Shown one piece after another: positions 1 through 64,000 of a DNA stretch of 64,000 nucleotides. The position numbers and the translations under genes are program-made. Source of the DNA: Frondihabitans sp. PhB188 (GTDB taxonomy: Bacteria > Actinomycetota > Actinomycetes > Actinomycetales > Microbacteriaceae); the NCBI RefSeq assembly GCF_003752365.1, contig NZ_RJUO01000001.1:496001-560000 (forward strand), read 5' to 3'. The notes beneath the pieces were generated by a model. It was not told where the DNA came from, searched no databases, and saw only the letters and a list, made by a program, of their open reading frames with translations. How positions within the stretch are numbered: position 1 is the first letter of the stretch; every line of letters starts with the position of its first letter.

Positions 1-1371
1 CCGGAGGCGGGTGGCGTCGCGGGGTGCGGCGATGCGGATGCCGGGGACGACCTGGAGGATCGCCAGGTCCCAGATGCCGTGGTGGCTCGGTCCGTCGGGG
101 CCGGTGACTCCGGAGCGGTCGAGCACGAACGTGACGCCGGCCTTGTGCAGACCGACGTCCATCAGCACCTGGTCGAAGGCGCGGTTGATGAAGGTGGCGT
201 AGAGCGCCACGACGGGGTGCAGGCCTCCGTAGGCGAGGCCGGCCGCCGAGGCGACCGCGTGCTGCTCGGCGATGCCCACGTCGAGCACGCGCTGGGGGTA
301 CTTCTCCGCCATGCGGTGCAGGCCGACGGGGCGGAGCATGGCGGCGGTGATGCCCACGATCCTGCGATCGTGATCTGCGATCGAGACGATCTCGTCGGCG
401 AAGGTGCTGGTCCAGCCGGGCGCGCTCGACGGGTCGAGCGCCTCGCCGGTCTCGGGGTCGATGTGGCCCACGGCGTGGAACTGGTCGGCGGCGTCTTGAA
501 GGGCCGGCTCGAAGCCGCGGCCCTTCTGCGTGATCGCGTGCACGATGACCGGAGCGCCGTAGTTCTTGGCCTGCTCGAGCGCCTCCTCCATCGCGGCCTG
601 GTCGTGCCCGTCGACCGGCCCGATGTACTTGATGTCGAGGTTCGAGTAGAGCGCCTCGTTGTTCGTGAAGCGGCTCAGGAAGCCGTGGAGGCCTCCCCGG
701 ACGCCGCGGTAGAACGCGCGGGCCGGCGAGCCCAGGTGGTCGAAGGCGGCACGCGACGTGACGTGCATCTCGCGGTAGGCCTGAGCCGTGCGCACCGAGT
801 TCAGGAACCGCGCCATGCCGCCGATGGTCGGCGCGTACGAGCGCCCGTTGTCGTTGACGACGATGATCAGGCGACGCGTGTTGTCGTCGCTGATGTTGTT
901 CAGGGCCTCCCACGTCATGCCGCCGGTCAGGGCGCCGTCGCCGACGACCGCGACGACGTGGCGGTCGCCGTGGCCGGTGAGGGTGAAACCGCGCGAGAGT
1001 CCGTCGGCCCAGGAGAGCGACGACGACGCATGCGACGACTCGACGATGTCGTGCACGGACTCGCTGCGCTGCGGATAGCCGGCGAGGCCGCCCTTGAGGC
1101 GCAGGTTCGAGAAGTCCTGTCGCCCGGTGACGAGCTTGTGGACGTACGACTGGTGGCCGGTGTCGAAGACGATCGCGTCTTTCGGGGAGTCGAAGACGCG
1201 GTGGAGGGCGAGGGTCAGCTCGACCACTCCGAGGTTCGGGCCGAGGTGGCCGCCCGTCTTCGAGACCTCGGTCACGAGGAACTTCCTGATCTCGGCAGCC
1301 AGGGTGAGCATCTGCTCGTGGCTGAGTCCGTCGAGATCGCGGGGACCGTGGATGGTCTCGAGAAGGCTCAT
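1..1371 (-). CDS. dxs: 1-deoxy-D-xylulose-5-phosphate synthase (3' end outside window)
   Basis: Makes 1-deoxy-D-xylulose 5-phosphate from pyruvate and glyceraldehyde 3-phosphate with thiamine diphosphate, the first step of the MEP isoprenoid pathway in the cytosol. Reading the minus strand from the ATG at 1371-1369 gives 457 codons before the window edge. Visible landmarks are GHLGPNLG near residue 40, GHQSY near 75, the TPP-binding GDGALTGG near 150, and [15 protein letters not shown] close to the window edge, which is the transketolase pyrimidine-domain signature. The family is about 620-650 residues, so the C-terminal transketolase domain, roughly 170-190 residues, lies outside. It is transcribed in the same direction as acnA but separated from it by a terminator, so it should have its own promoter in 1372-1445. 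Confidence 0.97.
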
Positions 1372-1445
1372 GGTGCTCGCTTTCCGTGACCCGGGTACGT
1401 CGGCCACGTCTGAAGTTTAGGCGTCGAGGCCTGTTAAAGGACGAA

Positions 1446-1478
1446 CGCCCCGCACCCCGATACGAGGGGTGCAGGGCG
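1446..1478 (-). terminator. Intrinsic-type terminator after acnA
   Basis: Inverted repeat with arms CGCCC-c-GCACCCC and GGGGTGC-a-GGGCG around a 7-nt loop, starting 15 nt past the aconitase stop codon on the minus strand. No long T tract follows, which is usual in GC-rich actinobacteria. Confidence 0.7.
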
Positions 1479-1492
1479 ATCGCTCGAGAGGA

Positions 1493-4315
<2,823 letters not shown>

Positions 4316-4382
4316 GTGCCGTCTCCCTTGCGCTGACTGGCCTCATCATCCCGGCGAAACGAACCGCTTCACCAGCAAGGCC

Positions 4383-4388
4383 AGCCTA
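4383..4388 (-). promoter_or_regulatory. -10 candidate for acnA
   Basis: TAGGCT on the minus strand, 67 nt upstream of the GTG start of acnA; no good -35 is visible at normal spacing. Confidence 0.4.
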
Positions 4389-4420
4389 AGTCCGCGGCGC
4401 CCAGCAGGGCCGCCCGCGTC

Positions 4421-4446
4421 GATTTATCTTGATGTCGAGATAAATC
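4421..4446. promoter_or_regulatory. Palindromic operator upstream of acnA
   Basis: Perfect 9-bp inverted repeat GATTTATCT / AGATAAATC with an 8-bp spacer; the symmetry extends to 11 of 12 positions per arm. It is an AT-rich island in very GC-rich DNA, centred about 48 bp upstream of the acnA -10 candidate. The inner TCTTGA-TG-TCGAGA resembles palindromes bound by MarR-family dimers (inference). The regulator is not identifiable here. Confidence 0.65.
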
Positions 4447-4484
4447 TAGCACTGTCGCTGCGGTTCGGGCTCGCGACTCTCCCC

Positions 4485-4518
4485 GGTCGGGGCTTCTCGG
4501 CGGCGAGAACCCCCGACC
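4485..4518 (-). terminator. Terminator after the dut-DUF3710-DUF3159 operon
   Basis: Stem GGTCGGGG-c-TTCTCG pairs with CGAGAA-c-CCCCGACC over a GCGG tetraloop: 14 pairs and one C-C mismatch. It lies 30 nt past the DUF3159 stop. Confidence 0.8.
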
Positions 4519-4548
4519 TGGGCAGATGGCGCAGGAACTGCGCGCCGG

Positions 4549-5271
4549 CTACGACGCAGCAGCCTCGTCGGCGGCGCGCGCGGCGTAGACCGTCCGCACC
4601 AGCAGCCACGTCACCCAGAGCATGGCCGCATAGAACGGCACGCCCAGGATGAGCTTCATGGCGCCGAGCAGCGACACGTCGTTCGCCAGGAAGAGCGGCA
4701 CCTCGACGGCGAGGCGCACGGCGAAGAGCAGCACCCAGAGCCAGGTCGCCAGCGTGAGCACGCGTCGCTTGGCGCGGTCGGCTCGCCAGGCTCCGCCCTC
4801 GTTCGTGAGCAGGCCGACGACGATGCCGATGAGCGGCCAGCGCGCCGCGAGGCTGACGAGCAGCACGAACGCCGACACGGAGTTGATGACGATGCCCGGG
4901 AGGAAGTTGTCGACGGCGCGGCCCGAGAGCAGCGCGAGGGCGGCCGAGATGGCGATGCCCAGCAGGCCCGCGAACGCCTGGGGTACCGGACCCCGCTGCA
5001 CGAGGCGGATCACGACGAACACCACTCCCACGGCGACGGGGAAGAGGACGGAGGGCAGGAGTTCCTGCGTCGCCGTGTAGATGACCAGGAACGCGAGACC
5101 GGGGAGGATCGACTCGACCAGGCCGCGGACTCCCCCGATCGCCGAGAGCAGGGCGTGGCCGGTGGGCACCTCGCCCGGAGCGACCTGGCCGATGCCGGCG
5201 CGCTGCGCGGCCGCGCGCAGCTGGGCCGAGAGGGAGGTGGCGGGCTCGTCGTCGCGGTGGGGATCGGTCAC
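4549..5271 (-). CDS. DUF3159 family membrane protein
   Basis: A 240-residue integral membrane protein of unknown biochemical function. After a charged N-terminus of about 40 residues with AGIGQVAPGE, it shows five or six hydrophobic segments (around 52-72, 74-90, 98-115, 122-150, 168-190, 205-228). The sequence, size and position behind DUF3710 and dut match the actinobacterial DUF3159 family. It starts with GTG at 5271, only four bases after the stop of the DUF3710 gene, so it is probably translationally coupled as the last gene of the operon. Transcription ends at the hairpin at 4485-4518. No catalytic motif is visible and no function is proposed. Confidence 0.88.
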   Translation of the reverse strand: MTDPHRDDEPATSLSAQLRAAAQRAGIGQVAPGEVPTGHALLSAIGGVRGLVESILPGLAFLVIYTATQELLPSVLFPVAVGVVFVVIRLVQRGPVPQAFAGLLGIAISAALALLSGRAVDNFLPGIVINSVSAFVLLVSLAARWPLIGIVVGLLTNEGGAWRADRAKRRVLTLATWLWVLLFAVRLAVEVPLFLANDVSLLGAMKLILGVPFYAAMLWVTWLLVRTVYAARAADEAAAS

Positions 5272-5275
5272 GGCG

Positions 5276-6010
5276 TCAGACGGTGGTCGTGCCCGCGTCG
5301 CCCGGGGTCGACTTCGGCATGTGCAGCGGAATCAGGTCGCGCGGGGGCATGGGCTCGGTGCCGCGCACGACGACGACGCTGCGGAACAGCTCCTCGATCT
5401 TCTCGGCGGCCTCGGGGTCGACGGTGGCGTCGCCGGCGATGACGCCGCGCAGGAACCAGCGCGGACCGTCGACACCGACGAAGCGCGCCAGGCGCGAGGT
5501 CTGGCCGGCGGTCGCCTCGGCGCCGGCGGCGACGGGGATCTCAGCCCGGATCTCGGGGCCGAACGGGCCGTCGACCTCGCTGGTCGTGCCGCCCTGCTTG
5601 CGGATCTGGTCGGCGATCTGGTCGCGGATCTCGTGCCAGAGGCCGGTCGAGCGCGGCGCGGCGAAGGGCTGCACCTGCAGCGTCGACTTGGCGAAGTCGA
5701 GACCGACGGCGACGACGCGCTTGGAGCCCTCTTCGACTTCGAGGCGGAGGTGCAGGCCCTCGCGCGGCACGATCTTGACGCCGCCCAGGTCGACGTAGGG
5801 GCGCACCGGGTTGGCCTCGGTCTCGTCGAGCGGGCCCTCTTCGGCACGGTCGGCGGGCGCGGACTTGTCGTCGAAGACGAGAGAGGTCTCGGCCTCTTCG
5901 GCCTCGACCAGCTCGACCGCGTCGTCGTCGCTCGCGATCTCGACGGCGTCGACCTCGACCGACTCGACGGCCTCTGCTTCTGCGGCTTCGCGCCGGGACT
6001 TTCTGCTCAT
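5276..6010 (-). CDS. DUF3710 domain-containing protein
   Basis: A 244-residue soluble protein of unknown function conserved in Actinobacteria directly downstream of dut. The first 65 residues are very acidic and probably disordered; the conserved domain runs from about 68 (NPVRPYVDLGGV) to 235, with GLHLRLEVEE, QPFAAPRS, LWHEIRDQIADQIRKQGG and RWFLRGVIAG. No transmembrane segment or signal peptide is seen. Its ATG overlaps the dut stop codon by one base, indicating coupled translation. Genes for dUTPase and this family keep the same order in many actinobacteria, but a nucleotide-related role is only inferred from that. Confidence 0.9.
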   Translation of the reverse strand: MSRKSRREAAEAEAVESVEVDAVEIASDDDAVELVEAEEAETSLVFDDKSAPADRAEEGPLDETEANPVRPYVDLGGVKIVPREGLHLRLEVEEGSKRVVAVGLDFAKSTLQVQPFAAPRSTGLWHEIRDQIADQIRKQGGTTSEVDGPFGPEIRAEIPVAAGAEATAGQTSRLARFVGVDGPRWFLRGVIAGDATVDPEAAEKIEELFRSVVVVRGTEPMPPRDLIPLHMPKSTPGDAGTTTV

Positions 6011-6540
6011 CAGTTGCCTTCTGTCGGGGCGCCCTCGGCGGGCGCGGTTGTCGAGGTGCCGGTCGATGCGGCTGCTGGAGGGGTGGACGCGGCGAAGGCC
6101 GTCGTGCCGGTCGAGCCGAAGCCGCCCGCGCCGCGGTCGCTCTCGGGGAGCGTCTCGACGGGTACGAAGGCGGCGCGCACGACGGGCATCACGATCAGCT
6201 GGGCGATGCGGTCGCCGACCCCGACCTCGAACGCGGTGCGGGGATCGGTGTTCAGCAGGGTCACCTTGATCTCGCCGCGGTAGCCCGCATCGACGGTGCC
6301 CGGGGAGTTCACGACGGTGATGCCGTGCTTGGCGGCGAGACCCGAGCGCGGCACGACGAATGCGACGTGGCCCTCGGGGAGGGCGATCGAGACGCCGGTC
6401 GAGACGAGTGCGCGCTCACCGGGCTCGAGCGTGAGGCTCTCGCGACTGGTCAGGTCGGCGCCGGCGTCGCCGGGGTGCGCGTACGAGGGTGCGTCCGCCT
6501 CGCCCAGCGGGGCGAACGGGACATCGAGTGGCTGAGGCAC
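6010..6540 (-). CDS. dut: Deoxyuridine 5'-triphosphate nucleotidohydrolase (dUTPase)
   Basis: Hydrolyses dUTP to dUMP and pyrophosphate, keeping uracil out of DNA and feeding dTMP synthesis. The 176-residue protein has the trimeric dUTPase motifs: motif 1 AGADL near 27, motif 2 PRSGLAAKHG near 63, motif 3 PGTVDAGYRGE near 80 with the catalytic Asp, motif 4 GDRIAQLIV near 108, and the Gly-rich motif 5 RGAGGFGSTG near 136. A Pro/Thr/Ala-rich tail of about 28 residues follows motif 5 and is longer than in most homologues. The start is GTG at 6540; TACCCT lies six bases upstream, suggesting a leaderless transcript. It heads the dut-DUF3710-DUF3159 operon and is divergent from the DUF3093 gene. 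Confidence 0.97.
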   Translation of the reverse strand: MPQPLDVPFAPLGEADAPSYAHPGDAGADLTSRESLTLEPGERALVSTGVSIALPEGHVAFVVPRSGLAAKHGITVVNSPGTVDAGYRGEIKVTLLNTDPRTAFEVGVGDRIAQLIVMPVVRAAFVPVETLPESDRGAGGFGSTGTTAFAASTPPAAASTGTSTTAPAEGAPTEGN

Positions 6541-6546
6541 GTGTCG

Positions 6547-6552
6547 AGGGTA
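6547..6552 (-). promoter_or_regulatory. Leaderless -10 candidate, dut
   Basis: TACCCT on the minus strand, 6 nt before the GTG start. Confidence 0.5.
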
Positions 6553-6578
6553 GTGCAGAAGTCTGGTCGAATAGTCCT

Positions 6579-7034
6579 ATGACCTCGTACCGCGAACGCC
6601 TCTCTCCCCCGCCGCAAGTCTTCCTCGCCCTGCTGATGGTCGTGCCCGCGAGCGTGCTGGTGTTCCTGCCCATCAATGTGCCGGTCGGCTGGGCTGTCGG
6701 CGTCGGGCTGTTCGCCGTCTTCGGCCTGATGCTCTGGTTCGGGTCGCCCGTGCTGACTGTCGACGACGAGGGGTTCCGCGCCGGGCGGGCGATCCTCTAC
6801 CCGGGAGAGATAGGAGAGGCCGCCGCGTTCTCCGGAGAGGATGCGACGGCCCAACGGGGAACGCGGCTCGATGCCCGCGCCTGGACGCTGTTTCGGGGCT
6901 GGGTCAAGCCGGTGCTCAAGATCGATCTGACCGACCCGGACGACCCGGCGCCCTACTGGCTCGTCTCGACTCGCCACCCGACTCGGCTGTCCGCGGCGAT
7001 CGACGGGATCAGGCCGCGCACTCCAGGCAGATAG
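6579..7034 (+). CDS. DUF3093 family membrane protein
   Basis: A 151-residue protein of unknown function. Two hydrophobic segments lie near 12-29 (FLALLMVVPASVLVFLPI) and 33-50, followed by a cytosolic beta-rich domain with the DUF3093-type pattern LTVDDEGFRAG, a GWVKPVLKIDL segment and a C-terminal WLVSTRHPTRL. The ATG at 6579 is preferred over an in-frame start 90 bases upstream, because that extension would run through the dut promoter and has no family similarity. The last 26 bases overlap tail-to-tail with the DUF4193 gene on the other strand. The position between dut and DUF4193 is the usual actinobacterial one. Confidence 0.85.
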   Translation: MTSYRERLSPPPQVFLALLMVVPASVLVFLPINVPVGWAVGVGLFAVFGLMLWFGSPVLTVDDEGFRAGRAILYPGEIGEAAAFSGEDATAQRGTRLDARAWTLFRGWVKPVLKIDLTDPDDPAPYWLVSTRHPTRLSAAIDGIRPRTPGR

Positions 7035-7302
7035 GCCCGAGCTTGGTCTCGTGGTCGAGCTGCGAGCGGTGCTTGACCAGGAAGCACTCGACGCAGGTGA
7101 ACTCGTCGACCTGCGGGGGCAGCACGACGACGTCGAGGTCGAGATCGCTGAGATCCTGCCCGGCGAGTTCGAAGTTTCCGGGATTGTCGGCGTCGTCGAC
7201 GTCGACCACACCCGACATCGAGTCGGGAACCCGCTCTTTCAGCGCCTCGATCGACTCGGAATCGTCGTCGGTCTTGCGAGGTGCGTCGTAGTCGGTGGCC
7301 AT
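7009..7302 (-). CDS. DUF4193 family small zinc-ribbon-like protein
   Basis: A 97-residue acidic protein. The C-terminus carries two CxxC knuckles, CVEC near residue 70 and CLEC near 93, separated by 19 residues, which would suit one zinc site. The N-terminal half is Asp/Glu-rich with DLDVVVLPPQVDEFTC before the first knuckle. This is the DUF4193 pattern, widespread and highly conserved in Actinobacteria but without a known function. ATG at 7302 with GGAG a few bases upstream. It is convergent with and overlaps the DUF3093 gene, and shares a 226-bp divergent intergenic region with sepH. Confidence 0.9.
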   Translation of the reverse strand: MATDYDAPRKTDDDSESIEALKERVPDSMSGVVDVDDADNPGNFELAGQDLSDLDLDVVVLPPQVDEFTCVECFLVKHRSQLDHETKLGPICLECAA

Positions 7303-7528
7303 GCCACTCCAGTTCTGTCTCAGTCCTGCTGCGAATATCCGGCCGTGTGCCGAAATCGGCGGCCACAGTTTGCATCAGATGAATGTCGATGGCAAACCCG
7401 CCGGAGGGCCTCGTCGACCGCCCGAAGCCGCACGACCACAACTTGCGGCACGCCCGCGTTATTCCCCGGATCAGCGCCCCTGCCGTGGCATCCTGAGCGC
7501 TAATCGCGAAGGCGAAAGGCGGGACACC
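7303..7528. other. Divergent intergenic region between DUF4193 and sepH
   Basis: Must hold the promoters of both genes. The only structure I see is an inverted GTTTGC / GCAAAC pair at 7368-7373 and 7392-7397. No confident -35/-10 pair was found. Confidence 0.4.
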
Positions 7529-8773
7529 ATGCAAGATCTGCGAGTCGTCGGAGTCGAGAGCGGCGCACTGCTCGTCGCGACCGATGCCGGGAGCGAATTC
7601 CGCCTGCCCGTGACCGGTTCGCTGCAGTCGCAGCTCCGCCAGGCCGACCCCGACCAGACCCCCGTGAAGCACCGGGTGTCCCCGCGCGAGATCCAGGCGA
7701 GCATCCGCGCCGGCCGCACCGCTGAACAGGTCTCCGCCGACACCGGCGCCGAGATCGGCTACGTCCGGCGCTTCGAGGGGCCCGTGCTCGACGAGCGCGC
7801 GTTCCTGCTCGAGTCGGCGCGTGCCGTCCCGGTCAGCGTCGCCGGAGTCGGCGCCTCCGAGTCGGCTCGGTTCGGAGCCGTCATCGACTCCCGCCTCGAC
7901 GAGGCCGAGGCGACGGCGCGCGACTGGACCAGCTACAAAGACGCCGAGGGCTGGATCGTCCACGTCAGCTACACGACCAGCGAGGTCGAGCGCGACGCCT
8001 CCTGGCGGTTCGACCCGAAGAAGCAGGGGCTCGCCCCGCTCTCCGGCGACGCGCACACCCTCTCGCGCCAGGACGCCGACCACTCCTCCCTCGTGCCGCG
8101 GCTCCGAGCCGTGTCCGACTCCCCCGCTTCCCCCGCTTTCCCCGCAGGAACTGCCGCCCCGGCCGGATCGTCGAACCCCGACGACAGCGGTCGCTTCGAC
8201 AGCGGCGCCTTCGAGGTGCAGCAGGAGCCCGCCCCCGCCGAGCCCGCCCCCACGAGCGCTCACGCCCGCGCCCGCGAGGGCTGGAGCGCCGCGTCGCTCG
8301 CAGCGATGAACCGTGCGCCTGAAGCCGAGAGCGCCCACAACCAGACCGCCGACCTCCTCGACGCGCTCCGCCGCCGCCGCGGAGAGCGCGAGGCGGCCCG
8401 CTTCGGTGACGACGACCCGCTGGCCGGCGCGAGGGCCGCGCACCCCTCCACCGGCGGCATCCGGGTGATCGACGTGCCGCTCGACGACTTCGACGAGACG
8501 CTCGGCGGATCAGCCGACGGCGCGGCCTCGAGCTCAGGTGTCACTCCCGAGGCCGAGGCGCCTCGCGTCACGAAGCCGCTCGCGACGCACCCGACGGCAT
8601 CGCGCCGACCCGCGTCTGCGCCCGCCGACGAGCCGCGTGCGTCGGAGCCCCGTCCCTCCGAGTCGCGCGTGTCCGAGGCCCGCAAGGTGCCGCGCGCCCG
8701 CAAGGGCCGCGCGTCGATGCCGAGCTGGGACGAGATCGTGTTCGGCGCGCGCTCGGACGACGATCCGGCCTGA
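7529..8773 (+). CDS. sepH: Cell division protein SepH (DUF3071)
   Basis: SepH is an actinobacterial FtsZ-binding protein that promotes Z-ring assembly. The 414-residue product has the DUF3071 domain at 1-165, including a helix-turn-helix-like segment (SPREIQASIRAGRTAEQVSA near 51-70) and YTTSEVERDASWRFDP near 150. A long disordered Pro/Ala/Ser-rich middle follows, and the short conserved tail RASMPSWDEIVFG lies at about 395-407. This two-ended arrangement with a low-complexity linker is typical of SepH. The ATG at 7529 is preceded by AAAGGCGGG; a longer in-frame reading to 7295 was rejected because it covers the divergent promoter region. It is monocistronic in appearance. Confidence 0.93.
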   Translation: MQDLRVVGVESGALLVATDAGSEFRLPVTGSLQSQLRQADPDQTPVKHRVSPREIQASIRAGRTAEQVSADTGAEIGYVRRFEGPVLDERAFLLESARAVPVSVAGVGASESARFGAVIDSRLDEAEATARDWTSYKDAEGWIVHVSYTTSEVERDASWRFDPKKQGLAPLSGDAHTLSRQDADHSSLVPRLRAVSDSPASPAFPAGTAAPAGSSNPDDSGRFDSGAFEVQQEPAPAEPAPTSAHARAREGWSAASLAAMNRAPEAESAHNQTADLLDALRRRRGEREAARFGDDDPLAGARAAHPSTGGIRVIDVPLDDFDETLGGSADGAASSSGVTPEAEAPRVTKPLATHPTASRRPASAPADEPRASEPRPSESRVSEARKVPRARKGRASMPSWDEIVFGARSDDDPA

Positions 8774-8797
8774 CGCCGCACCACCACACCGGCCTCG

Positions 8798-8862
8798 GCA
8801 CCACGATCAGGACTCCACACCACCGGGCCGCTGGCCGCACCACGATCAGGACTCCACACCAC
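8798..8862. repeat. Two 26-bp direct repeats, 39-bp period
   Basis: The same 26 bases occur at 8798-8823 and 8837-8862 without mismatch, beginning GCACCACGATCAGG. They lie directly after sepH in non-coding sequence. Nothing similar was seen elsewhere in the window. Confidence 0.9.
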
Positions 8863-8901
8863 GATGATCTGCGGTGCCGAGTCCCGATCGTGGGCCGAAG
8901 G

Positions 8902-9024
8902 TCAGGCGGCCGCGCCGGCCAGCTGGGGCTCGTGGGAGGCGGCGCAGCGACGCAGGCCGACGCCGATCAGGACGACGACGAGGGACGGGCGGCGACGGGC
9001 AGTTCCTGCGCCCGGGGTCGTCAT
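8902..9024 (-). CDS. Possible small coupled protein, 40 residues
   Basis: A short reading frame starts at ATG 9024, overlapping the TGA stop of the preceding membrane-protein gene as ATGA, the typical layout for translational coupling. The peptide has a basic N-terminus (TARRRPS) and one short hydrophobic run (LVVVLIGVGL), then a polar tail. I do not recognise it, and in DNA this GC-rich short frames occur by chance. The overlap and the membrane-compatible segment are the only arguments for it. Confidence 0.3.
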   Translation of the reverse strand: MTTPGAGTARRRPSLVVVLIGVGLRRCAASHEPQLAGAAA

Positions 9025-9587
9025 CGGTCGGCCGCCTGGAGGGCCGAGACGAGGGCGGCACCGTCGCGGACGTCGTAGAACCCGAGGGGCGACGGCGTGC
9101 CGAACAGGCCGTCCATGCCCGAGTTGACGGGCCACGGTGTGCGGTTGCCGGTGAAGAATCCGCCGGCGATTGGCTGGTTCCAGACGACGGAGACGTGCGC
9201 GCGGTCGGACGACCAGGTGACGGTGTGGTCGGGGCCGGGCAGGCGTGTCTGCCGGGTCGAGCGGCCGTCGCTCGACAGGGCGCGTCGGTCGGTGATCGCG
9301 TAGGTCGTCGTGCGCTTGCGGTGGGCCTTGACGAAGAAGCGTCCGACGATGAAGAAGAGGCCGATCAGGCAGAAGAGGCCGCCGAACACGAGGAAGAAGG
9401 GCGGAGCGCCGGACGCCGCCGCCTGAGCGGTCCAGAAGATCGCGAACCCTCCCCAGAGCAGGCTGAACGGAATCAGGAACACGTCAGAGCGAGCGAAGAC
9501 TACAGACGGATCGCCGCGTCCCGACCAGAGCAGGCGTTCGCCGGGTTGGAGCTCGCCGCTGAGCCTGTCTTCGGGGATCACTGTCAT
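9021..9587 (-). CDS. PH-like domain membrane protein, function unknown
   Basis: A 188-residue protein. It opens with the pattern of bacterial PH-like membrane proteins (LQPGERLLWSGRGDPSVVFARSD), then two transmembrane segments (about 37-57 and 65-88), followed by RTTTYAITDRRAL and a beta-rich region ending GFYDVRDGAALVSAL. That pattern (an in-membrane hairpin, then a Y-x-IT-DRR strand) is seen in bPH2/YdbS-like proteins, so the annotation is by pattern only. ATG at 9587 is chosen over GTG at 9590 because TAGCGT stands six bases before it, matching the leaderless spacing of neighbouring genes. The role is unknown. Confidence 0.7.
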   Translation of the reverse strand: MTVIPEDRLSGELQPGERLLWSGRGDPSVVFARSDVFLIPFSLLWGGFAIFWTAQAAASGAPPFFLVFGGLFCLIGLFFIVGRFFVKAHRKRTTTYAITDRRALSSDGRSTRQTRLPGPDHTVTWSSDRAHVSVVWNQPIAGGFFTGNRTPWPVNSGMDGLFGTPSPLGFYDVRDGAALVSALQAADR

Positions 9588-9593
9588 CACGAC

Positions 9594-9599
9594 ACGCTA
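9594..9599 (-). promoter_or_regulatory. Leaderless -10 candidate, PH-like gene
   Basis: TAGCGT, 6 nt before the ATG at 9587; this decides the start codon. Confidence 0.5.
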
Positions 9600-9673
9600 A
9601 CGGAGGGGTCGTGAGCCGGGTTCAGGTTCGTACCCCCGGTGCTCACCGGTACTGTCGTCGAGAGGGGGATCTC

Positions 9674-9877
9674 ATGGACTACACAGACTCGGGCCTAGCG
9701 CCCATCGGCTGGCTGACGCTCGCGTTGATCAACGCCGGGCTCGCCGAGAGCAAGAGCAGGTCGCGGTGGCGCTGGTTCGTGGCGTCGCTCTTCATCGGGC
9801 CCCTGGCGACGGCGCTCATCGTGGTGTGGCCGCGCGGCGCGGTCTCGCAGCGCAGCGAGTCGCGGCGGGGCGAGTAA
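9674..9877 (+). CDS. Small two-helix membrane protein
   Basis: A 67-residue protein with a strong ribosome site (GAGAGGGGGA) just before ATG 9674 and a TACTGT hexamer at 9650-9655 giving a short leader. The hydrophobic parts are GLAPIGWLTLALINAGLA (about 7-24) and FVASLFIGPLATALIVVW (about 35-52), separated by a basic SKSRSRWRW turn; the tail is polar and basic. The family is not recognised. Codon use and ribosome site make it a credible gene. Confidence 0.6.
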   Translation: MDYTDSGLAPIGWLTLALINAGLAESKSRSRWRWFVASLFIGPLATALIVVWPRGAVSQRSESRRGE

Positions 9878-10002
9878 GAGCAGTCCGTCGCGCGCTGGTG
9901 AGGACTCGGCACAGAGTCCTTCTCCTCTGTGGAGTCCCGAACGTGGTGCCGACCGCGCGACCGCCCTCAGCAGAGGCGCGCGCAGCAGGCCCGCTGCCTC
10001 CG

Positions 10003-10008
10003 TAGGGT
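10003..10008 (+). promoter_or_regulatory. Leaderless -10 candidate, alpha/beta hydrolase
   Basis: TAGGGT followed by 6 nt and the ATG at 10015. Confidence 0.55.
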
Positions 10009-10014
10009 CGACCC

Positions 10015-10719
10015 ATGGAACTCCTCTTCGTGCACGGCGCCCTCGTCCGCGACGGCGACTGGTGGTGGCACCGCACCGCCGAGCTTCTCGCCGCCCGCAC
10101 CGGAATCCGCAGCCGCGCGGTGGCCCTGCCGTCCTGTGGCGAGATCCCTGCCCGCGACGACGCGACCGGCCTGGCCGCTGACGCGGCGTCACTGACGCAG
10201 GAACTCGACGCCACCGCCGACACCGCCATCGTGGTGGGTCACTCCTACGGCGGCACCGTCATCGCCGAGGCCGGCGCGCATCCCGCCGTGGCGCACCTCC
10301 TCTACGTGTCGTCGTACCTCCCCGACGTCGGGATGTCTCAGGGCGCGATCATGGGCGGCGAGACCGACCCGGTGCAGATCCGCGACGCCGGCGACGGACG
10401 CCTGGCCGTCGACGGCTACGACGCCCGGTCGTTCGGGGCGCGCTTTCTTCAGGATGCCGACGCAGCGACTCAGGAGGACGGCTGGAGCCGGGTCACCGCT
10501 CAGGACGCCGGCGCGTTCCTGACTCCGACGACCGCAGCGGGCTGGCAGGGCGTCGACTCGACGTACCTCGTGTGCGCTGACGACCGCAGCACGTCCGTCG
10601 AGCTGCAGCGATTCCACGCCGCGCGGGCGACCCGGTCGGTCGAGCTCGCGACCGGGCACCACCCTTTCGTGACGCGGCCCGACCTGGTGGTGGCGCAGAT
10701 CGAGGCGCTGCTGGGGTGA
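10015..10719 (+). CDS. Alpha/beta hydrolase fold protein
   Basis: A 234-residue cytosolic protein of the esterase type seen in methylesterase/hydroxynitrile lyase-like hydrolases (MELLFVHGALVRDGDWWW at the start, an oxyanion-hole HG). The nucleophile elbow is GHSYGG near residue 75, and the catalytic His is in TGHHPFVTRP near 215; the Asp is probably in the VCADDRST strand near 185. The substrate cannot be told from sequence. The gene is apparently leaderless, which supports the ATG at 10015. It is followed by an XRE-type regulator gene after 98 bases, with no evidence of co-transcription. Confidence 0.85.
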   Translation: MELLFVHGALVRDGDWWWHRTAELLAARTGIRSRAVALPSCGEIPARDDATGLAADAASLTQELDATADTAIVVGHSYGGTVIAEAGAHPAVAHLLYVSSYLPDVGMSQGAIMGGETDPVQIRDAGDGRLAVDGYDARSFGARFLQDADAATQEDGWSRVTAQDAGAFLTPTTAAGWQGVDSTYLVCADDRSTSVELQRFHAARATRSVELATGHHPFVTRPDLVVAQIEALLG

Positions 10720-10817
10720 GGCGGGCGCGGGCTCCCGGTCGCATGTGCGGCGCGCGCCGCGTCTGCTGAGAGCGGACTGCCCGGCGCCCCGCGCCCTGCA
10801 CCTGATTTACTCGCGAC

Positions 10818-11126
10818 ATGACGCCTCAGGACGACGCCCCCACCACCCGCAAGCCCGCCCTCTGGCGCGAGCTCGTCGGAGAGCAGCTCCGCGGCCGACG
10901 GGAGTCGCGCGACGAGTCGTTGCGATCGGTTGCCAAGCGCGCGGGCGTGTCGCCGCAGTACCTCTCGGAGGTGGAGCGCGGCATCAAAGAGCCGTCGAGC
11001 GAGATCCTGGCCGCCATCGGCGCATCGCTCGACGCCTCGCTGCTCGACCTGACGGCAGGCGTGGCGCGGCGGCTGCACGGCGACGCGGTGGCGGCGCGGC
11101 GCGGCGAGTACCGTCTGGCGGCGTGA
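10818..11126 (+). CDS. ClgR/PopR-like XRE-family transcriptional regulator
   Basis: A 102-residue DNA-binding protein. A Cro/C1 helix-turn-helix occupies about 26-70, with LRSVAKRAGVSPQYLSEVER and KEPSSEILAAIGASLD. The SPQYLSEVERG...KE-SSE pattern is characteristic of ClgR-type regulators, which control clp protease genes in actinobacteria; identity with ClgR is inference from this motif alone. It lacks any sensor domain. A TTTACT hexamer six bases before ATG 10818 fits a leaderless start. The stop codon lies in the first box of the phased repeat element at 11126-11245, which could therefore be an operator for this or another protein. Confidence 0.8.
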   Translation: MTPQDDAPTTRKPALWRELVGEQLRGRRESRDESLRSVAKRAGVSPQYLSEVERGIKEPSSEILAAIGASLDASLLDLTAGVARRLHGDAVAARRGEYRLAA

Positions 11127-11245
11127 TCCTCACCTAAGGACGCAGTGCGCGCTCGCAAGGAACCACACCCTCTCGTGCACGCCCCGCAAGGATCGACCCC
11201 CGCCCAGCGCACGTTCGCGAGGACTCCCCGCCCGAACATCCTCGG
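11126..11245 (+). repeat. Phased AGGA-box intergenic element, copy 1
   Basis: Six boxes of the type [A/G]AGGA: inverted TCCTC at 11127-11131, direct at 11136, 11157, 11188 and 11219, and inverted TCCTC at 11239-11243. Spacings between boxes 1-4 are 21, 31 and 31 bases. A second copy at 56821-56938 in the opposite orientation has every box at the same offset and shares ACCTAAGGAC exactly. Most boxes read CGC[A/G]AGGA. Confidence 0.75.
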
Positions 11246-11274
11246 CTAGCAATCACCGCTGATTGACTCGACCC

Positions 11275-11703
11275 ATGCACCACGACCTCCCGCCCATCGA
11301 GTTCGCCTTCCCCGGTCCCCTCCGCGACAGCCTCCTCGCCGCGATCGCGTCGGGCGATAAGACGAGCACGAGCTCCCTGCTGCTTGAGTACGAGGTCGAG
11401 GGCGAGCCAGTTCCGGTCGCAGGAACTCGCGGCACCGCCATCGACTCCGACGGCCTCCCGCGCTTCGTGCTCGAAACGACCCGCGTCGATGTCGTGCGGC
11501 TCGGCGACGTGACGCTGGACCACGCGATCGCCGAGGGCGAGGGCTACGCATCGGTCGCCCAGTGGCGCGCCGGGCACGAGCGCTTCTGGACCTCCGAGCC
11601 GCTCCGAGCCGAGCTCGGCAGCGACTTCACCCTCGACGATTCGACGATGGTCGTGCTGGAGCGGTTCCACGTCATCGAGGCATCCTCAATGCTGAAGTCG
11701 TAG
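11275..11703 (+). CDS. ASCH domain protein
   Basis: A 142-residue protein of the ASCH (PUA-like) superfamily, often linked to RNA or nucleoside-derivative binding. It begins with FAFPGPLRDSLLAAIASGDKTSTSSL, the K-T/S motif following the first helix that is usual in ASCH proteins. A barrel region follows, with VPVAGTRGTAIDSDG and VVRLGDVTLDHAIAEGEGY, then the ASCH-typical SVAQWRAGHERFW near 95-107. The ATG at 11275 is preferred over the in-frame TTG at 11263, since TTGACT plus CGACCC precedes it just as TAGGGT plus CGACCC precedes the gene at 10015. The exact substrate is unknown. Confidence 0.82.
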   Translation: MHHDLPPIEFAFPGPLRDSLLAAIASGDKTSTSSLLLEYEVEGEPVPVAGTRGTAIDSDGLPRFVLETTRVDVVRLGDVTLDHAIAEGEGYASVAQWRAGHERFWTSEPLRAELGSDFTLDDSTMVVLERFHVIEASSMLKS

Positions 11704-11706
11704 GGT
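11701..11706 (+). promoter_or_regulatory. Leaderless -10 candidate, gene at 11713
   Basis: TAGGGT, 6 nt before the ATG; it overlaps the stop codon of the ASCH gene. Confidence 0.5.
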
Positions 11707-11712
11707 CGAGCC

Positions 11713-11988
11713 ATGCCCTCCCTGATCCAGCAGCGCATGGCGATCGACCGGCGTCGCAACTACGGTCTGTTCGCGCTGATCGGAGGCTTCGTCTTCCTGG
11801 TCCTGAGCCTCGGGGAGCTGATCGCGTCGGGTTCGTCACGGTGGTTCGCCTGGGCCTACCTGGCCATGGCCGTGTTCTGGATCGTGGTGGGCCTCCGCGA
11901 GCGGATCGTCGGCACGCGCCGTCTCGCCGCCTTCGAGGCCGAGCACGGCGTGGGCGCCGGCGTCCAGCAGTCTGTCCGCCGTCGCTGA
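11713..11988 (+). CDS. Small two-helix membrane protein
   Basis: A 91-residue protein: a basic start (MAIDRRRNY near 9-17), two hydrophobic helices (about 18-37, GLFALIGGFVFLVLSLGELI, and 44-60, WAYLAMAVFWIVVGL) and a basic tail. This layout is common among unnamed actinobacterial membrane proteins. It starts nine bases after the ASCH stop codon but has its own TAGGGT hexamer, so the two may not be strictly co-transcribed. No function can be assigned. Confidence 0.6.
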   Translation: MPSLIQQRMAIDRRRNYGLFALIGGFVFLVLSLGELIASGSSRWFAWAYLAMAVFWIVVGLRERIVGTRRLAAFEAEHGVGAGVQQSVRRR

Positions 11989-12044
11989 GGCAGGCCCTCG
12001 CGACGACGAAGCGATGAGAGGGCCTCAGCGAACGACGCCGAACC

Positions 12045-13172
12045 TCACGCGAACGCCCCGAACCGCGCCAGCGGCACCTGCGTCTCCTCCGCCGTCCACG
12101 AGCCGTGCTGCCCGATCATCCCGCGGCCGCGCTCGTCGGCGGAGCGGTAGTAGGCGATGCCCTTCCGGGCTGCGACGAGCAGGTCGCCGATCCGCGGTGC
12201 CACCTCGGGTGCGACGTCGCCGAACCAGCCGGCGGCGATCGCGTCGTCGCGGGTGACGACCCACGAGCGGTCGTCCTCCGACTCATGCCAGGCCCCGACG
12301 AGCGTCGCCCGGTCGGACGGCGACAGGTCGGGCTCGAAGTGCAGCTGCAGGCACCGCGGCTCCCCCGCGACGTGGCGCACGCCGTCGACGAGCTCGGGCG
12401 AGCCGCCGAAGACGACGTGCTTGGACGGCTTCACGTCGAGCACGCCGTGGTCGGCCGTGACGACGACGGCCTGGTCTCGGCGCAGGCCCGCCACGAGCGT
12501 GCGCAGCTGCGAGTCGACGAGCTCGAGGGCGGCCGACCACTCCGGAGACTCCCACCCCGACCGGTGACCCGCCACGTCGAGTTCCGGCACGTAGAGATAC
12601 GTCACAGAGGGCGCAGGAACTCCGAGCACCCGCGCCGCGGCGTCGAACCTCGCCTCCACCGAGTCGGCCGACGTGTACGTGGCACCGCGCAGCACCGCGT
12701 GCGTGAGTCCGGTGCGGGCGTACCGCGCCGGGCCCACCGCGTACGAGGCGACGCCCTCCGCCTTCAGCGTCTCGAAGACCGTCGGCACGCGCTGCCAGGT
12801 GAGGGGGTCGAGCCTGTCGTCCCAGCCCGAGAGCTGCTTGACGACCCGGTCGTGGGCGCCGTCGAGCACGCTGTAGCCGACGAGGCCGTGCTGGCCGGGG
12901 AGCGTGCCGGTGGTGATGGTCGCCAGCGACGCCGCGGTCGTCGTCGGGAAGCCCGAGAAGAACGGGGTGGACGCGGCGGCCAGCGTCCGCGCGTAGGCGG
13001 CTCGCTGCTTGAGTGCGGCGGCGCCGAGCCCGTCGACGATCACCACCACGATCTGCGTCGCCGCCGGGAAGCCGAGGGCGTTCGCCTCGCCGCGGAGCGC
13101 CGCGACACAGCTTGGGAGCACGTCGGCCAGGCTCCGGGTCGCGGGGTCTCGCGCCGGTACCATGGTCGTCAT
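12045..13172 (-). CDS. Alkaline phosphatase-superfamily phosphodiesterase (NPP-like)
   Basis: A 375-residue member of the type I phosphodiesterase/nucleotide pyrophosphatase family, a two-metal enzyme of the alkaline phosphatase superfamily. Metal and nucleophile motifs are visible: VDGLG near 47, the Thr nucleophile in GFPTTTAAS near 75, ELDVAGHRSG near 199, TADHGVLDV near 240 and the late His in GQHGSW near 356. No signal peptide is seen, so it is probably cytosolic, unlike secreted NPPs. ATG at 13172 is preceded by CAGACT at 7 nt, a weak leaderless hexamer. It is divergent from parC over 59 bases. The substrate is not predictable from sequence. Confidence 0.88.
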   Translation of the reverse strand: MTTMVPARDPATRSLADVLPSCVAALRGEANALGFPAATQIVVVIVDGLGAAALKQRAAYARTLAAASTPFFSGFPTTTAASLATITTGTLPGQHGLVGYSVLDGAHDRVVKQLSGWDDRLDPLTWQRVPTVFETLKAEGVASYAVGPARYARTGLTHAVLRGATYTSADSVEARFDAAARVLGVPAPSVTYLYVPELDVAGHRSGWESPEWSAALELVDSQLRTLVAGLRRDQAVVVTADHGVLDVKPSKHVVFGGSPELVDGVRHVAGEPRCLQLHFEPDLSPSDRATLVGAWHESEDDRSWVVTRDDAIAAGWFGDVAPEVAPRIGDLLVAARKGIAYYRSADERGRGMIGQHGSWTAEETQVPLARFGAFA

Positions 13173-13231
13173 CCGGCCCAGTCTGGCACAGCCGCGGCGG
13201 CCGGGTTTCGTGGCAACAGTAGAAGGACTGA

Positions 13232-15694
13232 ATGACGACGACCGACAGCACCGGCGGAGCCTACGAGGGCGAGCGCATCGAGGAGGTCGACGTCTCGACC
13301 GAGATGCAGGGGTCGTTCCTCGAGTACGCCTACTCGGTCATCTACTCCCGCGCCCTGCCCGACGCTCGCGACGGCCTGAAGCCAGTGCAGCGCCGCATCC
13401 TGTACCAGATGTCCGAGATGGGCCTGCGCCCCGACCGCGGCCATGTGAAGAGCGCGCGCGTCACCGGCGAAGTCATGGGCAAGCTCCACCCGCACGGCGA
13501 CTCCGCGATCTACGACGCCCTCGTGCGCCTGGCGCAGGACTTCACCATGCGCCTCCCGACCATCGACGGCCACGGCAACTTCGGCTCGCTCGACGACCCG
13601 CCCGCCGCCGCTCGGTACACCGAGGTCCGCCTCGCCCCGGCCGCCATGGCGATGAACGAGGGCCTCGGCGAAGACGTCGTCGACTTCGTGCCCAACTACG
13701 ACAACCAGCTGATGCAGCCCGAGGTCCTCCCCTCGGCCTTTCCCAACCTCCTGGTCAACGGCGGCTCCGGCATCGCCGTCGGCATGGCGACGAACATGGC
13801 GCCCCACAACCTCGTCGAGATCGTCGGGGCGGCTCGCCACCTGATCGATCACCCCGACGCCACGCTCGACGAGCTCATGGCCTTCGTGCCCGGCCCCGAC
13901 CTCCCGACCGGCGGCACGATCGCCGGCCTGGCCGGCGTGCGCGACGCCTACGCGACCGGCCGAGGGAGCTTCAAGGTCCGGGCCAAGGTCTCGATCGAGA
14001 ACCTCACCGCCCGCAAGAAGGGCCTCGTCTTCACCGAGCTGCCCTACCTGATCGGGCCCGAGAAGGTCATCGAGAAGGTCAAGGACGGCGTCAACGCGAA
14101 GAAGCTCACGGGCATCTCCGACATCAACGACTTCAGCGACCGCCACCACGGCATGCGCCTCATCGTCGAGATCAAGACGGGCTTCAGCCCCGAGGCCGTG
14201 CTCGAGCAGCTCTACCGGCACACGCCGCTCGAAGACGGCTTCAGCATCAACAATGTCGCCCTCGTGGAGGGCCAGCCCCGCACGCTCGGCCTGAAGGAGC
14301 TGCTCGAGGTCTTCGTCGCGCACCGCCTCGAGGTCGTCACCCGGCGCAGCCGCTACCGCCTGCAGAAGCGCGAAGACCGCCTGCACCTGGTCGAGGGCCT
14401 CCTGATCGCGATCCTCGACATCGACGAGGTCATCCAGGTGATCCGCACGAGCGACGACTCCGACGCGGCCAAGACGCGTCTGCGCGAGGTCTTCGACCTG
14501 AGCGACCTGCAGGCCGAGTACATCCTCGAGCTGCGCCTCCGCCGTCTCACGAAGTTCAGCCGCATGGAGCTCGAGACCGAGCGAGACGAGCTGCGGGCGG
14601 CGATCCAGGAACTCCGCGACCTCCTCGGCGACCCCGCCAAGCTGCGCGCCCTCGTGTCGAGCGAGCTCGCCGACATCGCCGACCAGTTCGGCACGCCGCG
14701 TCGCACCCTGCTCACCGAGGCCGCGCCGTCCATCGCCTCGTCGGCGCGGAAGAACGCGCCCGTGCTCGAGGTGGCCGACGTGCCCACGAAGGTGTACCTG
14801 TCGACGACCGGGCGGATCCTGCGCGTGGATCTCGCCGAGACCGACGGCGCAGCACCCGTGCCGCCATCGCGCCGCACCAGGCACGATGCGATCCGGTCGA
14901 GCGTCGTCACCACGACCCGGGCAGAGATCGGGGCGGTCACCTCGACCGGGCGGCTGATCCGCTTCACGCCGGTCGACGTTCCTGCGGCGCCGCCGTCGTC
15001 GGTGCAGCTCGGAGCCGGAGTGCCCATCAAGGACTACCTGGCGCTGCCGTCGTGGGCGAAGGGCGAGACCGTGCTCGGCCTCGTGTCGCTCGACCTCGAC
15101 CAGCCGCTGGCGCTCGGGACGGCGCAGGGCATCGTCAAGCGCGTGACCCCGGGCGCCTGGCCGTCGAAGCCGGAGTTCCCGGTGATCGCGCTCAAGGCCG
15201 GCGACTCGGTCGTCGGGGTCGCGCAGGGGCCCGACAGCGACGAGATGGTGTTCGTGACGGCGAAGACGCAGCTGCTCCGCTACTCGGCCTCGCTGGTGCG
15301 CCCGCAGGGGCCGGCGGGCGGCGGCGTCGCCGGCATCTCGCTCGGCGCCGGCGACACCGCGCTCTTCTTCGGGGTCGTGCCCGGCGGCTCGGACGCCGTG
15401 GTCGCCACGATCTCGACCTCGGCGGCGACCATCGCCGGGGCCGATCCCGGGCGCGCGAAGGTCAGCGACTTCGTCGACTACCCCGCCAAGGGCCGCGCCA
15501 CCGGCGGTGTGCGCGCCCACGCCCTGCTCAAGGGCGAGGACGGCCTCGCGGTCGCCTGGGTCGGCGTCGCCCCGGCGCTTGCCGTCGGAGCCGACGGCGG
15601 CGTGAGGCAGCTTCCGGCGACGCTCACCCGGCGCGACGCGTCGGGCACGCCGCTCGACTCGGTGGTCGGGTCGATCGGTGGCGCTGTCGCGTGA
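13232..15694 (+). CDS. parC: DNA topoisomerase IV-type subunit A
   Basis: An 820-residue GyrA/ParC homologue, the DNA-cutting subunit of a type IIA topoisomerase that acts with the subunit B encoded convergently at 15962-18076. The catalytic tyrosine is Y129 in AARYTEVRL. The quinolone-resistance region reads [10 protein letters not shown] with S91 and D95, the sensitive-type residues. The C-terminal half has a degenerate beta-pinwheel. In actinobacteria with two such pairs, gyrA/gyrB lie next to dnaA; this pair with sepH and sigA nearby is the second one, hence parC, but a decatenating role is inference. ATG at 13232 follows AGAAGGA. Confidence 0.92.
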
Positions 15695-15712
15695 GCCGGC
15701 TGCGGCGCTGAG

Positions 15713-15875
15713 CCCGCCGAATCGGGACACCCCCGCCGACGCGACGGCGGGCGCGAGCCGATTCGGCGGGGCGGTGGCGCTGCCCGGGGCTCTTCCGCGG
15801 CCTCGCTCAGGTCCACCCCGCCGTTTCGGCACGGTCCCGCCGACGCGACGGCGGGCGCGAGCCGATTCGGCGGGG
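15713..15875. repeat. Tandem pair of branched palindromic elements between parC and parE
   Basis: Copy A (15713-15770): a 13-bp outer stem CCCGCCGAATCGG / CCGATTCGGCGGG encloses an inner hairpin CCCGCCG-ACGCGA-CGGCGGG (15732-15751). Copy B (15817-15874) has the same inner hairpin (15836-15855) and right arm, with two mismatches in the outer left arm. A 40-bp block is identical at 15732-15771 and 15836-15875. It may act as a bidirectional terminator for the convergent topoisomerase genes. Confidence 0.85.
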
Positions 15876-15903
15876 ACGGCGGCGTTGTCGCGACCCCTCC
15901 GCG

Positions 15904-15960
15904 CGAACCCTCCAGAACGGCTCGAACCCTCCAGAACGGCTCGGACCCCTCAATACGCGG
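15904..15960. repeat. 19-bp tandem repeat, two perfect and one decayed unit
   Basis: The unit CGAACCCTCCAGAACGGCT occurs at 15904-15922 and 15923-15941 without mismatch, with a third degenerate unit to 15960. It abuts the stop codon of parE. Confidence 0.9.
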
Positions 15961-15961
15961 T

Positions 15962-18076
15962 CTAGGTGTCGATGCGCTCGCGTGCCAGGCCGGCCCCGTC
16001 GATGATGAACTCCTTACGCGGCGCCACATCGTTGCCCATCAGCAGCTCGAACACCCGGCCGGCGTTCTCGGCGTCTTCGACCTTCACGCGGCGGAGCATG
16101 CGGTTGGTGCGGTCCATCGTGGTCGTGGCCAGTTGCTCGGCGTCCATCTCGCCGAGGCCCTTGTAGCGCTGGATCGGATCCTGGTACTTCTTGCCCGACT
16201 TCTTCAGCCCGGCGAGAACACCGTGCAGCTCGGCCTCGGAGTACGTGTAGATGGTCTCGTTCGGCTTCGATCCGGGGTTGATCACGACGACGCGGTGCAA
16301 TGGCGGCACGGCGGCGAAGACGCGGCCGGCCTCGATCATCGGCCTCATGTAGCGGAAGAACAGCGTGAGCAGCAGCGTGCGGATATGCGCGCCGTCGACG
16401 TCGGCGTCGCTCATGATGATGACCTTGCCGTAGCGGGCGACGTCGAGGTCGAACGACCGACCCGATCCGGCGCCGATCACCTGGATGATCGACGCGCACT
16501 CGAGGTTCGACAGCATGTCGCTGACGGACGCCTTCTGCACATTCAGGATCTTGCCGCGGATCGGCAGCAGCGCCTGGTACTCGCTGTTGCGGGCCGCCCG
16601 TGCGGTGCCCAGCGCCGAGTCGCCTTCGACGATGAACAGCTCGCTCGACGACACGTCGCTCGAACGGCAGTCGACGAGCTTCGACGGGAGCGACGACGAC
16701 TCGAGCGCGTTCTTGCGGCGCTGCGTCTCTTTGTGAGCGCGGGCGGCGATGCGCGACTTCATCTCGGTGACGATCTTGTCGAGCACCGCGGCGGCCTGCG
16801 TCTTGTCGTCGCGCTTGGGCGACGCGTAGATCGCGGCCATCTCTCTGGCGACGACGTTCGAGACGATCTGGCGGACGGCGGGGGTTCCGAGCACCTCCTT
16901 GGTCTGGCCCTCGAACTGCGGCTCGGGCAGGCGCACCGTGAGCACGGCGGTGAGACCGGCGAGGATGTCGTCCTTCTCGAGCTTGTCGTTGCCGACCTTC
17001 AAGCGGCGGGCGTTCGACGTGACCTGGTCTTTCAAGAACTTCAGCAGCCCGGCGTCGAAGCCGGTCTGGTGCGAGCCGCCCTTGGGCGTCGAGATGATGT
17101 TGACGAAGCTGCGCGTGACAGTCTCGTAGCCCTCGCCCCAGCGCAGGGCGATGTCGACCTCGCACTCGCGCTTGACGTCGGTCGAGACCATCTGCCCGTG
17201 GTCGTTCAGCACGGGGACGGTCTCGGTGTAGTGCCCGGTGCCCTGCAGGCGCCAGGTGTCGGTGACGGCCTTGTCGGGAGCGAGGAAGTCGACGAACTCC
17301 GAGATGCCGCCCTCGTACGAAAAGACGGACTCGAGGGGCTGATTGCCCTCGGTGTCGGCGGTGGTGACCGGGCGCTCGTCGCGCACGCGAATCGTGAGGC
17401 CGGGAACGAGGAACGCGGTCTGCTGGGCGCGCTTGACGAGGTCGTCGGTGACGAACGCGGCGCCCCTGGTGAAGATCTGCCGGTCGGCCCAGTAGCGGAT
17501 GCGCGTGCCGGTGGCGGCTTTCGGCGCCTTGCCGACGACCCGGAGCACGCTGCCGTTCTCGAACGGCGTGAAGGTCGCGTCGGGTGTGGGCCCGTCGGGG
17601 CCGTCGGCGAAGGTGCCGGGCTCGCCGCGGTGGAACGACATGGCGTGCGTCTTGCCTCCGCGGTCGACCTCGACGTCGAGGCGCTCCGAGAGGGCGTTCA
17701 CGACCGAGGCGCCGACGCCGTGCAGGCCGCCGGATGCCGCGTAGGAGCCGCCGCCGAACTTGCCGCCCGCGTGGAGCTTCGTGAAGACGACCTCGACGCC
17801 CGTGAGGCCGGTCTTCGGCTCGATGTCGACGGGGATCCCGCGGGCGGTGTCGCGGACCTCGACGCTGTCGTCGGCGTGCAGGACCACGTCGATCGACGTT
17901 CCGAAGCCGCCGAGGGCCTCGTCGACCGAGTTGTCGATGATCTCCCACAGACAGTGCATGAGGCCGCGCGAATCGGTCGAGCCGATGTACATGCCCGGGC
18001 GCTTGCGCACCGCCTCCAGACCCTCGAGCACCGACAGGTGACGTGCTTCGTACTGGGACGGCGGGGTGGTTGCCAC
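15962..18076 (-). CDS. parE: DNA topoisomerase IV-type subunit B
   Basis: A 704-residue GyrB/ParE homologue providing the ATPase and TOPRIM domains for the parC product. The N-terminus has RPGMYIGSTD, the ATP-site EIIDNSVDEA and GLHGVGASVVNALS. The TOPRIM part has EGDSALGTA and SDADVDGAHIRTLLLT, and the C-terminus PIQRYKGLGEMDAEQLATTTMD truncated as QRYKGLGEM is the conserved tail motif. GTG at 18076 is used as start, with GGAG five bases upstream. It is convergent with parC and ends 267 bases from it across the repeats. ParE rather than GyrB is inferred from the pairing and the genomic position. Confidence 0.92.
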   Translation of the reverse strand: MATTPPSQYEARHLSVLEGLEAVRKRPGMYIGSTDSRGLMHCLWEIIDNSVDEALGGFGTSIDVVLHADDSVEVRDTARGIPVDIEPKTGLTGVEVVFTKLHAGGKFGGGSYAASGGLHGVGASVVNALSERLDVEVDRGGKTHAMSFHRGEPGTFADGPDGPTPDATFTPFENGSVLRVVGKAPKAATGTRIRYWADRQIFTRGAAFVTDDLVKRAQQTAFLVPGLTIRVRDERPVTTADTEGNQPLESVFSYEGGISEFVDFLAPDKAVTDTWRLQGTGHYTETVPVLNDHGQMVSTDVKRECEVDIALRWGEGYETVTRSFVNIISTPKGGSHQTGFDAGLLKFLKDQVTSNARRLKVGNDKLEKDDILAGLTAVLTVRLPEPQFEGQTKEVLGTPAVRQIVSNVVAREMAAIYASPKRDDKTQAAAVLDKIVTEMKSRIAARAHKETQRRKNALESSSLPSKLVDCRSSDVSSSELFIVEGDSALGTARAARNSEYQALLPIRGKILNVQKASVSDMLSNLECASIIQVIGAGSGRSFDLDVARYGKVIIMSDADVDGAHIRTLLLTLFFRYMRPMIEAGRVFAAVPPLHRVVVINPGSKPNETIYTYSEAELHGVLAGLKKSGKKYQDPIQRYKGLGEMDAEQLATTTMDRTNRMLRRVKVEDAENAGRVFELLMGNDVAPRKEFIIDGAGLARERIDT

Positions 18077-18320
18077 GGAACTCCATTCAGGTGCTTCTTC
18101 GTCGTTGCCCAGGAATGAATCCGCACAAGCGACGCGTTAAGAATACGTGCGTCACCGGGCCATTCCGTGCCCGACACCCGCACGGGAGGGCTCCCCGGAC
18201 TGGGGTCGTCCAATCCCGTACGCGAACAGCGAAATCCGGCGAAATGTCGCACGGACGAAACGTTCCCGTGTTTTGATGAGTGTCACGAACCCGCGCACCA
18301 CCGTATTGGAGGAGCATCAC
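18077..18320. other. Divergent intergenic region, parE / DUF7455
   Basis: 244 bases holding both promoters. The DUF7455 side is relatively AT-rich around 18235-18290. No operator repeat was recognised. Confidence 0.4.
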
Positions 18321-18542
18321 ATGACTCAGATGGCCACCGACCACACAGCCGTCGACGAGCTCGGCTCCCGCTACCAGCTCTCGGCAGCAGACCGCTGCGA
18401 CAGCTGCGGAGCCCAGGCGTACATCCGAGCGACCATGGCGAGCGGTGAGCTCCTGTTCTGCGCCCACCACGGCGCCAAGTTCAAGGAGAAGCTGCAGCCG
18501 AACGCCATCGAATGGCTCGACGAGACGGCCAAGCTCCACTAA
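18321..18542 (+). CDS. DUF7455 family small metal-binding-type protein
   Basis: A 73-residue protein with CDSCGAQAY near 27-35 and LLFCAHHG near 45-52, i.e. CxxC plus CxHH, suitable for one zinc ion. This is the highly conserved actinobacterial family usually found next to sigA or a second gyrase gene; its function is unknown. ATG at 18321 follows a strong GGAGGAG nine bases upstream. The hairpin at 18574-18607 terminates it. Confidence 0.9.
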   Translation: MTQMATDHTAVDELGSRYQLSAADRCDSCGAQAYIRATMASGELLFCAHHGAKFKEKLQPNAIEWLDETAKLH

Positions 18543-18573
18543 GAGCCCGGCTCCTCACCTACAGACTTTCCAA

Positions 18574-18607
18574 GAAGGCCCGCTCCCCCACCGGGGTGCG
18601 GGTCTTC
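18574..18607. terminator. Bidirectional terminator, DUF7455 / phosphoesterase
   Basis: Arms GAAGGCCCGC and GCGGGTCTTC (one G-T pair) with a 14-nt loop between the two convergent genes. Confidence 0.7.
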
Positions 18608-18623
18608 TGCCGTTCTCCCCTAC

Positions 18624-19142
18624 CTACCTCGGCGACGACCGGAGAGGCAACCGCACGACCTCGACATCGCGAACACGGCCGTCGTCGAGCACCAGGGTCA
18701 TGAACGTGCATGCCGGCTGGCGGCGCCGGTCGGTCGGCGACCCCGGGTTGAGCATCCGCGTACCCGCCGCTGTCACGGAGTCCCACGGGATGTGGCTGTG
18801 GCCGAAGACGATCACGTCGGCCTCGGGGTACTCCGCGTCGGCGCGCTCCTCCCGGCGGAGCGCGGGGCCGGTCTCGTGGACCACGACAATGCGCGCGCCT
18901 TCGATGTCGGCCGTCGCCACCAGCGGAAGGCGCGGCTCGAACTCCGGCCCATCGTTGTTGCCGCGGACGGCGAGGAGGCGCCTCGATCGCCGCTCGAAGT
19001 CGTCGAGCATCGACAGCTCGACCCAGTCTCCGGCGTGGATCACGACGTCGGCGCTCTCGACGGCCCGCCAGACGGTCTCCGGCAGCTGCTTGGCGCGCTT
19101 GGGAACGTGAGTGTCTGACACGAGGGTCACGCGGGTGGGCAT
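18624..19142 (-). CDS. Metallophosphoesterase, YfcE/MJ0936 type
   Basis: A 172-residue calcineurin-like phosphoesterase with the standard metal ligand blocks: SDTHVP at 9-14, HAGDWV near 37, the GNNDG block near 61 and the closing GHSHIPW near 116 and LNPGS near 132. Small single-domain enzymes of this type hydrolyse phosphodiesters such as bis-pNPP in vitro; the natural substrate is unknown. The ATG at 19142 has TAGCGT six bases before it and no ribosome site, so it is probably leaderless. It is separated by 48 bases from the gatD-like gene upstream of its promoter. Confidence 0.9.
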   Translation of the reverse strand: MPTRVTLVSDTHVPKRAKQLPETVWRAVESADVVIHAGDWVELSMLDDFERRSRRLLAVRGNNDGPEFEPRLPLVATADIEGARIVVVHETGPALRREERADAEYPEADVIVFGHSHIPWDSVTAAGTRMLNPGSPTDRRRQPACTFMTLVLDDGRVRDVEVVRLPLRSSPR

Positions 19143-19148
19143 GGTGCC

Positions 19149-19154
19149 ACGCTA
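19149..19154 (-). promoter_or_regulatory. Leaderless -10 candidate, phosphoesterase
   Basis: TAGCGT, 6 nt before the ATG at 19142. Confidence 0.5.
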
Positions 19155-19190
19155 GCGAGAAGCGGGCGCAGGAACTGCCACCCGCCGCCG

Positions 19191-19934
19191 TCACATCGCC
19201 TTGAAGACGTGCTCCAGGTTCGCCGAGATGACCTCGCGCGACTTCGTCGCGTACTCGTCGAGCGTCGCGTGGGCGTCGGCCACGGCGTACGCGCCGCCCG
19301 TGCGAGCGACCGCCGCCGTGAGCACTCGGTCGGTGAGCGCCGGATTGAGGGGCAGCGCCGGCCCCTTCATCTGCGTGCCGAAGGAGGCTCCGCGGATGAC
19401 GCCCTCGCGTCCGTCTCCGTTGCCACCGCCGCTGACGACGGCGCCGAACGGGCTCGCGCCGGCGCCGAGCTCGAAGCGCGTCGCGTGGTCCTCGAAGCCG
19501 AGCAGGTAGAGCGAGCCACCTCCGTAGGGCGTGCTCACCTTGAAGTAGTTGGCACGGCGCTGGGCGCCCCGGTGCGCGCTCGCGTCGAAGAAGCCGAGGC
19601 CCTCGAGGTCGGCGCCCTCTCCGCTGATTCCGCGCGAGAGGATCTCCATGCCGCCGCCGATGGCGACGACAGGGATCCCGGCGTCCGACCAGTCCGAGAG
19701 GAGCTCGCGGAACCGCAGCACATCGGAGTGGATGGCGCGGAGAGTGGACAGCGGGCCGCTGCCGATGAGCACGACGTCGGCCGCCGCGGGAAGCGCGTCT
19801 CCGGGGCGGTGCTCGGTCACGGCCACGTCGAGGCCGCCGCGCCGGGCGCGCTCGGCGAGCGTCACGACGTTGCCGCCGTCGCCCGAGACGCCGAGCTGCT
19901 CGGGATAGAGCTGGAGGATGGTCAGGTCGGTCAT
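19191..19934 (-). CDS. GatD-like glutamine amidotransferase homologue lacking catalytic Cys and His
   Basis: A 247-residue homologue of GatD, the glutaminase half of lipid II isoglutaminyl synthase. The overall fit is clear: MTDLTILQLYPEQLGVSGDG at the start, LEGLGFFD near 110-117, the GFEDH block near 146-150, and a GPALPLNP block near 191-198. Where the family has the nucleophile cysteine (ICGGYQ-type, C94 in S. aureus as I recall) this protein reads AIGGGME with G93. Where the family has the catalytic histidine (GTYLHGP) it reads GTQMKGP with K190. The protein has no cysteine at all. The ATG at 19934 overlaps the murT-like stop as ATGA, so the two are coupled. It should not hydrolyse glutamine; see findings. 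Confidence 0.88.
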   Translation of the reverse strand: MTDLTILQLYPEQLGVSGDGGNVVTLAERARRGGLDVAVTEHRPGDALPAAADVVLIGSGPLSTLRAIHSDVLRFRELLSDWSDAGIPVVAIGGGMEILSRGISGEGADLEGLGFFDASAHRGAQRRANYFKVSTPYGGGSLYLLGFEDHATRFELGAGASPFGAVVSGGGNGDGREGVIRGASFGTQMKGPALPLNPALTDRVLTAAVARTGGAYAVADAHATLDEYATKSREVISANLEHVFKAM

Positions 19935-21190
19935 GCTCGCTTCTCCAGGTCGGGGTAGCCGAGCATCTTGCGCGCGATCATCATCTGCTCGTAGTTCACG
20001 ATGAAGTTCTTCGTCTTGCCCGACGGCGACGGCAGGGCCTTCATCAGGTCGATGGCCTTCTCGATCTGCGGCTCGACGGTGCCGATCGGGATGCCTGCAT
20101 GCTCCAGGCGCAGCGCGATCTGCCAGGCCTTCGCGCCCGAGACCACGTCGACGTGGTCGAGCGACGAGAAGTCGACGTCGTAGATCCACGAGATGTCGGG
20201 GGTGCCCTCGTCGATTGCGAGGAGCACCTGCTCGGGCGCCGTCGCCAGGGCGTCGAGGTTCAGCTGCAGGCTCGCCGCGTTCTTGAACATGACGAACTCG
20301 GCCTCGTCGCTGCCGATCTTCAGGCGCTCACCACGGCCGTAGGCCGGCTTCATCGCGGCGAAGGCCGCGACGGCCTTATGGGAGTCGAACTCGGGGCCGA
20401 GCGCGACGCGGGCGGTCTGGATCGCGGCGGCCGCGTCGACCGCGTAGTGGAGCCCCTTGGCGGGGAGCCGGACGTCGACGGCCTGGTCTCCGAGCGCGAT
20501 GGTGGCGCCGGTGGCGGTCAGCGCGGTGACCTCGGCCTCGGCGGTGAGAGCGCGCGTTCCTGCGCCCTTGTCGTACGCGCTGGCGTTCTGCAGCCCGTGA
20601 GGCGCCGCGGCGACCAGGGCCGGGGACGCGCCGAAGCGGGTGACGTCGAGCGTGGCGCTCTCGAACGGGCCGAGGTACTCGTCGTCGCGGTTGGTGACGA
20701 CGTGCGTGCCCGCGGTGGCGGCCGTGTCGGTCATCATGTCGGCGACGCGCGAGGTCTCGTAGAAGCGGTAGAGCTGGTCGACCTGCACGTTGAGCATGAG
20801 GACCGTCGAGGGGTGCAGATGACCGGAGAGCTCGACGGCGAACGCCTCGTCGACCTCGAGCACGCCGACGTCGGCCTTGAGTCGCCCGAACAGGCTCACC
20901 TCGGAGAGGAGCGCCGACGCGATGCCCTGCGGCAGGTTGGCCCCGGTCGGGTTCGTGAAGACGCGCAGGCCGTGCGAGCGCATGATGTCGGACAGCATGT
21001 GCGTCGTCGTCGACTTGCCGTTCGAGCCGAGCACGAACAGGACGCCCCGGTCGAACTGCTTGGTGACATCCGTGAGGAAGGTCGGGAGCAGCTTGAGGAC
21101 GAGGTAGCCGGGGTACGCCGACCCACCCCCTCGGGCCCTTGCGAGAACGCGGACGAGACGCCCGAGGAGGATGGGGAGAACGTACTTCAA
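19931..21190 (-). CDS. MurT-like Mur ligase (DUF1727 C-terminus), zinc-ribbon cysteines absent
   Basis: A 419-residue Mur-ligase-fold protein. The ATP P-loop is GSNGKSTTT at 55-63, followed by PTGANLPQGI, the LEVDEAF metal/ATP block at 111-117, and the MurT-type C-terminal domain with PDISWIYDVDF at 331-341 and VSGAKAWQIALRLEH. Canonical MurT has a four-cysteine zinc ribbon inserted in the middle domain; here the corresponding stretch (about 185-245) has none, and the whole protein has no cysteine. The usual FRDQLDRYGE motif is altered to VQVDQLYRFYE. The start is TTG at 21190 with AGGA five bases upstream. It is followed by and coupled to the gatD-like gene. It probably acts on the peptidoglycan stem D-Glu, but the donor may not be ammonia. 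Confidence 0.88.
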   Translation of the reverse strand: MKYVLPILLGRLVRVLARARGGGSAYPGYLVLKLLPTFLTDVTKQFDRGVLFVLGSNGKSTTTHMLSDIMRSHGLRVFTNPTGANLPQGIASALLSEVSLFGRLKADVGVLEVDEAFAVELSGHLHPSTVLMLNVQVDQLYRFYETSRVADMMTDTAATAGTHVVTNRDDEYLGPFESATLDVTRFGASPALVAAAPHGLQNASAYDKGAGTRALTAEAEVTALTATGATIALGDQAVDVRLPAKGLHYAVDAAAAIQTARVALGPEFDSHKAVAAFAAMKPAYGRGERLKIGSDEAEFVMFKNAASLQLNLDALATAPEQVLLAIDEGTPDISWIYDVDFSSLDHVDVVSGAKAWQIALRLEHAGIPIGTVEPQIEKAIDLMKALPSPSGKTKNFIVNYEQMMIARKMLGYPDLEKRA

Positions 21191-21229
21191 AGGATTCCTA
21201 GCGTCGGCTGCGTCGGCGATGGGTGCTTC

Positions 21230-22534
21230 TTATTCGAGGTAGTCGCGGAGGGACTGCGACCGCGACGGGTGGCGCAGCTTGGCCATCGTCTTCGACTCGA
21301 TCTGGCGGATGCGCTCGCGCGTCACTCCGAACGTGTCGCCGATCTGGTCGAGGGTCTTGGGCATCCCGTCGCCGAGCCCGAAGCGCATGCGGATCACGCC
21401 GGCCTCACGCTCGGAGAGGCTGTCGAGCAGCGACTCGAGCTGCTTCTGCAGCATCGTGAAGCCCACGGCGTCGGCGGGCACGACGGCCTCGGTGTCTTCG
21501 ATGAGGTCGCCGAATTCGCTGTCGCCGTCTTCACCGAGCGGGGTGTGCAGCGAGATGGGCTCGCGGCCGTACTTCTGGACCTCGACGACCTTCTCGGGCG
21601 TCATGTCCAGCTCGCGTGACAGCTCTTCGGGGGTGGGCTCGCGGCCGAGGTCCTGCAGCATCTGGCGCTGCACGCGGGCGAGCTTGTTGATGACCTCGAC
21701 CATGTGCACGGGGATGCGGATGGTGCGGGCCTGGTCGGCCATCGCGCGGGTGATGGCCTGGCGGATCCACCACGTGGCGTACGTCGAGAACTTGAAGCCC
21801 TTGGTGTAGTCGAACTTCTCGACCGCGCGGATGAGGCCCAGGTTTCCTTCCTGGATGAGGTCGAGGAACTGCATGCCGCGGCCGGTGTACCGCTTGGCCA
21901 GGCTCACCACGAGTCGGAGGTTGGCGCCGAGCAGGTGGCTCTTGGCGCGCTGGCCGTCGCGGGAGACCCAGCGCAGCTCGCGCTCGAGCTCCTTCGAGAG
22001 GCCCGTCGAGTTGGCCAGCTTGTCGTCGGCGAACAGGCCCGCCTCGATGCGCATGGCGAGCTCGACCTCTTCGGCCGCGTTCAGGAGCGCGACCTTTCCG
22101 ATCTGCTTGAGGTAGTCCTTGACCGGATCGGCGGTGGCGCCGGTGATGGTCGACGAGTAGACGGGGATCTCGTCGTCGTCGTCCTGCGAGATGACGAGGG
22201 CGCCGGTGGGGAGGACCTCGTCGGCGGCCTTCTCGGCGTCGGTGGTCTCCTCGCCGTCGGCCGTCTCGGTGCCGTCCGCGGTCTCGGTCGTCTCGGCGGT
22301 GTCGTCGGCGACGACGACCTCGGGCTCGTCGTCCTCCTCGTCGTCGTCAGCCGACTTGCCGGCAGCCTTGGCCTTGGCGGGCGATGCCTTCGCCTTGGCC
22401 GGTGCCTTCTTGGCAGGAGCCTTCTTCGCAGCGGGCTTCTTGGCGGCGGGGGCGGCGACAGCCGCGTCCTCGGTGGTGATGTCGTCGGTGTCGGTCACGG
22501 CGGCGGCGACGGGGGCTTTGGTGCGAGTAGCCAT
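21230..22534 (-). CDS. sigA: Principal RNA polymerase sigma factor (SigA/RpoD/HrdB)
   Basis: A 434-residue primary sigma-70 factor. The N-terminus (1-110) is a Lys/Ala/Pro-rich, then acidic, low-complexity region with AAKK/PAKK-type repeats. Region 1.2 begins at [15 protein letters not shown]; region 2 holds [39 protein letters not shown], the core-binding and -10 helix (quoted here in words: DLIQEGNLG to TWWIRQAI). Region 4 ends with [23 protein letters not shown] at 22534 is taken because GAAAGG stands at good distance; the in-frame GTG nine bases earlier would overlap that site. It is preceded by a 280-bp region with an AT-rich promoter area. Confidence 0.96.
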
Positions 22535-22814
22535 TGGGTGCACCTTTCACTCGGGCTTCGAAAAGTCGGTGGAGGCCCTGCGCCGTCGGTGGTTCTGCGA
22601 CTGCAAGGCGGGGAGGACGACGACGCTGATCCTGCTTGTCGTCGGCCAGAGAGTTCGGTTTCGGGCAGTTCGGTTCGGGTGACTGTGCCTGCCAAAGCGG
22701 CACAGCAAGGACCCATGTCAAGCCCCGAGGCATTTCACCAAGGGACAAGAAAGGGTCCGTGAGTAATTATTGCACGCCCGAGAGCGACCCGTTTACAAAA
22801 GGGGGCATTCACTG
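22535..22814 (-). promoter_or_regulatory. Long leader and promoter region of sigA
   Basis: 280 bases without a gene. On the minus strand AATAAT at 22766-22771, preceded by TG, is the best -10 candidate, with TTGTAA or TAAACG further upstream. This would give a leader of about 220 nt. A perfect TTGACA at 22716-22721 has no matching -10. No terminator for the MFS gene is visible here. Confidence 0.35.
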
Positions 22815-24140
22815 CTAGTGGCGACGTAACTTCCTGGAGAGTGCAACCCAGAGCGGGCCCACTTCTATTCCTTCCTCGAGGTGCATGCGCCGCCTCGTGC
22901 CTCGCCTGTCGACGACCAGCCCGACCACTCCCGCTCCGACGATCACATACTGCACGCAGAAGGCGACGCGGAAGCTCGACCAGGCGAAGAGAGGCTGCGG
23001 ATCCCCCGCCGCGACCCCGGCGCGGTGGAGGGCGTCGAGCACGATGCCGATCAGGAACATCATCACGAAGCTCGCCAGGAACCCGCCGACGTTCACGATG
23101 CCGTTGGCTACGCCGAGGCTGCGGAGCGGATTGAAGGTGCGTGCGAAGTCGAAGCCGATGAGCGAGCCCGGCCCGCCGACCCCGAGGGCGACGACGAGCG
23201 CGACGACGAGCCAGTGCGGCGGCCGGTCGGGCCACGCGAGCACGAGGGTCCACATCAGCCCGAGCACGGACACGATGCCGAGCACGAGGTTCGACCGGCG
23301 GAGCGGGAACCGGGCGGTGAGCAGACCCAGGAGGGGGCCAGCGACGACCCCTGTGACGACGAGCAGCGCGAGCAGCCCGGACGCCTCGCCGCGGCTGAAT
23401 CCGAGGCCGCCCACGAGCGCGGGAACTCCCCAGAGCAGGCTGAACACGGTGCCCGACGACTGGGTCACGTAGTGCGACCAGAAGCCGAGCCGGGTTCCGG
23501 GGCGCTTGACGCTCTCGGCGAGCTGACGTCCGGCGGCGGCCCACGAGGCGACGACGGGCAGCTCGGTGCGGCCGACGGGAGAGTCGCGCACGACCAGCAT
23601 CAGCACGACGACCGATACGCCGGCGACACCGGCGGCGACCGCGAATGCCGTGCTCCAGCCGGCCGTGTGCAGCACGGCGGCGAACGGGATCGCCGAGAGG
23701 ATCTGCCCGATCTGCCCGAGGTTGCCTGTCCACTGCGAGACCTGCGGCAGCACCGGCCCGCGGAACCACGACGGCAGCAGGCGGATCACCGAGATGAAGG
23801 TCATCGCGTCACCCGCTCCGACGAGCATGCGGCCCGCGATGGCCACGCCGATGTGCGGCGGCGAGACGGCGACGACCGCTTGGCCGAGACCGAGCACGAC
23901 CGCCCCCAGCACGAGCAGGAACTTCGGCCCGACCCGGTCGAGCATGACGCCCACGGGCACCTGGAGCCCGGCGTACACCACGATCTGGGTCACCGCGAGC
24001 GTCGAGAGCGTCGCCGCCGAGATGGAGTAGACGTCTTGGGCGTCGACGCCCGCGACGCCGAGCGACGAGCGCTGCAGGACGGCGACGACGTAGGCGAAGA
24101 CCGCGGCGCCCCAGACGAGCCAGGCGCGAGCGGAATTCAC
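22815..24140 (-). CDS. Major facilitator superfamily transporter
   Basis: A 441-residue carrier with about 12 transmembrane helices. Motif A of MFS is seen as GVMLDRVGPKFLLVLG near 63-78, and the N-terminal half has GRMLVGAGDAMTFISV near 103. The sequence around SWFRGPVLPQVSQWTGNLGQ is of the type found in nitrate/organophosphate-like MFS members, but the substrate cannot be told. The start is GTG at 24140; TAGGGT lies six bases upstream, consistent with a leaderless mRNA. The gene ends in a basic tail (LSRKLRRH). Neighbours (sigA, PAC2) give no clue to the transported compound. Confidence 0.88.
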   Translation of the reverse strand: MNSARAWLVWGAAVFAYVVAVLQRSSLGVAGVDAQDVYSISAATLSTLAVTQIVVYAGLQVPVGVMLDRVGPKFLLVLGAVVLGLGQAVVAVSPPHIGVAIAGRMLVGAGDAMTFISVIRLLPSWFRGPVLPQVSQWTGNLGQIGQILSAIPFAAVLHTAGWSTAFAVAAGVAGVSVVVLMLVVRDSPVGRTELPVVASWAAAGRQLAESVKRPGTRLGFWSHYVTQSSGTVFSLLWGVPALVGGLGFSRGEASGLLALLVVTGVVAGPLLGLLTARFPLRRSNLVLGIVSVLGLMWTLVLAWPDRPPHWLVVALVVALGVGGPGSLIGFDFARTFNPLRSLGVANGIVNVGGFLASFVMMFLIGIVLDALHRAGVAAGDPQPLFAWSSFRVAFCVQYVIVGAGVVGLVVDRRGTRRRMHLEEGIEVGPLWVALSRKLRRH

Positions 24141-24146
24141 CCCGCA

Positions 24147-24152
24147 ACCCTA
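24147..24152 (-). promoter_or_regulatory. Leaderless -10 candidate, MFS gene
   Basis: TAGGGT, 6 nt before the GTG at 24140. Confidence 0.5.
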
Positions 24153-24166
24153 GCGGGGCCGGGGCT

Positions 24167-25096
24167 CTAGCCCAGCGAGGGGCCGCCGTCGTCGTCCACC
24201 TGGCGGGTCGAGAGGAACTTCTCGAGCTCGGCCGCGATCGAGTCGGCGCTCGGGACCTGTCCGTCGAGGCCGATCAGCGGCGAGGGCAGGGGGTTGCCCT
24301 CCATGTAGGTGTCGTGACGCTCTTCGAGGGTCTGCACGAGGCGTGTCAGTTCCTGGTTTCCCGTGACCTGCTCGTCGACCTTGCTCAAGAACTCGCGCCC
24401 CTCCTCGCGCAGCCTGTCGCTCGGGAAGATGAGCCCCGTCGCGGCACTGATGCTCGACAGCGCGGTGACCGCGGCGTCGGGGAACTCCGTGTCGGCGAGG
24501 TAATGAGGCACCAGGAGCACGAAGCCGGCGGTGGGGTGGCCCGTCGCCGAGAGGCGGAGCTCGACCAGGTGGAGCGCGTTCGCGGGGGCCTGCGTCGTGG
24601 GGCGCCAGACCGAGAGCGACTCGATGAGGTCGACCCGGTTGCCCGAGACGGTGACGCCGAGGGGGCGCGTGTGCGGTACCGGCATCGGGATCGCCTGCAC
24701 CCACGTCGTGGTCGACACCCCGTACCGCTCGACGAGCTGCATCACGGCCGAGGTGAACGCCTCCCAGCGGAAGTCGGGCTCGAAGCCCGACAGGAGGAGG
24801 AACTGCTGGCCGATCTCGTCCTTCATGAGCGACAGGGTCAGCGTCGAGGCCTGGAAGTCGGCGATGTGGTCTTGATCGAAGGTGATGATGGGGCGGCGTG
24901 CGCGGTAGTCGAGGAGGATGTCGGCGTCGAACGTCGCGACGACGTCGCCGTCGAGCGTGTCGCCGAGGTACTGGGTGATCTGCGCCACGGTCGAGCCGGC
25001 GTCGGCGAACCCGGTGAGTGCCGCGACGAGCGGGAGCCCGGCTGGCACGCCGGACGAGTCGGGCGACAGCTGGTACAGGTCTGCAGGATCGGACAT
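24167..25096 (-). CDS. PAC2 family protein
   Basis: A 309-residue member of the PAC2 family, related in sequence to archaeal/eukaryotic proteasome assembly chaperones; the actinobacterial members have unclear function. Visible family blocks are ALTGFADAGSTVAQITQYL near 30-48, LDYRARRPIITFDQ near 67-80, LLSGFEPDFRWEAFTSAV near 105-122 and VPHYLADTEFPDAAVTAL near 203-220. The ATG at 25096 has TAGCAT seven bases upstream; the longer in-frame reading would run through the divergent promoter of pepA. Many Microbacteriaceae have no 20S proteasome, so a proteasome role should not be assumed. Confidence 0.9.
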   Translation of the reverse strand: MSDPADLYQLSPDSSGVPAGLPLVAALTGFADAGSTVAQITQYLGDTLDGDVVATFDADILLDYRARRPIITFDQDHIADFQASTLTLSLMKDEIGQQFLLLSGFEPDFRWEAFTSAVMQLVERYGVSTTTWVQAIPMPVPHTRPLGVTVSGNRVDLIESLSVWRPTTQAPANALHLVELRLSATGHPTAGFVLLVPHYLADTEFPDAAVTALSSISAATGLIFPSDRLREEGREFLSKVDEQVTGNQELTRLVQTLEERHDTYMEGNPLPSPLIGLDGQVPSADSIAAELEKFLSTRQVDDDGGPSLG

Positions 25097-25103
25097 GCTG
25101 TCA

Positions 25104-25109
25104 ATGCTA
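25104..25109 (-). promoter_or_regulatory. Leaderless -10 candidate, PAC2 gene
   Basis: TAGCAT, 7 nt before the ATG at 25096. Confidence 0.5.
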
Positions 25110-25165
25110 GGCACGCGCACCCTCGCGAACGTCCGCCGGAGGCAAGCTGACAGCGAACACCTCGA

Positions 25166-25171
25166 TACGAT
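25166..25171 (+). promoter_or_regulatory. Leaderless -10 candidate, pepA
   Basis: TACGAT, 7 nt before the ATG at 25179; back-to-back with the PAC2 promoter. Confidence 0.5.
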
Positions 25172-25178
25172 CGACGGC

Positions 25179-26678
25179 ATGACAGTCGCCGCTCTCACCG
25201 TGTCCGCAGAAGCCACCGATGCCGAGGTCTTCGTCATCGGAGTCACCCCCGGCAAGGGAGACGAGCCGCCCACTCTGCTCTGGGACGCCCCGGTGCTGGC
25301 AGGCTCCCTGCAGGAACTCGGGGTGGTCGCCGGCAAGGACGAGCTCACGCGCCTTCCCGCCTCGGCCCTCGGCGAGGGTGCGGCGCCGATCGGCAGCGCA
25401 CCCGTGGTCGCCCTCGTCGGCCTCGGCGGCGCCGTCTCGATCGAGACTCTCCGCTACGCCGCCGGATCCGCCGCGCGCCAGCTCACCGGAAAGGACCGCA
25501 TCGCTCTCGGCCTCCCCGTCGCCGACGAGGCCGAGGCTCTCGCCGTGCTCGAGGGCGCAGCTGTCGGCGCCTACGTCTTCGACACCTACAAGCACACCTC
25601 GGCCAGCCCGACCCGTCGCGTCGCGTCGTCGATCGAGCTCGTCACGGCCGCCGCCGTCGACGCCGCGACAGTCGAGAAGGCCGCAGCCGTCGCCACCGCC
25701 GTCCACACCGTCCGCGACCTCGTCGCCACGCCCCCGATCGACCTGCCGCCCGCTGCTCTCGCCGACGAGGCCGTCCGCCTCGCCGCAGAGTCGCCGTCCG
25801 GCGACCTCACCGTGACCGTGCTCGCGGGCGACGAGCTGCGCGACGCAGGATTCGGCGGCATCGTCGGCGTGGGCCAGGGCTCGGCACGCCCGCCCCGCCT
25901 GGTCAAGGTCGCCTACTCCCCCGCCGGCGCCGCCAAGCACCTCGCACTGGTCGGCAAGGGGATCACCTACGACACCGGCGGGCTCTCGCTGAAGCCGGCC
26001 GGCGCCATGCTCGGCATGAAGTACGACATGACCGGCGCCGCGACGGTTCTCGCCGTGACGATCGCCGCCGCGCGTCTCGCCCTGCCCGTTCGCCTGACCG
26101 CGTGGCTCTGCATCTCCGAGAACATGCTCGGCGCCGACCCCATCCGCCCCGACGACGTCCTCACCATCAAGAACGGCACCACCGTCGAGGTGACCAACAC
26201 CGACGCCGAAGGCCGGCTCGTGCTCGCCGACGGCATCTCGGCTGCGAGCGAGGAGCAGCCCGACGCCATCGTCGACGTCGCCACCCTCACCGGTGCGCAG
26301 GTCGTCGCCCTCGGCATGCGCTACGTCGGAGTCATGGGCACCGACGACTTCGCGCCTCGGGTCGTCGAGGTCGCCGACGGGGCGTCCGAGCCGTTCTGGC
26401 GGGTTCCGCTCGCCCCGGAGCTGCGCGCCCGGCTCAACTCCGACGTCGCCGACCTCGTCAACGCGACTCCGGGCAACACGGCTGCGGGCATGCTGCTCGC
26501 GGGGGTGTTCCTCAAGGAGTTCGTCGGGAAGCGCGAGGGCACCGACGAGCTGATCCCGTGGGCTCACCTCGACATCGCCGGCCCGAGCGAGAACAAGGCG
26601 GGCGGCTACGGCTTCACGACCAAGGGCGCCACGGGGATCGCCGTCAGGACTCTGATCGACCTGGCAGTCTCGTTCTGA
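25179..26678 (+). CDS. pepA: Leucyl aminopeptidase, M17 family
   Basis: Cleaves N-terminal residues from peptides with two divalent metals; a cytosolic hexamer. The 499-residue protein has the M17 catalytic blocks: GKGITYDTGGLSLKP near 258 with the metal lysine and aspartate, MKYDMTGAATV near 280, and the signature NTDAEGRLVLAD near 340. The N-terminal macro-like domain precedes them. ATG at 25179 is chosen over longer in-frame starts, which would cover the PAC2 promoter. Transcription probably ends at the hairpin with TTTT at 26701-26722. Apparently monocistronic. Confidence 0.95.
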   Translation: MTVAALTVSAEATDAEVFVIGVTPGKGDEPPTLLWDAPVLAGSLQELGVVAGKDELTRLPASALGEGAAPIGSAPVVALVGLGGAVSIETLRYAAGSAARQLTGKDRIALGLPVADEAEALAVLEGAAVGAYVFDTYKHTSASPTRRVASSIELVTAAAVDAATVEKAAAVATAVHTVRDLVATPPIDLPPAALADEAVRLAAESPSGDLTVTVLAGDELRDAGFGGIVGVGQGSARPPRLVKVAYSPAGAAKHLALVGKGITYDTGGLSLKPAGAMLGMKYDMTGAATVLAVTIAAARLALPVRLTAWLCISENMLGADPIRPDDVLTIKNGTTVEVTNTDAEGRLVLADGISAASEEQPDAIVDVATLTGAQVVALGMRYVGVMGTDDFAPRVVEVADGASEPFWRVPLAPELRARLNSDVADLVNATPGNTAAGMLLAGVFLKEFVGKREGTDELIPWAHLDIAGPSENKAGGYGFTTKGATGIAVRTLIDLAVSF

Positions 26679-26700
26679 GCGGCGTACTAGGGTAGTTGAG

Positions 26701-26722
26701 GGCGGGAGAAACCCGCCGTTTT
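26701..26722 (+). terminator. Intrinsic terminator after pepA
   Basis: GGCGGG-AGAAA-CCCGCC followed by G and TTTT, 23 nt past the stop codon; a textbook intrinsic terminator. Confidence 0.85.
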
Positions 26723-26731
26723 GCAAGGCGT

Positions 26732-26764
26732 GCGGCCGTGGTCGACATCCGCGACCACGGCCGC
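26732..26764. other. Perfect 13-bp hairpin ahead of lpdA
   Basis: GCGGCCGTGGTCG and CGACCACGGCCGC with a 7-nt loop, ending 31 bases before the lpdA GTG. It has no T tract; it could be a second terminator, an mRNA-stabilising stem, or an operator. Confidence 0.8.
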
Positions 26765-26795
26765 CTCCTTGGCCAATGCACGAAGGAGTTGCTGG

Positions 26796-28169
26796 GTGTC
26801 GGAACAGAATTTTGACGTGGTGGTCCTCGGTGGCGGCAGCGGCGGCTACGCCGCGGCCCTCCGCGCCTCCGAACTGGGCTTCTCCGTCGCCCTCGTCGAG
26901 AAAGACAAGGTCGGCGGCACCTGCCTCCACCGCGGCTGCATCCCCACCAAGGCGCTCCTGCACGCGGCCGAGGTCGCCGACGTGTCGCGCGAGTCGGCCA
27001 AGTACGGCGTCCACACGCAGCTGAACGGCATCGACATCGCCGGCGTCACGACGTACCGCCGCGACATCGTCGAGCACAAGTACAAGGGCCTGCAGGGCCT
27101 CGTCAAGTCGCGCGGAATCACCACGATCGCCGGTTCCGGCCGCCTCACGTCGCCGAGCACGATCCAGGTCGGCGACGACACCATCACCGGCAAGCACATC
27201 GTGCTGGCCACCGGCTCCTACTCGCGCAGCCTGCCCGGTCTCGAGATCGGCGGCCGCGTCATCACGAGCGAGCACGCCCTCGAGCTCGACTACATCCCGA
27301 AGCGCGTCGCCATCCTCGGCGGCGGTGTGATCGGCGTCGAGTTCGCCAGCGTCTGGAAGTCCTTCGGCTCGGAGGTGCAGATCATCGAGGCTCTCCCCCA
27401 CCTCGTCCCCAACGAGGAGGAGTCGATCTCCAAGTCGTTCGAGCGGGCGTTCCGCAAGCGCGGCATCGCCTTCAGTCTCGGTATCCGCTTCCAGAGCGTG
27501 ACCCAGGACGACCAGGGCGTCGTCGTCACGCTCGAAGACGGCAAGACGTTCGAGGCCGACATCCTCCTGGTCGCTGTCGGTCGCGGCCCGGTGACCGCCG
27601 ACCTCGGCTACGAGGAGGTCGGCGTCACCATGGACCGCGGCTTCGTCCTCACCGACGAGCGCCTCGCGACCAGCGTCCCCGGCGTCTACGCCATCGGCGA
27701 CATCGTCCCCGGCCTCCAGCTCGCCCACCGCAGCTTCCAGCAGGGCATCTTCGTCGCCGAGGAGATCGCCGGCCTCAAGCCGGTCGTCATCGAAGACGCG
27801 AACATCCCGAAGGTCACGTACTCCGACCCCGAGGTCGCCTCGGTCGGCCTCACGACCGCCAAGGCCACCGAGAAGTACGGCGCCGACAAGATCGCCGCCT
27901 ACGACTACAACCTCGCTGGCAACGGCAAGAGCTCGATCCTCGGCACTGCCGGGTCGATCAAGGTCATCCGCGTCGTCGACGGCCCCGTCATCGGAGTCCA
28001 CATGATCGGCGCCCGCGTCGGCGAGCTCATCGGCGAAGCGCAGCTCACCGTCAACTGGGAGGCCTACCCCGAAGACGTCGCGAGCCTGATCCACGCGCAC
28101 CCGACCCAGAACGAGGCCCTGGGCGAGGCGATGCTGGCGCTTGCCGGCAAGCCGCTCCACGCGATGTAG
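26796..28169 (+). CDS. lpdA: Dihydrolipoyl dehydrogenase (E3)
   Basis: FAD-dependent enzyme that re-oxidises lipoyl groups of the 2-oxo acid dehydrogenase complexes with NAD+. The 457-residue product has the FAD-binding [13 protein letters not shown] near 11, the redox disulphide [15 protein letters not shown] near 38-52, the NAD-binding [13 protein letters not shown] near 177, [11 protein letters not shown] near 305 and the C-terminal active-site HAHPTQNE near 435. The start is GTG at 26796, seven bases after AAGGAG; upstream in-frame ATG would place the hairpin inside the gene. sucB follows 71 bases later in the same direction, so the E3 and E2 genes probably form one unit. Confidence 0.96.
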
Positions 28170-28240
28170 CTTCACAGCACCATCCCCGCCGAGGCGCTGT
28201 CCCACAATTCATAGTTAGAACCGCAGAAGGAGTTCCCCTG

Positions 28241-29782
28241 ATGAGCGAATCCGTCAACCTCCCGGCACTCGGTGAGAGTGTCACCGAGGGCACGGTCACC
28301 CGCTGGTTGAAGAATGTCGGCGACCGGGTCGAGGTCGACGAGCCTCTGCTCGAAGTCTCGACCGACAAGGTCGACACCGAGATCCCGTCGCCGATCGCGG
28401 GCGTGATCGAGGAGATCCTCGTCGCCGAGGACGAGACCGTCGAGGTCGGCACCGCCCTCGTCAAGATCGGCGACGGCAGCAATACCGGAAGCACGGGCGA
28501 TGCCCCTGAGGCCGAGGCTCCGGGCACCGGTCCGGCATCGACCGATGACACCCCCGCCGCGGACTCCGAGACCGAGGAGTCGTCCGAAGGGTACGAGTCG
28601 CCGTCGCCCGCCACCGAGGCTCCCGCCGAGGTCCCCTCCGATGCAGCGCCCGCCCCCGGCGAGGACGCCCCGGCCGAGGCTCCCGAGCCCGCTCCGGCCG
28701 TCGACCCGGCTCCGGCCGCCGCGGCACCCGCATCGCCGGCTCCGGTCGCCGCCGCACCGGCACCTGCAGCGCCCGCTGCTCCCGCGCCTGCCACGCCCGC
28801 ACCCGCTGCTCCGGCGCCCGCTGCGCCCGCAGCCCCGGCTTCGGCCGGCGGGCCCGTCGGCTACGTCACCCCTCTCGTCCGCAAGCTCGCCAACGAGAAG
28901 GGCATCGACCTGTCGACGCTCTCCGGCAGCGGCGTCGGCGGCCGTATCCGCAAGGAAGACGTCCTGGCCGCGGCCGAGGCCGCTGCGAAGGCCGCTCCTT
29001 CCTCCGCTGCTCCCGCCGCCTCGGCCCCCGCCGCTTCGTCGGCCTACGAGCCGCTGCCGGTGTCCGACCTGCGCGGCACCACAGTGCCGATGACCCGCCT
29101 CCGCAAGGTCGTCGCCCAGCGCGCCGTCGAGTCGATGCAGTCCACCGCGCAGCTCACCAGCGTCGTCGAGGTCGACGTCACCAAGGTCGCGAAGTTCCGC
29201 GATGCGGTCAAGGGCGACTTCCAGGCCAAGACCGGCAACAAGCTGTCGTTCCTGCCGTTCTTCACGCTCGCAGCGGCGGAGGCCCTGCAGGCCTACCCGA
29301 AGCTGAACGCCACCGTCGAGGGCGACTCGATCGTCTACCCCGACACCGAGAACATCAGCATGGCCGTCGACACCGAGCGCGGCCTGCTCACCCCGGTGAT
29401 CAAGAACGCCGCGTCGCTCGACCTGGCCGGCCTGGCCGCGTCGATCGCCGATCTCGCCGGTCGCACCCGCGACAACAAGCTGACCCCCGACGAGCTGTCC
29501 GGCGGCACCTTCACGGTGACCAACACCGGCTCGCGCGGCGCGCTGTTCGACACCCCCGTGGTGTTCCTGCCGCAGGTGGCCATCCTCGGCACCGGCATCG
29601 TCGTCAAGAAGCCGGTCGTCGTCACGGCCGACGGCTCCGAGTCGATCGCGATCCGCTCGATGGTCTACCTGGCGCTCTCGTACGACCACCGGATCGTCGA
29701 CGGCGCCGACGCCGCCCGCTTCCTCGTCGCGGTCAAGAACCGCCTCGAGGGAGGCGACTTCGCCGGGAAGCTCGGCATCTAG
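28241..29782 (+). CDS. sucB: 2-oxoglutarate dehydrogenase E2-type dihydrolipoyl acyltransferase
   Basis: Transfers acyl groups from lipoyl to CoA as the core of a 2-oxo acid dehydrogenase complex. The 513-residue protein has one N-terminal lipoyl domain with the modified lysine in [10 protein letters not shown] near 47. A very Ala/Pro-rich linker follows (about 88-205), then the E3/E1-binding domain ([18 protein letters not shown] near 208-225) and the catalytic domain ending [16 protein letters not shown] near 487. In actinobacteria E2 proteins of this kind (SucB/AceF-like) may serve both PDH and OGDH, so the substrate is uncertain; aceE is encoded 28 kb away. ATG at 28241 follows AGAAGGAG. 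Confidence 0.93.
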
Positions 29783-29797
29783 CTCCACCCGCAAGCC

Positions 29798-31174
29798 TCA
29801 GCCTAGGCTTCGCAGTCGCCAACCGGCCTCCGTCCTCGTCACGAGGAGGGAGGCCGGTTCGTCGTCCGGGCCGGTGCCGAGCTCGAAGAGGACGGCCCCG
29901 CCGTACTCCCCCGCCATCCCGGCGATGCTCGGAAAACGCGCCTCCGCCAGACGCGCAGGATCAGCCACCACCGCCAGGTCGTCGGCCAGCAGCGGCGAGT
30001 CGGCCTGGTCGACACCCGCGACGCATGCGGCGTCGAGCGCCGTGAGGCAGTCCTCGCGGAGGCGCAGCAGCACTCGGGCGGCCGCGGTCGCGTCGTCGCC
30101 GCGGAGGAGAGCGTCGGCTGTCGTGCCTCCGGTGGAGACCGGCGGTGATGAGCGGCCGGCCGCCTCGGGGGGATCAGTGCGCCGTGCGTCGGCTCGTGCC
30201 GGGGCAGGACCGGACCGGGTGCCGGGCTCGGCGGGCGGACCCTCCGTCGCGGTCAGGACGAGGCCGCCCAAGGCGGATGCCGCCACGACCCCGGCACCGA
30301 GCCAGACCTTCGGGCGGACATCGCGCGCCGCGGCCACGGCGCGGCCGATGACGTGCGCAGCCAGGCCGAATGCGTCAGCGGCCAGGCCGCCGGGCTCGCC
30401 GACGGCGGCGCGCGCCAGGTCGAGGCCCGGGACGACGCCGTCGAGGTGATGCGCGGGCGGCGCAGGGGGCGGCGCGTCGGTCGACGCTGCGGGCGGCGGT
30501 GCGGGCCGCGCCAGCGGCTCCTCCAGCGGCGCAGGATCGTCGAGGTCGAAGAGCAGCTCGATGAGAGAGTCGATGCCGGAGCCTCCGGGTCGGGTCGCGT
30601 CGCCGAGCGCCGTCCGGACGGTGCTGCGACCGCCCGGGGTCGACGCCAGCACCTCGGCTACGATGCGGCGGGCCGCCCCGGCGGCACCGGCGTCCCGCGT
30701 GAGGCTGACGGCACCCCGCGGTGGTGCGGCCGAGAGGCTGACGAGCACGGGCGCCCCGCTGGCGTCCAGCAGGACGTCATCGAGCGTCAGGCTCGAGGCG
30801 AGATCGACGCGGTCGTCGAGGCCGCGCCGCTCGACGTGCAGGAGCGCGAGCAGCAGCGGGACCAGCAGCGTCACCGCCTCGCCCGCCGACAGGCGCCCGC
30901 GCGCAGCGATGAGCTCGGACATGGGCCGCGTCTCGAGGCGCGGGAGAAGCACGGCCGGACGGCCGTCGACCTCGACGACTCCGAGGAGGGGCGCGATATG
31001 GCGGTGGTCGACCGCAGCCAGCGCAGCGGCGGCGGCCAGCGCCCGGCGGCGGCCGTCGGGACCGAGGAAGACCTTCGCGACGGTCTGTGGGGCGGACGGC
31101 CAGACGAGGAGGCGGGCGCGGGGCGACTCGGCGAGCACGTGGGCCGCGACGGCCGCGGCGACGGAGGAGGACAT
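29798..31174 (-). CDS. Membrane-anchored pseudokinase-like protein
   Basis: A 458-residue protein whose first 150 residues follow a protein-kinase fold: TVAKVFLGPDG with a retained lysine K34, HRHIAPLLGVVEVDGRPAVLLPRL like kinase strands 4-5, then RRGLDDRVDLASSLTLDDVL and LDASGAPVLVSLSAAP where a kinase has HRDLKPxNVLLD and DFG. The HRD and DFG residues are absent, so no phosphotransfer is expected. A Pro/Ala-rich linker follows, one transmembrane helix at about 290-309, then an outer region of about 145 residues with two cysteines near 395-405. ATG at 31174 follows the leaderless-like CAGGCT at 7 nt. The role is unknown; it could be a regulatory scaffold. Its 3' end carries a strong hairpin. 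Confidence 0.7.
   Translation of the reverse strand: MSSSVAAAVAAHVLAESPRARLLVWPSAPQTVAKVFLGPDGRRRALAAAAALAAVDHRHIAPLLGVVEVDGRPAVLLPRLETRPMSELIAARGRLSAGEAVTLLVPLLLALLHVERRGLDDRVDLASSLTLDDVLLDASGAPVLVSLSAAPPRGAVSLTRDAGAAGAARRIVAEVLASTPGGRSTVRTALGDATRPGGSGIDSLIELLFDLDDPAPLEEPLARPAPPPAASTDAPPPAPPAHHLDGVVPGLDLARAAVGEPGGLAADAFGLAAHVIGRAVAAARDVRPKVWLGAGVVAASALGGLVLTATEGPPAEPGTRSGPAPARADARRTDPPEAAGRSSPPVSTGGTTADALLRGDDATAAARVLLRLREDCLTALDAACVAGVDQADSPLLADDLAVVADPARLAEARFPSIAGMAGEYGGAVLFELGTGPDDEPASLLVTRTEAGWRLRSLG
29821..29859. terminator. Hairpin in the 3' end of the pseudokinase gene, facing sucB
   Basis: AACCGGCCTCC / GGAGGCCGGTT (11 bp) with an inner TCCTC / GAGGA pair, 39 nt after the sucB stop codon. 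It lies within the coding sequence of the convergent gene and probably terminates sucB transcription. Confidence 0.6.
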
Positions 31175-31321
31175 GCCGTCGAGCCTGGCGGAGCGGGAGG
31201 GGGGCCGGACGGAAGTTCCTGCGCCTGTGGATCATCGGGGACCCTGTGGACCGATCCCCGCGGGGAGGAACGCGGGCCGCGCGCAACCCGAAGCCGGACC
31301 GCCACCCGGCGCGGGACCACG

Positions 31322-31327
31322 TATCCT
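31322..31327 (+). promoter_or_regulatory. Leaderless -10 candidate, DUF4191
   Basis: TATCCT, the closest to consensus in the set, 7 nt before the ATG at 31335. Confidence 0.6.
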
Positions 31328-31334
31328 AGTCAGC

Positions 31335-32054
31335 ATGGCACGCAGCAAGTCTTCGGAGAACGCATCTTCGACCCCTGAAAAAGAGCCCGGTCGCATCAAG
31401 CAGATGTACCAGGTCTTCACCATGACCCGGCGTCACGACCCCAAGTCGATCTGGCTCATGCTGGCGTCGTTCGTGGTGCCCGTCATCGCGTTCGTCGTGC
31501 TCGCTCTCGTCGCCGGGGGCAACATCCTCGGCACGATCCTCTACATCGTCGTCGGCGTCATGCTCGGCGTGCTGCTGTTCATGCTCGTGCTCGGACGCCT
31601 CGCCGAGCGCGCCGCCTACTCGCAGATCGCCGGCCAGCCCGGAGCGGTCGGCGCCGTCTTCAAGAGCGGCCTCCGTCGCCAGTGGCGGGCGAGCGAGATG
31701 CCGGTCGCCGTCAACGGCCGCAGCCAGGCCGCCGTCTACCGCGCCATCGGCCGACCCGGCGTCGTCCTCGTGACCGAAGGCACCCGGGGCCAGACCCAGA
31801 AGATCGTCGACGAAGAGAAGCGCAAGGTCGCGCGGATCACGCCCGGCGTCCCGATCACCGTCCTCAGTGTCGGCACCGACGCCGACTCGATCCCGCTGCA
31901 CAAGCTGGCTCGTCGCATGAACAAGGTCAAGAAGGCCATCGATCGCAACGAGGTGCTCGCCGTGTCGAACCGCCTCGAGTCGCTCGGCCAGAACAAGCTG
32001 CCGATCCCCAAGGGCGTCGACCCGATGCGCATGCGCTCGGGGCGTCCGCGCTGA
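31335..32054 (+). CDS. DUF4191 family membrane protein
   Basis: A 239-residue protein of an actinobacterial family of unknown function. A basic N-terminus (about 1-38) with IKQMYQVFTMTRRHDPKS leads into two transmembrane helices (about 42-62 and 65-85). A cytosolic domain follows with AYSQIAGQPGAVGAVFKSGL, the RQWRASEMPVAVNGRSQ block, VLVTEGTRG and a C-terminal KLPIPKGVDPMRMR. These blocks and the order glnA-RDD-DUF4191 near lipoate genes are usual for the family. It is convergent with the RDD gene, with stop codons 19 bases apart. Confidence 0.9.
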   Translation: MARSKSSENASSTPEKEPGRIKQMYQVFTMTRRHDPKSIWLMLASFVVPVIAFVVLALVAGGNILGTILYIVVGVMLGVLLFMLVLGRLAERAAYSQIAGQPGAVGAVFKSGLRRQWRASEMPVAVNGRSQAAVYRAIGRPGVVLVTEGTRGQTQKIVDEEKRKVARITPGVPITVLSVGTDADSIPLHKLARRMNKVKKAIDRNEVLAVSNRLESLGQNKLPIPKGVDPMRMRSGRPR

Positions 32055-32073
32055 TCGCGAGTCGCGCTCGAGG

Positions 32074-32499
32074 CTAGATCCTGACCAGGACAGCGCCGAC
32101 GGCGCGATCGTGCAGGCCCCGCTGGTCGCGGTCGTAGATGACGGCGGGGATCACCAGGCAGAGCAGGATCGTGCGGACGATGGGCCGCCACACGCCGATG
32201 TACCCGGTCGGCAGCGGCACGACCCGCATGCGGCAGGCGATATGGCCGAGACTGCCGCCGAGGGTGATGATGAACAGCATCTGCATGAGCGCGAAGACGC
32301 CGAGCGTCGCAAGCGAGTTGTAGTGGAAGAACAGCACCGAGACCAGCACGGCGATCCCCCAGTCGATCACCAGGGCGATCAGGCGTCGGCCGAACCGGCC
32401 GATCGAGCGCGGACCCGACTCGGGGAGCCCGAGGTCGTGCCCCGGATACGGCGGGCGGTCGTCGCTCGGCGGGAGTGGGGGCGGGGCGCTGCTCGACAT
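32074..32499 (-). CDS. RDD family membrane protein
   Basis: A 141-residue RDD-domain protein. After a Pro/Ser-rich start, the domain begins IGRFGRRLIALVIDWGIAV, with the Arg and two Asp family residues partly seen (R38/R39, D46, then the C-terminal YDRDQRGLHDRAVGAVLV). Three hydrophobic helices lie near 42-60, 66-84 and 107-122. RDD proteins are of unknown or ion-transport-like role. ATG at 32499 is supported by TAGGCT seven bases upstream; an in-frame start 42 bases earlier was rejected. It is divergent from glnA, so the glnA operator region lies directly behind its promoter. Confidence 0.88.
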   Translation of the reverse strand: MSSSAPPPLPPSDDRPPYPGHDLGLPESGPRSIGRFGRRLIALVIDWGIAVLVSVLFFHYNSLATLGVFALMQMLFIITLGGSLGHIACRMRVVPLPTGYIGVWRPIVRTILLCLVIPAVIYDRDQRGLHDRAVGAVLVRI

Positions 32500-32506
32500 G
32501 GGGATG

Positions 32507-32512
32507 AGCCTA
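32507..32512 (-). promoter_or_regulatory. Leaderless -10 candidate, RDD gene
   Basis: TAGGCT, 7 nt before the ATG at 32499. Confidence 0.5.
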
Positions 32513-32548
32513 TCGATGCCCTGCGGGAGCACTCTGAGCATGGCACCC

Positions 32549-32586
32549 GTAACATCCCGGAAACATTCTGGTCACCGCACCGAAAC
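32549..32586 (+). promoter_or_regulatory. GlnR-type operator upstream of glnA
   Basis: The four half-sites read GTAAC, GAAAC, GTCAC, GAAAC, each separated by exactly six bases. This matches the published actinobacterial GlnR pattern (GTnAC-n6-GAAAC twice) at every half-site. It lies 75-112 bases before the glnA ATG. Binding of GlnR is inferred; the glnR gene is not in this window. Confidence 0.85.
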
Positions 32587-32660
32587 CCCCCGTCAATAGC
32601 CTCATGACTGGAGGCGTCCAGCTTTCGCCCACGTTCCACGCCATTGGAGAGACTTCGCGT

Positions 32661-34085
32661 ATGTTCAAAGATTCTTCCGAGGTGCTGAGCTTCATCAAGG
32701 ACACCGACGTCAAGTTCCTTGACATCCGGTTCACCGACCTTCCCGGTGTCCAGCAGCACTTCAACATCCCCGCATCCACGGTCGACGAGGAGTTCTTCTC
32801 CGTCGGTCAGCTGTTCGATGGCTCGTCGATCCGCGGCTTCGCGTCGATCCACGAGTCCGACATGCAGCTCATCCCCGACGTGACCACGGGCTACGTCGAC
32901 CCGTTCCGCGCCGAGCGCACGCTCATCCTGGTGTTCGACATCTTCAACCCGCGCAACGGCGAGCTCTACTCGCGCGACCCCCGTCAGGTCGCGAAGAAGG
33001 CCGAGCGCTACCTCGCCTCCACCGGCATCGCCGACACCGCCTTCTTCGCTCCCGAGGCCGAGTTCTACGTCTTCGACGACGTGCGCTACGACGTCAAGCA
33101 GAACGGCTCGTTCTACTCCGTCGACTCCGAAGAGGGCGCCTGGAACACCGGACGCGCCGAAGAGGGCGGAAACCTCGCGAACAAGACCGCCTACAAGGGC
33201 GGCTACTTCCCGGTCTCGCCCGTCGACAAGACGGCCGACCTCCGCGACGACATCAGCCTCAAGCTGATCGACTCCGGCCTCGAGCTCGAGCGTGCGCACC
33301 ACGAGGTGGGCACCGGCGGCCAGCAGGAGATCAACTACAAGTTCGACACGATGGTCCACGCGGCCGACGACATCCTGAAGTTCAAGTACATCGTCAAGAA
33401 CACCGCGGAGCAGTGGGGCAAGGTCGCGACCTTCATGCCGAAGCCGCTCTTCGGCGACAACGGGTCGGGCATGCACACGCACCAGTCGCTCTGGTCGGAC
33501 GGCAAGCCGCTCTTCTACGACGAGAACGGCTACGGCGGACTCAGCGACCTCGCCCGCTGGTACATCGGCGGCCTGCTCAAGCACGCCCCCGCCGTGCTCG
33601 CGTTCACGAACCCGGCGATCAACTCGTACCACCGCCTGATCCCGGGCTTCGAGGCCCCCGTCAACCTGGTCTACTCGGCCGGCAACCGCTCGGCTGCGAT
33701 CCGCATCCCGATCACGGGCACCAACCCGAAGGCCAAGCGCATCGAGTTCCGCGTCCCCGACGCCGCCTCGAACCCGTACCTCGCGTTCGCCGCCCAGCTC
33801 ATGGCCGGCCTCGACGGCATCCAGAACCGCATCGAGCCGCACGAGCCCGTCGACAAGGACCTCTACGAGCTCCCCCCGGAGGAGGCCAAGAACATTCCCC
33901 AGGTCCCCGCCTCGCTCGACGCCGCTCTGCTCGCTCTCGAGGAGGACCACGAGTTCCTCACCAAGGGCAACGTGTTCACCGAAGACCTCATCGAGACCTG
34001 GATCGCGTACAAGCGCGAGAAGGAGATCCTGCCGATGGCGCAGCGTCCTCACCCGTTCGAGTTCGAGATGTACTTCGGCGTGTAG
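32661..34085 (+). CDS. glnA: Glutamine synthetase, type I-beta
   Basis: Makes glutamine from glutamate, ammonia and ATP; a dodecameric enzyme controlled by adenylylation. The 474-residue protein has GS beta-grasp FDGSSIRGF near 52-60, PEAEFYVFD near 131, [11 protein letters not shown] near 268, [17 protein letters not shown] near 317-333, and the adenylylation site [13 protein letters not shown] with Y402. The ATG at 32661 follows GGAGAG; a longer frame to 32604 was rejected. Expression should be nitrogen-controlled through the GlnR-type box, and activity through GlnE encoded 5.3 kb downstream. A strong hairpin follows the stop codon. Confidence 0.97.
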
Positions 34086-34103
34086 CACGCCGTCGTCTCC
34101 CCC

Positions 34104-34142
34104 GGAGCCCCGCCCCCGCGTTCGCGCGGGAGGCGGGGCTCC
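34104..34142 (+). terminator. Strong hairpin terminator after glnA
   Basis: 17 base pairs with one bulged A and a TTCG tetraloop: GGAGCCCCGCC-CCCGCG-TTCG-CGCGGG-a-GGCGGGGCTCC. It starts 18 nt after the stop codon. Confidence 0.92.
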
Positions 34143-34175
34143 GTCGTGCGGACGGGCGGGGCTCCGTCGTGCGGA
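34132..34175. repeat. 21-bp direct repeat copying the right arm of the glnA terminator
   Basis: The same 21 bases (GGCGGGGCTCC plus the following ten) occur at 34132-34152 and 34155-34175. The first copy is the right arm of the glnA terminator stem. Confidence 0.9.
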
Positions 34176-34214
34176 GGGGCGGGCCGGAGACGACGGCCGC
34201 TGCGGACACGCGAA

Positions 34215-34242
34215 CGGCCCCGCCCCCGGAGGGGCGAGGCCG
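34215..34242 (-). terminator. Hairpin terminator for ugd
   Basis: CGGCC-c-CGCCCC and GGGGCG-a-GGCCG with a CGGA tetraloop, 22 nt past the ugd stop on the minus strand. Confidence 0.8.
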
Positions 34243-34264
34243 ACGCTCGAGAGGACGGGACTGG

Positions 34265-35674
34265 CTACGCGGGAAGCGCGGCTCCCTCGAGCACGCGGCG
34301 CTGGCGAGCGACGATGCGCCCACCGAGGGGGCGCACCTCCCAGCCGGCGGCCGACCACACCTCGGAGTCGAGGGCGTTGCGGGCGTCGAGCACGACCGGG
34401 TTGGCGGCGAGCTCGGCGAGGTGCTCCGGGTCGGCGTTGACGAAGACGGGCCACTCGGTGAGCAGCAGCACGGCGTCGGCGTCGGTGACGGCCTCGTCGA
34501 GGCTGTCGGCGAACGACAGCGTCGGGAACGAGCGCTGGGCCGTCTGCGAGGCCTCCGGGTCGACCACGAGCACCTGGGCGCCGCGCAGGTGCAGTGCGGC
34601 GGCCACGTTGAGGGCGGGCGAGTCCCTGACGTCGTCGGTGTCGGGCTTGAAGGCCGCGCCGAGAATGGCGAGCTTGCGGTTGAGCACCGATCCGCCGCAG
34701 GCGTCGATCGCCTGGTCGATGACGCGCTGGCGCTGCTGCATGTTGATCTCGTCGACCTCCTGCATCAGGCCGACGACGCGGCCCGCACCGAGCTCGTTGG
34801 CGCGCGACATCAGGGCGCGGATGTCTTTCGGGAGGCAGCCGCCGCCGAAGCCGAGACCGGCGTTCAGGAACTTGCGGCCGATGCGGTCGTCGTGGCCGAG
34901 CGCATCGGCGAGGACGCGGACATCGGCGCCGGCGACCTCGCACAGCTCGGAGATGGCGTTGATGAACGAGATCTTAGTGGCGAGGAACGCGTTGGCGCTC
35001 ACCTTGACGAGCTCGGCGGTGGCGAGGTCGCACGAGATGACCGGCGTTCCGGTCGCGATCGGGGCCGCGTAGACCTCGCGGAGGATCGCCTCGCTCTTGG
35101 CGTCCGTGCCGCCGAAGACGATGCGGTCGGGGCGCAGGGTGTCTTCCACTGCGTGGGCCTCGCGCAGGAACTCCGGATTCCACACGACCTGGGTGTCGAT
35201 GCCGGCCGGCTTGGCGTCGGCCACCAGCTTGCGGAGCCGTGCCGCGGTTCCGACCGGCACGGTGCTCTTGCCGACGATGATGCCGTCGTGGCTGAGCGAC
35301 TCGGCGACGGCCTTCGTGGCGGCCTCCACGTAGGTGAGGTTCGCGGCGTGGCTGCCCCGACGCTGCGGGGTGCCCACGCAGATGAAATGGACGTCGGCGA
35401 GCGACACGGCGTCGGCGAGGTCGCTGGTGAAGCGGAGGCGGCCCGTGCCGACGTGCTTGACGATGAGCTCGGGCAGGCCGGGCTCGAAGAACGGGACGCG
35501 GCCGGCGCTGAGCGCTTCGACCTTCGCGGGGTCGGTGTCGACGCCGATGACGTCGAATCCCATCTCGGCCATGGCGGCCGCGTGGGTGGCGCCGAGGTAG
35601 CCGGTGCCGATGACGGAGATGACGGGCTTGGGGGCGCTGTCCGCCGAGGCGGAGGGCTTCTTCGATGCGGTCAT
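34265..35674 (-). CDS. ugd: UDP-glucose 6-dehydrogenase
   Basis: Oxidises UDP-glucose twice with NAD+ to UDP-glucuronate in the cytosol. The 469-residue protein has the NAD-binding VIGTGYLGATHAAAMAEMG near 20-38, KSTVPVGT near 139, the WNPEFLREA block near 166 and the catalytic cysteine in GFGGGCLPKD near 275. The start is ATG at 35674. It lies 115 bases downstream of a GH26 and a hyaluronan-synthase-like GT2 gene on the same strand, so UDP-glucuronate is most likely made for the polymer built by that GT2 enzyme (inference from context). Confidence 0.95.
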   Translation of the reverse strand: MTASKKPSASADSAPKPVISVIGTGYLGATHAAAMAEMGFDVIGVDTDPAKVEALSAGRVPFFEPGLPELIVKHVGTGRLRFTSDLADAVSLADVHFICVGTPQRRGSHAANLTYVEAATKAVAESLSHDGIIVGKSTVPVGTAARLRKLVADAKPAGIDTQVVWNPEFLREAHAVEDTLRPDRIVFGGTDAKSEAILREVYAAPIATGTPVISCDLATAELVKVSANAFLATKISFINAISELCEVAGADVRVLADALGHDDRIGRKFLNAGLGFGGGCLPKDIRALMSRANELGAGRVVGLMQEVDEINMQQRQRVIDQAIDACGGSVLNRKLAILGAAFKPDTDDVRDSPALNVAAALHLRGAQVLVVDPEASQTAQRSFPTLSFADSLDEAVTDADAVLLLTEWPVFVNADPEHLAELAANPVVLDARNALDSEVWSAAGWEVRPLGGRIVARQRRVLEGAALPA

Positions 35675-35789
35675 GATGGTCTCCCTGATGCGGGTACGCC
35701 GAACGTACCTGTGGTTGTGGAGCAGATGAGGGGGTGGCTGCCGCGGTGCGAGACACCGCGGCAGCCGGGTGGGGAGGCGTGGTGGGCGC

Positions 35790-37355
35790 CTACCCCGTGG
35801 GCTTCAGCTTGTACTGGTCCTGGACGGTGGCTATGCCGTTCGTGAAGGCCGTGATGGAGCTGCCCGAGGAGTCGATGCGCCAGTCGTTGGTGTACTGGGT
35901 GCCGTTCGTCGTCGACGTGACCGTGTGGTTGAACCAGCCGAAGCCGATGATGTCGGAGTTGACGGGGGCGTCCAGGTTCGTGAACAGGTCGGTGATCCAC
36001 TTGGCCTTCTGGCCGCCGTTCTCGCTGGCTCCGATCTCGGAGAGCACGATCGGCTTGTCCGGGGCTATCGCCCGGAGCTGCGTCAGCGTGTTCTGGAACG
36101 TGTGCTGGAACGAGTAGGTCTCGGAGTTCGAGTACGGCGGGCGGAGGTACCCCGACATCCCGACCCAGTCCACCTCGTCGGGACCGGGGTAGTAGTTCGC
36201 CAGGTACGCCTGCTGCGACCGAGTGGAGTTCAGGTTGTCGACCCGGTTGGGCGACCAGACCCAGACGACGTAGTCGTTGGCTCCGTTGTCGGCGAAGATC
36301 TGGTGCACGTGGTCCCACATCTGCACGAACTGGCCCTTGGAGTTGCCGTTGGTGTTCTCGCCCCAGGGGTACCAGTCGGCGTTCATCTCCTGGTCGAGGC
36401 GGATGGCGAGCGGCTGCTTGTTGGCGGCCACGGCCTTCGCGTACTTGGTCAGGTAGGCGTCGTAGTCGCCGCCGATGATCTTGGAGAGCGCGTAGTCGGG
36501 CTGCGTGTTGAGGTTGTTGGCGGCCTTGAGCGGCTGGGTCTCCCAGGTCAGGAACGGCAGCTGGCCCTTGGCCCACGAGCGCTGCACGGCATCGGCGCGG
36601 AAGTCGGAGTCGAAGCCCTGGAAGTAGCCCGACATGTTCGGGCTGACGCCGACCTTCGACGACACGTCGTCGTTCTCAGCCCAGTTGAAGGGCGACTGCT
36701 GCGTGTAGAGGCCGAAGTACTTCGAGGTGGGCTTCTTGATCGACGCGAGGCTGGGCGTGGTCGGAATGGTCGGTCCGGTCACGATGGGGCTGGTCGGCGT
36801 CGTGGTGGTGCCGCCGCTCGGCGCTCCCGGAGTCTCGCCCGTCGTCGTCGTCGGAGTCGTCGAACCCGACGAGGCCGCGTTCGACGTGCCGGAGCCCGCG
36901 GTGCCGGAGGCCGAGGATCCCGACGAGGCCATCTGCGACTTGAGGTCCTTCACCTGGCCGGCCGACTTGGAGGACGTCGCCATGGCCTTCGAGAGCTTCG
37001 TCTCGAGGGCGGTCGACTTGCCGGTCGCTGCCGCGAGCTCCGTCTTGAGCTTCGCGAGCTCGGCCGACTGGTCGTTGATCCGCGACTTCGTCGAGACGAG
37101 CTGCGTCAGCAGGTCGGCGCGGTCGTTCTTCAGCTCCATGTTCGTCGAGATGGGCTTGACGACATCGCCGACGACCTTGCGCACGACGTTGTCGGTGGGC
37201 GACATCCAGACCAGCCACGTGATGAGGGCGAGCGCGACCACGATGATCGTGGCGCCCAGCGCGCTCATCCGCGAGTTCTTCTTGCCGGTGGTCCACCAGG
37301 CGCTGCCGGCGGGCCGGCTGAGCGGGGTGATCACGGACTCTCGGTACTCAGACAA
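35790..37355 (-). CDS. Membrane-anchored glycoside hydrolase family 26 protein
   Basis: A 521-residue type II membrane protein. One transmembrane helix (about 31-50) is followed by a likely coiled coil (about 72-140, with ELKNDRADLLTQLVSTK and similar heptads), a Ser/Thr/Pro/Gly linker (about 145-205) and a GH26-type TIM-barrel. The acid/base glutamate is probably in RLDQEMNADWYPWG near 330, and the nucleophile in VLSEIGASE near 445. GH26 enzymes are mostly beta-mannanases or lichenases; the substrate here is unknown. Its start overlaps the GT2 stop by eight bases, so the two are co-translated. It may trim or release the polymer that the GT2 enzyme makes. Confidence 0.85.
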   Translation of the reverse strand: MSEYRESVITPLSRPAGSAWWTTGKKNSRMSALGATIIVVALALITWLVWMSPTDNVVRKVVGDVVKPISTNMELKNDRADLLTQLVSTKSRINDQSAELAKLKTELAAATGKSTALETKLSKAMATSSKSAGQVKDLKSQMASSGSSASGTAGSGTSNAASSGSTTPTTTTGETPGAPSGGTTTTPTSPIVTGPTIPTTPSLASIKKPTSKYFGLYTQQSPFNWAENDDVSSKVGVSPNMSGYFQGFDSDFRADAVQRSWAKGQLPFLTWETQPLKAANNLNTQPDYALSKIIGGDYDAYLTKYAKAVAANKQPLAIRLDQEMNADWYPWGENTNGNSKGQFVQMWDHVHQIFADNGANDYVVWVWSPNRVDNLNSTRSQQAYLANYYPGPDEVDWVGMSGYLRPPYSNSETYSFQHTFQNTLTQLRAIAPDKPIVLSEIGASENGGQKAKWITDLFTNLDAPVNSDIIGFGWFNHTVTSTTNGTQYTNDWRIDSSGSSITAFTNGIATVQDQYKLKPTG

Positions 37356-38907
37356 TGAAGAGTGCCTCCAGGACGAGGATCGCGGTACCGATGAGGTACG
37401 GCCATCCGGCTTTCATGTTGAAGCGGCGGCGGGGTGCGGCCTTGGGGGTCGGTGCGTCCACGACCGCGGTCGTGGCGGCGCGACGGCTCTTGATCAGGAC
37501 CGTGCCCGACTCGGGGTCGGCCTGCGTGCCGAAGTCGAACAGGGTGTCGACCGAGGGCTGACCGGGCACGTCGTCGAACTGGGCCTCGAGGGCGTCGATG
37601 GGCGTGACCATGGTCTCCTCGCGACGCTCCACCTCGGCGGCCACCTCCTCGGTGACCTCGCCGCCGCTGTAGGCACCGGCTCGGGTCCCCCAGCCGGCCG
37701 AGTGGCCCATGCGGAAGAAGCCGATGATGCGGATGGGCATCAGGAAGAACGTCGACACGATGATGAAGACCGGAAGCCGGATGAAGTCGCCCGGCTTCTC
37801 GCTGAGGTGGCGCATCTGGCGGATCGCCATGCTGAGGACCGACGAGAGGACCATCAGGGCGACGATCGCCAGGATGCCTGCCCGGAAGCCGTACTCGTGC
37901 AGGATCCCCGTGTAGAGGTTGATTCCCTGACCGGTGATGCCGTTGTAGATCCAGCCGCCGACGACGCCGAGGAGCACGAACGGGAGCACGATGTCCATCG
38001 CGAAGAAGAACGCGAGCATCGGCGCGTGGCCGAGCATCCAGGGCATCATGCGCAGCGTGTTGTACTGGCTGCCGCGAGCCCAGCGGAGCTGCTGCTTGAA
38101 GAGCTTCTTGATCTTCAGCGGGGCGTCCGTGTAGACGAGGCTCGTGTACTGGTACACGGTGCGGTAGCCCTCTTTGAGAGTGAGGTTCGTGAGCGTGCGG
38201 TCGTCGCTGACCTCGAGGAAGACGCCCATGAACTTCTCGGTCATGAACTTGTCCATGACGCGGACGAGGATGTCGCGACGGAACGCGATCGTGCGGCCCG
38301 GGAGGCAGCCGATCTGGCCGAGCACGCTCTGAGCGGGCATGGAGTACAGCGCGCGGCTGTTCTCGAGCCAGTCGGCCCAGCGGGTGATCCAGCTGCGCTC
38401 GGGCTCCAGGATGCGCTGACGCGTCGTGACGCCGCCGATGTTCGCCTCGGCGAACGGCTTGAGGAGCTCCTCGAGCGTGCCGGGAGTCCAGACGGTGTCG
38501 GAGTCGACCAGCACCGTGATGTCGCCCTTGGACAGCTCCGTGCCGATCATGACGGCGTTGCGCTTGCCCGGGATCGGCGTGTGCGTCCAGGTGACGAGGG
38601 GCGCGAACTCCTCGCAGATGGCCTGCAGCGTCGGGTTGGGCTTGCCGTTGATGACGACGATGATCTCGTCAGGACCCTGCTCGACCATGCGGCCGATGAC
38701 GTCCCTGAAGAGGTCCTCTGGCTCGTCCACCACGGGGACCACGACACTGGCGGTGCCGGTGAAGTGCCCGGTGAACGGACGGTAGTTCCGGGAGATCACC
38801 ACTTTGATGATCCACATGACCCAGATCATGATCGAGTAGACCGAGAACAGGTACACCTCGGGGTGTCCCTGGATCTCGTGTCGGATTTGAAGAATGAACG
38901 TCAGCAC
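37348..38907 (-). CDS. Processive family 2 glycosyltransferase, hyaluronan-synthase-like
   Basis: A 519-residue membrane synthase. One N-terminal transmembrane helix (about 18-38) precedes the GT-A domain: TVLVDSDTVW (DxD) near 130, SDDRTLTN near 233 (the GDDRxLTN of hyaluronan and chitin synthases), and QQLRWARGS (QxxRW) near 273. Three helices follow near 297-320, 345-366 and 376-400, then a variable cytosolic stretch of about 95 residues and a last helix at the C-terminus. The QxxRW and DDRxLTN motifs indicate a processive synthase that secretes its polymer. The ugd gene downstream suggests a uronic acid in the product. ATG at 38907. Confidence 0.88.
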   Translation of the reverse strand: MLTFILQIRHEIQGHPEVYLFSVYSIMIWVMWIIKVVISRNYRPFTGHFTGTASVVVPVVDEPEDLFRDVIGRMVEQGPDEIIVVINGKPNPTLQAICEEFAPLVTWTHTPIPGKRNAVMIGTELSKGDITVLVDSDTVWTPGTLEELLKPFAEANIGGVTTRQRILEPERSWITRWADWLENSRALYSMPAQSVLGQIGCLPGRTIAFRRDILVRVMDKFMTEKFMGVFLEVSDDRTLTNLTLKEGYRTVYQYTSLVYTDAPLKIKKLFKQQLRWARGSQYNTLRMMPWMLGHAPMLAFFFAMDIVLPFVLLGVVGGWIYNGITGQGINLYTGILHEYGFRAGILAIVALMVLSSVLSMAIRQMRHLSEKPGDFIRLPVFIIVSTFFLMPIRIIGFFRMGHSAGWGTRAGAYSGGEVTEEVAAEVERREETMVTPIDALEAQFDDVPGQPSVDTLFDFGTQADPESGTVLIKSRRAATTAVVDAPTPKAAPRRRFNMKAGWPYLIGTAILVLEALFIV

Positions 38908-38978
38908 GGTGCCGCCTGCATGTACTCGGTGGGGGTGGCTTCCGCGTCATCGGGGAATCGGTCGTTCGGGTGACTCAA

Positions 38979-39007
38979 TTTCTAGCCCAATCGATACGGG
39001 GCTACAA
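38979..39007 (-). promoter_or_regulatory. Promoter candidate of the GT2-GH26 operon
   Basis: TTGTAG and TAGAAA on the minus strand separated by 17 bp, 72 bp upstream of the GT2 ATG. Confidence 0.35.
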
Positions 39008-39064
39008 GCGGTCCGCACGGAGCGAGCGGCCCTCGCCGATCGGGGTACGTCGGAGTCCCCGGTT

Positions 39065-39090
39065 TCGTGTCGTGCGAAATGCCGACACGA
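39065..39090. promoter_or_regulatory. Inverted repeat upstream of the polysaccharide operon
   Basis: TCGTGTCG and CGACACGA, perfect 8-bp arms with a 10-bp spacer, about 58 bp upstream of the GT2 -35 candidate. Operator or hairpin; not resolved. Confidence 0.5.
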
Positions 39091-39378
39091 GACACGCCCG
39101 GCACTCTCTGCCTATTCGTGTCCCCCGTTTGAGAGGTCCGCGGTGTCTCCGAGCCATGCTCAGCATCGCGTGCAGGCCAGCAGGCGCTTGGGCGGGGGCC
39201 TCGTCTCGACAGCGGCTCCGCCATGACCCCCATTCGGTTGGCCCCCGTCGGCGGCACTCGTCCCGCCGATGATCGGGGGACACGCCCTCGTAACCTGGCC
39301 GTCACATTCTGCGGGGTACAACGCTCGATTCCGGGGTACAGCTCAAGTTTTTCGCCGGGCTGTCGCCGAGCAGCGCAT

Positions 39379-39405
39379 CCCGGGCGTGTCGCAGAGACGC
39401 CCGGG
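39379..39405 (-). terminator. Hairpin terminator after glnE
   Basis: CCCGGGCGT and ACGCCCGGG, perfect 9-bp stem, 9-nt loop, 14 nt past the glnE stop codon. Confidence 0.75.
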
Positions 39406-39419
39406 CCTGCGGGAGCGTG

Positions 39420-42407
39420 TCAGACGCTCGGCTCAGGCGACTTCTCGAGCCCGTAGAAACCGGCCTCGAACACGTGGCGCGCACGACGGGTCACGGCGAG
39501 GTAGTCCTCTTCGAGCTGGCTGGCCGAGTTCGGCGGGTACTCCAGGAGGCGGGCGACGGCCTCGAGCTGGCGGCGGTCGGCCGGGAGGCTGTCGCTCGTG
39601 CGCCCCGTCCACAGCATGACCGCCGAGCGGGCCCGCGAGGCGATGACCCAGGCGTCGCGGAGCCGGTCGGCATCGCGCACCGTCACGAGCCCCGCCTCCA
39701 CCGAGGCCGCGAGGGCGTCGAGCGTGGACGGCGTGCGGAGGCCTGGCGTGGTGGCGGCGTTCTGCAGCTGCAGCAGCTGCACGAACCACTCGACGTCGCT
39801 GAGCGAGCCGCGCCCGAGCTTGAGGTGACGGGTCGGGTCGGCCGCCTTGGGAAGGCGCTCCGACTCGACGCGGGCCTTGAGGCGCTTCACCTCGCGGACG
39901 TCCTGCTCGGACAGCCGCGCCGGGTACCGCACCGTGTCGGCGAGCGACTCGAAGTCGGCCAGCAGCCCGGCGTCGCCGACGGCGCCGCGCGCCCGCAGCA
40001 GCGCCTGGGCCTCCCACGTGAGCGCCCAACGGCCGTAGTAGGCGGCGTACGAGTCGAGGGAGCGCACGACGGGGCCGTTCTTGCCCTCGGGGCGGAGCCC
40101 GGCGTCGAGGTCGAGGGGCATCTGCGGGTCGCCGGTGCGGCGGTGGAGGTCGGCCACGATGGCCACCGCCCGCGCCTGAGCGGTCGTGTCGGCGGGGTCG
40201 AGGCTGCGGTAGACGTAGAGCACGTCGGCGTCGCTGCCGAACCCGAGTTCCTGCCCCCCGTAGCGGCCCAGGGCGATGACGGCGAACTCGAGACCGTCGG
40301 CCCGGCCGCCGCGGCGCGCCAGGTCGAGGGCTCCCCCGATGGCGGCCGTCATGATGTCCGACAGGCCGCGGCCGATCTCGTCGATGGAGATCACGCCGAC
40401 GATGCCCCCGAGGGCCAGGCGCAGGATCTCGCGGCGCCGTGCCATCCGAAGCACCTGGGCGGCCTGGTCGTCGCCCTCGTGCCGTGCGACCGTCGCGTTC
40501 GCCTCGGCCCGGAGCTCGTCGAGGGTGCGCGGACGCAGGTCGTCGTCGGACTCCAGCCAGCCCGCAGCCTCCGGGATGCGCTCGAGGTGGTCGGCGACGA
40601 AGCGCGAGCTCGACAGCACGGTCGTGAGCCGCTGGGCGGCGCCCGACGAGTCGCGGAGCATGCGCAGGAACCAGTAGGTCTCACCCAGCCCGTCGCTCAG
40701 GCGGCGGAAGGCCAGCAGGCCGAGGTCGGGGTCGGTGCCGTCGGCGAACCACTGCAGCATGGCCGGGAGCAGATGCTGCTGGATGCTCGCGCGGCGCGAG
40801 ACGCCAGCCGTCATCGCGGCGATGTGGGCGAGCGCGCCCTTGGGGTCGCGGAAGCCGATCGCCTGCAGGCGGGCGACGGCCGAGCCGGTGCTCAGCGAGA
40901 GCTCCTCCTCGGGGCGGCGGGCCACGGCTGACAGCAGCGGCCGGTAGAACAGGCGCTCGTGGAGCCGGCGCACCCGGCGGCGGATGCCGTGCCAGTGCTC
41001 GCGGAGCTCCTCGGCGCTCGGGGCGAGCCCGGTCGCCCGGGCCAGCACGCGCAGGGCGTCTTCACCGCGCGGCATCAGGTGGGTGCGGCGCATGCGCGAC
41101 AGCTGGATCCGGTGCTCGAGCAGACGCAGCTCGCGGTAGTCGCGGTCGAACTCGGCCGCCTCGGCGCGGCCGACGTACCCCGCGATCGCCAGGGCGCCGA
41201 GCGCCCCGAGCGTGGAGCGCTGGCGGATGTCGGGGTCGCCCTGGCCGTGCACGAGCTGCAGCAGCTGGATCGTGAACTCGATGTCGCGGAGGCCCCCGGG
41301 CCCGAGCTTCAGCTGCACGTCGACCTCCGCGGGCGGGATGTGCGACAGCACACGCTCCCGCATCCGCTGCGTGGACTCGACGAAGTTCTCGGTCGAGGCC
41401 ACGCGCCACACCATCGGCGCGAGCTTCTCGACGTACTCGCCGCCGAGGGCGAGGTCTCCGGCGATCGGACGGGCCTTCAGGAGGGCCTGGAACTCCCACG
41501 GCTTCGCCCAGCGCTCGTAGTAGGCGACGTGCGAGGCGAGCGTGCGCACCAGCGCGCCGTTCTTGCCCTCGGGGCGCAGGTTGGCGTCGACCTCCCAGAG
41601 CGGCTCCTCCGGCGCGAGGTCGGAGAGCGTGCGCGTCGTGTGCACGGCCAGCCGCGTCGCGATCTGCACGGCTCGCTCGGCGTCGAGGCCGTCGGCGGCG
41701 TCGGCGACGAAGATGACGTCGACGTCGCTGATGTAGTTCAGCTCGCGGGCGCCCGCCTTGCCCATGGCGATGATGGCCAGCCGTGTGCGTCCGATCTCGT
41801 GCTCGGGAAACGACACCTCACGGCGCGCGACATCGAGAGCCGCCTCGAGAGCGGCCCCCGCCAGGTCGGCCAGCGCGGCCGCCACGACGTCGAGGCCGGC
41901 GACCGGGTCGTAGAGCGACAGGTCGAACGCGGTCAGCGAGACCAGGTGCTCGCGGTAGGCCACGCGCAGGGCCGTCCGGGCGTCGTCGCCGGTCAGGCCG
42001 GCGACGGCCGCCAGGAGGTCGCGCTCGTAGTCGTCCTGGTGCGGGACCGTCCAGGTCTTGCGCAGCAGGCTCCGCAGCGAGGCGGGGCGCCGGCACAGGA
42101 AGTCGGCCAGCCCCTCCGAGGCGCCCAGCACGAGCATCAGCCGGTCGCCGGGGCGCTCCTCGCTCGCCGTCGGGCTCGGCAGGGATTCCGCGCGCAGGAA
42201 CTCGCCCACCGCCTCCGGAGCCCGCTCGATCAGGCGGCTGAGTCTCTGCAGCCCGCCGTCGGGGTCGGGGCTCTGCGACAGCGCGCGCACGAACTCGGCG
42301 ACCTGCGGCTCGACGTCGATGAGAGCGTCGAGCAGGTCGCGGCTCACCCGGAGGTCGGCGAACCCCGCCCGTGCCAGATCGGTGAGGGCGGTCGCAGATC
42401 GGGGCAC
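39420..42407 (-). CDS. glnE: Glutamine synthetase adenylyltransferase/deadenylase
   Basis: Switches glutamine synthetase off and on by adding or removing AMP at the tyrosine seen as Y402 in the glnA product here. The 995-residue protein has two nucleotidyltransferase domains: GKAGARELNYISDVDVIFV near 217-235 and GRYGGQELGFGSDADVLYVY near 715-734, each with the GG/GS-DxD type core, separated by helical regions. The lengths fit the actinobacterial enzyme. The start is GTG at 42407. The glnA2 gene ends 25 bases upstream in the same direction, so glnA2-glnE probably form one operon, as in many actinobacteria. Confidence 0.96.
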   Translation of the reverse strand: MPRSATALTDLARAGFADLRVSRDLLDALIDVEPQVAEFVRALSQSPDPDGGLQRLSRLIERAPEAVGEFLRAESLPSPTASEERPGDRLMLVLGASEGLADFLCRRPASLRSLLRKTWTVPHQDDYERDLLAAVAGLTGDDARTALRVAYREHLVSLTAFDLSLYDPVAGLDVVAAALADLAGAALEAALDVARREVSFPEHEIGRTRLAIIAMGKAGARELNYISDVDVIFVADAADGLDAERAVQIATRLAVHTTRTLSDLAPEEPLWEVDANLRPEGKNGALVRTLASHVAYYERWAKPWEFQALLKARPIAGDLALGGEYVEKLAPMVWRVASTENFVESTQRMRERVLSHIPPAEVDVQLKLGPGGLRDIEFTIQLLQLVHGQGDPDIRQRSTLGALGALAIAGYVGRAEAAEFDRDYRELRLLEHRIQLSRMRRTHLMPRGEDALRVLARATGLAPSAEELREHWHGIRRRVRRLHERLFYRPLLSAVARRPEEELSLSTGSAVARLQAIGFRDPKGALAHIAAMTAGVSRRASIQQHLLPAMLQWFADGTDPDLGLLAFRRLSDGLGETYWFLRMLRDSSGAAQRLTTVLSSSRFVADHLERIPEAAGWLESDDDLRPRTLDELRAEANATVARHEGDDQAAQVLRMARRREILRLALGGIVGVISIDEIGRGLSDIMTAAIGGALDLARRGGRADGLEFAVIALGRYGGQELGFGSDADVLYVYRSLDPADTTAQARAVAIVADLHRRTGDPQMPLDLDAGLRPEGKNGPVVRSLDSYAAYYGRWALTWEAQALLRARGAVGDAGLLADFESLADTVRYPARLSEQDVREVKRLKARVESERLPKAADPTRHLKLGRGSLSDVEWFVQLLQLQNAATTPGLRTPSTLDALAASVEAGLVTVRDADRLRDAWVIASRARSAVMLWTGRTSDSLPADRRQLEAVARLLEYPPNSASQLEEDYLAVTRRARHVFEAGFYGLEKSPEPSV

Positions 42408-42432
42408 GGGAGGTCTCGCAGGGGTGCGGCTG

Positions 42433-43770
42433 CTAGAGCATCTCGAGGTTGGAGCGGAGCTCGAACGGCGTCACCTGAGCTCGGTAGTCTTTCCACTCCT
42501 GGCGCTTGTTCTTGAGCACGTAGTTGAAGACGTGCTCGCCCAGCGTCTCAGCGACGAGCTCGCTGTCTTCCATGAGCGACAGGGCGTGGTCGAGGCTGGC
42601 GGGCAGCTGGTTGTAGCCCAGGGCGCGGCGCTCGGCGTCGGTGAGGCTCCACACGTTGTCCTCCGCCTCGGCGGGGAGCTCGTAGCCCTCCTCGATACCC
42701 TTGAGGCCGGCGGCCAGGAGCAGCGAGAAGGCGAGGTACGGGTTGGCCGCGGAGTCGATCGCGCGGTATTCGACCCGGCTCGACTGGCCCTTGTTGGGCT
42801 TGTACAGCGGAACGCGCACGAGGGCGGACCGGTTGTTGTGACCCCAGGTGACGAAGCTCGGAGCCTCGTCGCCGCCCCAGAGGCGCTTGTAGCTGTTCAC
42901 GAACTGGTTCGTGACGGCGGTGATCTCGGGCGCGTGGCGCAGGAGCCCCGCGATGAACTGGCGGCCGATCTTCGACAGCTGGTACTCGGCGCCGGCCTCG
43001 TAGAACGCGTTGGCGTCGCCCTCGAAGAGCGAGAGGTGCGTGTGCATGCCGGAGCCCGGGTGGCCCTGGAGGGGCTTGGGCATGAAGGTCGCGTACACGC
43101 CCTGCTCGATCGCCACCTCCTTCACCACGGTGCGGAAGGTCATGATGTTGTCGGCCATCGTCAGCGCATCGGCGTACCGCAGGTCGATCTCGTTCTGGCC
43201 GGGGCCCGCCTCGTGGTGGCTGAACTCGACCGAGATGCCGAGGTCTTCGAGCATGCGGACCGAGCGGCGGCGGAAGTCGTGGGCGGTGCCGCCGGGGACG
43301 TTGTCGAAGTAGCCGGCCTGGTCAACGGGCTCGGGGCCCTCGGGGCCGACCTTCGACGACTTGAGCAGGTAGAACTCGACCTCGGGGTGCGTGTAGAACG
43401 TGAAGCCGCGGTCGCCGGCGCGGGCCAGCGTGCGCTTGAGGACGTTGCGCGGGTCGGACACGCCGGGCGCGCCGTCGGGCGTCGCGATGTCGCAGAACAT
43501 CCGGGCGGTGGGGTCTTCGGTACCGCGCCACGGGAGGATCTGGAACGTGGTGGGGTCGGGGTGCACCAGCACGTCGGCCTCGTAGGAGCGGGTGAGGCCC
43601 TCGATGGCCGAGCCGTCGATGCCGACGCCCTCGGCGAATGCGCCCTCGACCTCGGCGGGCGCGATGGCCACCGATTTCAGGGTCCCGATCACGTCGGTGA
43701 ACCAGAGTCGGATGAACTTGATGCCCCGCTCTTCGATGGTGCGAAGAACGAAGTCCGTCTGCTTGTCCAT
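42433..43770 (-). CDS. glnA2: Glutamine synthetase-family protein GlnA2
   Basis: A 445-residue type I glutamine synthetase of the shorter alpha-like group. It shows IDGSAIEGL near 51, HPEVEFYLL near 129, GSGMHTHLSLFEGDANAFY near 242-260, NSYKRLWGGDEAP near 300, and RVEYRAIDSAANPYLAFS near 343, with substrate and metal sites complete. The loop where GlnA has its adenylylated tyrosine reads differently (VWSLTDAERRALGYNQLP), so control by GlnE is doubtful. Homologues in Mycobacterium are dispensable and those in Streptomyces handle polyamine derivatives or act as poor GS; the role here is not settled. ATG at 43770 follows AAAGGCC. It is upstream of glnE and divergent from nadE over 58 bases. Confidence 0.92.
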   Translation of the reverse strand: MDKQTDFVLRTIEERGIKFIRLWFTDVIGTLKSVAIAPAEVEGAFAEGVGIDGSAIEGLTRSYEADVLVHPDPTTFQILPWRGTEDPTARMFCDIATPDGAPGVSDPRNVLKRTLARAGDRGFTFYTHPEVEFYLLKSSKVGPEGPEPVDQAGYFDNVPGGTAHDFRRRSVRMLEDLGISVEFSHHEAGPGQNEIDLRYADALTMADNIMTFRTVVKEVAIEQGVYATFMPKPLQGHPGSGMHTHLSLFEGDANAFYEAGAEYQLSKIGRQFIAGLLRHAPEITAVTNQFVNSYKRLWGGDEAPSFVTWGHNNRSALVRVPLYKPNKGQSSRVEYRAIDSAANPYLAFSLLLAAGLKGIEEGYELPAEAEDNVWSLTDAERRALGYNQLPASLDHALSLMEDSELVAETLGEHVFNYVLKNKRQEWKDYRAQVTPFELRSNLEML

Positions 43771-43815
43771 TCAGGCCTTTCTGCGTGTGCCGACCGGGCG
43801 GCGAAGCGCCATCAG

Positions 43816-43821
43816 TAGGCT
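43816..43821 (+). promoter_or_regulatory. Leaderless -10 candidate, nadE
   Basis: TAGGCT, 7 nt before the ATG at 43829. Confidence 0.55.
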
Positions 43822-43828
43822 AGTGGAC

Positions 43829-45565
43829 ATGCCCCGACTCCGCTTGGCGCTCGCTCAGACAAACCCCACCGTGGGCGATCTGGCGGGCAACGCAGACCAG
43901 ATCGTCGCCGCCGCGAAAGCAGCCCGAGAGGCCGGCGCCGACCTCGTCGCCGCCGGCGAGATGAGCCTCACCGGCTATCCGATCGAGGACCTCGCCTCCC
44001 GCCCCAGCTTCCTCCAGGCCTCGCGTCACGCGGTCGAGAAGCTCGCGGAGCGTCTCGAGGCCGAGGGCCTCGGCGATCTCGCCGTGATCGTCGGGCACCC
44101 CGACGGGCCGTTCGAGCCGAGGCTGCTCGACACCTCCAACGCGCCGACCGCCATCGCGAAGAACTGCGCGAGCGTGCTGCAGGGCGGGCGTGTCGTGACC
44201 ACCACGGCGAAGTACCACCTGCCCAACTACTCGGTCTTCGACGAGTACCGCGTCTTCATCCCTGGCGACGAGCTGCTCGTCGTGCGGGTCAAGGGCATCG
44301 ACGTCGCGCTCATCATCTGCGAAGACCTCTGGCGCGACGGCGGCCCGGTCGCCCGCGTCATGGAGGCGGGCGCGGGCGTTCTGCTCGTCGTCAACGCCAG
44401 CCCGTGGATCGCCGACAAAGACGAGGTGCGCCTGCCCCTGGTCCAGCACCGCGCGACCGAGAACGACACGTTCGTCGCCTACGTGAACATCGTCGGAGGC
44501 CAGGACGACCTCCTGTTCGACGGCGACAGCGTCGTCGTCGACGGTGCCGGCACGATCGTGGCGCGGGCCCCGCAGTGGCGCGAGCACCTGCTCGTCGTCG
44601 ACCTCGATCCCGAGCACTCGACCGGCCGCACCATGCCCGCCGGCATCCGTCGCGTCGACGTCGAGACCCCGGCCTTCGGCCAGCTCGAGCCCATCGCTCC
44701 CGACGTCGCCGAGCTGCCCGACGACCGCCAGCAGCTCTGGGACGGCCTGGTCACCGGCCTCCGCGACTACGTGCAGAAGAACGGCTTCACATCGGTCATC
44801 CTCGGACTCTCGGGTGGCATCGACTCGGCCGTCTGCGCCGCCATCGCGGCCGATGCGCTCGGCGGCGACCGGGTCTACGGCGTGTCCATGCCCTCGCAGT
44901 GGTCGTCCGACCACTCGCGCAGCGACGCCGACGATGTGGCCGAGCGCATCGGCGTGAAGTACTCGGTCGAGCCGATCAGAGACCTGGTCGAGCCGTTCGA
45001 GCGTCAACTGAAGCTGACGGGACTCGCCGCCGAGAACGTGCAGGCGCGGGCCCGGGCCCTCATCTTGATGGGGCTGTCCAACCTCGACGGCCACCTGGTG
45101 CTCACGACGGGAAACAAGACCGAGCTGTCGGTCGGCTACTCGACCATCTACGGCGACTCGGTCGGCGGGTTCGCTCCGATCAAGGACGTCCCGAAGACCA
45201 TGGTCTGGGAGCTCGCCCGCTGGCGCAACGAGTTCGCCGAGGCGCAGGGCCTGCGCGGCCCGATCCCCGAGAACTCGATCACGAAGCCGCCGTCGGCCGA
45301 GCTGCGCCCCGGCCAGGTCGACCAGGACACCCTGCCGCCGTACGAGATCCTCGACGGGATCCTCGACGCGTACATCACGAAGGCGCTCGGTGCCGCCGAC
45401 GTCGTGGCCCTCGGCTACGACGCCGAGGTGGTGGCCGAGGTGACCAAGCTCGTCGACCGCTCGGAGTGGAAGCGCCGCCAGGGCGCGATCGGGCCGAAGA
45501 TCTCGGGCATGGCGTTCGGTCGCGACCGGCGCCTGCCGATCACGTACCGCCCGACCGTCCTCTAG
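43829..45565 (+). CDS. nadE: Glutamine-dependent NAD+ synthase
   Basis: Last step of NAD+ synthesis: amidates nicotinate adenine dinucleotide using ammonia from glutamine. The 578-residue protein joins an N-terminal nitrilase-type glutaminase (catalytic E44, K128 and C164, the last in IICEDLW) to a C-terminal synthetase with the ATP-binding LGLSGGIDSAVCA near 325, and SVGYSTIYGDSVGGFAPIKD near 432. The ATG at 43829 is chosen for MPRLRLALAQTNPTVGDL, the expected nitrilase start, and for the hexamer seven bases upstream. The stop codon overlaps by four bases with the small gene on the other strand. Confidence 0.95.
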   Translation: MPRLRLALAQTNPTVGDLAGNADQIVAAAKAAREAGADLVAAGEMSLTGYPIEDLASRPSFLQASRHAVEKLAERLEAEGLGDLAVIVGHPDGPFEPRLLDTSNAPTAIAKNCASVLQGGRVVTTTAKYHLPNYSVFDEYRVFIPGDELLVVRVKGIDVALIICEDLWRDGGPVARVMEAGAGVLLVVNASPWIADKDEVRLPLVQHRATENDTFVAYVNIVGGQDDLLFDGDSVVVDGAGTIVARAPQWREHLLVVDLDPEHSTGRTMPAGIRRVDVETPAFGQLEPIAPDVAELPDDRQQLWDGLVTGLRDYVQKNGFTSVILGLSGGIDSAVCAAIAADALGGDRVYGVSMPSQWSSDHSRSDADDVAERIGVKYSVEPIRDLVEPFERQLKLTGLAAENVQARARALILMGLSNLDGHLVLTTGNKTELSVGYSTIYGDSVGGFAPIKDVPKTMVWELARWRNEFAEAQGLRGPIPENSITKPPSAELRPGQVDQDTLPPYEILDGILDAYITKALGAADVVALGYDAEVVAEVTKLVDRSEWKRRQGAIGPKISGMAFGRDRRLPITYRPTVL

Positions 45566-45735
45566 CGGTCTTCGGCCTCTTCGGCGGCCCATCGGTCGCT
45601 GTTCGCCTTGATCTGGGCGAGGGCGTGCTCAGCTTCTTCGCGGGTCGCGTACGGGCCGGCGCGGTCGACGGCGGGAGACACCATGCCCTCCTCGACCTGG
45701 TGCGTCTTCGTGTTGAACCAGAATTCTTCAGCCAT
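45562..45735 (-). CDS. Small SPOR-like protein, 57 residues
   Basis: A short soluble protein beginning MAEEFWFNTKTHQVEEG, with GPYATREEAEHALAQIKANS in the middle and an acidic tail (WAAEEAEDR). The pattern (FWFNTKT-x-VEEG, then GPYATREEA) matches short actinobacterial proteins annotated as SPOR-like; the GPYATREEA segment is what resembles a SPOR strand-helix. ATG at 45735 has TAGGCT seven bases upstream. It overlaps the nadE stop codon tail-to-tail by four bases. Its function is unknown, and a peptidoglycan-binding role would be speculative for so small a domain. Confidence 0.8.
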   Translation of the reverse strand: MAEEFWFNTKTHQVEEGMVSPAVDRAGPYATREEAEHALAQIKANSDRWAAEEAEDR

Positions 45736-45742
45736 GAGCTGG

Positions 45743-45748
45743 AGCCTA
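45743..45748 (-). promoter_or_regulatory. Leaderless -10 candidate, SPOR-like gene
   Basis: TAGGCT, 7 nt before the ATG at 45735; it overlaps the end of the lipoprotein gene. Confidence 0.5.
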
Positions 45749-46426
45749 CTGCGGCACGCTCGCGCTCGACTGCAGGCCCGACTCCGTGATGATGCTTCCG
45801 ACCACGACGAACGACGCCCGCGACCAGAGGCCCGTGTCGCTCGAGTCCTGGTCGATCGCCGGCGTCCCCCAGAGCACCTCGAGGCGGCCGTCGTCGGCGG
45901 TGATCTTGATGACGTGGGCGTTCGCCTGCTTCGCCGCGCCCAGATCGAAGGTGGTGACGAGCTTGAGGCTCGTTCCTGCGCTCTGGTAGATCGCGAGCTG
46001 CTCGGTCGAGGAGGTTCCCCCGGTGCACCAGAGGGGCGTGGCGATCAGGGTCGCGCTTCCGGGGCCGAACGTGCCGAGCGCGATGAGGTCCTGCTTGAGG
46101 CGGCCGCGCGCGTCGGTCACCCAGGGCAGGCCCACCTCCTGACCGGCCTGACCGGTGAACGCCGGCAGCCGGCCCGCCTCGAGGGTGCCGGCCGGGGCGG
46201 TGCACAGCGTAGGAACCGGCGCGCTGTCGAGCCACTGCACCATCTGGGCATCGGTGACCGCCGGCGAGGTCTTCGCCTTCGTGGACGGCGCCGACGTGAC
46301 GGTGGGCAGGGGCGTGCTGCCGCCGCCGGGCGCGCCGGGGATCAGCGCGCATCCGGTCAGCGCGACGCACAGCGCCACGACCACGGAGGCCGTCGCCGTT
46401 CGCATCGGAGAGATCGGGAAGGACAT
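45746..46426 (-). CDS. Putative lipoprotein, function unknown
   Basis: A 226-residue exported protein. The N-terminal hydrophobic run (TATASVVVALCVALTGC) ends in a lipobox LTGC with the cysteine at residue 26, followed by a Pro/Ser/Thr linker. The mature domain has few recognisable motifs, with two further cysteines at about 75 and 134 (TLCTAP and PLWCTGG) that could form a disulphide. The start may be ATG 46426 or the in-frame ATG 46405 (MRTATAS), which gives a more usual signal peptide; neither has a clear ribosome site. The SPOR-like gene follows closely. Divergent from map. Confidence 0.75.
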   Translation of the reverse strand: MSFPISPMRTATASVVVALCVALTGCALIPGAPGGGSTPLPTVTSAPSTKAKTSPAVTDAQMVQWLDSAPVPTLCTAPAGTLEAGRLPAFTGQAGQEVGLPWVTDARGRLKQDLIALGTFGPGSATLIATPLWCTGGTSSTEQLAIYQSAGTSLKLVTTFDLGAAKQANAHVIKITADDGRLEVLWGTPAIDQDSSDTGLWSRASFVVVGSIITESGLQSSASVPQ

Positions 46427-46569
46427 TCGGGTGTCGCATTCTTCTCACGTCGGCTCAGCGAAAAAGTCGACAGATATTCAGTTAGCCGGAGCTTAGACGG
46501 GTTCCCCGCTGAGCGACAGTGGACAGCCTTGATGCGTCCCTGCGGTCACCCGCCGCACGGCCGAGACCC

Positions 46570-46575
46570 TAAGCT
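46570..46575 (+). promoter_or_regulatory. Leaderless -10 candidate, map
   Basis: TAAGCT, 7 nt before the ATG at 46583. Confidence 0.5.
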
Positions 46576-46582
46576 GGATCGC

Positions 46583-47446
46583 ATGCCCCGGGATTCACGC
46601 GGTCACCTGACCCCCGGCCGGATCTCGCCGCAGCGTCCGGTCCCGCCGTCGATCGACCGTCCCGAGTACGTCGGCCACGCCGAGCCCCACGAGACCGGTC
46701 TGGGCGACCTCTACTCCCCCGACGAGATCGAGGCCATCCGCCGCAGCAGCCGCATCGCCGCCGACGCCATCACGGCCGTCGGCGAGGCGATCCGCCCCGG
46801 AGTCACGACCGACGAGCTCGACCGCGTCGGCCACGACTACGTCGTCTCGCACGGGGCGTACCCGTCCACGCTCGGCTACCGCGGCTACCCCAAGTCGGTC
46901 TGCACGTCGGTCAACGAGGTCATCTGCCACGGCATCCCCGACGACACCGTCCTGGAGGACGGCGACCTGATCAACATCGACATCACGGCCTACCTCGACG
47001 GCATGCACGGCGACACGAACCGCACCTTCGTCGTCGGGGAGGGCACCCCGGAGGTCGTCGACCTCGTCGAGCGCACCCGCCTCGCCCTCGAGCGCGGCAT
47101 CAAGGCCGTCGCGCCGGGTCGCGAGGTCAATGTCGTCGGCCGCGCCATCGAGATGTACGCCAAGCGCTTCGGCTACGGCGTCGTCCGCGACTACACCGGG
47201 CACGGCGTCGGCCGGGCGTTCCACTCGGGGCTGATCATCCCTCACTACGACGCTCCGCAGTTCGACGACGTCATGGAGGTCGGCATGGTCTTCACGATCG
47301 AGCCGATGCTGACCCTCGGCGGCATCGACGCCGACATCTGGGGCGACGACTGGACCGTCGCGACCCGCGACCACTCGCTCACCGCGCAGTTCGAGCACAC
47401 GCTCGTCGTCACCGAGCGCGGCGCAGAAGTTCTCACCACCTATTAG
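46583..47446 (+). CDS. map: Methionine aminopeptidase, type I
   Basis: Removes the initiator methionine from nascent proteins with a two-metal centre. The 287-residue product has an N-terminal extension of about 35 residues (MPRDSRGHLTPGRISPQRPV) seen in actinobacterial MetAP-1c. The metal ligands are visible in order: the Asp pair in NIDITAYLDGMHGDTNRTF, His in YTGHGVGRAFH, Glu in FTIEPML and Glu in QFEHTLVV. The ATG at 46583 agrees with the leaderless hexamer. ppgK follows after 22 bases in the same direction, so both may be transcribed together. Confidence 0.95.
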   Translation: MPRDSRGHLTPGRISPQRPVPPSIDRPEYVGHAEPHETGLGDLYSPDEIEAIRRSSRIAADAITAVGEAIRPGVTTDELDRVGHDYVVSHGAYPSTLGYRGYPKSVCTSVNEVICHGIPDDTVLEDGDLINIDITAYLDGMHGDTNRTFVVGEGTPEVVDLVERTRLALERGIKAVAPGREVNVVGRAIEMYAKRFGYGVVRDYTGHGVGRAFHSGLIIPHYDAPQFDDVMEVGMVFTIEPMLTLGGIDADIWGDDWTVATRDHSLTAQFEHTLVVTERGAEVLTTY

Positions 47447-47468
47447 CGTTCAAACGAGAGGCACGACC

Positions 47469-48230
47469 GTGGCAAACAAGGCTGTGGGCATCGACATCGG
47501 CGGCACCGGCATCAAGGGCGCGATCGTCGACGTCGAGACCGGCGAGCTGGTCACCGACCGCATCAAGAAGTCGACCCCGAAGGGCGGCGAGCCCGACGAC
47601 ATCGTCGGCGTCGTCAAGGAGATCCTCGACGAGCTGGGCGACGATGCGAGAGACCTGCACGTCGGCGTCTGCTTCCCGGCGGCGATCATGGACGGCAAGA
47701 CGCTGTCGGCTGCGAACGTGTCGAAGAAGTGGATCGACTTCGAGGCCGAGAAGCTCTTCGAGAGCACGCTCGGTCGCGCTATCCACTTCGTGAACGACGC
47801 CGATGCGGCCGGCTACGCCGAAGCGCGCTACGGCGCCGCGAAGGGCGTCGACGGCCTCGTCATCATGACGACGCTGGGCACGGGCATCGGCACGGCGCTG
47901 ATCAACGACGGCGTGCTGATCGTGAACGCCGAGCTCGGCCACCTCGAGATCGACGGCAAGGACTACGAGACGAAGGCGTCGTTCGCCGCCAAGGAGCGCG
48001 ACGAGCTGTCGTGGAAGCACTGGGCCAAGCGCCTGCAGAAGTACTACTCGCGCCTCGAGGCGCTGCTGTACCCGAAGCTGATCGTCGTCGGCGGCGGAGT
48101 GTCGAAGCAGTACCACGAGTTCCTGCCCCTGCTCAGCCTGCGGGCCGAGATCGTGCCGGCGAAGCTGCGCAACAACGCGGGCATCATGGGTGCCGCCGCT
48201 CTGGCCGCGGAGTCGCAGCCGGAGTTCTGA
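47469..48230 (+). CDS. ppgK: Polyphosphate glucokinase
   Basis: Phosphorylates glucose using polyphosphate or ATP; a ROK-family kinase typical of actinobacteria. The 253-residue protein begins AVGIDIGGTGIKGAIVD, the phosphate-binding motif, with the catalytic aspartate in HFVNDADAAGYAE near 114, MTTLGTGIGTALI near 133, and the polyphosphate glucokinase-type ELGHLEIDGKDYETKAS near 150, where ROK sugar kinases have a zinc motif that is absent here. ATG at 47469 follows GAGAGGC. Tandem 17-bp repeats follow its stop codon, then rnpB on the other strand. Confidence 0.95.
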   Translation: MANKAVGIDIGGTGIKGAIVDVETGELVTDRIKKSTPKGGEPDDIVGVVKEILDELGDDARDLHVGVCFPAAIMDGKTLSAANVSKKWIDFEAEKLFESTLGRAIHFVNDADAAGYAEARYGAAKGVDGLVIMTTLGTGIGTALINDGVLIVNAELGHLEIDGKDYETKASFAAKERDELSWKHWAKRLQKYYSRLEALLYPKLIVVGGGVSKQYHEFLPLLSLRAEIVPAKLRNNAGIMGAAALAAESQPEF

Positions 48231-48239
48231 TCGCTCGAA

Positions 48240-48307
48240 GGGACTTATCTCCCAGAGAGACTGATTTCCCAGGGAGACTGATCTCCCAGGGAGACTGATC
48301 TCCCAGA
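48240..48307. repeat. 17-bp tandem repeat, four units
   Basis: Units at 48240, 48257, 48274 and 48291; the consensus is GAGACTGATCTCCCAGG. Units 3 and 4 differ at one base, unit 1 is the most divergent. Unit junctions make the palindrome CTCCCAGGGAG. It fills the gap between the ppgK stop and the 3' end of rnpB. Confidence 0.92.
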
Positions 48308-48318
48308 GAGATCCGGGG

Positions 48319-48723
48319 GCGAATGGGCCGGCTGCTACGCCGGGTTCTGTCTTGCCGTGCAGCGCCTCTCGGCGCTGCACGGCATGGACGGTCATCTATC
48401 TCGGCGCTACGTTGCCGCAGCGCTCCAGCGGTCTACCCGAGAACTCGGCGAGCCGCCTGAATCGTTCTCTGTCTGACCTTGCTCCGGGCGAGGTTTACCG
48501 AGCCGGCCGGTCACCCGAACCGCTGGTGGTCTCTTACACCACCGTTTCACCCTTACCCCGGCGACCTCCGAAGAGGTGCGCCGTGGCGGTCTGCTTTCTG
48601 TTGCACTGTCTCGCGGGTTGCCCCGGGTGGGTGTTACCCACCGCCCTGCTCTGTGGAGCCCGGACGTTCCTCGGCGCCGCACCCGGAGGTGAGGCGACGC
48701 GACCGTCTTGCCGACCCATTCGC
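48319..48723 (-). ncRNA. rnpB: RNase P RNA, bacterial type A
   Basis: The catalytic RNA that matures tRNA 5' ends. On the minus strand the closing helix P1 pairs GCGAATGGG near the 5' end with CCCATTCGC at the 3' end. The conserved regions appear in order: GAGGAACGTCCGGGCTCC, ACAGAGCAGGG, ACAGAAAGCAGACCGCC, GGTAAGGGTGAAACGGTG, AGAGACCACCAGC, then near the 3' side AGATAGATGACCGTC and ACAGAACCCGGCGTA. The length of about 405 nt and the extra stems are usual for actinobacteria. It lies directly behind the C4-ribbon-type gene. Ends are set from the P1 pairing and may shift a few bases. Confidence 0.97.
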
Positions 48724-48743
48724 GTCACCCAGTCTAGAGGGGT

Positions 48744-49484
48744 TCAGATGCCCGACTCGTCGGTGCGCACCAGGATCGCCTCGCTGTCGGGGCAGAGCAC
48801 GACGTCGTCAGGGGCGGCGGCGCGCACCATGGCCAGGTCGCTGCCGGTCAGCTCCACACCGCTCGCGCTCGACACGCGGGCGCGCAGGTGCGAGGCGCCG
48901 ACTCCGTAGCGCTCGCGCTGGCGTTCGTAAAGGGCCAGGAGGTCCGCAGGAACTCGGCCCGCGAGCGTCGCACGATCGGCCGTGGCCTGCACGCGCTCGC
49001 CCTCCACGACCTCGAGCGACGCATCGCGCGCAGCCTCGAGTGCGGCGCGGGCAGCACCGAGCTCGTCGAGCTCGCCCCGCGTGCCGGCGACGACGCCGTT
49101 CGCCCCTTCGAGCCGCTCCATGACCTCGAGCTCCGTGTCTTCGAGGTCGCTCTTGCGGCCGGCGAGGGCGGCGAGCTCCTGCTCGAGGGCCTGGATGTCT
49201 TTCTGCGACGAGGAGGTCTGCAGGCGCGCGTTGTCGCGCTCGACGCGGGCGTCGACGACGGCGACGTCGGACTCGACGCGGGTCAGCTCGCGCTGGGCCG
49301 CCTCCGAGACGGCCTCCTCGGAGGTGAGGCGGACCCGCAGGGACGCGACCTGCTTCTCGATGTCGGCCAGCTTCGCGTTCTCGGGAAGGGCGCGAGCGCG
49401 GTGCGCGAGCTGCTGCAGAGACGTGTCGAGTCGCTGCAGGTCGAGCAGGAGGGCCTGGTCGGCGGGGCTGGCTGTCAATGGCAT
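48744..49484 (-). CDS. Coiled-coil protein of the C4-type zinc-ribbon family, ribbon degenerate
   Basis: A 246-residue protein: a long coiled coil (about 12-170, many heptads) ahead of a short C-terminal domain. The family normally ends in a four-cysteine zinc ribbon of the form CxxC...VVRCEECGRILVRT. Here the first pair is replaced (RARVSSASGVELTGSD) and the second reads LCPDSEAILVRT, leaving only C231, so zinc binding is not expected. The flanking LAMVRAAAPDDVV is well kept, so the protein is under constraint. ATG at 49484. It lies upstream of rnpB and 41 bases downstream of the Nif3-like gene on the same strand, the usual neighbour of this family. Confidence 0.88.
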   Translation of the reverse strand: MPLTASPADQALLLDLQRLDTSLQQLAHRARALPENAKLADIEKQVASLRVRLTSEEAVSEAAQRELTRVESDVAVVDARVERDNARLQTSSSQKDIQALEQELAALAGRKSDLEDTELEVMERLEGANGVVAGTRGELDELGAARAALEAARDASLEVVEGERVQATADRATLAGRVPADLLALYERQRERYGVGASHLRARVSSASGVELTGSDLAMVRAAAPDDVVLCPDSEAILVRTDESGI

Positions 49485-49524
49485 GGGGTTCTCACTCGGA
49501 TCGTGTGTCGAAAAAGGGGGCGGG

Positions 49525-50337
49525 TCAGCGGACGACCGCGAAGTCCCAGGGGTCGGTGCGGAGCTCGCTCACGGTGATCTCGACGCCGGGCAGCTCGGCG
49601 CGGAGCTCGACGGCCGCCTGCTCGAGCCACAGCCACTCGCTCGCCCAGTGCGAGATGTCGATGAGGGCGGGGCCTCGGCCGAGCAGCATGCGGTCGCGGG
49701 CGTCGGAGGCGGGGTGGTGGCGCAGGTCGCTCGTGATGTACACGTCGGAGGCGACGACCGACGGGTCGTCGAGGAGGGAGTCGCCGGCCCCTCCGCAGAG
49801 GGCGATCGTCTCGACCACGCGGTCGTGGTCGCCGGCGACGCGGACTCCCCCGGCCGTCGGCGGGAGGAAGTCCGAGAGGGCGCGCGCGAGGGCCATGAGG
49901 GTGATCGGCTGCGCGGCGCGACCGACGATCCCGATGCCCGTGTCAGGCGTACTCGCCTCGATGGGACGCTGTCCGGTCAGCCCGAGGCGCGAGGCGATGG
50001 CGCGAGATGTGCCCGTGACGACCACGTCGGCGTTCGTGTGGGCCGCCAGGAGGGCGCAGGATCCCCGGATCAGCCGAGCGATCACGGCGCCCTTCGTCGT
50101 CGACTCCGCCACCGTCGTCACACCGCGGAACAGCAGCGGGTGGTGCACGAGCAGCAGGTCGGCCCCGAGCTCGACGGCCTCGTCGGCGGTGTCGAGCACG
50201 GCGTCGACGGCGAGGTGGATGCGCCGGACCTCCGAAGCGGGATCGCCGACGGCGAGCCCCGGGGAGTCCCAGGAGGAGGCGCCGCTGAGGGGCCAGAGGC
50301 GTTCGACGGCTGCGCCGACGGCATCGAGTGTGACCAC
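49525..50337 (-). CDS. Nif3/YbgI-like dinuclear metal-centre protein (GTP cyclohydrolase 1 type 2 family)
   Basis: A 270-residue hexameric-type metal protein of uncertain activity. The metal-site motifs are LLVHHPLLFRG near 61 and the C-terminal DISHWASEWLWLE near 225, with the H-x3-E arrangement; SYDH-like SWDSPGLAVGDP near 21-33 is the N-terminal signature. GTG at 50337 is chosen because TACGCT stands seven bases upstream, in the same leaderless arrangement as neighbouring genes, and because the longer reading to 50526 lies in the adjacent gene's coding DNA. The family is often next to the coiled-coil zinc-ribbon gene, as here. Confidence 0.92.
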   Translation of the reverse strand: MVTLDAVGAAVERLWPLSGASSWDSPGLAVGDPASEVRRIHLAVDAVLDTADEAVELGADLLLVHHPLLFRGVTTVAESTTKGAVIARLIRGSCALLAAHTNADVVVTGTSRAIASRLGLTGQRPIEASTPDTGIGIVGRAAQPITLMALARALSDFLPPTAGGVRVAGDHDRVVETIALCGGAGDSLLDDPSVVASDVYITSDLRHHPASDARDRMLLGRGPALIDISHWASEWLWLEQAAVELRAELPGVEITVSELRTDPWDFAVVR

Positions 50338-50344
50338 GCCTCCC

Positions 50345-50350
50345 AGCGTA
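50345..50350 (-). promoter_or_regulatory. Leaderless -10 candidate, Nif3-like gene
   Basis: TACGCT, 7 nt before the GTG at 50337; it decides the start codon. Confidence 0.5.
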
Positions 50351-50378
50351 GTCTGCGCGGACCTCGCGCCCAGGACGC

Positions 50379-51695
50379 CTACGACGCCAGCGCGGATTCG
50401 CTCGTGCGGTCCACGACGACGACCACGACGAACGCGAGCACCAGGGCCGCGACGCAGCCGGCGACGACCGACAGGAGCGTGTCGACGCCCTGCACGTTCG
50501 CGAGCGAGAGCAGGTATCCCTGCCACGCGAACTCGGGTGCGGGCGAGGTGACGAGGCCCTCGCCGACGGCCGTGCCGAGGACGAGCCCCGCGACCAGCGC
50601 GGCGCCGGTGCGGCCGGTCGCCGCCCCCGAGGAGCGGAGACGGAGAGCCTGACGGCCCGCGACGATGCCGAGCCAGGCGGCGGCGAGGACGGAGACCGCC
50701 GCCAGGGCGCCGGACACCGCGAGGGGTGCTCCGACGGCGGTGGTGACGATGCCGGCGATCACGACCAGCGCCGCGAGGACGGAGAGGGCGAGAATCGCCG
50801 TGCGCGTCAGCGTGAGCGACGACGGGGCGGGCTTCGCGGCGGCCCGAGAGGCCGGGGCTGCCTCGCCGGGGGTGTCGAGCAGCTCCTCGTCCGAGATGCG
50901 TGCGCGCTCGACGTGCGCGTTAGTGCTCACCGCGGGGTCGGGCACCGTGCCGGCGGGGATGATCGGGGACGACTCGACAACCGGCAGGACGCGCTCGGGC
51001 ACGAGGGCCTCGCCGGTCGGGGCCTGGTCGATCGTGATGAGCACGGGCGGCGGGGACTGCACGATCGAGATGACGGTGGGGCCGGTCTGGATCGGGATGA
51101 CGCCTGTGAAGTGCAGTCGGGTCCGCTCCAGCTCTTCGAGTGCCTCGTCGGTGCCGATCCGCTGGATCTGCGCCTCCCACTCGGCGAAGCGGCGCGCCTC
51201 GGCGAGTCGGAGCTTCATCTGAGCCTGCACGATGCCGATGAGGTCGATGGTCGCGGTGTCGGTGGTGTGGCGCTCGACCAGGGGCACGAGGACGTCGTCG
51301 TCGAGGGACCCGCGCTGAGGCGGAATCGGGTATCCGCGCTCCTCGTCGGTCAGCCCGTCGTCGATCGGCTCGGGGACATCGCCGGGAGCGTACGGAACGG
51401 TCTCTTCGGGGAACGCCTCGTCGGGCGTGGTCTCGTCGGGCTCGGTCTCGCTGGGCCTGGTCTCGCTGGGCCTGGTCTCGTCGGGCTCGGGCGCGACCGG
51501 AGTCGCCGGCGCGGCGTCGTACGCGGACCGCGGCGACCGGGGCACCGTGTCTTCGATGAAGGCGGGATCGTCGTCCGCACGGACGATCGGGACGCCGTCG
51601 GCGGGAGTGTAGATCGCGTGTCGGATCGGGTGCTCGTCAGCGTCCATGATGGCCGTCACCGTCCCCGCCACACTCGATTCCCGCTGGTACTTCAT
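50379..51695 (-). CDS. Large membrane protein of unknown function
   Basis: A 438-residue protein not recognised. The first 300 residues are hydrophilic and acidic with a repetitive stretch near 72-100 (PDETRPSETRPSETEPDETT, five-residue periodic). A helical segment, possibly coiled coil, lies near 150-195 (QMKLRLAEARRFAEWEAQIQ). Four hydrophobic helices occupy the C-terminus (about 302-325, 327-348, 368-385, 408-430). So a large cytosolic N-terminus is anchored by a four-helix membrane part. ATG at 51695; an inner ATG at residue 17 is possible. Divergent from a GH25 gene. Confidence 0.7.
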   Translation of the reverse strand: MKYQRESSVAGTVTAIMDADEHPIRHAIYTPADGVPIVRADDDPAFIEDTVPRSPRSAYDAAPATPVAPEPDETRPSETRPSETEPDETTPDEAFPEETVPYAPGDVPEPIDDGLTDEERGYPIPPQRGSLDDDVLVPLVERHTTDTATIDLIGIVQAQMKLRLAEARRFAEWEAQIQRIGTDEALEELERTRLHFTGVIPIQTGPTVISIVQSPPPVLITIDQAPTGEALVPERVLPVVESSPIIPAGTVPDPAVSTNAHVERARISDEELLDTPGEAAPASRAAAKPAPSSLTLTRTAILALSVLAALVVIAGIVTTAVGAPLAVSGALAAVSVLAAAWLGIVAGRQALRLRSSGAATGRTGAALVAGLVLGTAVGEGLVTSPAPEFAWQGYLLSLANVQGVDTLLSVVAGCVAALVLAFVVVVVVDRTSESALAS

Positions 51696-51889
51696 GGCGG
51701 AATGATATGTGCTCCCTGCCGCCGTCGGCGGGGGGACGCGCCGGGGAGCGGGTTAACCCGCTCGGCTCCGGCGTCAGGCGGTGGCGCGAGGGACTGCCTC
51801 GGGCAGGTCATCCTGCAGACGGGTGGGAACGGAGTGATCCGCGACGTACGCTGAAGACGACCATCGCACCAACGGGGGGGAATCGCTCC

Positions 51890-53512
51890 ATGCACCGTTC
51901 CATTCGTCGCGTCGCCATCGTCGGCCTCGCGAGTCTCGTCGTGTCCGGGTTCGTCGCCGTCGCGGGGGTCGCGCCGGCCGATGCCGCCACCACCGCACCG
52001 ACCGGCATCCGCGGCTTCGACGTCAGCCAGTACCAGGGTGCGATCTCGGACGCCAAGTGGTCGTCGCTCTACAACGGCGCGTACAAGGCGCGGTTCGTGT
52101 ACATCAAGGCCAGCGGCGGCGTCAAGGTCGTCAACGACAACTTCGCTGCGCAGTGGAACGGCTCTCTTAAGGCCGGCTACGTCCGCGGCGCCTATCACCT
52201 TGCCGCCCCGAATGTGGGGACCGCCTCGACGAACGCCGGCCGCGCCGTGCAGCAGGCCGACTACTTCAACTCGCAGAGGTCGAAGACGCCGCAGGGGGCG
52301 CTCTGGTCTCCCGGCGGATCGACTCTGCCGCCGATGCTCGACCTCGAGGTCAACACGAAGGCCCAGCAGCCGGACATCGGTGCCTGCTATGACATGTCGC
52401 AGTCGGAGATGCGATCGTGGATCTCCGCCTTCTCGGCTCAGGTCGCCAAGAACACGACCCGCATCCCAGTCATCTACACCAACGCCGACTTCTGGGCCAG
52501 GTGCGTCGGCAGCTCGACCACCAGCTTCACCGCGAACCCGCTGTTCTTCGCGAAGTACACGTCGAACGCCGCCGCGGGCCCCGGAGCGGTCCCGAAGAAC
52601 TGGGCGGCGTGGTCCCTCTGGCAGTACTCCGACAAGGAATCGCCCTTCCCCGGCGACCAGGACGCCTACAACGGCACGATGACGTCGCTCCGCCTGCTGG
52701 CCGACCCGACGTACCAGTTCACCAACACCCCGACGACGCGCCTCCACGACTACAACGCCGACGGCAAGACCGACATCCTGGCGATCACGTCGACCGGCAC
52801 GCTGTACAACTACCGGGGTGACGGCAAGGGCGCCTTCCTCTCCCCCGCCAACGTGTCGCTCGGCACCGGCATGAACTCGTACAACGCGTTCGCCGCCGTA
52901 GGCAAGGCGACGTCGAGCGGCAACCCGGGCCTCTACGCGCGCGGCACCTCGGGCTCGCTGTACTACTTCCCCGTCAGTCCGAAGGGCTCGCTCGGCACGC
53001 GCGTGACCGCGGCGTCGGGCTGGTCGACCATGACGAAGATCGCGTCGGCGGGTGACTTCAACGGCGACGGCTACGCCGACATCACCGCGGTCGACAAGGT
53101 CGGCGTGCTGTGGCTCTACCTCGGTGACAAGACCGGGAGGTTCAGCGGCCGCGTGCAGCTGGCCTCCGGCTGGAACTCCAAGAACCTGGTCGTCGGCGGC
53201 TCCGACTTCAACGGCGACGGGTACTCCGACCTGCTGGCTCGCGACTCGTCGGGCGGCCTCGCCCTCTACACGCACATTCCGACCGTCGCCGGCCTCGTCA
53301 AGACGACCGTGCCCCAGACCGGCTGGAGCAACTACACGAAGATCTTCACGCCCGGCGACTTCACCGGCGACGGAAATGCCGATCTGATGGCCATCGGCAA
53401 GTCGGGCCAGATGTACGTCTTCCCGGGAAATGGCAGCGTAGAGACCCCGTTCGACGGCCGCAAGGCCGTCGGCACGACGACGAGCTGGGGCTCGCGCACG
53501 TTCATCGGCTGA
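51890..53512 (+). CDS. Secreted GH25 lysozyme with VCBS/FG-GAP repeats
   Basis: A 540-residue exported muramidase-type enzyme. A signal peptide of about 32 residues ends APADA, followed by the GH25 domain (38-265) with D44 in GFDVSQYQG and the DxE pair D151/E153 in MLDLEVN, the catalytic residues of the family. The C-terminal half (about 282-540) consists of FG-GAP/VCBS repeats with DxxxDGxxD motifs: DYNADGKTDI, DFNGDGYADI, DFNGDGYSDL and DFTGDGNADL, each a calcium-loop type sequence. It probably cleaves peptidoglycan outside the cell, with the propeller serving wall or glycan binding. ATG at 51890 is the usual start for the signal peptide. Confidence 0.92.
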   Translation: MHRSIRRVAIVGLASLVVSGFVAVAGVAPADAATTAPTGIRGFDVSQYQGAISDAKWSSLYNGAYKARFVYIKASGGVKVVNDNFAAQWNGSLKAGYVRGAYHLAAPNVGTASTNAGRAVQQADYFNSQRSKTPQGALWSPGGSTLPPMLDLEVNTKAQQPDIGACYDMSQSEMRSWISAFSAQVAKNTTRIPVIYTNADFWARCVGSSTTSFTANPLFFAKYTSNAAAGPGAVPKNWAAWSLWQYSDKESPFPGDQDAYNGTMTSLRLLADPTYQFTNTPTTRLHDYNADGKTDILAITSTGTLYNYRGDGKGAFLSPANVSLGTGMNSYNAFAAVGKATSSGNPGLYARGTSGSLYYFPVSPKGSLGTRVTAASGWSTMTKIASAGDFNGDGYADITAVDKVGVLWLYLGDKTGRFSGRVQLASGWNSKNLVVGGSDFNGDGYSDLLARDSSGGLALYTHIPTVAGLVKTTVPQTGWSNYTKIFTPGDFTGDGNADLMAIGKSGQMYVFPGNGSVETPFDGRKAVGTTTSWGSRTFIG

Positions 53513-53522
53513 CCCCGACGGC

Positions 53523-55256
53523 TCAGGGCCTCGCCCACAGCGAGTTGTCGTAGCGGGCGTCGTTGGCGATGAGCCTCCAGCCGGCGGCTATGCCCGCCGG
53601 CCAGTTCCTGCGCGTGATGACGAGGTCGGTCGTCGGCATCGCGTCGCCGGTGTCGATGACCGGCACGACGGTCGGCGCGAGGAAGAACTGGTACGCGTTC
53701 TGGCTGATCGCGGTGTCGGTGTTGGGGCGAAGAGGATTCCGCCGGACGTCGAACGAGACGGTGGCGCCGGGCTCCTCCTCGACGCGCGGCGCCAGCACGA
53801 ACGCGCTCGCGTAAGAGGAGTAGGCGGGCACGACGGTGCGCGCCTGGCCGACGATCGACCCCGCGAGGGCGAGAGCGACTGCGGCGATCAGCATCCAGGT
53901 CGGGCCGCGCGGGATCCTTCGGAGCACGAGCAGCAGAGCGAGGGCCGCTGCGGCGACGAGCGAGGCCTGCACCGCGGGCACAGTGACCTCGCGGCCGTGG
54001 TGCCAGGTGAACGGCGACAGTCCGAGCACGTTCATGGCGTTCCAGCCGGCCCGGGTCTCGCGCGCGGCGGGCACGGCGGCGGCCGCGAGCAGGCAGTAGG
54101 CCGCGGCGGCGGCGATCAGGGACGCGAGGACCAGGGCCGAGTTCCTGAACCGGTGCCGGGGTCTCAGCCGCACGAGCTGCACGAGCCCCAGGAGGGCGAC
54201 CAGGTCGGTCGCCGGCTGCAGGTACCGGCCGTAGACGAACAGGTCGAGGCGCTCGCTCCGGCCGACGGCGTGGCTCACGTAGGTGACGCCGATGGCGACG
54301 AGGCCCAGGAACGCGACCGCGCCCCACGACGCCCACCCGAACCGGCGCGCCCGCACCTCGGCGACCACGGCCCGCACGCCGAGCAGCACGCCCGGGATCG
54401 CCAGGCCCGCCGTCGCCACCAGCGCGTACCAGGCCTGGCCGCTGCCGCCGAGCGCCGTCGGGCCGGCTTCGCTGCCGAGCAGGCGGGCGATCCCCGTCGA
54501 CTCGCGGGCCGTCGATCCGTAGACCGTGAGCTCGAGATGGCGGTAGACGGCGTAGCCCGCCCCTGCGACGAGCAGGGCGGGGAGGGCGAGGGCGGCGGCG
54601 GCACGCCGGTCCTTGCGGCAGAGGAGGAGGGCTGCCCAGACGAGAGTGGCCGCGACAAGCGGCGCCAGGCGGCCGTGGGTGACGAACGCGGCGCCGGCAA
54701 GGGCACCGGCGGCCGCGAACCAGCGGCGGTCGCCGGTCTTTGCGGCGGCGACGACGGCGAGGGCGGTCGCGGCGACGAGGAGGCCGGCGAAGCTCTCGGC
54801 GAGGGCGAATCCCGCCAGGAGGGCGTGCGCCGGAAGGGCGACGACGGCGCACGCGGCGAGGAGCGACTGCCCGGTCGTGAGACCGAGGCGTCGGCCGAGG
54901 AGCGCGAGCACGGGGATCGTCGCGACCTGCGACAGCGCCGAGAGCACGACCGCGCCCTGGTACATCGCCAGCGGGTCGCGGAACGCCCACCACAGCGGCA
55001 CCAGCACGAACGACCAGCCCGGGTAGTACGAGCCGGCGTCGAGCTGGAGGTGCGGCCCCCCGGCCAGCGCGATGGCGTTGGCGAGGTAGCCGATCTCGTC
55101 GCCGAAGAACACCGGCGAGCTGCGCGTCGCCCCGAGGAACAGCAGGAGCGCGACCGTCACCGTCACGGCCGACACGGCCGCCGTCGTCTCGAGGCGCAGT
55201 CGACGTCGGCGCGGCGCGGCGGCCTCCGCCGGCGTGCTGCTCTCGACGGTGGTCAC
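53523..55256 (-). CDS. GT-C type membrane glycosyltransferase (GT39-like), function unknown
   Basis: A 577-residue polytopic protein with 10-12 transmembrane helices. The first outside loop has FFGDEIGYLANAIALAG, the acidic-pair signature of polyprenyl-phosphate-sugar-using GT-C enzymes; a periplasmic C-terminal domain of about 100 residues follows the last helix. The acceptor is unknown; in actinobacteria similar enzymes modify wall glycans or proteins. GTG at 55256 is used: TAGGGT stands seven bases before it. A longer in-frame reading to 55427 was rejected because it runs through the tRNA gene. Convergent with the GH25 gene, stop codons ten bases apart. Confidence 0.82.
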   Translation of the reverse strand: MTTVESSTPAEAAAPRRRRLRLETTAAVSAVTVTVALLLFLGATRSSPVFFGDEIGYLANAIALAGGPHLQLDAGSYYPGWSFVLVPLWWAFRDPLAMYQGAVVLSALSQVATIPVLALLGRRLGLTTGQSLLAACAVVALPAHALLAGFALAESFAGLLVAATALAVVAAAKTGDRRWFAAAGALAGAAFVTHGRLAPLVAATLVWAALLLCRKDRRAAAALALPALLVAGAGYAVYRHLELTVYGSTARESTGIARLLGSEAGPTALGGSGQAWYALVATAGLAIPGVLLGVRAVVAEVRARRFGWASWGAVAFLGLVAIGVTYVSHAVGRSERLDLFVYGRYLQPATDLVALLGLVQLVRLRPRHRFRNSALVLASLIAAAAAYCLLAAAAVPAARETRAGWNAMNVLGLSPFTWHHGREVTVPAVQASLVAAAALALLLVLRRIPRGPTWMLIAAVALALAGSIVGQARTVVPAYSSYASAFVLAPRVEEEPGATVSFDVRRNPLRPNTDTAISQNAYQFFLAPTVVPVIDTGDAMPTTDLVITRRNWPAGIAAGWRLIANDARYDNSLWARP

Positions 55257-55263
55257 GTGCGGC

Positions 55264-55269
55264 ACCCTA
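55264..55269 (-). promoter_or_regulatory. Leaderless -10 candidate, GT-C gene
   Basis: TAGGGT, 7 nt before the GTG at 55256. Confidence 0.5.
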
Positions 55270-55311
55270 GCGGGTGCGGGTGGCGGGGCGTGGCACTGAC
55301 GGGTGCGGGGG

Positions 55312-55384
55312 TGGGCCCTACCGGGCTCGAACCGATGACATCCACGGTGTAAACGTGGCGCTCTACCAACTGAGCTAAAGGCCC
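55312..55384 (-). tRNA. tRNA-Val (anticodon TAC)
   Basis: A 73-nt cloverleaf on the minus strand: acceptor GGGCCTT / AGGGCCC, D-arm with AGCTCAGTTGGTAGAGC, anticodon stem CCACG / CGTGG around TTTACAC (anticodon TAC, reading GUA), T-arm ATCGG-TTCGAGC-CCGGT, discriminator A. CCA is not encoded. Confidence 0.98.
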
Positions 55385-55468
55385 GCAGCACTCCGTCGGG
55401 AGCGCGCGCAGGGTCCATGGTAGCCAAGACCGGCCGAGAGGATGATGCGCTTTCGGGGCGCGGCGGGT

Positions 55469-55474
55469 TAGCGT
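55469..55474 (+). promoter_or_regulatory. Leaderless -10 candidate, acyltransferase gene
   Basis: TAGCGT, 6 nt before the ATG at 55481. Confidence 0.5.
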
Positions 55475-55480
55475 GCCGTC

Positions 55481-56806
55481 ATGAACGCTGCTGCTCAGGG
55501 TTCGCGCGGGGGCGGCGCGGATCTGTCGGGTCGAGACCTCACTGTCGACCTCGCCCGGGTCGCCTGCGTGCTCCTCGTCGTCGTCATCCACGTGCTGATG
55601 GTCGGCGTGGGCGTCGATGCGTCGGGCGCAATCGTCACCACCAGGCCCCTCGAGGGCGAGTCGTGGTTCGACGCGGCCACCTGGTTCGGGCAGATCATGC
55701 CGCTGTTCTTCGTGGTCGGCGGGTTCGCCAGCGCCACGGCGTGGGCGTCGACGAGACGCCGCGGCGGCGACGCCGGCGACTACGTCCGCGGACGACTGCA
55801 GCGCCTGGGACGCCCGGCGGCGGGGATCTACGTGTTCCTGGCGGTCGGCCTCGTCGTGGCGACCGCGCTCGGCGTCGACGCCGGGGTCCTCGACGAGACG
55901 GCCGCAGGCATCGGCTCCCCGCTCTGGTTCCTCGCCGCCTACGGCATCACGCAGCTGTTCGTGCCCGCGATGGCGCATCTTCAGGCGACACGCCCGGTCG
56001 TCACGCTCATCGTCCTGTTCGTCGGCGGTTTCGCGGTCGACGTCGTCCGCTACCAGACCCACGTGACGAACATCGGGCTGCTCAACCTTGTCTTCGTGTG
56101 GCTCTTCGCGCAGCAGCTCGGCTTCGCCTACGCGGCGGGCTGGCTGGAGCGCGCCCGGCCGGTCGTCCTCATCGTCGTGGCGGCGGCTGCGTACCTCGCG
56201 ATGCTCCCCCTCACCGGATCGCACCGCTGGTCGGCCAACATGCTCGTCGACCTGAACCCGCCGATGACGCCGCTCATGCTGCTGGCCGTCGCTCAGCTCT
56301 GCCTGCTGCGGCTGCTCCGCCCGGCTCTGGCGCGGCTCATGCAGACGAAGGCGGCGCGGGCCGTCGTCTTTCTGGTCGGCAGCCGCGGCATGACCGTCTA
56401 CCTGTGGCACCTGCCGCTGCTGATCATCGTCAACGGCGCCCTGCTCGTGGTCGGCGCGCCCTTCCCCGACCCGGGATCGAGGGTCTGGTGGCTGACCCGC
56501 ATCCCGATGTACCTCGCGGTCATCGGCCTGGCCTTCGCCGTCTCGCTGGTGGTCGGCCGGCTCGAGAAGCCGCCGGCGGCGCTGCCAGCGGGGCGTCGGG
56601 GTCCTGCGGCGTGGGTCATCGCGGTGGCGGCCGTCCTGCTGATCGCCCCGCCGTTCGCCGTCATGCTCGACGGCCTCGACCTGAGGCTGGCCGTCATCGG
56701 CGCGCTCGCCCTGCCGCTCGGACTCTGGCTGCTCGGGCGTGGGCGACCGGGCGCGGACGCGCCGGCGAGGCCGAGCGAGGCGGTCGTCAGCGAGTTCCTG
56801 CGCTAG
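55481..56806 (+). CDS. Acyltransferase family 3 membrane protein
   Basis: A 441-residue polytopic protein of the acyltransferase 3 (OafA/YrhL-like) family. The first helix carries the family start RDLTVDLARVACVLLVVVIHVLM with the catalytic-type histidine near residue 37 (quoted: VVVIHVLM). Later blocks are WFGQIMPLFFVVGGFAS near 68, SPLWFLAAYGITQLFVPA near 145 and MTVYLWHLPLLII near 305, with about ten helices. Such enzymes acetylate or succinylate wall or exopolysaccharide sugars or antibiotics; the target is unknown. It is divergent from tRNA-Val and the GT-C gene. Confidence 0.85.
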   Translation: MNAAAQGSRGGGADLSGRDLTVDLARVACVLLVVVIHVLMVGVGVDASGAIVTTRPLEGESWFDAATWFGQIMPLFFVVGGFASATAWASTRRRGGDAGDYVRGRLQRLGRPAAGIYVFLAVGLVVATALGVDAGVLDETAAGIGSPLWFLAAYGITQLFVPAMAHLQATRPVVTLIVLFVGGFAVDVVRYQTHVTNIGLLNLVFVWLFAQQLGFAYAAGWLERARPVVLIVVAAAAYLAMLPLTGSHRWSANMLVDLNPPMTPLMLLAVAQLCLLRLLRPALARLMQTKAARAVVFLVGSRGMTVYLWHLPLLIIVNGALLVVGAPFPDPGSRVWWLTRIPMYLAVIGLAFAVSLVVGRLEKPPAALPAGRRGPAAWVIAVAAVLLIAPPFAVMLDGLDLRLAVIGALALPLGLWLLGRGRPGADAPARPSEAVVSEFLR

Positions 56807-56820
56807 AACCGCTCTGCTCG

Positions 56821-56938
56821 CAAGGACGCTCGAGGGGGTCGTCCTTGTGAGGGGGCGCAGGAACTCCGCGTTTCCTCGTGGGGCTCGCACTCACGGGGCG
56901 AGATCCTCGCGAAGCGCGCCCTCGTCCTTAGGTAAGGA
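56821..56938 (-). repeat. Phased AGGA-box intergenic element, copy 2
   Basis: On the minus strand: inverted box at 56934-56938, direct boxes at 56925-56929, 56904-56908, 56873-56877 and 56842-56846, and the final inverted box at 56822-56826. All offsets equal those of copy 1 (11126-11245). It also holds a GCAGGAACT 9-mer at 56857-56865. Confidence 0.75.
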
Positions 56939-56942
56939 TGAC

Positions 56943-56982
56943 GCTCAGTTCAGGAAGCGGCTCAGTTCAGGAAGAGGCTCAG
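56943..56982. repeat. 17-bp tandem repeat at the peroxiredoxin 3' end
   Basis: GCTCAGTTCAGGAAGCG at 56943-56959 and the same with one change at 56960-56976, then six bases of a third unit that includes the stop codon of the peroxiredoxin gene. Confidence 0.88.
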
Positions 56983-57452
56983 ACGCCCACGGGCACGAGC
57001 GCGTCGAGCGCAGCCCGGTAGTCGGCCATGTCGCGCGCCTGGCCCGGCGCGGTGACGAAGTGCTCCTGGATCACGCCGTCGATGTCGATCAGGAACGTCG
57101 CACGGTTGGCGAAGCCCTTGTGCTCGAGGAAGACGCCGTACTCCTTCGCGACCTCGCCGTGCGGCCAGAAGTCGGCGAGAAGCGTGAAGTCGTAGCCTTC
57201 GGTCTCGGCGAACGATCGGAGCGTCGCCTTCGAGTCGACGGAGATGCCGATGAGCTCGATCCGGTGGTCTTTGAAGAGGGCGATGTTGTCGCGGAGCTGG
57301 CACAGCTCGGTGGTGCAGGTGCTCGAGAAGGCGAGCGGGAAGAACACGAGGGCGACGGGCTTGACGCCGCGGAAGTCGGCCAGACGGACGTGCTCGCCGT
57401 ACTGGTTCGGCAGGTCGAAGTCGGGAGCCCGGACGTCGTTCTCCAGAGCCAT
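56979..57452 (-). CDS. AhpE-like peroxiredoxin
   Basis: Reduces hydroperoxides and peroxynitrite through a reactive cysteine. The 157-residue thioredoxin-fold protein has APDFDLPNQYGE near 9-20 and the peroxidatic C46 in PLAFSSTCTTELC, with C51 five residues later, the arrangement of AhpE-type one-cysteine peroxiredoxins. WPHGEVAKEYGVF near 94 and ANRATFLIDIDGVI near 114 are the downstream family blocks. ATG at 57452 follows GAGAGGAC; a longer in-frame reading to 57536 adds residues unlike the family. It is divergent from aceE. Confidence 0.92.
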   Translation of the reverse strand: MALENDVRAPDFDLPNQYGEHVRLADFRGVKPVALVFFPLAFSSTCTTELCQLRDNIALFKDHRIELIGISVDSKATLRSFAETEGYDFTLLADFWPHGEVAKEYGVFLEHKGFANRATFLIDIDGVIQEHFVTAPGQARDMADYRAALDALVPVGV

Positions 57453-57666
57453 GCTGTGTTGTCCTCTCAGATCGTGGCTCGCAGAGGTGGCGCGAGGCAC
57501 GGCTGGCAATGCTACGCCTGCGCACCGGGAATGCAAGGACTGCGACTGAGAGGCGCTCCCTGCCGGAGTCAGTAGAGTGTTGTCGTCGGGCCCGACCCGT
57601 CCCCACCCCCGGACGATGATGTGCTCGACACGACTGTGTCTGCCTACAAAACGAACGAGGTCAAGG

Positions 57667-60411
57667 GTGTCGGTAAACGATCAGGATCCGTATTCGGTCG
57701 ACGATTTCGACAGGGATCCCGAAGAGACCGCGGAGTGGAGAGAGTCGCTCGACGCCCTCGTCGCGACTCACGGCCACGAGCGCGCTCGCGAGATCATGCT
57801 CAGTCTCCTGTCGCGGTCGCGCGATCTGCACGTCAACGTGCCGATGGTGCCGACCACCGACTACATCAACACGATCGCCCCCGAGAACGAGCCCCAGTTC
57901 CCGGGCGACGAAGACCTCGAGCGCCGCTACCGCAAGTGGATCCGCTGGAACGCGGCCATCACCGTGCACCGCGCGCAGCGACCCGGCATCTCGGTCGGCG
58001 GCCACATCTCGACCTACGCCTCGTCGGCCGCTCTCTACGAGGTCGGCTACAACCACTTCTTCCGTGCGCAGGGCGCTCCCGGCGGCGGCGACCAGATCTT
58101 CTTCCAGGGCCACGCCTCCCCCGGCATGTACGCCCGGTCCTTCCTCGAGGGCCGCCTCGACGAGCACGCGCTCGACGGATTCCGCCAGGAGAAGTCGCAC
58201 GGCGTCGACGGCCTGTCGTCGTACCCGCACCCGCGGCTCATGCCCGACTACTGGCAGTTCCCGACCGTGTCGATGGGCCTCGGACCGATCAACGCGATCT
58301 ACCAGGCGCAGCAGGCCAAGTACCTCACCAACCGCGGCATCAAGGACGCCTCCGACCAGCAGGTCTGGGCGTTTCTTGGCGACGGCGAGCTCGACGAGGT
58401 CGAGAGCCGCGGCCAGCTCCAGGTGGCGGCCAACGACGGCCTCGACAACCTGAACTTTGTCATCAACTGCAACCTGCAGCGCCTCGACGGCCCGGTCCGC
58501 GGCAACGGCAAGATCATCCAGGAGCTCGAGAGCTTCTTCCGCGGAGCCGGCTGGAACGTCATCAAGGTCGTCTGGGGTCGCGAGTGGGACGAACTGCTGT
58601 CCCGCGACGACGACGGCGCGCTCGTCAACCTGATGAACCGCACCCCCGACGGCGACTACCAGACGTACAAGGCCGAGTCGGGCGCCTACGTGCGCGAGAA
58701 CTTCTTCGGCCGCGACCCGCGCACCCTCGAGCTCGTGAAGAACTACTCCGACGACGACGTGTGGAACCTCAAGCGCGGCGGCCACGACTACCGCAAGGTC
58801 TACGCGGCCTACAAGGCGGCGGTCGAGCACAAGGGCCAGCCCACGGTCATCCTGGCGAAGACGGTCAAGGGCTACGGCCTGGGCCCGTCGTTCGAGGGCC
58901 GCAACGCGACCCACCAGATGAAGAAGCTGACCCTCGACAACCTCAAGAAGTTCCGCGACGAGATGAGCATCCCCATCACCGACGCGACTCTCGATGAGAA
59001 CCCGTACCTGCCGCCGTACTACCACCCCGGTCAGAACGACGAGGCGATCGAGTACCTCCAGGCGCGCCGTCGCGAGCTCGGCGGGTACATCCCCGAGCGC
59101 CGATCGAAGTTCACGCAGATCCCCGTGCCCGACGAGGCCGCCTACGGCGTCGTCAAGAAGGGCTCGGGAAAGCAGGAGGTCGCCACGACCATGGCGTTCG
59201 CGCGCCTCCTGAAAGACCTGCTGCGCGCACCCGACTTCGGCCACCGCATTGTCCCGATCATCCCCGACGAGGCGCGCACGTTCGGCATGGACGCGTACTT
59301 CCCGACCTCGAAGATCTACAACCCCAAGGGCCAGACCTACACGTCGGTCGACCGCGAGCAGCTCCTGGCCTACAAGGAGAGCCCGCAGGGCCAGATCATC
59401 CACGTCGGGATCAACGAGGCCGGCGCCTTCGCGGCCTTCACCGCTGCGGGCACCAGCTACTCGACGCAGGGCGAGCCGCTGATCCCGGTCTACGTCTTCT
59501 ACTCGATGTTCGGCTTCCAGCGCACCGGCGACGCCATGTGGGCCGCGGGCGACCAGATGGCACGCGGCTTCATCATCGGCGCCACCGCCGGCCGCACCAC
59601 GCTCACCGGCGAGGGCCTGCAGCACGCCGACGGACACTCGCACCTGCTCTCCTCGACCAACCCGGCCGTCGTCAGCTACGACCCGGCGTACGGCTATGAG
59701 ATCGGCCAGATCGTCAAGGCCGGAGTCGAGCGCATGTACGGCACCGACGACCAGGGCAACGCGAGCCACCCCGACCCCAACGTCATGTACTACATCACGG
59801 TGTACAACGAGCCGATGCAGCAGCCTGTGGAGCCCGAGGGCGTCGACGTCGAGGGCATCGTCAAGGGCATCCACCGCATCTCCGAGGCGCAGAACCTGGG
59901 GCCGCGCGCGCAGCTCCTCGCCTCGGGCGTCGGCGTCCCGTGGGCGCTCGAGGCGCAGCAGCTCCTGGCCGAGGACTGGAACGTCGCGGCCGACGTCTGG
60001 AGCGTCACGAGCTGGACCGAGCTGCGCCGCGACGGCCTCGCCGCCGACGAGCACAACTTCCTCTACCCGAACGACGAGCCGAAGGTCCCGTACCTGACGC
60101 AGAAGCTGCAGGGTGCCGAGGGGCCGGTCGTCGCGGTCTCCGACTTCATGCACGCCGTCCAGGACCAGATCCGCCAGTTCGTCCCGAGCGACTACTACAC
60201 GCTCGGCGCCGACGGCTTCGGGTTCTCCGACACGCGTCCGGCCGCCCGACGCTTCTTCAAGATCGACGGCCCGTCGATGGTGGTCCGCACGCTGCAGGCC
60301 CTCGCCAAGCGCGGCGAGGTCGACCCGAGCGTCGTGCAGCAGGCCATCGACCGCTACCAGCTGCACGAGGTGACGGCCGGGACCTCGGGGTCGGCCGGCG
60401 GGGAGAGCTGA
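57667..60411 (+). CDS. aceE: Pyruvate dehydrogenase E1 component, homodimeric
   Basis: Decarboxylates pyruvate with thiamine diphosphate and passes the acetyl group to lipoyl-E2. The 914-residue product matches the AceE family (about 890-930). Key blocks: [22 protein letters not shown] near 118-139 (in parts), the TPP motif [13 protein letters not shown] near 240 ending [11 protein letters not shown], and [28 protein letters not shown] (in parts) near 595-622. The GTG at 57667 is taken as start with GAGG six bases upstream; upstream in-frame codons lack similarity. E2 and E3 are elsewhere (sucB, lpdA at 26.8-29.8 kb are candidates). It is followed after 7 bases by fasR. Confidence 0.96.
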
Positions 60412-60418
60412 TCCGGTC

Positions 60419-61720
60419 GTGAGCGCCCCGCGCACTCAAGACCCGGCGGCCAAGAAGAAGACGCTGGCGTGGCTTCGGGCCGTCTCGGGCGAGTTCGCCA
60501 CCGCGACGATCAAGAAGCTCGACGAGACGCTGCCCTGGTACGGCTCCATGCCACCAGGGCGGCGCTCGGCCGTGGGCCTCGTCGCCCAGGCCGGAATCTC
60601 GTCGTTCATCAGCTGGTTCGAAGACCCCAAGGCGACGCCGTGGATCGCGGCGGACGTGTTCGGAGCGGCTCCTCGCGAGCTGCTCCGGAGCGTCAGCCTC
60701 CAGCAGACCCTGCAGCTGATCCGCGTCACCTGCGAGGTGGTCGAAGACCGCGTGCAAGACCGCGACAGCTACCTCCGCGAGGCGATCCTGCTCTACTCGC
60801 GCGAGATCGCATTCGCCGCGGCCGACGTGTACGCCCGCGCCGCCGAAGCGCGCGGCCTGTGGGACGCCAGGCTCGAGGCCCTGGTCGTCGACTCGATCCT
60901 CTCGGGCGAGTACGACGACGAGCTGCCGTCGCGCATCGCGGCCCTCGGCTGGCACGGCCACGGCGAGGTCGCCGTGCTCGTGGGCACGGCCCCGCGCATG
61001 CTCGACGTCGACGTGCTGCGCCGCACCGCCCGGCACCTCGACGCCGACGTGCTCATCGGCGTTCAGGGGTCGCGGCTGGTCCTCGTGATCGGCCGCGCCG
61101 AGTCCGACGCCGAAGACGAGCTCAGCACGACGGCCGCCGACGGTGGTCATCCGGCAGGACGAGTCGCCTCGTCTCCGATCACCGCCGCGCCGGCGACCGC
61201 CAAGCTGCATCCGTCGTTCACCGAGATCGCGCAGGCACTCGAGCCCGGCTTCGGCGACGGGCCGCTCGTCCTCGGCCACGAGGTGCCCGGGCTCGTCGAC
61301 GCGTCCGGCAGCGCCAAGGCCGCCCTCGCCGGATTCGCCGTGGCGCGTGCCTGGCGCAACGCACCCCGCCCGGCTCAGGCCGACGACCTCCTGCCGGAAC
61401 GCGCCCTTGCCGGCGATCCCGTCGCCCGGACCACGCTCGTGAACCGCATCTACCGGCCGCTCAAGACGCATTCGTCCGAGCTGCTGACCACGCTCTGGTG
61501 CTACCTCGACAACGGCCGCTCCCTCGAGGCGACGGCCCGAGAGCTCTTCGTCCACCCCAACACGGTGAGGTACCGCCTCAAGCGCGTGACCGACGTGATC
61601 GGGTGGGACGCCACCGGCGCCCGCGAGGCGCTGATCCTGCAGGCCGCCCTGATCCTGGGCTCGATCGCCGATCCCGACACCCCGACGCGTCGAAATAAGC
61701 GCGGAGGCGCCGCCAAGTGA
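60419..61720 (+). CDS. fasR: PucR-family regulator, FasR-like
   Basis: A 433-residue DNA-binding protein. The C-terminal PucR helix-turn-helix is seen as LWCYLDNGRSLEATARELFVHPNTVRYRLKRV in parts (NGRSLEATARELFVH near 365-379, NTVRYRLKR near 381-389). The rest is an all-helical N-terminal part and a GGDEF-like middle. Gene order aceE-fasR-fabD-fabH-acpP equals that of Streptomyces, where FasR activates the fab operon; the name rests on this order and the HTH. GTG at 60419 is seven bases past the aceE stop. A 79-base gap with no clear hairpin separates it from fabD. Confidence 0.88.
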   Translation: MSAPRTQDPAAKKKTLAWLRAVSGEFATATIKKLDETLPWYGSMPPGRRSAVGLVAQAGISSFISWFEDPKATPWIAADVFGAAPRELLRSVSLQQTLQLIRVTCEVVEDRVQDRDSYLREAILLYSREIAFAAADVYARAAEARGLWDARLEALVVDSILSGEYDDELPSRIAALGWHGHGEVAVLVGTAPRMLDVDVLRRTARHLDADVLIGVQGSRLVLVIGRAESDAEDELSTTAADGGHPAGRVASSPITAAPATAKLHPSFTEIAQALEPGFGDGPLVLGHEVPGLVDASGSAKAALAGFAVARAWRNAPRPAQADDLLPERALAGDPVARTTLVNRIYRPLKTHSSELLTTLWCYLDNGRSLEATARELFVHPNTVRYRLKRVTDVIGWDATGAREALILQAALILGSIADPDTPTRRNKRGGAAK

Positions 61721-61799
61721 GCGACTCATACAACGCTCGGCCGGATTCTTGGTCGAGTCGCCACAGGGCCGTGGCTCGATTGGTTGGCAGGATGGTCCG

Positions 61800-62738
61800 G
61801 TGATCGTTCTCGTAGCTCCCGGCCAGGGATCGCAGACCCCCGGCTTCCTCACTCCCTGGATCGACGACCCCGCGGCGCGTGCCCAGCTCGAAGAGCTGTC
61901 GGACGCATCGGGTGTCGACCTCGTCGCGCACGGCACCTCGTCTGACGCCGACACGATCCGCGACACCGCGGTTGCACAGCCGCTCATCGTGGCCGCCGGC
62001 CTCGTGACGGCCCGCGCGCTGTTCGATCGCGTCGACCGCTCCGCCGTCACCGGAGTCGCCGGCCACTCGGTGGGCGAGCTCACCGCCGCCGCTCTCGCCG
62101 GCGTGGTGTCGGAGGCCGACGCGGTCTCCCTCGTCACCGTCCGGGCGTCCGGCATGGCGGACGCTGCGGCCGCGGAGCCCACCGGAATGAGCGCCGTCCT
62201 CGGCGGCGACGAGACCGAGGTCCTGCCGAAGCTCGCCGAGCTGGGCCTCGAGCCCGCCAACTTCAACGGCGGCGGCCAGATCGTCGTGGCCGGTGCGCTC
62301 GACGCCCTCGCCCGCCTGGCCGAGGAGCCTCCGGCCAAGGCCCGCGTCATCGCCCTCCAGGTGGCCGGCGCCTTCCACACCCGCTACATGGGCTCGGCCG
62401 TCGACCCCCTGCGCACGGCCGCAGCCGCCATCGCCACGTCCGACCCGACGACGCGCCTCTGGACCAACTTCGACGGGTCCGAGATCGCCGACGGCCGCCG
62501 GTTCGTCGACCTGCTCGTCGACCAGGTCGCCTCGCCCGTCCGCTGGGACCGCACGATGGAGTCGTTCACCGCCGCCGGCGTGACCGGGCTCATCGAGCTG
62601 GCCCCCGCCGGAGCCCTCGTCGGCCTCGCCAAGCGCGGTCTGAAGAGCCCGTCGGGCGAGAAGCTTCCGACCGTCGCCATCAAGACCCCCGACGACCTCC
62701 AGGCCGCCGTCGACCTCCTGCAGGGAGCAGCCTCATGA
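61800..62738 (+). CDS. fabD: Malonyl-CoA:ACP transacylase
   Basis: Loads malonyl groups onto acyl carrier protein for fatty-acid synthesis. The 312-residue product starts VIVLVAPGQGSQTPGF and has the nucleophile S90 in GHSVGE, the histidine in AGAFHTRYM near 192 and the ASPVRWDRTM block near 241. GTG at 61800 is taken because it starts exactly at the family N-terminus; GCAGGATGG lies upstream. Its stop overlaps the ATG of fabH as ATGA, so the two are coupled. Probably the first gene of a fabD-fabH-acpP operon. Confidence 0.95.
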   Translation: MIVLVAPGQGSQTPGFLTPWIDDPAARAQLEELSDASGVDLVAHGTSSDADTIRDTAVAQPLIVAAGLVTARALFDRVDRSAVTGVAGHSVGELTAAALAGVVSEADAVSLVTVRASGMADAAAAEPTGMSAVLGGDETEVLPKLAELGLEPANFNGGGQIVVAGALDALARLAEEPPAKARVIALQVAGAFHTRYMGSAVDPLRTAAAAIATSDPTTRLWTNFDGSEIADGRRFVDLLVDQVASPVRWDRTMESFTAAGVTGLIELAPAGALVGLAKRGLKSPSGEKLPTVAIKTPDDLQAAVDLLQGAAS

Positions 62739-63742
62739 CCCCGATCCTCCTCCAGAACCCCACCCGCGAGTTCACGCGCATCTACTCGTTCGGCGCCGCG
62801 CGCGGCGACGTGGTGGTGCCTAACGCCGACATCATCGAGCCGATCAACTCGTCTGACGAGTGGATCCGCCAGCGCACCGGCGTCATCACCCGCATGCGCG
62901 CCAGCCGCGACGTCGAGGCCATCGACCTCGCCGAGACCGCGTCGCGCGAGGCCATCGAGAAGGCCGGCATCGACCCGTCGCGGATCGGCGCCGTGCTCGT
63001 CGCCACGATCAGCAACACCGTGCCGACCCCGTCGATGGCCGCGCTCCTCGCCGAGCGCGTCGGGGCCAACCCCGCCGCGGCCTACGACATCAGCGCCGCC
63101 TGCGCCGGGTACGCCTACGGAATCGCCCAGGCCGACGCCCTCATCAAGTCGGGTATCGCCGAGTACGTCCTCGTCGTCGGCGCCGAGAAGCTCAGCGACA
63201 TCATCGAGCCGACCGACCGCTCCATCTCGTTCCTCCTCGCCGACGGCGCGGGCGCGGCGATCGTCGGCCCCAGCGACACCCCCGGCATCTCGCCCACCGT
63301 GTGGGGCTCCGACGGGTCGAAGTGGGACACCATCGGCATGACCGCCACGACCCGCGCCTACCGCGAGGGAGCCGGCGACATCGCCTGGCCGACCATCCGC
63401 CAGGAGGGCCAGACGGTCTTCCGCTGGGCCGTATGGGAGATGGCAAAGGCCGCAAAGCTCGCCCTCGAGAAGGCCGGCATCCAGGCCGCCGATCTCGCCG
63501 CCTTCGTGCCGCACCAGGCCAACATGCGCATCATCGACGAGTTCGCGAAGCAGCTCGGCCTGCCCGACACGGTCGTGATCGGGCGCGACATCGAGACCAC
63601 CGGCAACACCTCGGCGGCGAGCATCCCGCTCGCCACGCACCGCCTGCTCGCGGAGCACCCGGAGCTCTCGGGCGGACTCGCGCTCCAGATCGGGTTCGGG
63701 GCCGGCCTGGTGTTCGGGGCCCAGGTGGTCGTGCTGCCGTAG
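62735..63742 (+). CDS. fabH: 3-oxoacyl-ACP synthase III
   Basis: Starts fatty-acid chains by condensing an acyl-CoA primer with malonyl-ACP. The 335-residue protein has the catalytic triad C123 (ISAACAGYAYG), H260 (FVPHQANMRI) and N291 (TTGNTSAASIP). The lineage of actinobacteria makes branched fatty acids, so branched acyl-CoA primers are likely but not shown. ATG at 62735 overlaps the fabD stop. A 135-base gap separates it from acpP. Confidence 0.96.
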   Translation: MTPILLQNPTREFTRIYSFGAARGDVVVPNADIIEPINSSDEWIRQRTGVITRMRASRDVEAIDLAETASREAIEKAGIDPSRIGAVLVATISNTVPTPSMAALLAERVGANPAAAYDISAACAGYAYGIAQADALIKSGIAEYVLVVGAEKLSDIIEPTDRSISFLLADGAGAAIVGPSDTPGISPTVWGSDGSKWDTIGMTATTRAYREGAGDIAWPTIRQEGQTVFRWAVWEMAKAAKLALEKAGIQAADLAAFVPHQANMRIIDEFAKQLGLPDTVVIGRDIETTGNTSAASIPLATHRLLAEHPELSGGLALQIGFGAGLVFGAQVVVLP

Positions 63743-63808
63743 GGGCCCGAGTTCCTGCGCCCTCGAAGCCGAGCGGAGCCCTTCGAAAACCACCGGTCCA
63801 GCGTGCCG

Positions 63809-63838
63809 TGCACCCGCGCTGACACCGTGCAATAGGAT
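63809..63838 (+). promoter_or_regulatory. Promoter candidate for acpP
   Basis: TGCACC and TAGGAT with an 18-bp spacer, about 40 bp before the acpP ATG. The -10 is good, the -35 weak. It would allow acpP to be made at higher level than fabD-fabH. Confidence 0.4.
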
Positions 63839-63877
63839 TTACCCCGGTCACAACGACACCTCAAGGAGAGAACAACA

Positions 63878-64000
63878 ATGGCACAGTCCACCGAAGAAGT
63901 CCTGGCCGGCCTGGCCGAGCTCATCAACGACGAGACCGGTATCGCCACCGACACCGTCGAGATGGACAAGTCGTTCACCGACGACCTCGACATCGACTCG
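63878..64000 (+). CDS. acpP: Acyl carrier protein (3' end outside window)
   Basis: Carries growing fatty acyl chains on a phosphopantetheine arm. The 41 codons inside the window read MAQSTEEVLAGLAELINDET, then GIATDTVEMDKSF and TDDLDIDS; the final serine S41 is the phosphopantetheine attachment site of the DSL motif, so the window ends exactly on it. A typical ACP has about 80 residues, so half of the gene is outside. ATG at 63878 follows CAAGGAGAG eight bases upstream. fabF would be expected next. Confidence 0.96.
   Translation, partial: MAQSTEEVLAGLAELINDETGIATDTVEMDKSFTDDLDIDS

Follow-up and report, generated by a model that had tools for sequence, protein, structure and literature searches.

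In many Gram-positive bacteria the two-gene enzyme MurT/GatD amidates the wall precursor lipid II. Knowledge of group B walls, with their 2-4 cross-link, dates from the cell wall surveys of the early 1970s; in such walls the alpha-carboxyl of D-Glu carries the bridge. Within the open-access literature, we found no paper naming an enzyme that attaches the group B bridge to D-Glu. The question raised by the present locus, part of a 64,000-nucleotide stretch of the Frondihabitans sp. PhB188 genome (the window), is which reaction can be performed by a MurT/GatD-like pair whose glutaminase half lacks its catalytic residues, and an earlier note on this DNA had proposed that an amino acid, and not ammonia, is joined to that same carboxyl.

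A MurT/GatD homolog without glutaminase residues

The gatD-like gene (19191..19934, minus strand) encodes a 247 aa homolog of class I glutaminases, identified by profile (PF07685, 49.8 bits at a cut-off of 27) and by a structure-sequence match to S. aureus GatD (5n9m, E 1.4e-17). It shares an ATGA overlap with the murT-like gene (19931..21190, minus strand), which starts with TTG and encodes a 419 aa Mur ligase homolog (PF08353, 42.3 bits at a cut-off of 25; S. pneumoniae MurT 6fqb, 8.5e-27). Judged from the homology of both halves and from the adjacent, overlapping genes, the pair is a member of the MurT/GatD superfamily. Alignment to 5n9m places Gly93 (AIGGGME; codon 19656..19658, minus strand) at the site of the nucleophile Cys94 of S. 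aureus GatD and Lys190 (GTQMKGP; codon 19365..19367, minus strand) at that of the catalytic His189, just as the earlier note had read them. Ser17 (codon 19884..19886, minus strand) stands at the site of the tyrosine that plugs the ammonia channel, Tyr30 of S. pneumoniae. The MurT-like protein was likewise correctly described as keeping the P-loop GSNGKSTT (residues 55-62; 21005..21028, minus strand) and the DISWIYD block (20177..20197, minus strand), the first Asp of which, D332, corresponds to Asp349 of S. aureus MurT, the third member of the proposed triad. The P-loop, Mg and acceptor residues K59, N85, E112, D114 and E115 are also present, so that the ATP and carboxylate site is retained, and neither protein contains any cysteine, those of the MurT zinc ribbon included.

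The pair thus shares with the MurT/GatD complexes of S. aureus (6gs2/7q8e) and S. pneumoniae (6fqb) its gene arrangement, the homology of both halves, the P-loop, the Mg and acceptor-carboxylate residues and the Asp of the DxSWIYD block, but differs from them in lacking the nucleophile Cys, the catalytic His, the ammonia-gate Tyr and the zinc ribbon, and in falling far below the NCBIfam equivalog cut-offs (MurT 109.3 against 800 bits; GatD 77 against 450 and 59.7 against 400). When the two window proteins were modeled without an alignment, mean pLDDT was only 35.3 and 37.8. Passages of two papers report that C94G and C94S in S. aureus GatD abolish lipid II amidation (PMC6085368, PMC6113224).

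Gly and Lys occupy the Cys and His sites in all four congeners examined as well (L036, L246, L247, and L248), and dN/dS (NG86) against these congeners was 0.15-0.19 for the MurT-like and 0.17-0.35 for the GatD-like gene, which is the faster-evolving of the two. Both genes therefore look to be under purifying selection, as had been surmised from their coupling, and with the four congeners identical at both sites and dN/dS low, decay within the strain or a sequencing error was ruled out. A second, complete pair, which would have spoken against the amino acid proposal, was looked for in the strain's own genome, where the window gene is the single MurT_C match and the GatD profile also has a single match; a second, complete Cys/His pair does occur in some relatives and on a Leifsonia plasmid. 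One sign of function that the earlier note had relied on had to be given up, as the matched MurT carries no CxxC in 42 of the 50 Cys/His-complete pairs of the order and the loss of the ribbon is for that reason uninformative on function; passages of PMC6085368 place the zinc ribbon of MurT in some Actinobacteria only.

Distribution and origins of the Cys-less pairs

What had been presented as a feature of this strain is present here and is a property of a whole clade, clade IV, in which Cys is absent in all 56 rows of one tree (the clade IV loci L232-L235 and L246-L250 were assigned by motif, outside the trees). Cys and His are both retained in all 50 loci examined from other families of the order (30 best-scoring and 20 picked), none of which is Cys-less; the 90 Microbacteriaceae loci comprised the 30 best by profile and 60 picked ones, mostly one per genus. 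His is found in 105 of 107 Cys-containing rows and is retained in GatD of 40 of the 60 clade IV rows, indicating that its loss in clade IV is later than that of Cys and repeated. The Cys-less pair is not universal in Microbacteriaceae, some genomes having only a complete Cys/His pair and others no pair that could be found.

A single origin of all Cys-less pairs was rejected (AU test, p 1.9e-13), and these pairs therefore have more than one origin. A second Cys-less clade, clade III, is common to Microbacteriaceae and Clostridia. Like the window pair, its members combine a GatD without Cys and His with a MurT whose site is intact, but they differ in their separate origin, in mostly retaining the CxxC ribbon motifs, in the motif TGNALE/THNALE and in having the MurT triad Asp in just 12 of 50 Cys-less clostridial and Microbacteriaceae clade III rows. 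Among its clostridial members, Acetobacterium dehalogenans, an A. woodii MAG and Eubacterium callanderi have one MurT_C match each, and their GatD lacks both Cys and His. Cys-less pairs were found in 35 of 40 clostridial regions (one, L231, had no GatD match), a share that is not a frequency because low profile scores were the main ground for choosing the regions, and also in two actinobacterial families outside the host class. Two Cys-less pairs (L066 and L067) occur together in genome G111; genome G155, which appeared to have both Cys-less clades, was rejected as a true case and is probably a mixed assembly, since it has two sigA loci and 5% contamination.

Among 199 Microbacteriaceae genomes, 18 have only a Cys/His pair (9 of the 18 were checked a second time), and a GatD match is absent in 31 and merely weak in 5 more. 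When the MurT profile was run on 25 of these 36 genomes, 24 gave no match and one (G035) a fragment at a contig edge. In the order sample, MurT is absent from 8 of 12 genomes of one genus (g78).

Active-site and gate residues

MurT residues K59, N85, E112, E115, N134, and D138 are retained in all of 217 rows, 107 with GatD Cys94 and 110 without, the row classes being defined by Cys94 itself. The ammonia-gate Tyr is retained in 97% of the 107 Cys-containing rows and in 26/38 Cys-less rows from Clostridia, and it is replaced in clade IV (Asn in 46/60) and in Microbacteriaceae clade III (His in 10/12). Residue 401 is acidic (Glu or Asp) in all 60 clade IV rows and Thr in 99% of the Cys-containing rows.

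Genomic slot and neighbor genes

In the window, a principal sigma factor gene (sigA-like, named by eye; 21230..22543, minus strand) lies immediately upstream of the pair and marks its slot, and on the other side a small metallophosphoesterase-like gene (18624..19142, minus strand; named by eye, without a profile) is followed by the downstream slot marker, a parE gene resembling subunit B of DNA gyrase/topoisomerase IV (15962..18076, minus strand). The sigA gene is immediately upstream of the pair in 60 of 63 distinct clade IV loci, in 10 of 12 Microbacteriaceae clade III loci and in none of 23 Cys-containing Microbacteriaceae loci.

One clade IV locus (L249 of genome G446) has the order sigA end, diaminobutyrate (Dab) transaminase, murT, gatD, followed on the opposite strand by an alanine-racemase-like gene and part of another. 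The transaminase scores 594.8 bits with TIGR02407 (cut-off 552.2), and the two racemase-like genes, the second of which is truncated by the end of the locus, show weak mutual similarity. No gene resembling the G446 racemase or Dab transaminase was found within the 64 kb of the window. A racemase-like gene lies near the pair in 21 of the 63 clade IV loci, its absence outside clade IV being weak evidence because few such loci had 2 kb downstream. As a wall marker the transaminase profile was rejected, since all 36 genomes tested match it at E 1e-30 and only four pass its cut-off, three of them (G012, G088, and G150) lacking a Cys-less pair and G446 being the only one with such a pair; Rhodoluna lacicola, which has Dab in its wall, does not reach the cut-off. 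The profile did, however, bring the G446 cluster to light.

Comparison with FemAB and with wall types

FemAB/FemX proteins (PF02388) build interpeptide wall branches, use aminoacyl-tRNA and, in known cases, add to residue 3. They would thus share the building of wall branches with the proposed role of the window pair, but are rare where only Cys-less pairs occur: FemAB was found in 13 of 18 Microbacteriaceae genomes with only a Cys/His pair compared to 7 of 140 with only Cys-less pairs (p 1.4e-10), about 65 of these 140 having been read as sequence and the remainder inferred from profile matches. By genera the relation is 8/9 compared to 7/60 (p 6e-6), with two genera in both sets. Exceptions are E. 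callanderi, which has a FemAB gene and a Cys-less pair, and Aurantimicrobium minutum, which has a Cys/His pair and in which no FemAB was found, although two of its congeners have one.

Bridge composition varies within Microbacteriaceae, and A. woodii and E. limosum have type B walls. The Eubacterium entry in a table of PMC11382707 gives B2alpha alongside A types. The wall of R. lacicola was measured as B2beta with D-Ala-D-Dab (PMC4156110), and the Clavibacter nebraskensis species complex is described as B2gamma with Dab (PMC5358740); both R. lacicola (G009, L041) and C. nebraskensis (G031, L054) carry clade IV Cys-less pairs. R. lacicola has one MurT_C match, and whole stretches are missing from its GatD-like protein. 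In passages of PMC10978784 the Microbacteriaceae are described as group B, yet about 36 of the 199 genomes have no pair, and the pair can therefore not be the sole route to the bridge.

Proposed function and alternatives

We consider it probable that the pair has evolved from the lipid II amidase into an ATP-dependent ligase that forms an amide bond between a diamino acid and the alpha-carboxyl of D-Glu. The MurT-like half would phosphorylate this carboxyl on a lipid-linked stem peptide, as MurT does, and a free amino acid, in place of ammonia, would then attack the acyl phosphate through its amino group. The donor would most likely be a D-diamino acid, namely D-Dab, D-Orn or D-Lys depending on the species, and the product would be the branch through which group B walls are 2-4 cross-linked. 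With glutamine hydrolysis lost, the GatD-like half may have a structural role and shape the entrance for the donor at the former ammonia gate. MurC-MurF are known to let an amino acid attack an acyl phosphate; they work on UDP-linked precursors, carry a UDP domain at the N terminus and function without GatD. The proposed reaction would resemble theirs in being ATP-driven and in its nucleophile. For the proposal that an amino acid replaces ammonia, support comes from the restriction within the order, the separate Cys-less clade, the common sigA slot, the Dab transaminase and racemase-like neighbors and the inverse relation to FemAB. The dismantled GatD site next to a conserved MurT site and the Cys-less pairs of R. 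lacicola and C. nebraskensis also speak for a ligase. Counting against it are the Microbacteriaceae genomes with no pair or with only a Cys/His pair, the lack of racemase and Dab transaminase genes like those of G446 in the window, the results of the transaminase profile, the Cys-less pairs in Clostridia and in two further actinobacterial families, the gate Tyr kept in most clostridial Cys-less rows, the A types given beside B2alpha for Eubacterium, and the FemAB exceptions.

A more specific reading, which we regard as slightly more likely than not, is that the pair is the group B bridge enzyme, a D-diamino-acid:D-Glu alpha-ligase. Such a ligase would have evolved from the lipid II amidase on two or more occasions as the glutaminase was lost, one of them in Microbacteriaceae and another in the clade that also occurs in Clostridia. 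The pair of that second clade would subsequently have entered Microbacteriaceae and taken the place of the native pair in the same slot. In some genomes the pair is clustered with a transaminase and racemases, which could supply D-diaminobutyrate.

Alternatively, D-Glu could still be amidated from free cytoplasmic ammonia with the GatD-like half as a scaffold only, which we regard as unlikely. According to passages of PMC6085368, the S. aureus enzyme makes use of free ammonia at pH 8.5, and GatD is required even then. Moreover, Asp332 of MurT is retained in all 60 clade IV rows, which together with the His kept in 40 of them is more conservation than a glutaminase lost long ago would call for and counts against a ligase. 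An ammonia-dependent amidase, however, leaves unexplained why the gate Tyr was replaced and why Dab transaminase and racemase-like genes lie next to the pair, as well as the slot in common with the Acetobacterium/Eubacterium clade and the inverse FemAB relation, and the carboxyl concerned is the one that carries the bridge in group B walls.

It is quite unlikely that the pair is a ligase with another donor, attaching Gly or some other L-amino acid, as is found in B1 bridges, or extending a longer bridge by its second residue. The variable bridges of the family, the two Cys-less pairs of G111 and the sub-threshold transaminase of R. lacicola would fit such a donor, but D-Ala-D-Dab was measured in precisely this species, with its one MurT_C match, and the neighboring Dab transaminase and racemase-like genes also argue for a D-diamino acid. 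A Mpl-like recycling reaction or another Mur-type ligation, on another carboxyl and unrelated to the cross-bridge, seems very improbable; the Mur ligase fold is versatile and about 36 of 199 Microbacteriaceae genomes manage without the pair, but with the P-loop already at residue 55 of 419 there is no room for a UDP-binding domain, and both the partner gene and the acceptor-carboxylate residues of MurT have been retained. That the pair is a relic or a non-catalytic scaffold being lost, as the incomplete GatD-like protein of R. lacicola and the faster evolution of the GatD-like gene might suggest, is extremely improbable given a dN/dS well below 1, an invariant ATP site, retention in the streamlined 1.43 Mb genome of R. 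lacicola and the refilling of the slot by a distant homolog.

If the pair is indeed a diamino acid ligase, a long-standing gap in group B wall synthesis becomes testable, the class of the pair would be a genomic marker of wall type, and an amidotransferase would have turned into an amino acid ligase through loss of its glutaminase more than once. Small-genome relatives with the alternative forms are available in R. lacicola, with its Cys-less pair, and Aurantimicrobium, with a Cys/His pair, and gene inactivation in R. lacicola and an Aurantimicrobium species is described in passages of PMC11577799.

Active-site residues of the pair

The pair consists of two minus-strand genes coupled by an ATGA overlap, a gatD-like gene (19191-19934) and a murT-like gene (19931-21190). 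As the earlier note had claimed, alignment with S. aureus GatD placed Gly93 and Lys190 of the GatD-like protein at Cys94 and His189, the P-loop and the C-terminal block are present in the MurT-like protein, and neither protein contains any Cys. Gly and Lys at both sites are common to the four congeners read, and dN/dS of the pair between the window genome and these congeners is well below 1. A second pair with complete Cys and His, which the note had named as evidence against its proposal, was looked for in the same genome with MurT_C and GatD profiles and none was found; the murT-like gene of the window is the only MurT_C match, and none of the three other GATase_3 matches elsewhere in the genome matches the GatD profile at 1e-5. 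The part of the argument for a new function that invoked zinc-ribbon loss falls, since 42 of the 50 complete Cys/His pairs read elsewhere in the order, and 19 of the 23 read in the Microbacteriaceae, likewise lack the CxxC motif; the Cys tetrad is reported in some Actinobacteria only (PMC6085368).

Across 217 aligned rows of all classes, MurT K59, N85, E112, E115, N134 and D138 were invariant, and changes were concentrated in GatD at Cys94, Gly95, Gln98, Tyr187, His189 and the Tyr plugging the ammonia channel (structural roles from PMC6085368 and PMC6113224). This gate Tyr is retained in 26/38 clostridial Cys-less rows. The pair belongs to the MurT/GatD superfamily but does not pass defining tests of the amidating enzyme. 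That it is an ammonia-dependent amidase seems unlikely to us; in favor of an amidase, clade IV, the Cys-less clade including the window's pair, retains the Asp of MurT and, in many rows, the His of GatD. Judged from comparison across genomes, the most probable function of the pair is that of a group B bridge ligase. MurT position 401, acidic in all 60 clade-IV rows aligned versus Thr in Cys-containing rows, is a candidate contact for a second amino group. The GatD-like protein of Rhodoluna lacicola (locus L041) is shortened, with whole stretches deleted, yet is retained in a 1.43 Mb genome, and these losses fit a structural role. Our search of the open-access literature turned up neither a described Cys-less MurT/GatD pair nor a described ligase for the group B bridge.

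Distribution in the Microbacteriaceae

MurT_C was matched in 141 and our own GatD profile in 168 of the 199 sampled Microbacteriaceae genomes. Among 90 family loci read, which were picked and not random so that the split gives no frequency, Cys and His were kept in 23 and Cys was absent in 67, while both residues were kept in 50/50 loci from other families of the order. Both kinds of pair occur together in five family genomes (L008, L017, L021, L023, and L028). The description of murTgatD as universal in Actinobacteria (PMC6085368) contrasts with 196/297 order-sample genomes without a MurT_C match, although this profile misses some diverged copies.

The GatD match was absent in 31 of the 199 family genomes and weak in five more, and the MurT profile, run on 25 of these 36, found none in 24. 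No MurT was found in checked genomes of family f1 genera g2, g17, g18, g20, g33, g40, g45, g47, g57, g69, and g75, nor in 8/12 order-sample genomes of genus g78, and the wall bridge there must therefore be made in another way. The Microbacteriaceae are described as group B (PMC10978784). Either the pair-less genomes rely on another enzyme for the bridge, possibly in walls whose bridge starts with Gly, or the pair has a narrower job than proposed.

Origin and genomic position

In MurT trees, the window's MurT fell in clade IV (56 rows, all Microbacteriaceae), which was nested among actinobacterial Cys-containing pairs. A second Cys-less clade, clade III, comprised 33 rows from Clostridia and 12 from the family, the latter in three places, and since these are nested among clostridial rows, the family clade-III pair was probably acquired. 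A single clade of all Cys-less rows was rejected in a 57-row tree (p-AU 1.9e-13). Further small Cys losses were seen in the clostridial loci L223 and L224-L227; the latter, with motifs such as AVATGYPLLG, form a separate group near Cys-containing pairs and represent another Cys loss.

A sigA gene precedes the pair on the same strand in 60 of the 63 distinct clade-IV loci and 10 of the 12 family clade-III loci (8-342 bases between matched regions), but in 0/23 Cys-containing family loci and 0/122 other loci. The two family clade-III loci without it are L037 and L068, the latter grouping with Eubacterium/Acetobacterium pairs (support 100/100). That a clade-III pair sits in the exact place of the native pair is, in our view, the best indication that the two share one function.

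Wall types, FemAB and neighboring genes

The walls of A. woodii and E. limosum are of type B. Genomes of Acetobacterium dehalogenans, an A. woodii MAG and Eubacterium callanderi, brought in by a 16S probe, each gave one MurT_C match, and their GatD has VTGTT or VTGTS at the Cys motif and TLGP at the His motif; Eubacterium is listed, at genus level, as B2alpha beside A types (PMC11382707). Wall analysis of R. lacicola gave type B2beta with D-Ala-D-Dab (PMC4156110), and its genome (1,430,433 bp) has one MurT_C match, two GatD-profile matches and a clade-IV pair with Cys replaced by Ala and His kept. Clavibacter nebraskensis NCPPB 2581 (3,063,596 bp; PMC5358740), of a species complex described as B2gamma with Dab (PMC5358740), has a clade-IV pair with Cys and His both replaced by Gly. 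Aurantimicrobium minutum (1,622,386 bp; PMC4929513) has a complete Cys/His pair with the zinc ribbon.

FemAB (PF02388), a builder of interpeptide branches in the wall, was matched in 25/199 family genomes: 13/18 with only a Cys/His pair, 0/5 with both kinds, 7/140 with only a Cys-less pair and 5/36 without a pair. By genus, it occurred in 8/9 with only the Cys/His pair versus 7/60 with only the Cys-less pair. Such an inverse relation would be expected were the Cys-less pair an alternative to bridges built by Fem enzymes. Two cases run counter to it: E. callanderi, with one FemAB gene as well as its Cys-less pair, and A. minutum, which lacks FemAB while two congeners have it. FemAB was not found in the two Acetobacterium genomes.

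In genome G446 (L249:1-5000), the end of sigA at the locus edge is followed by a diaminobutyrate-2-oxoglutarate transaminase (EctB profile, 594.8 bits; cut-off 552.2), murT and a Cys-less gatD. Beyond gatD, the opposite strand carries an alanine-racemase-like gene with the PLP-lysine motif AVKSDAYGHG (164.3 bits, below the alr cut-off of 168) and part of a second racemase-like gene weakly similar to the first. This is a candidate D-diaminobutyrate bridge cluster: a transaminase yielding L-Dab, together with racemases and a ligase acting on the D-Glu carboxyl, would amount to a D-Dab bridge pathway. Racemase-like genes flank 21/63 clade-IV loci. Against such a pathway, the window's own locus has neither Dab transaminase nor racemase neighbors, and the transaminase exceeded the cut-off in only four of 36 genomes tested, R. 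lacicola not among them, three of the four lacking a Cys-less pair.

Further observations

Downstream of clade-IV gatD, L050, L053, L069, L070, L078, L081, L082, L086, L087, L095 and other loci carry racemase-like genes, frequently two consecutive ones; the second might serve as a partner or have an altered racemase specificity. Cys-less pairs L254-L257, from families f55 and f34 of another class in the phylum, have Ala or Gly for the gate Tyr and TGNAVELLG or similar, a motif that resembles those of clade III. The Leifsonia shinshuensis plasmid NZ_CP043642.1, which also bears metal-resistance genes, has at 102969-105918 (L253:8001-10950) a murT-gatD pair complete in Cys and His and, after it, a gene for an M15 (VanY-like) peptidase, Leifsonia being a genus of this group B family. 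Finally, in the very reduced genome G013 (927303 bp), presumably Tropheryma whipplei, a highly diverged Cys-less pair (L044) persists behind sigA, beside a racemase-like gene.
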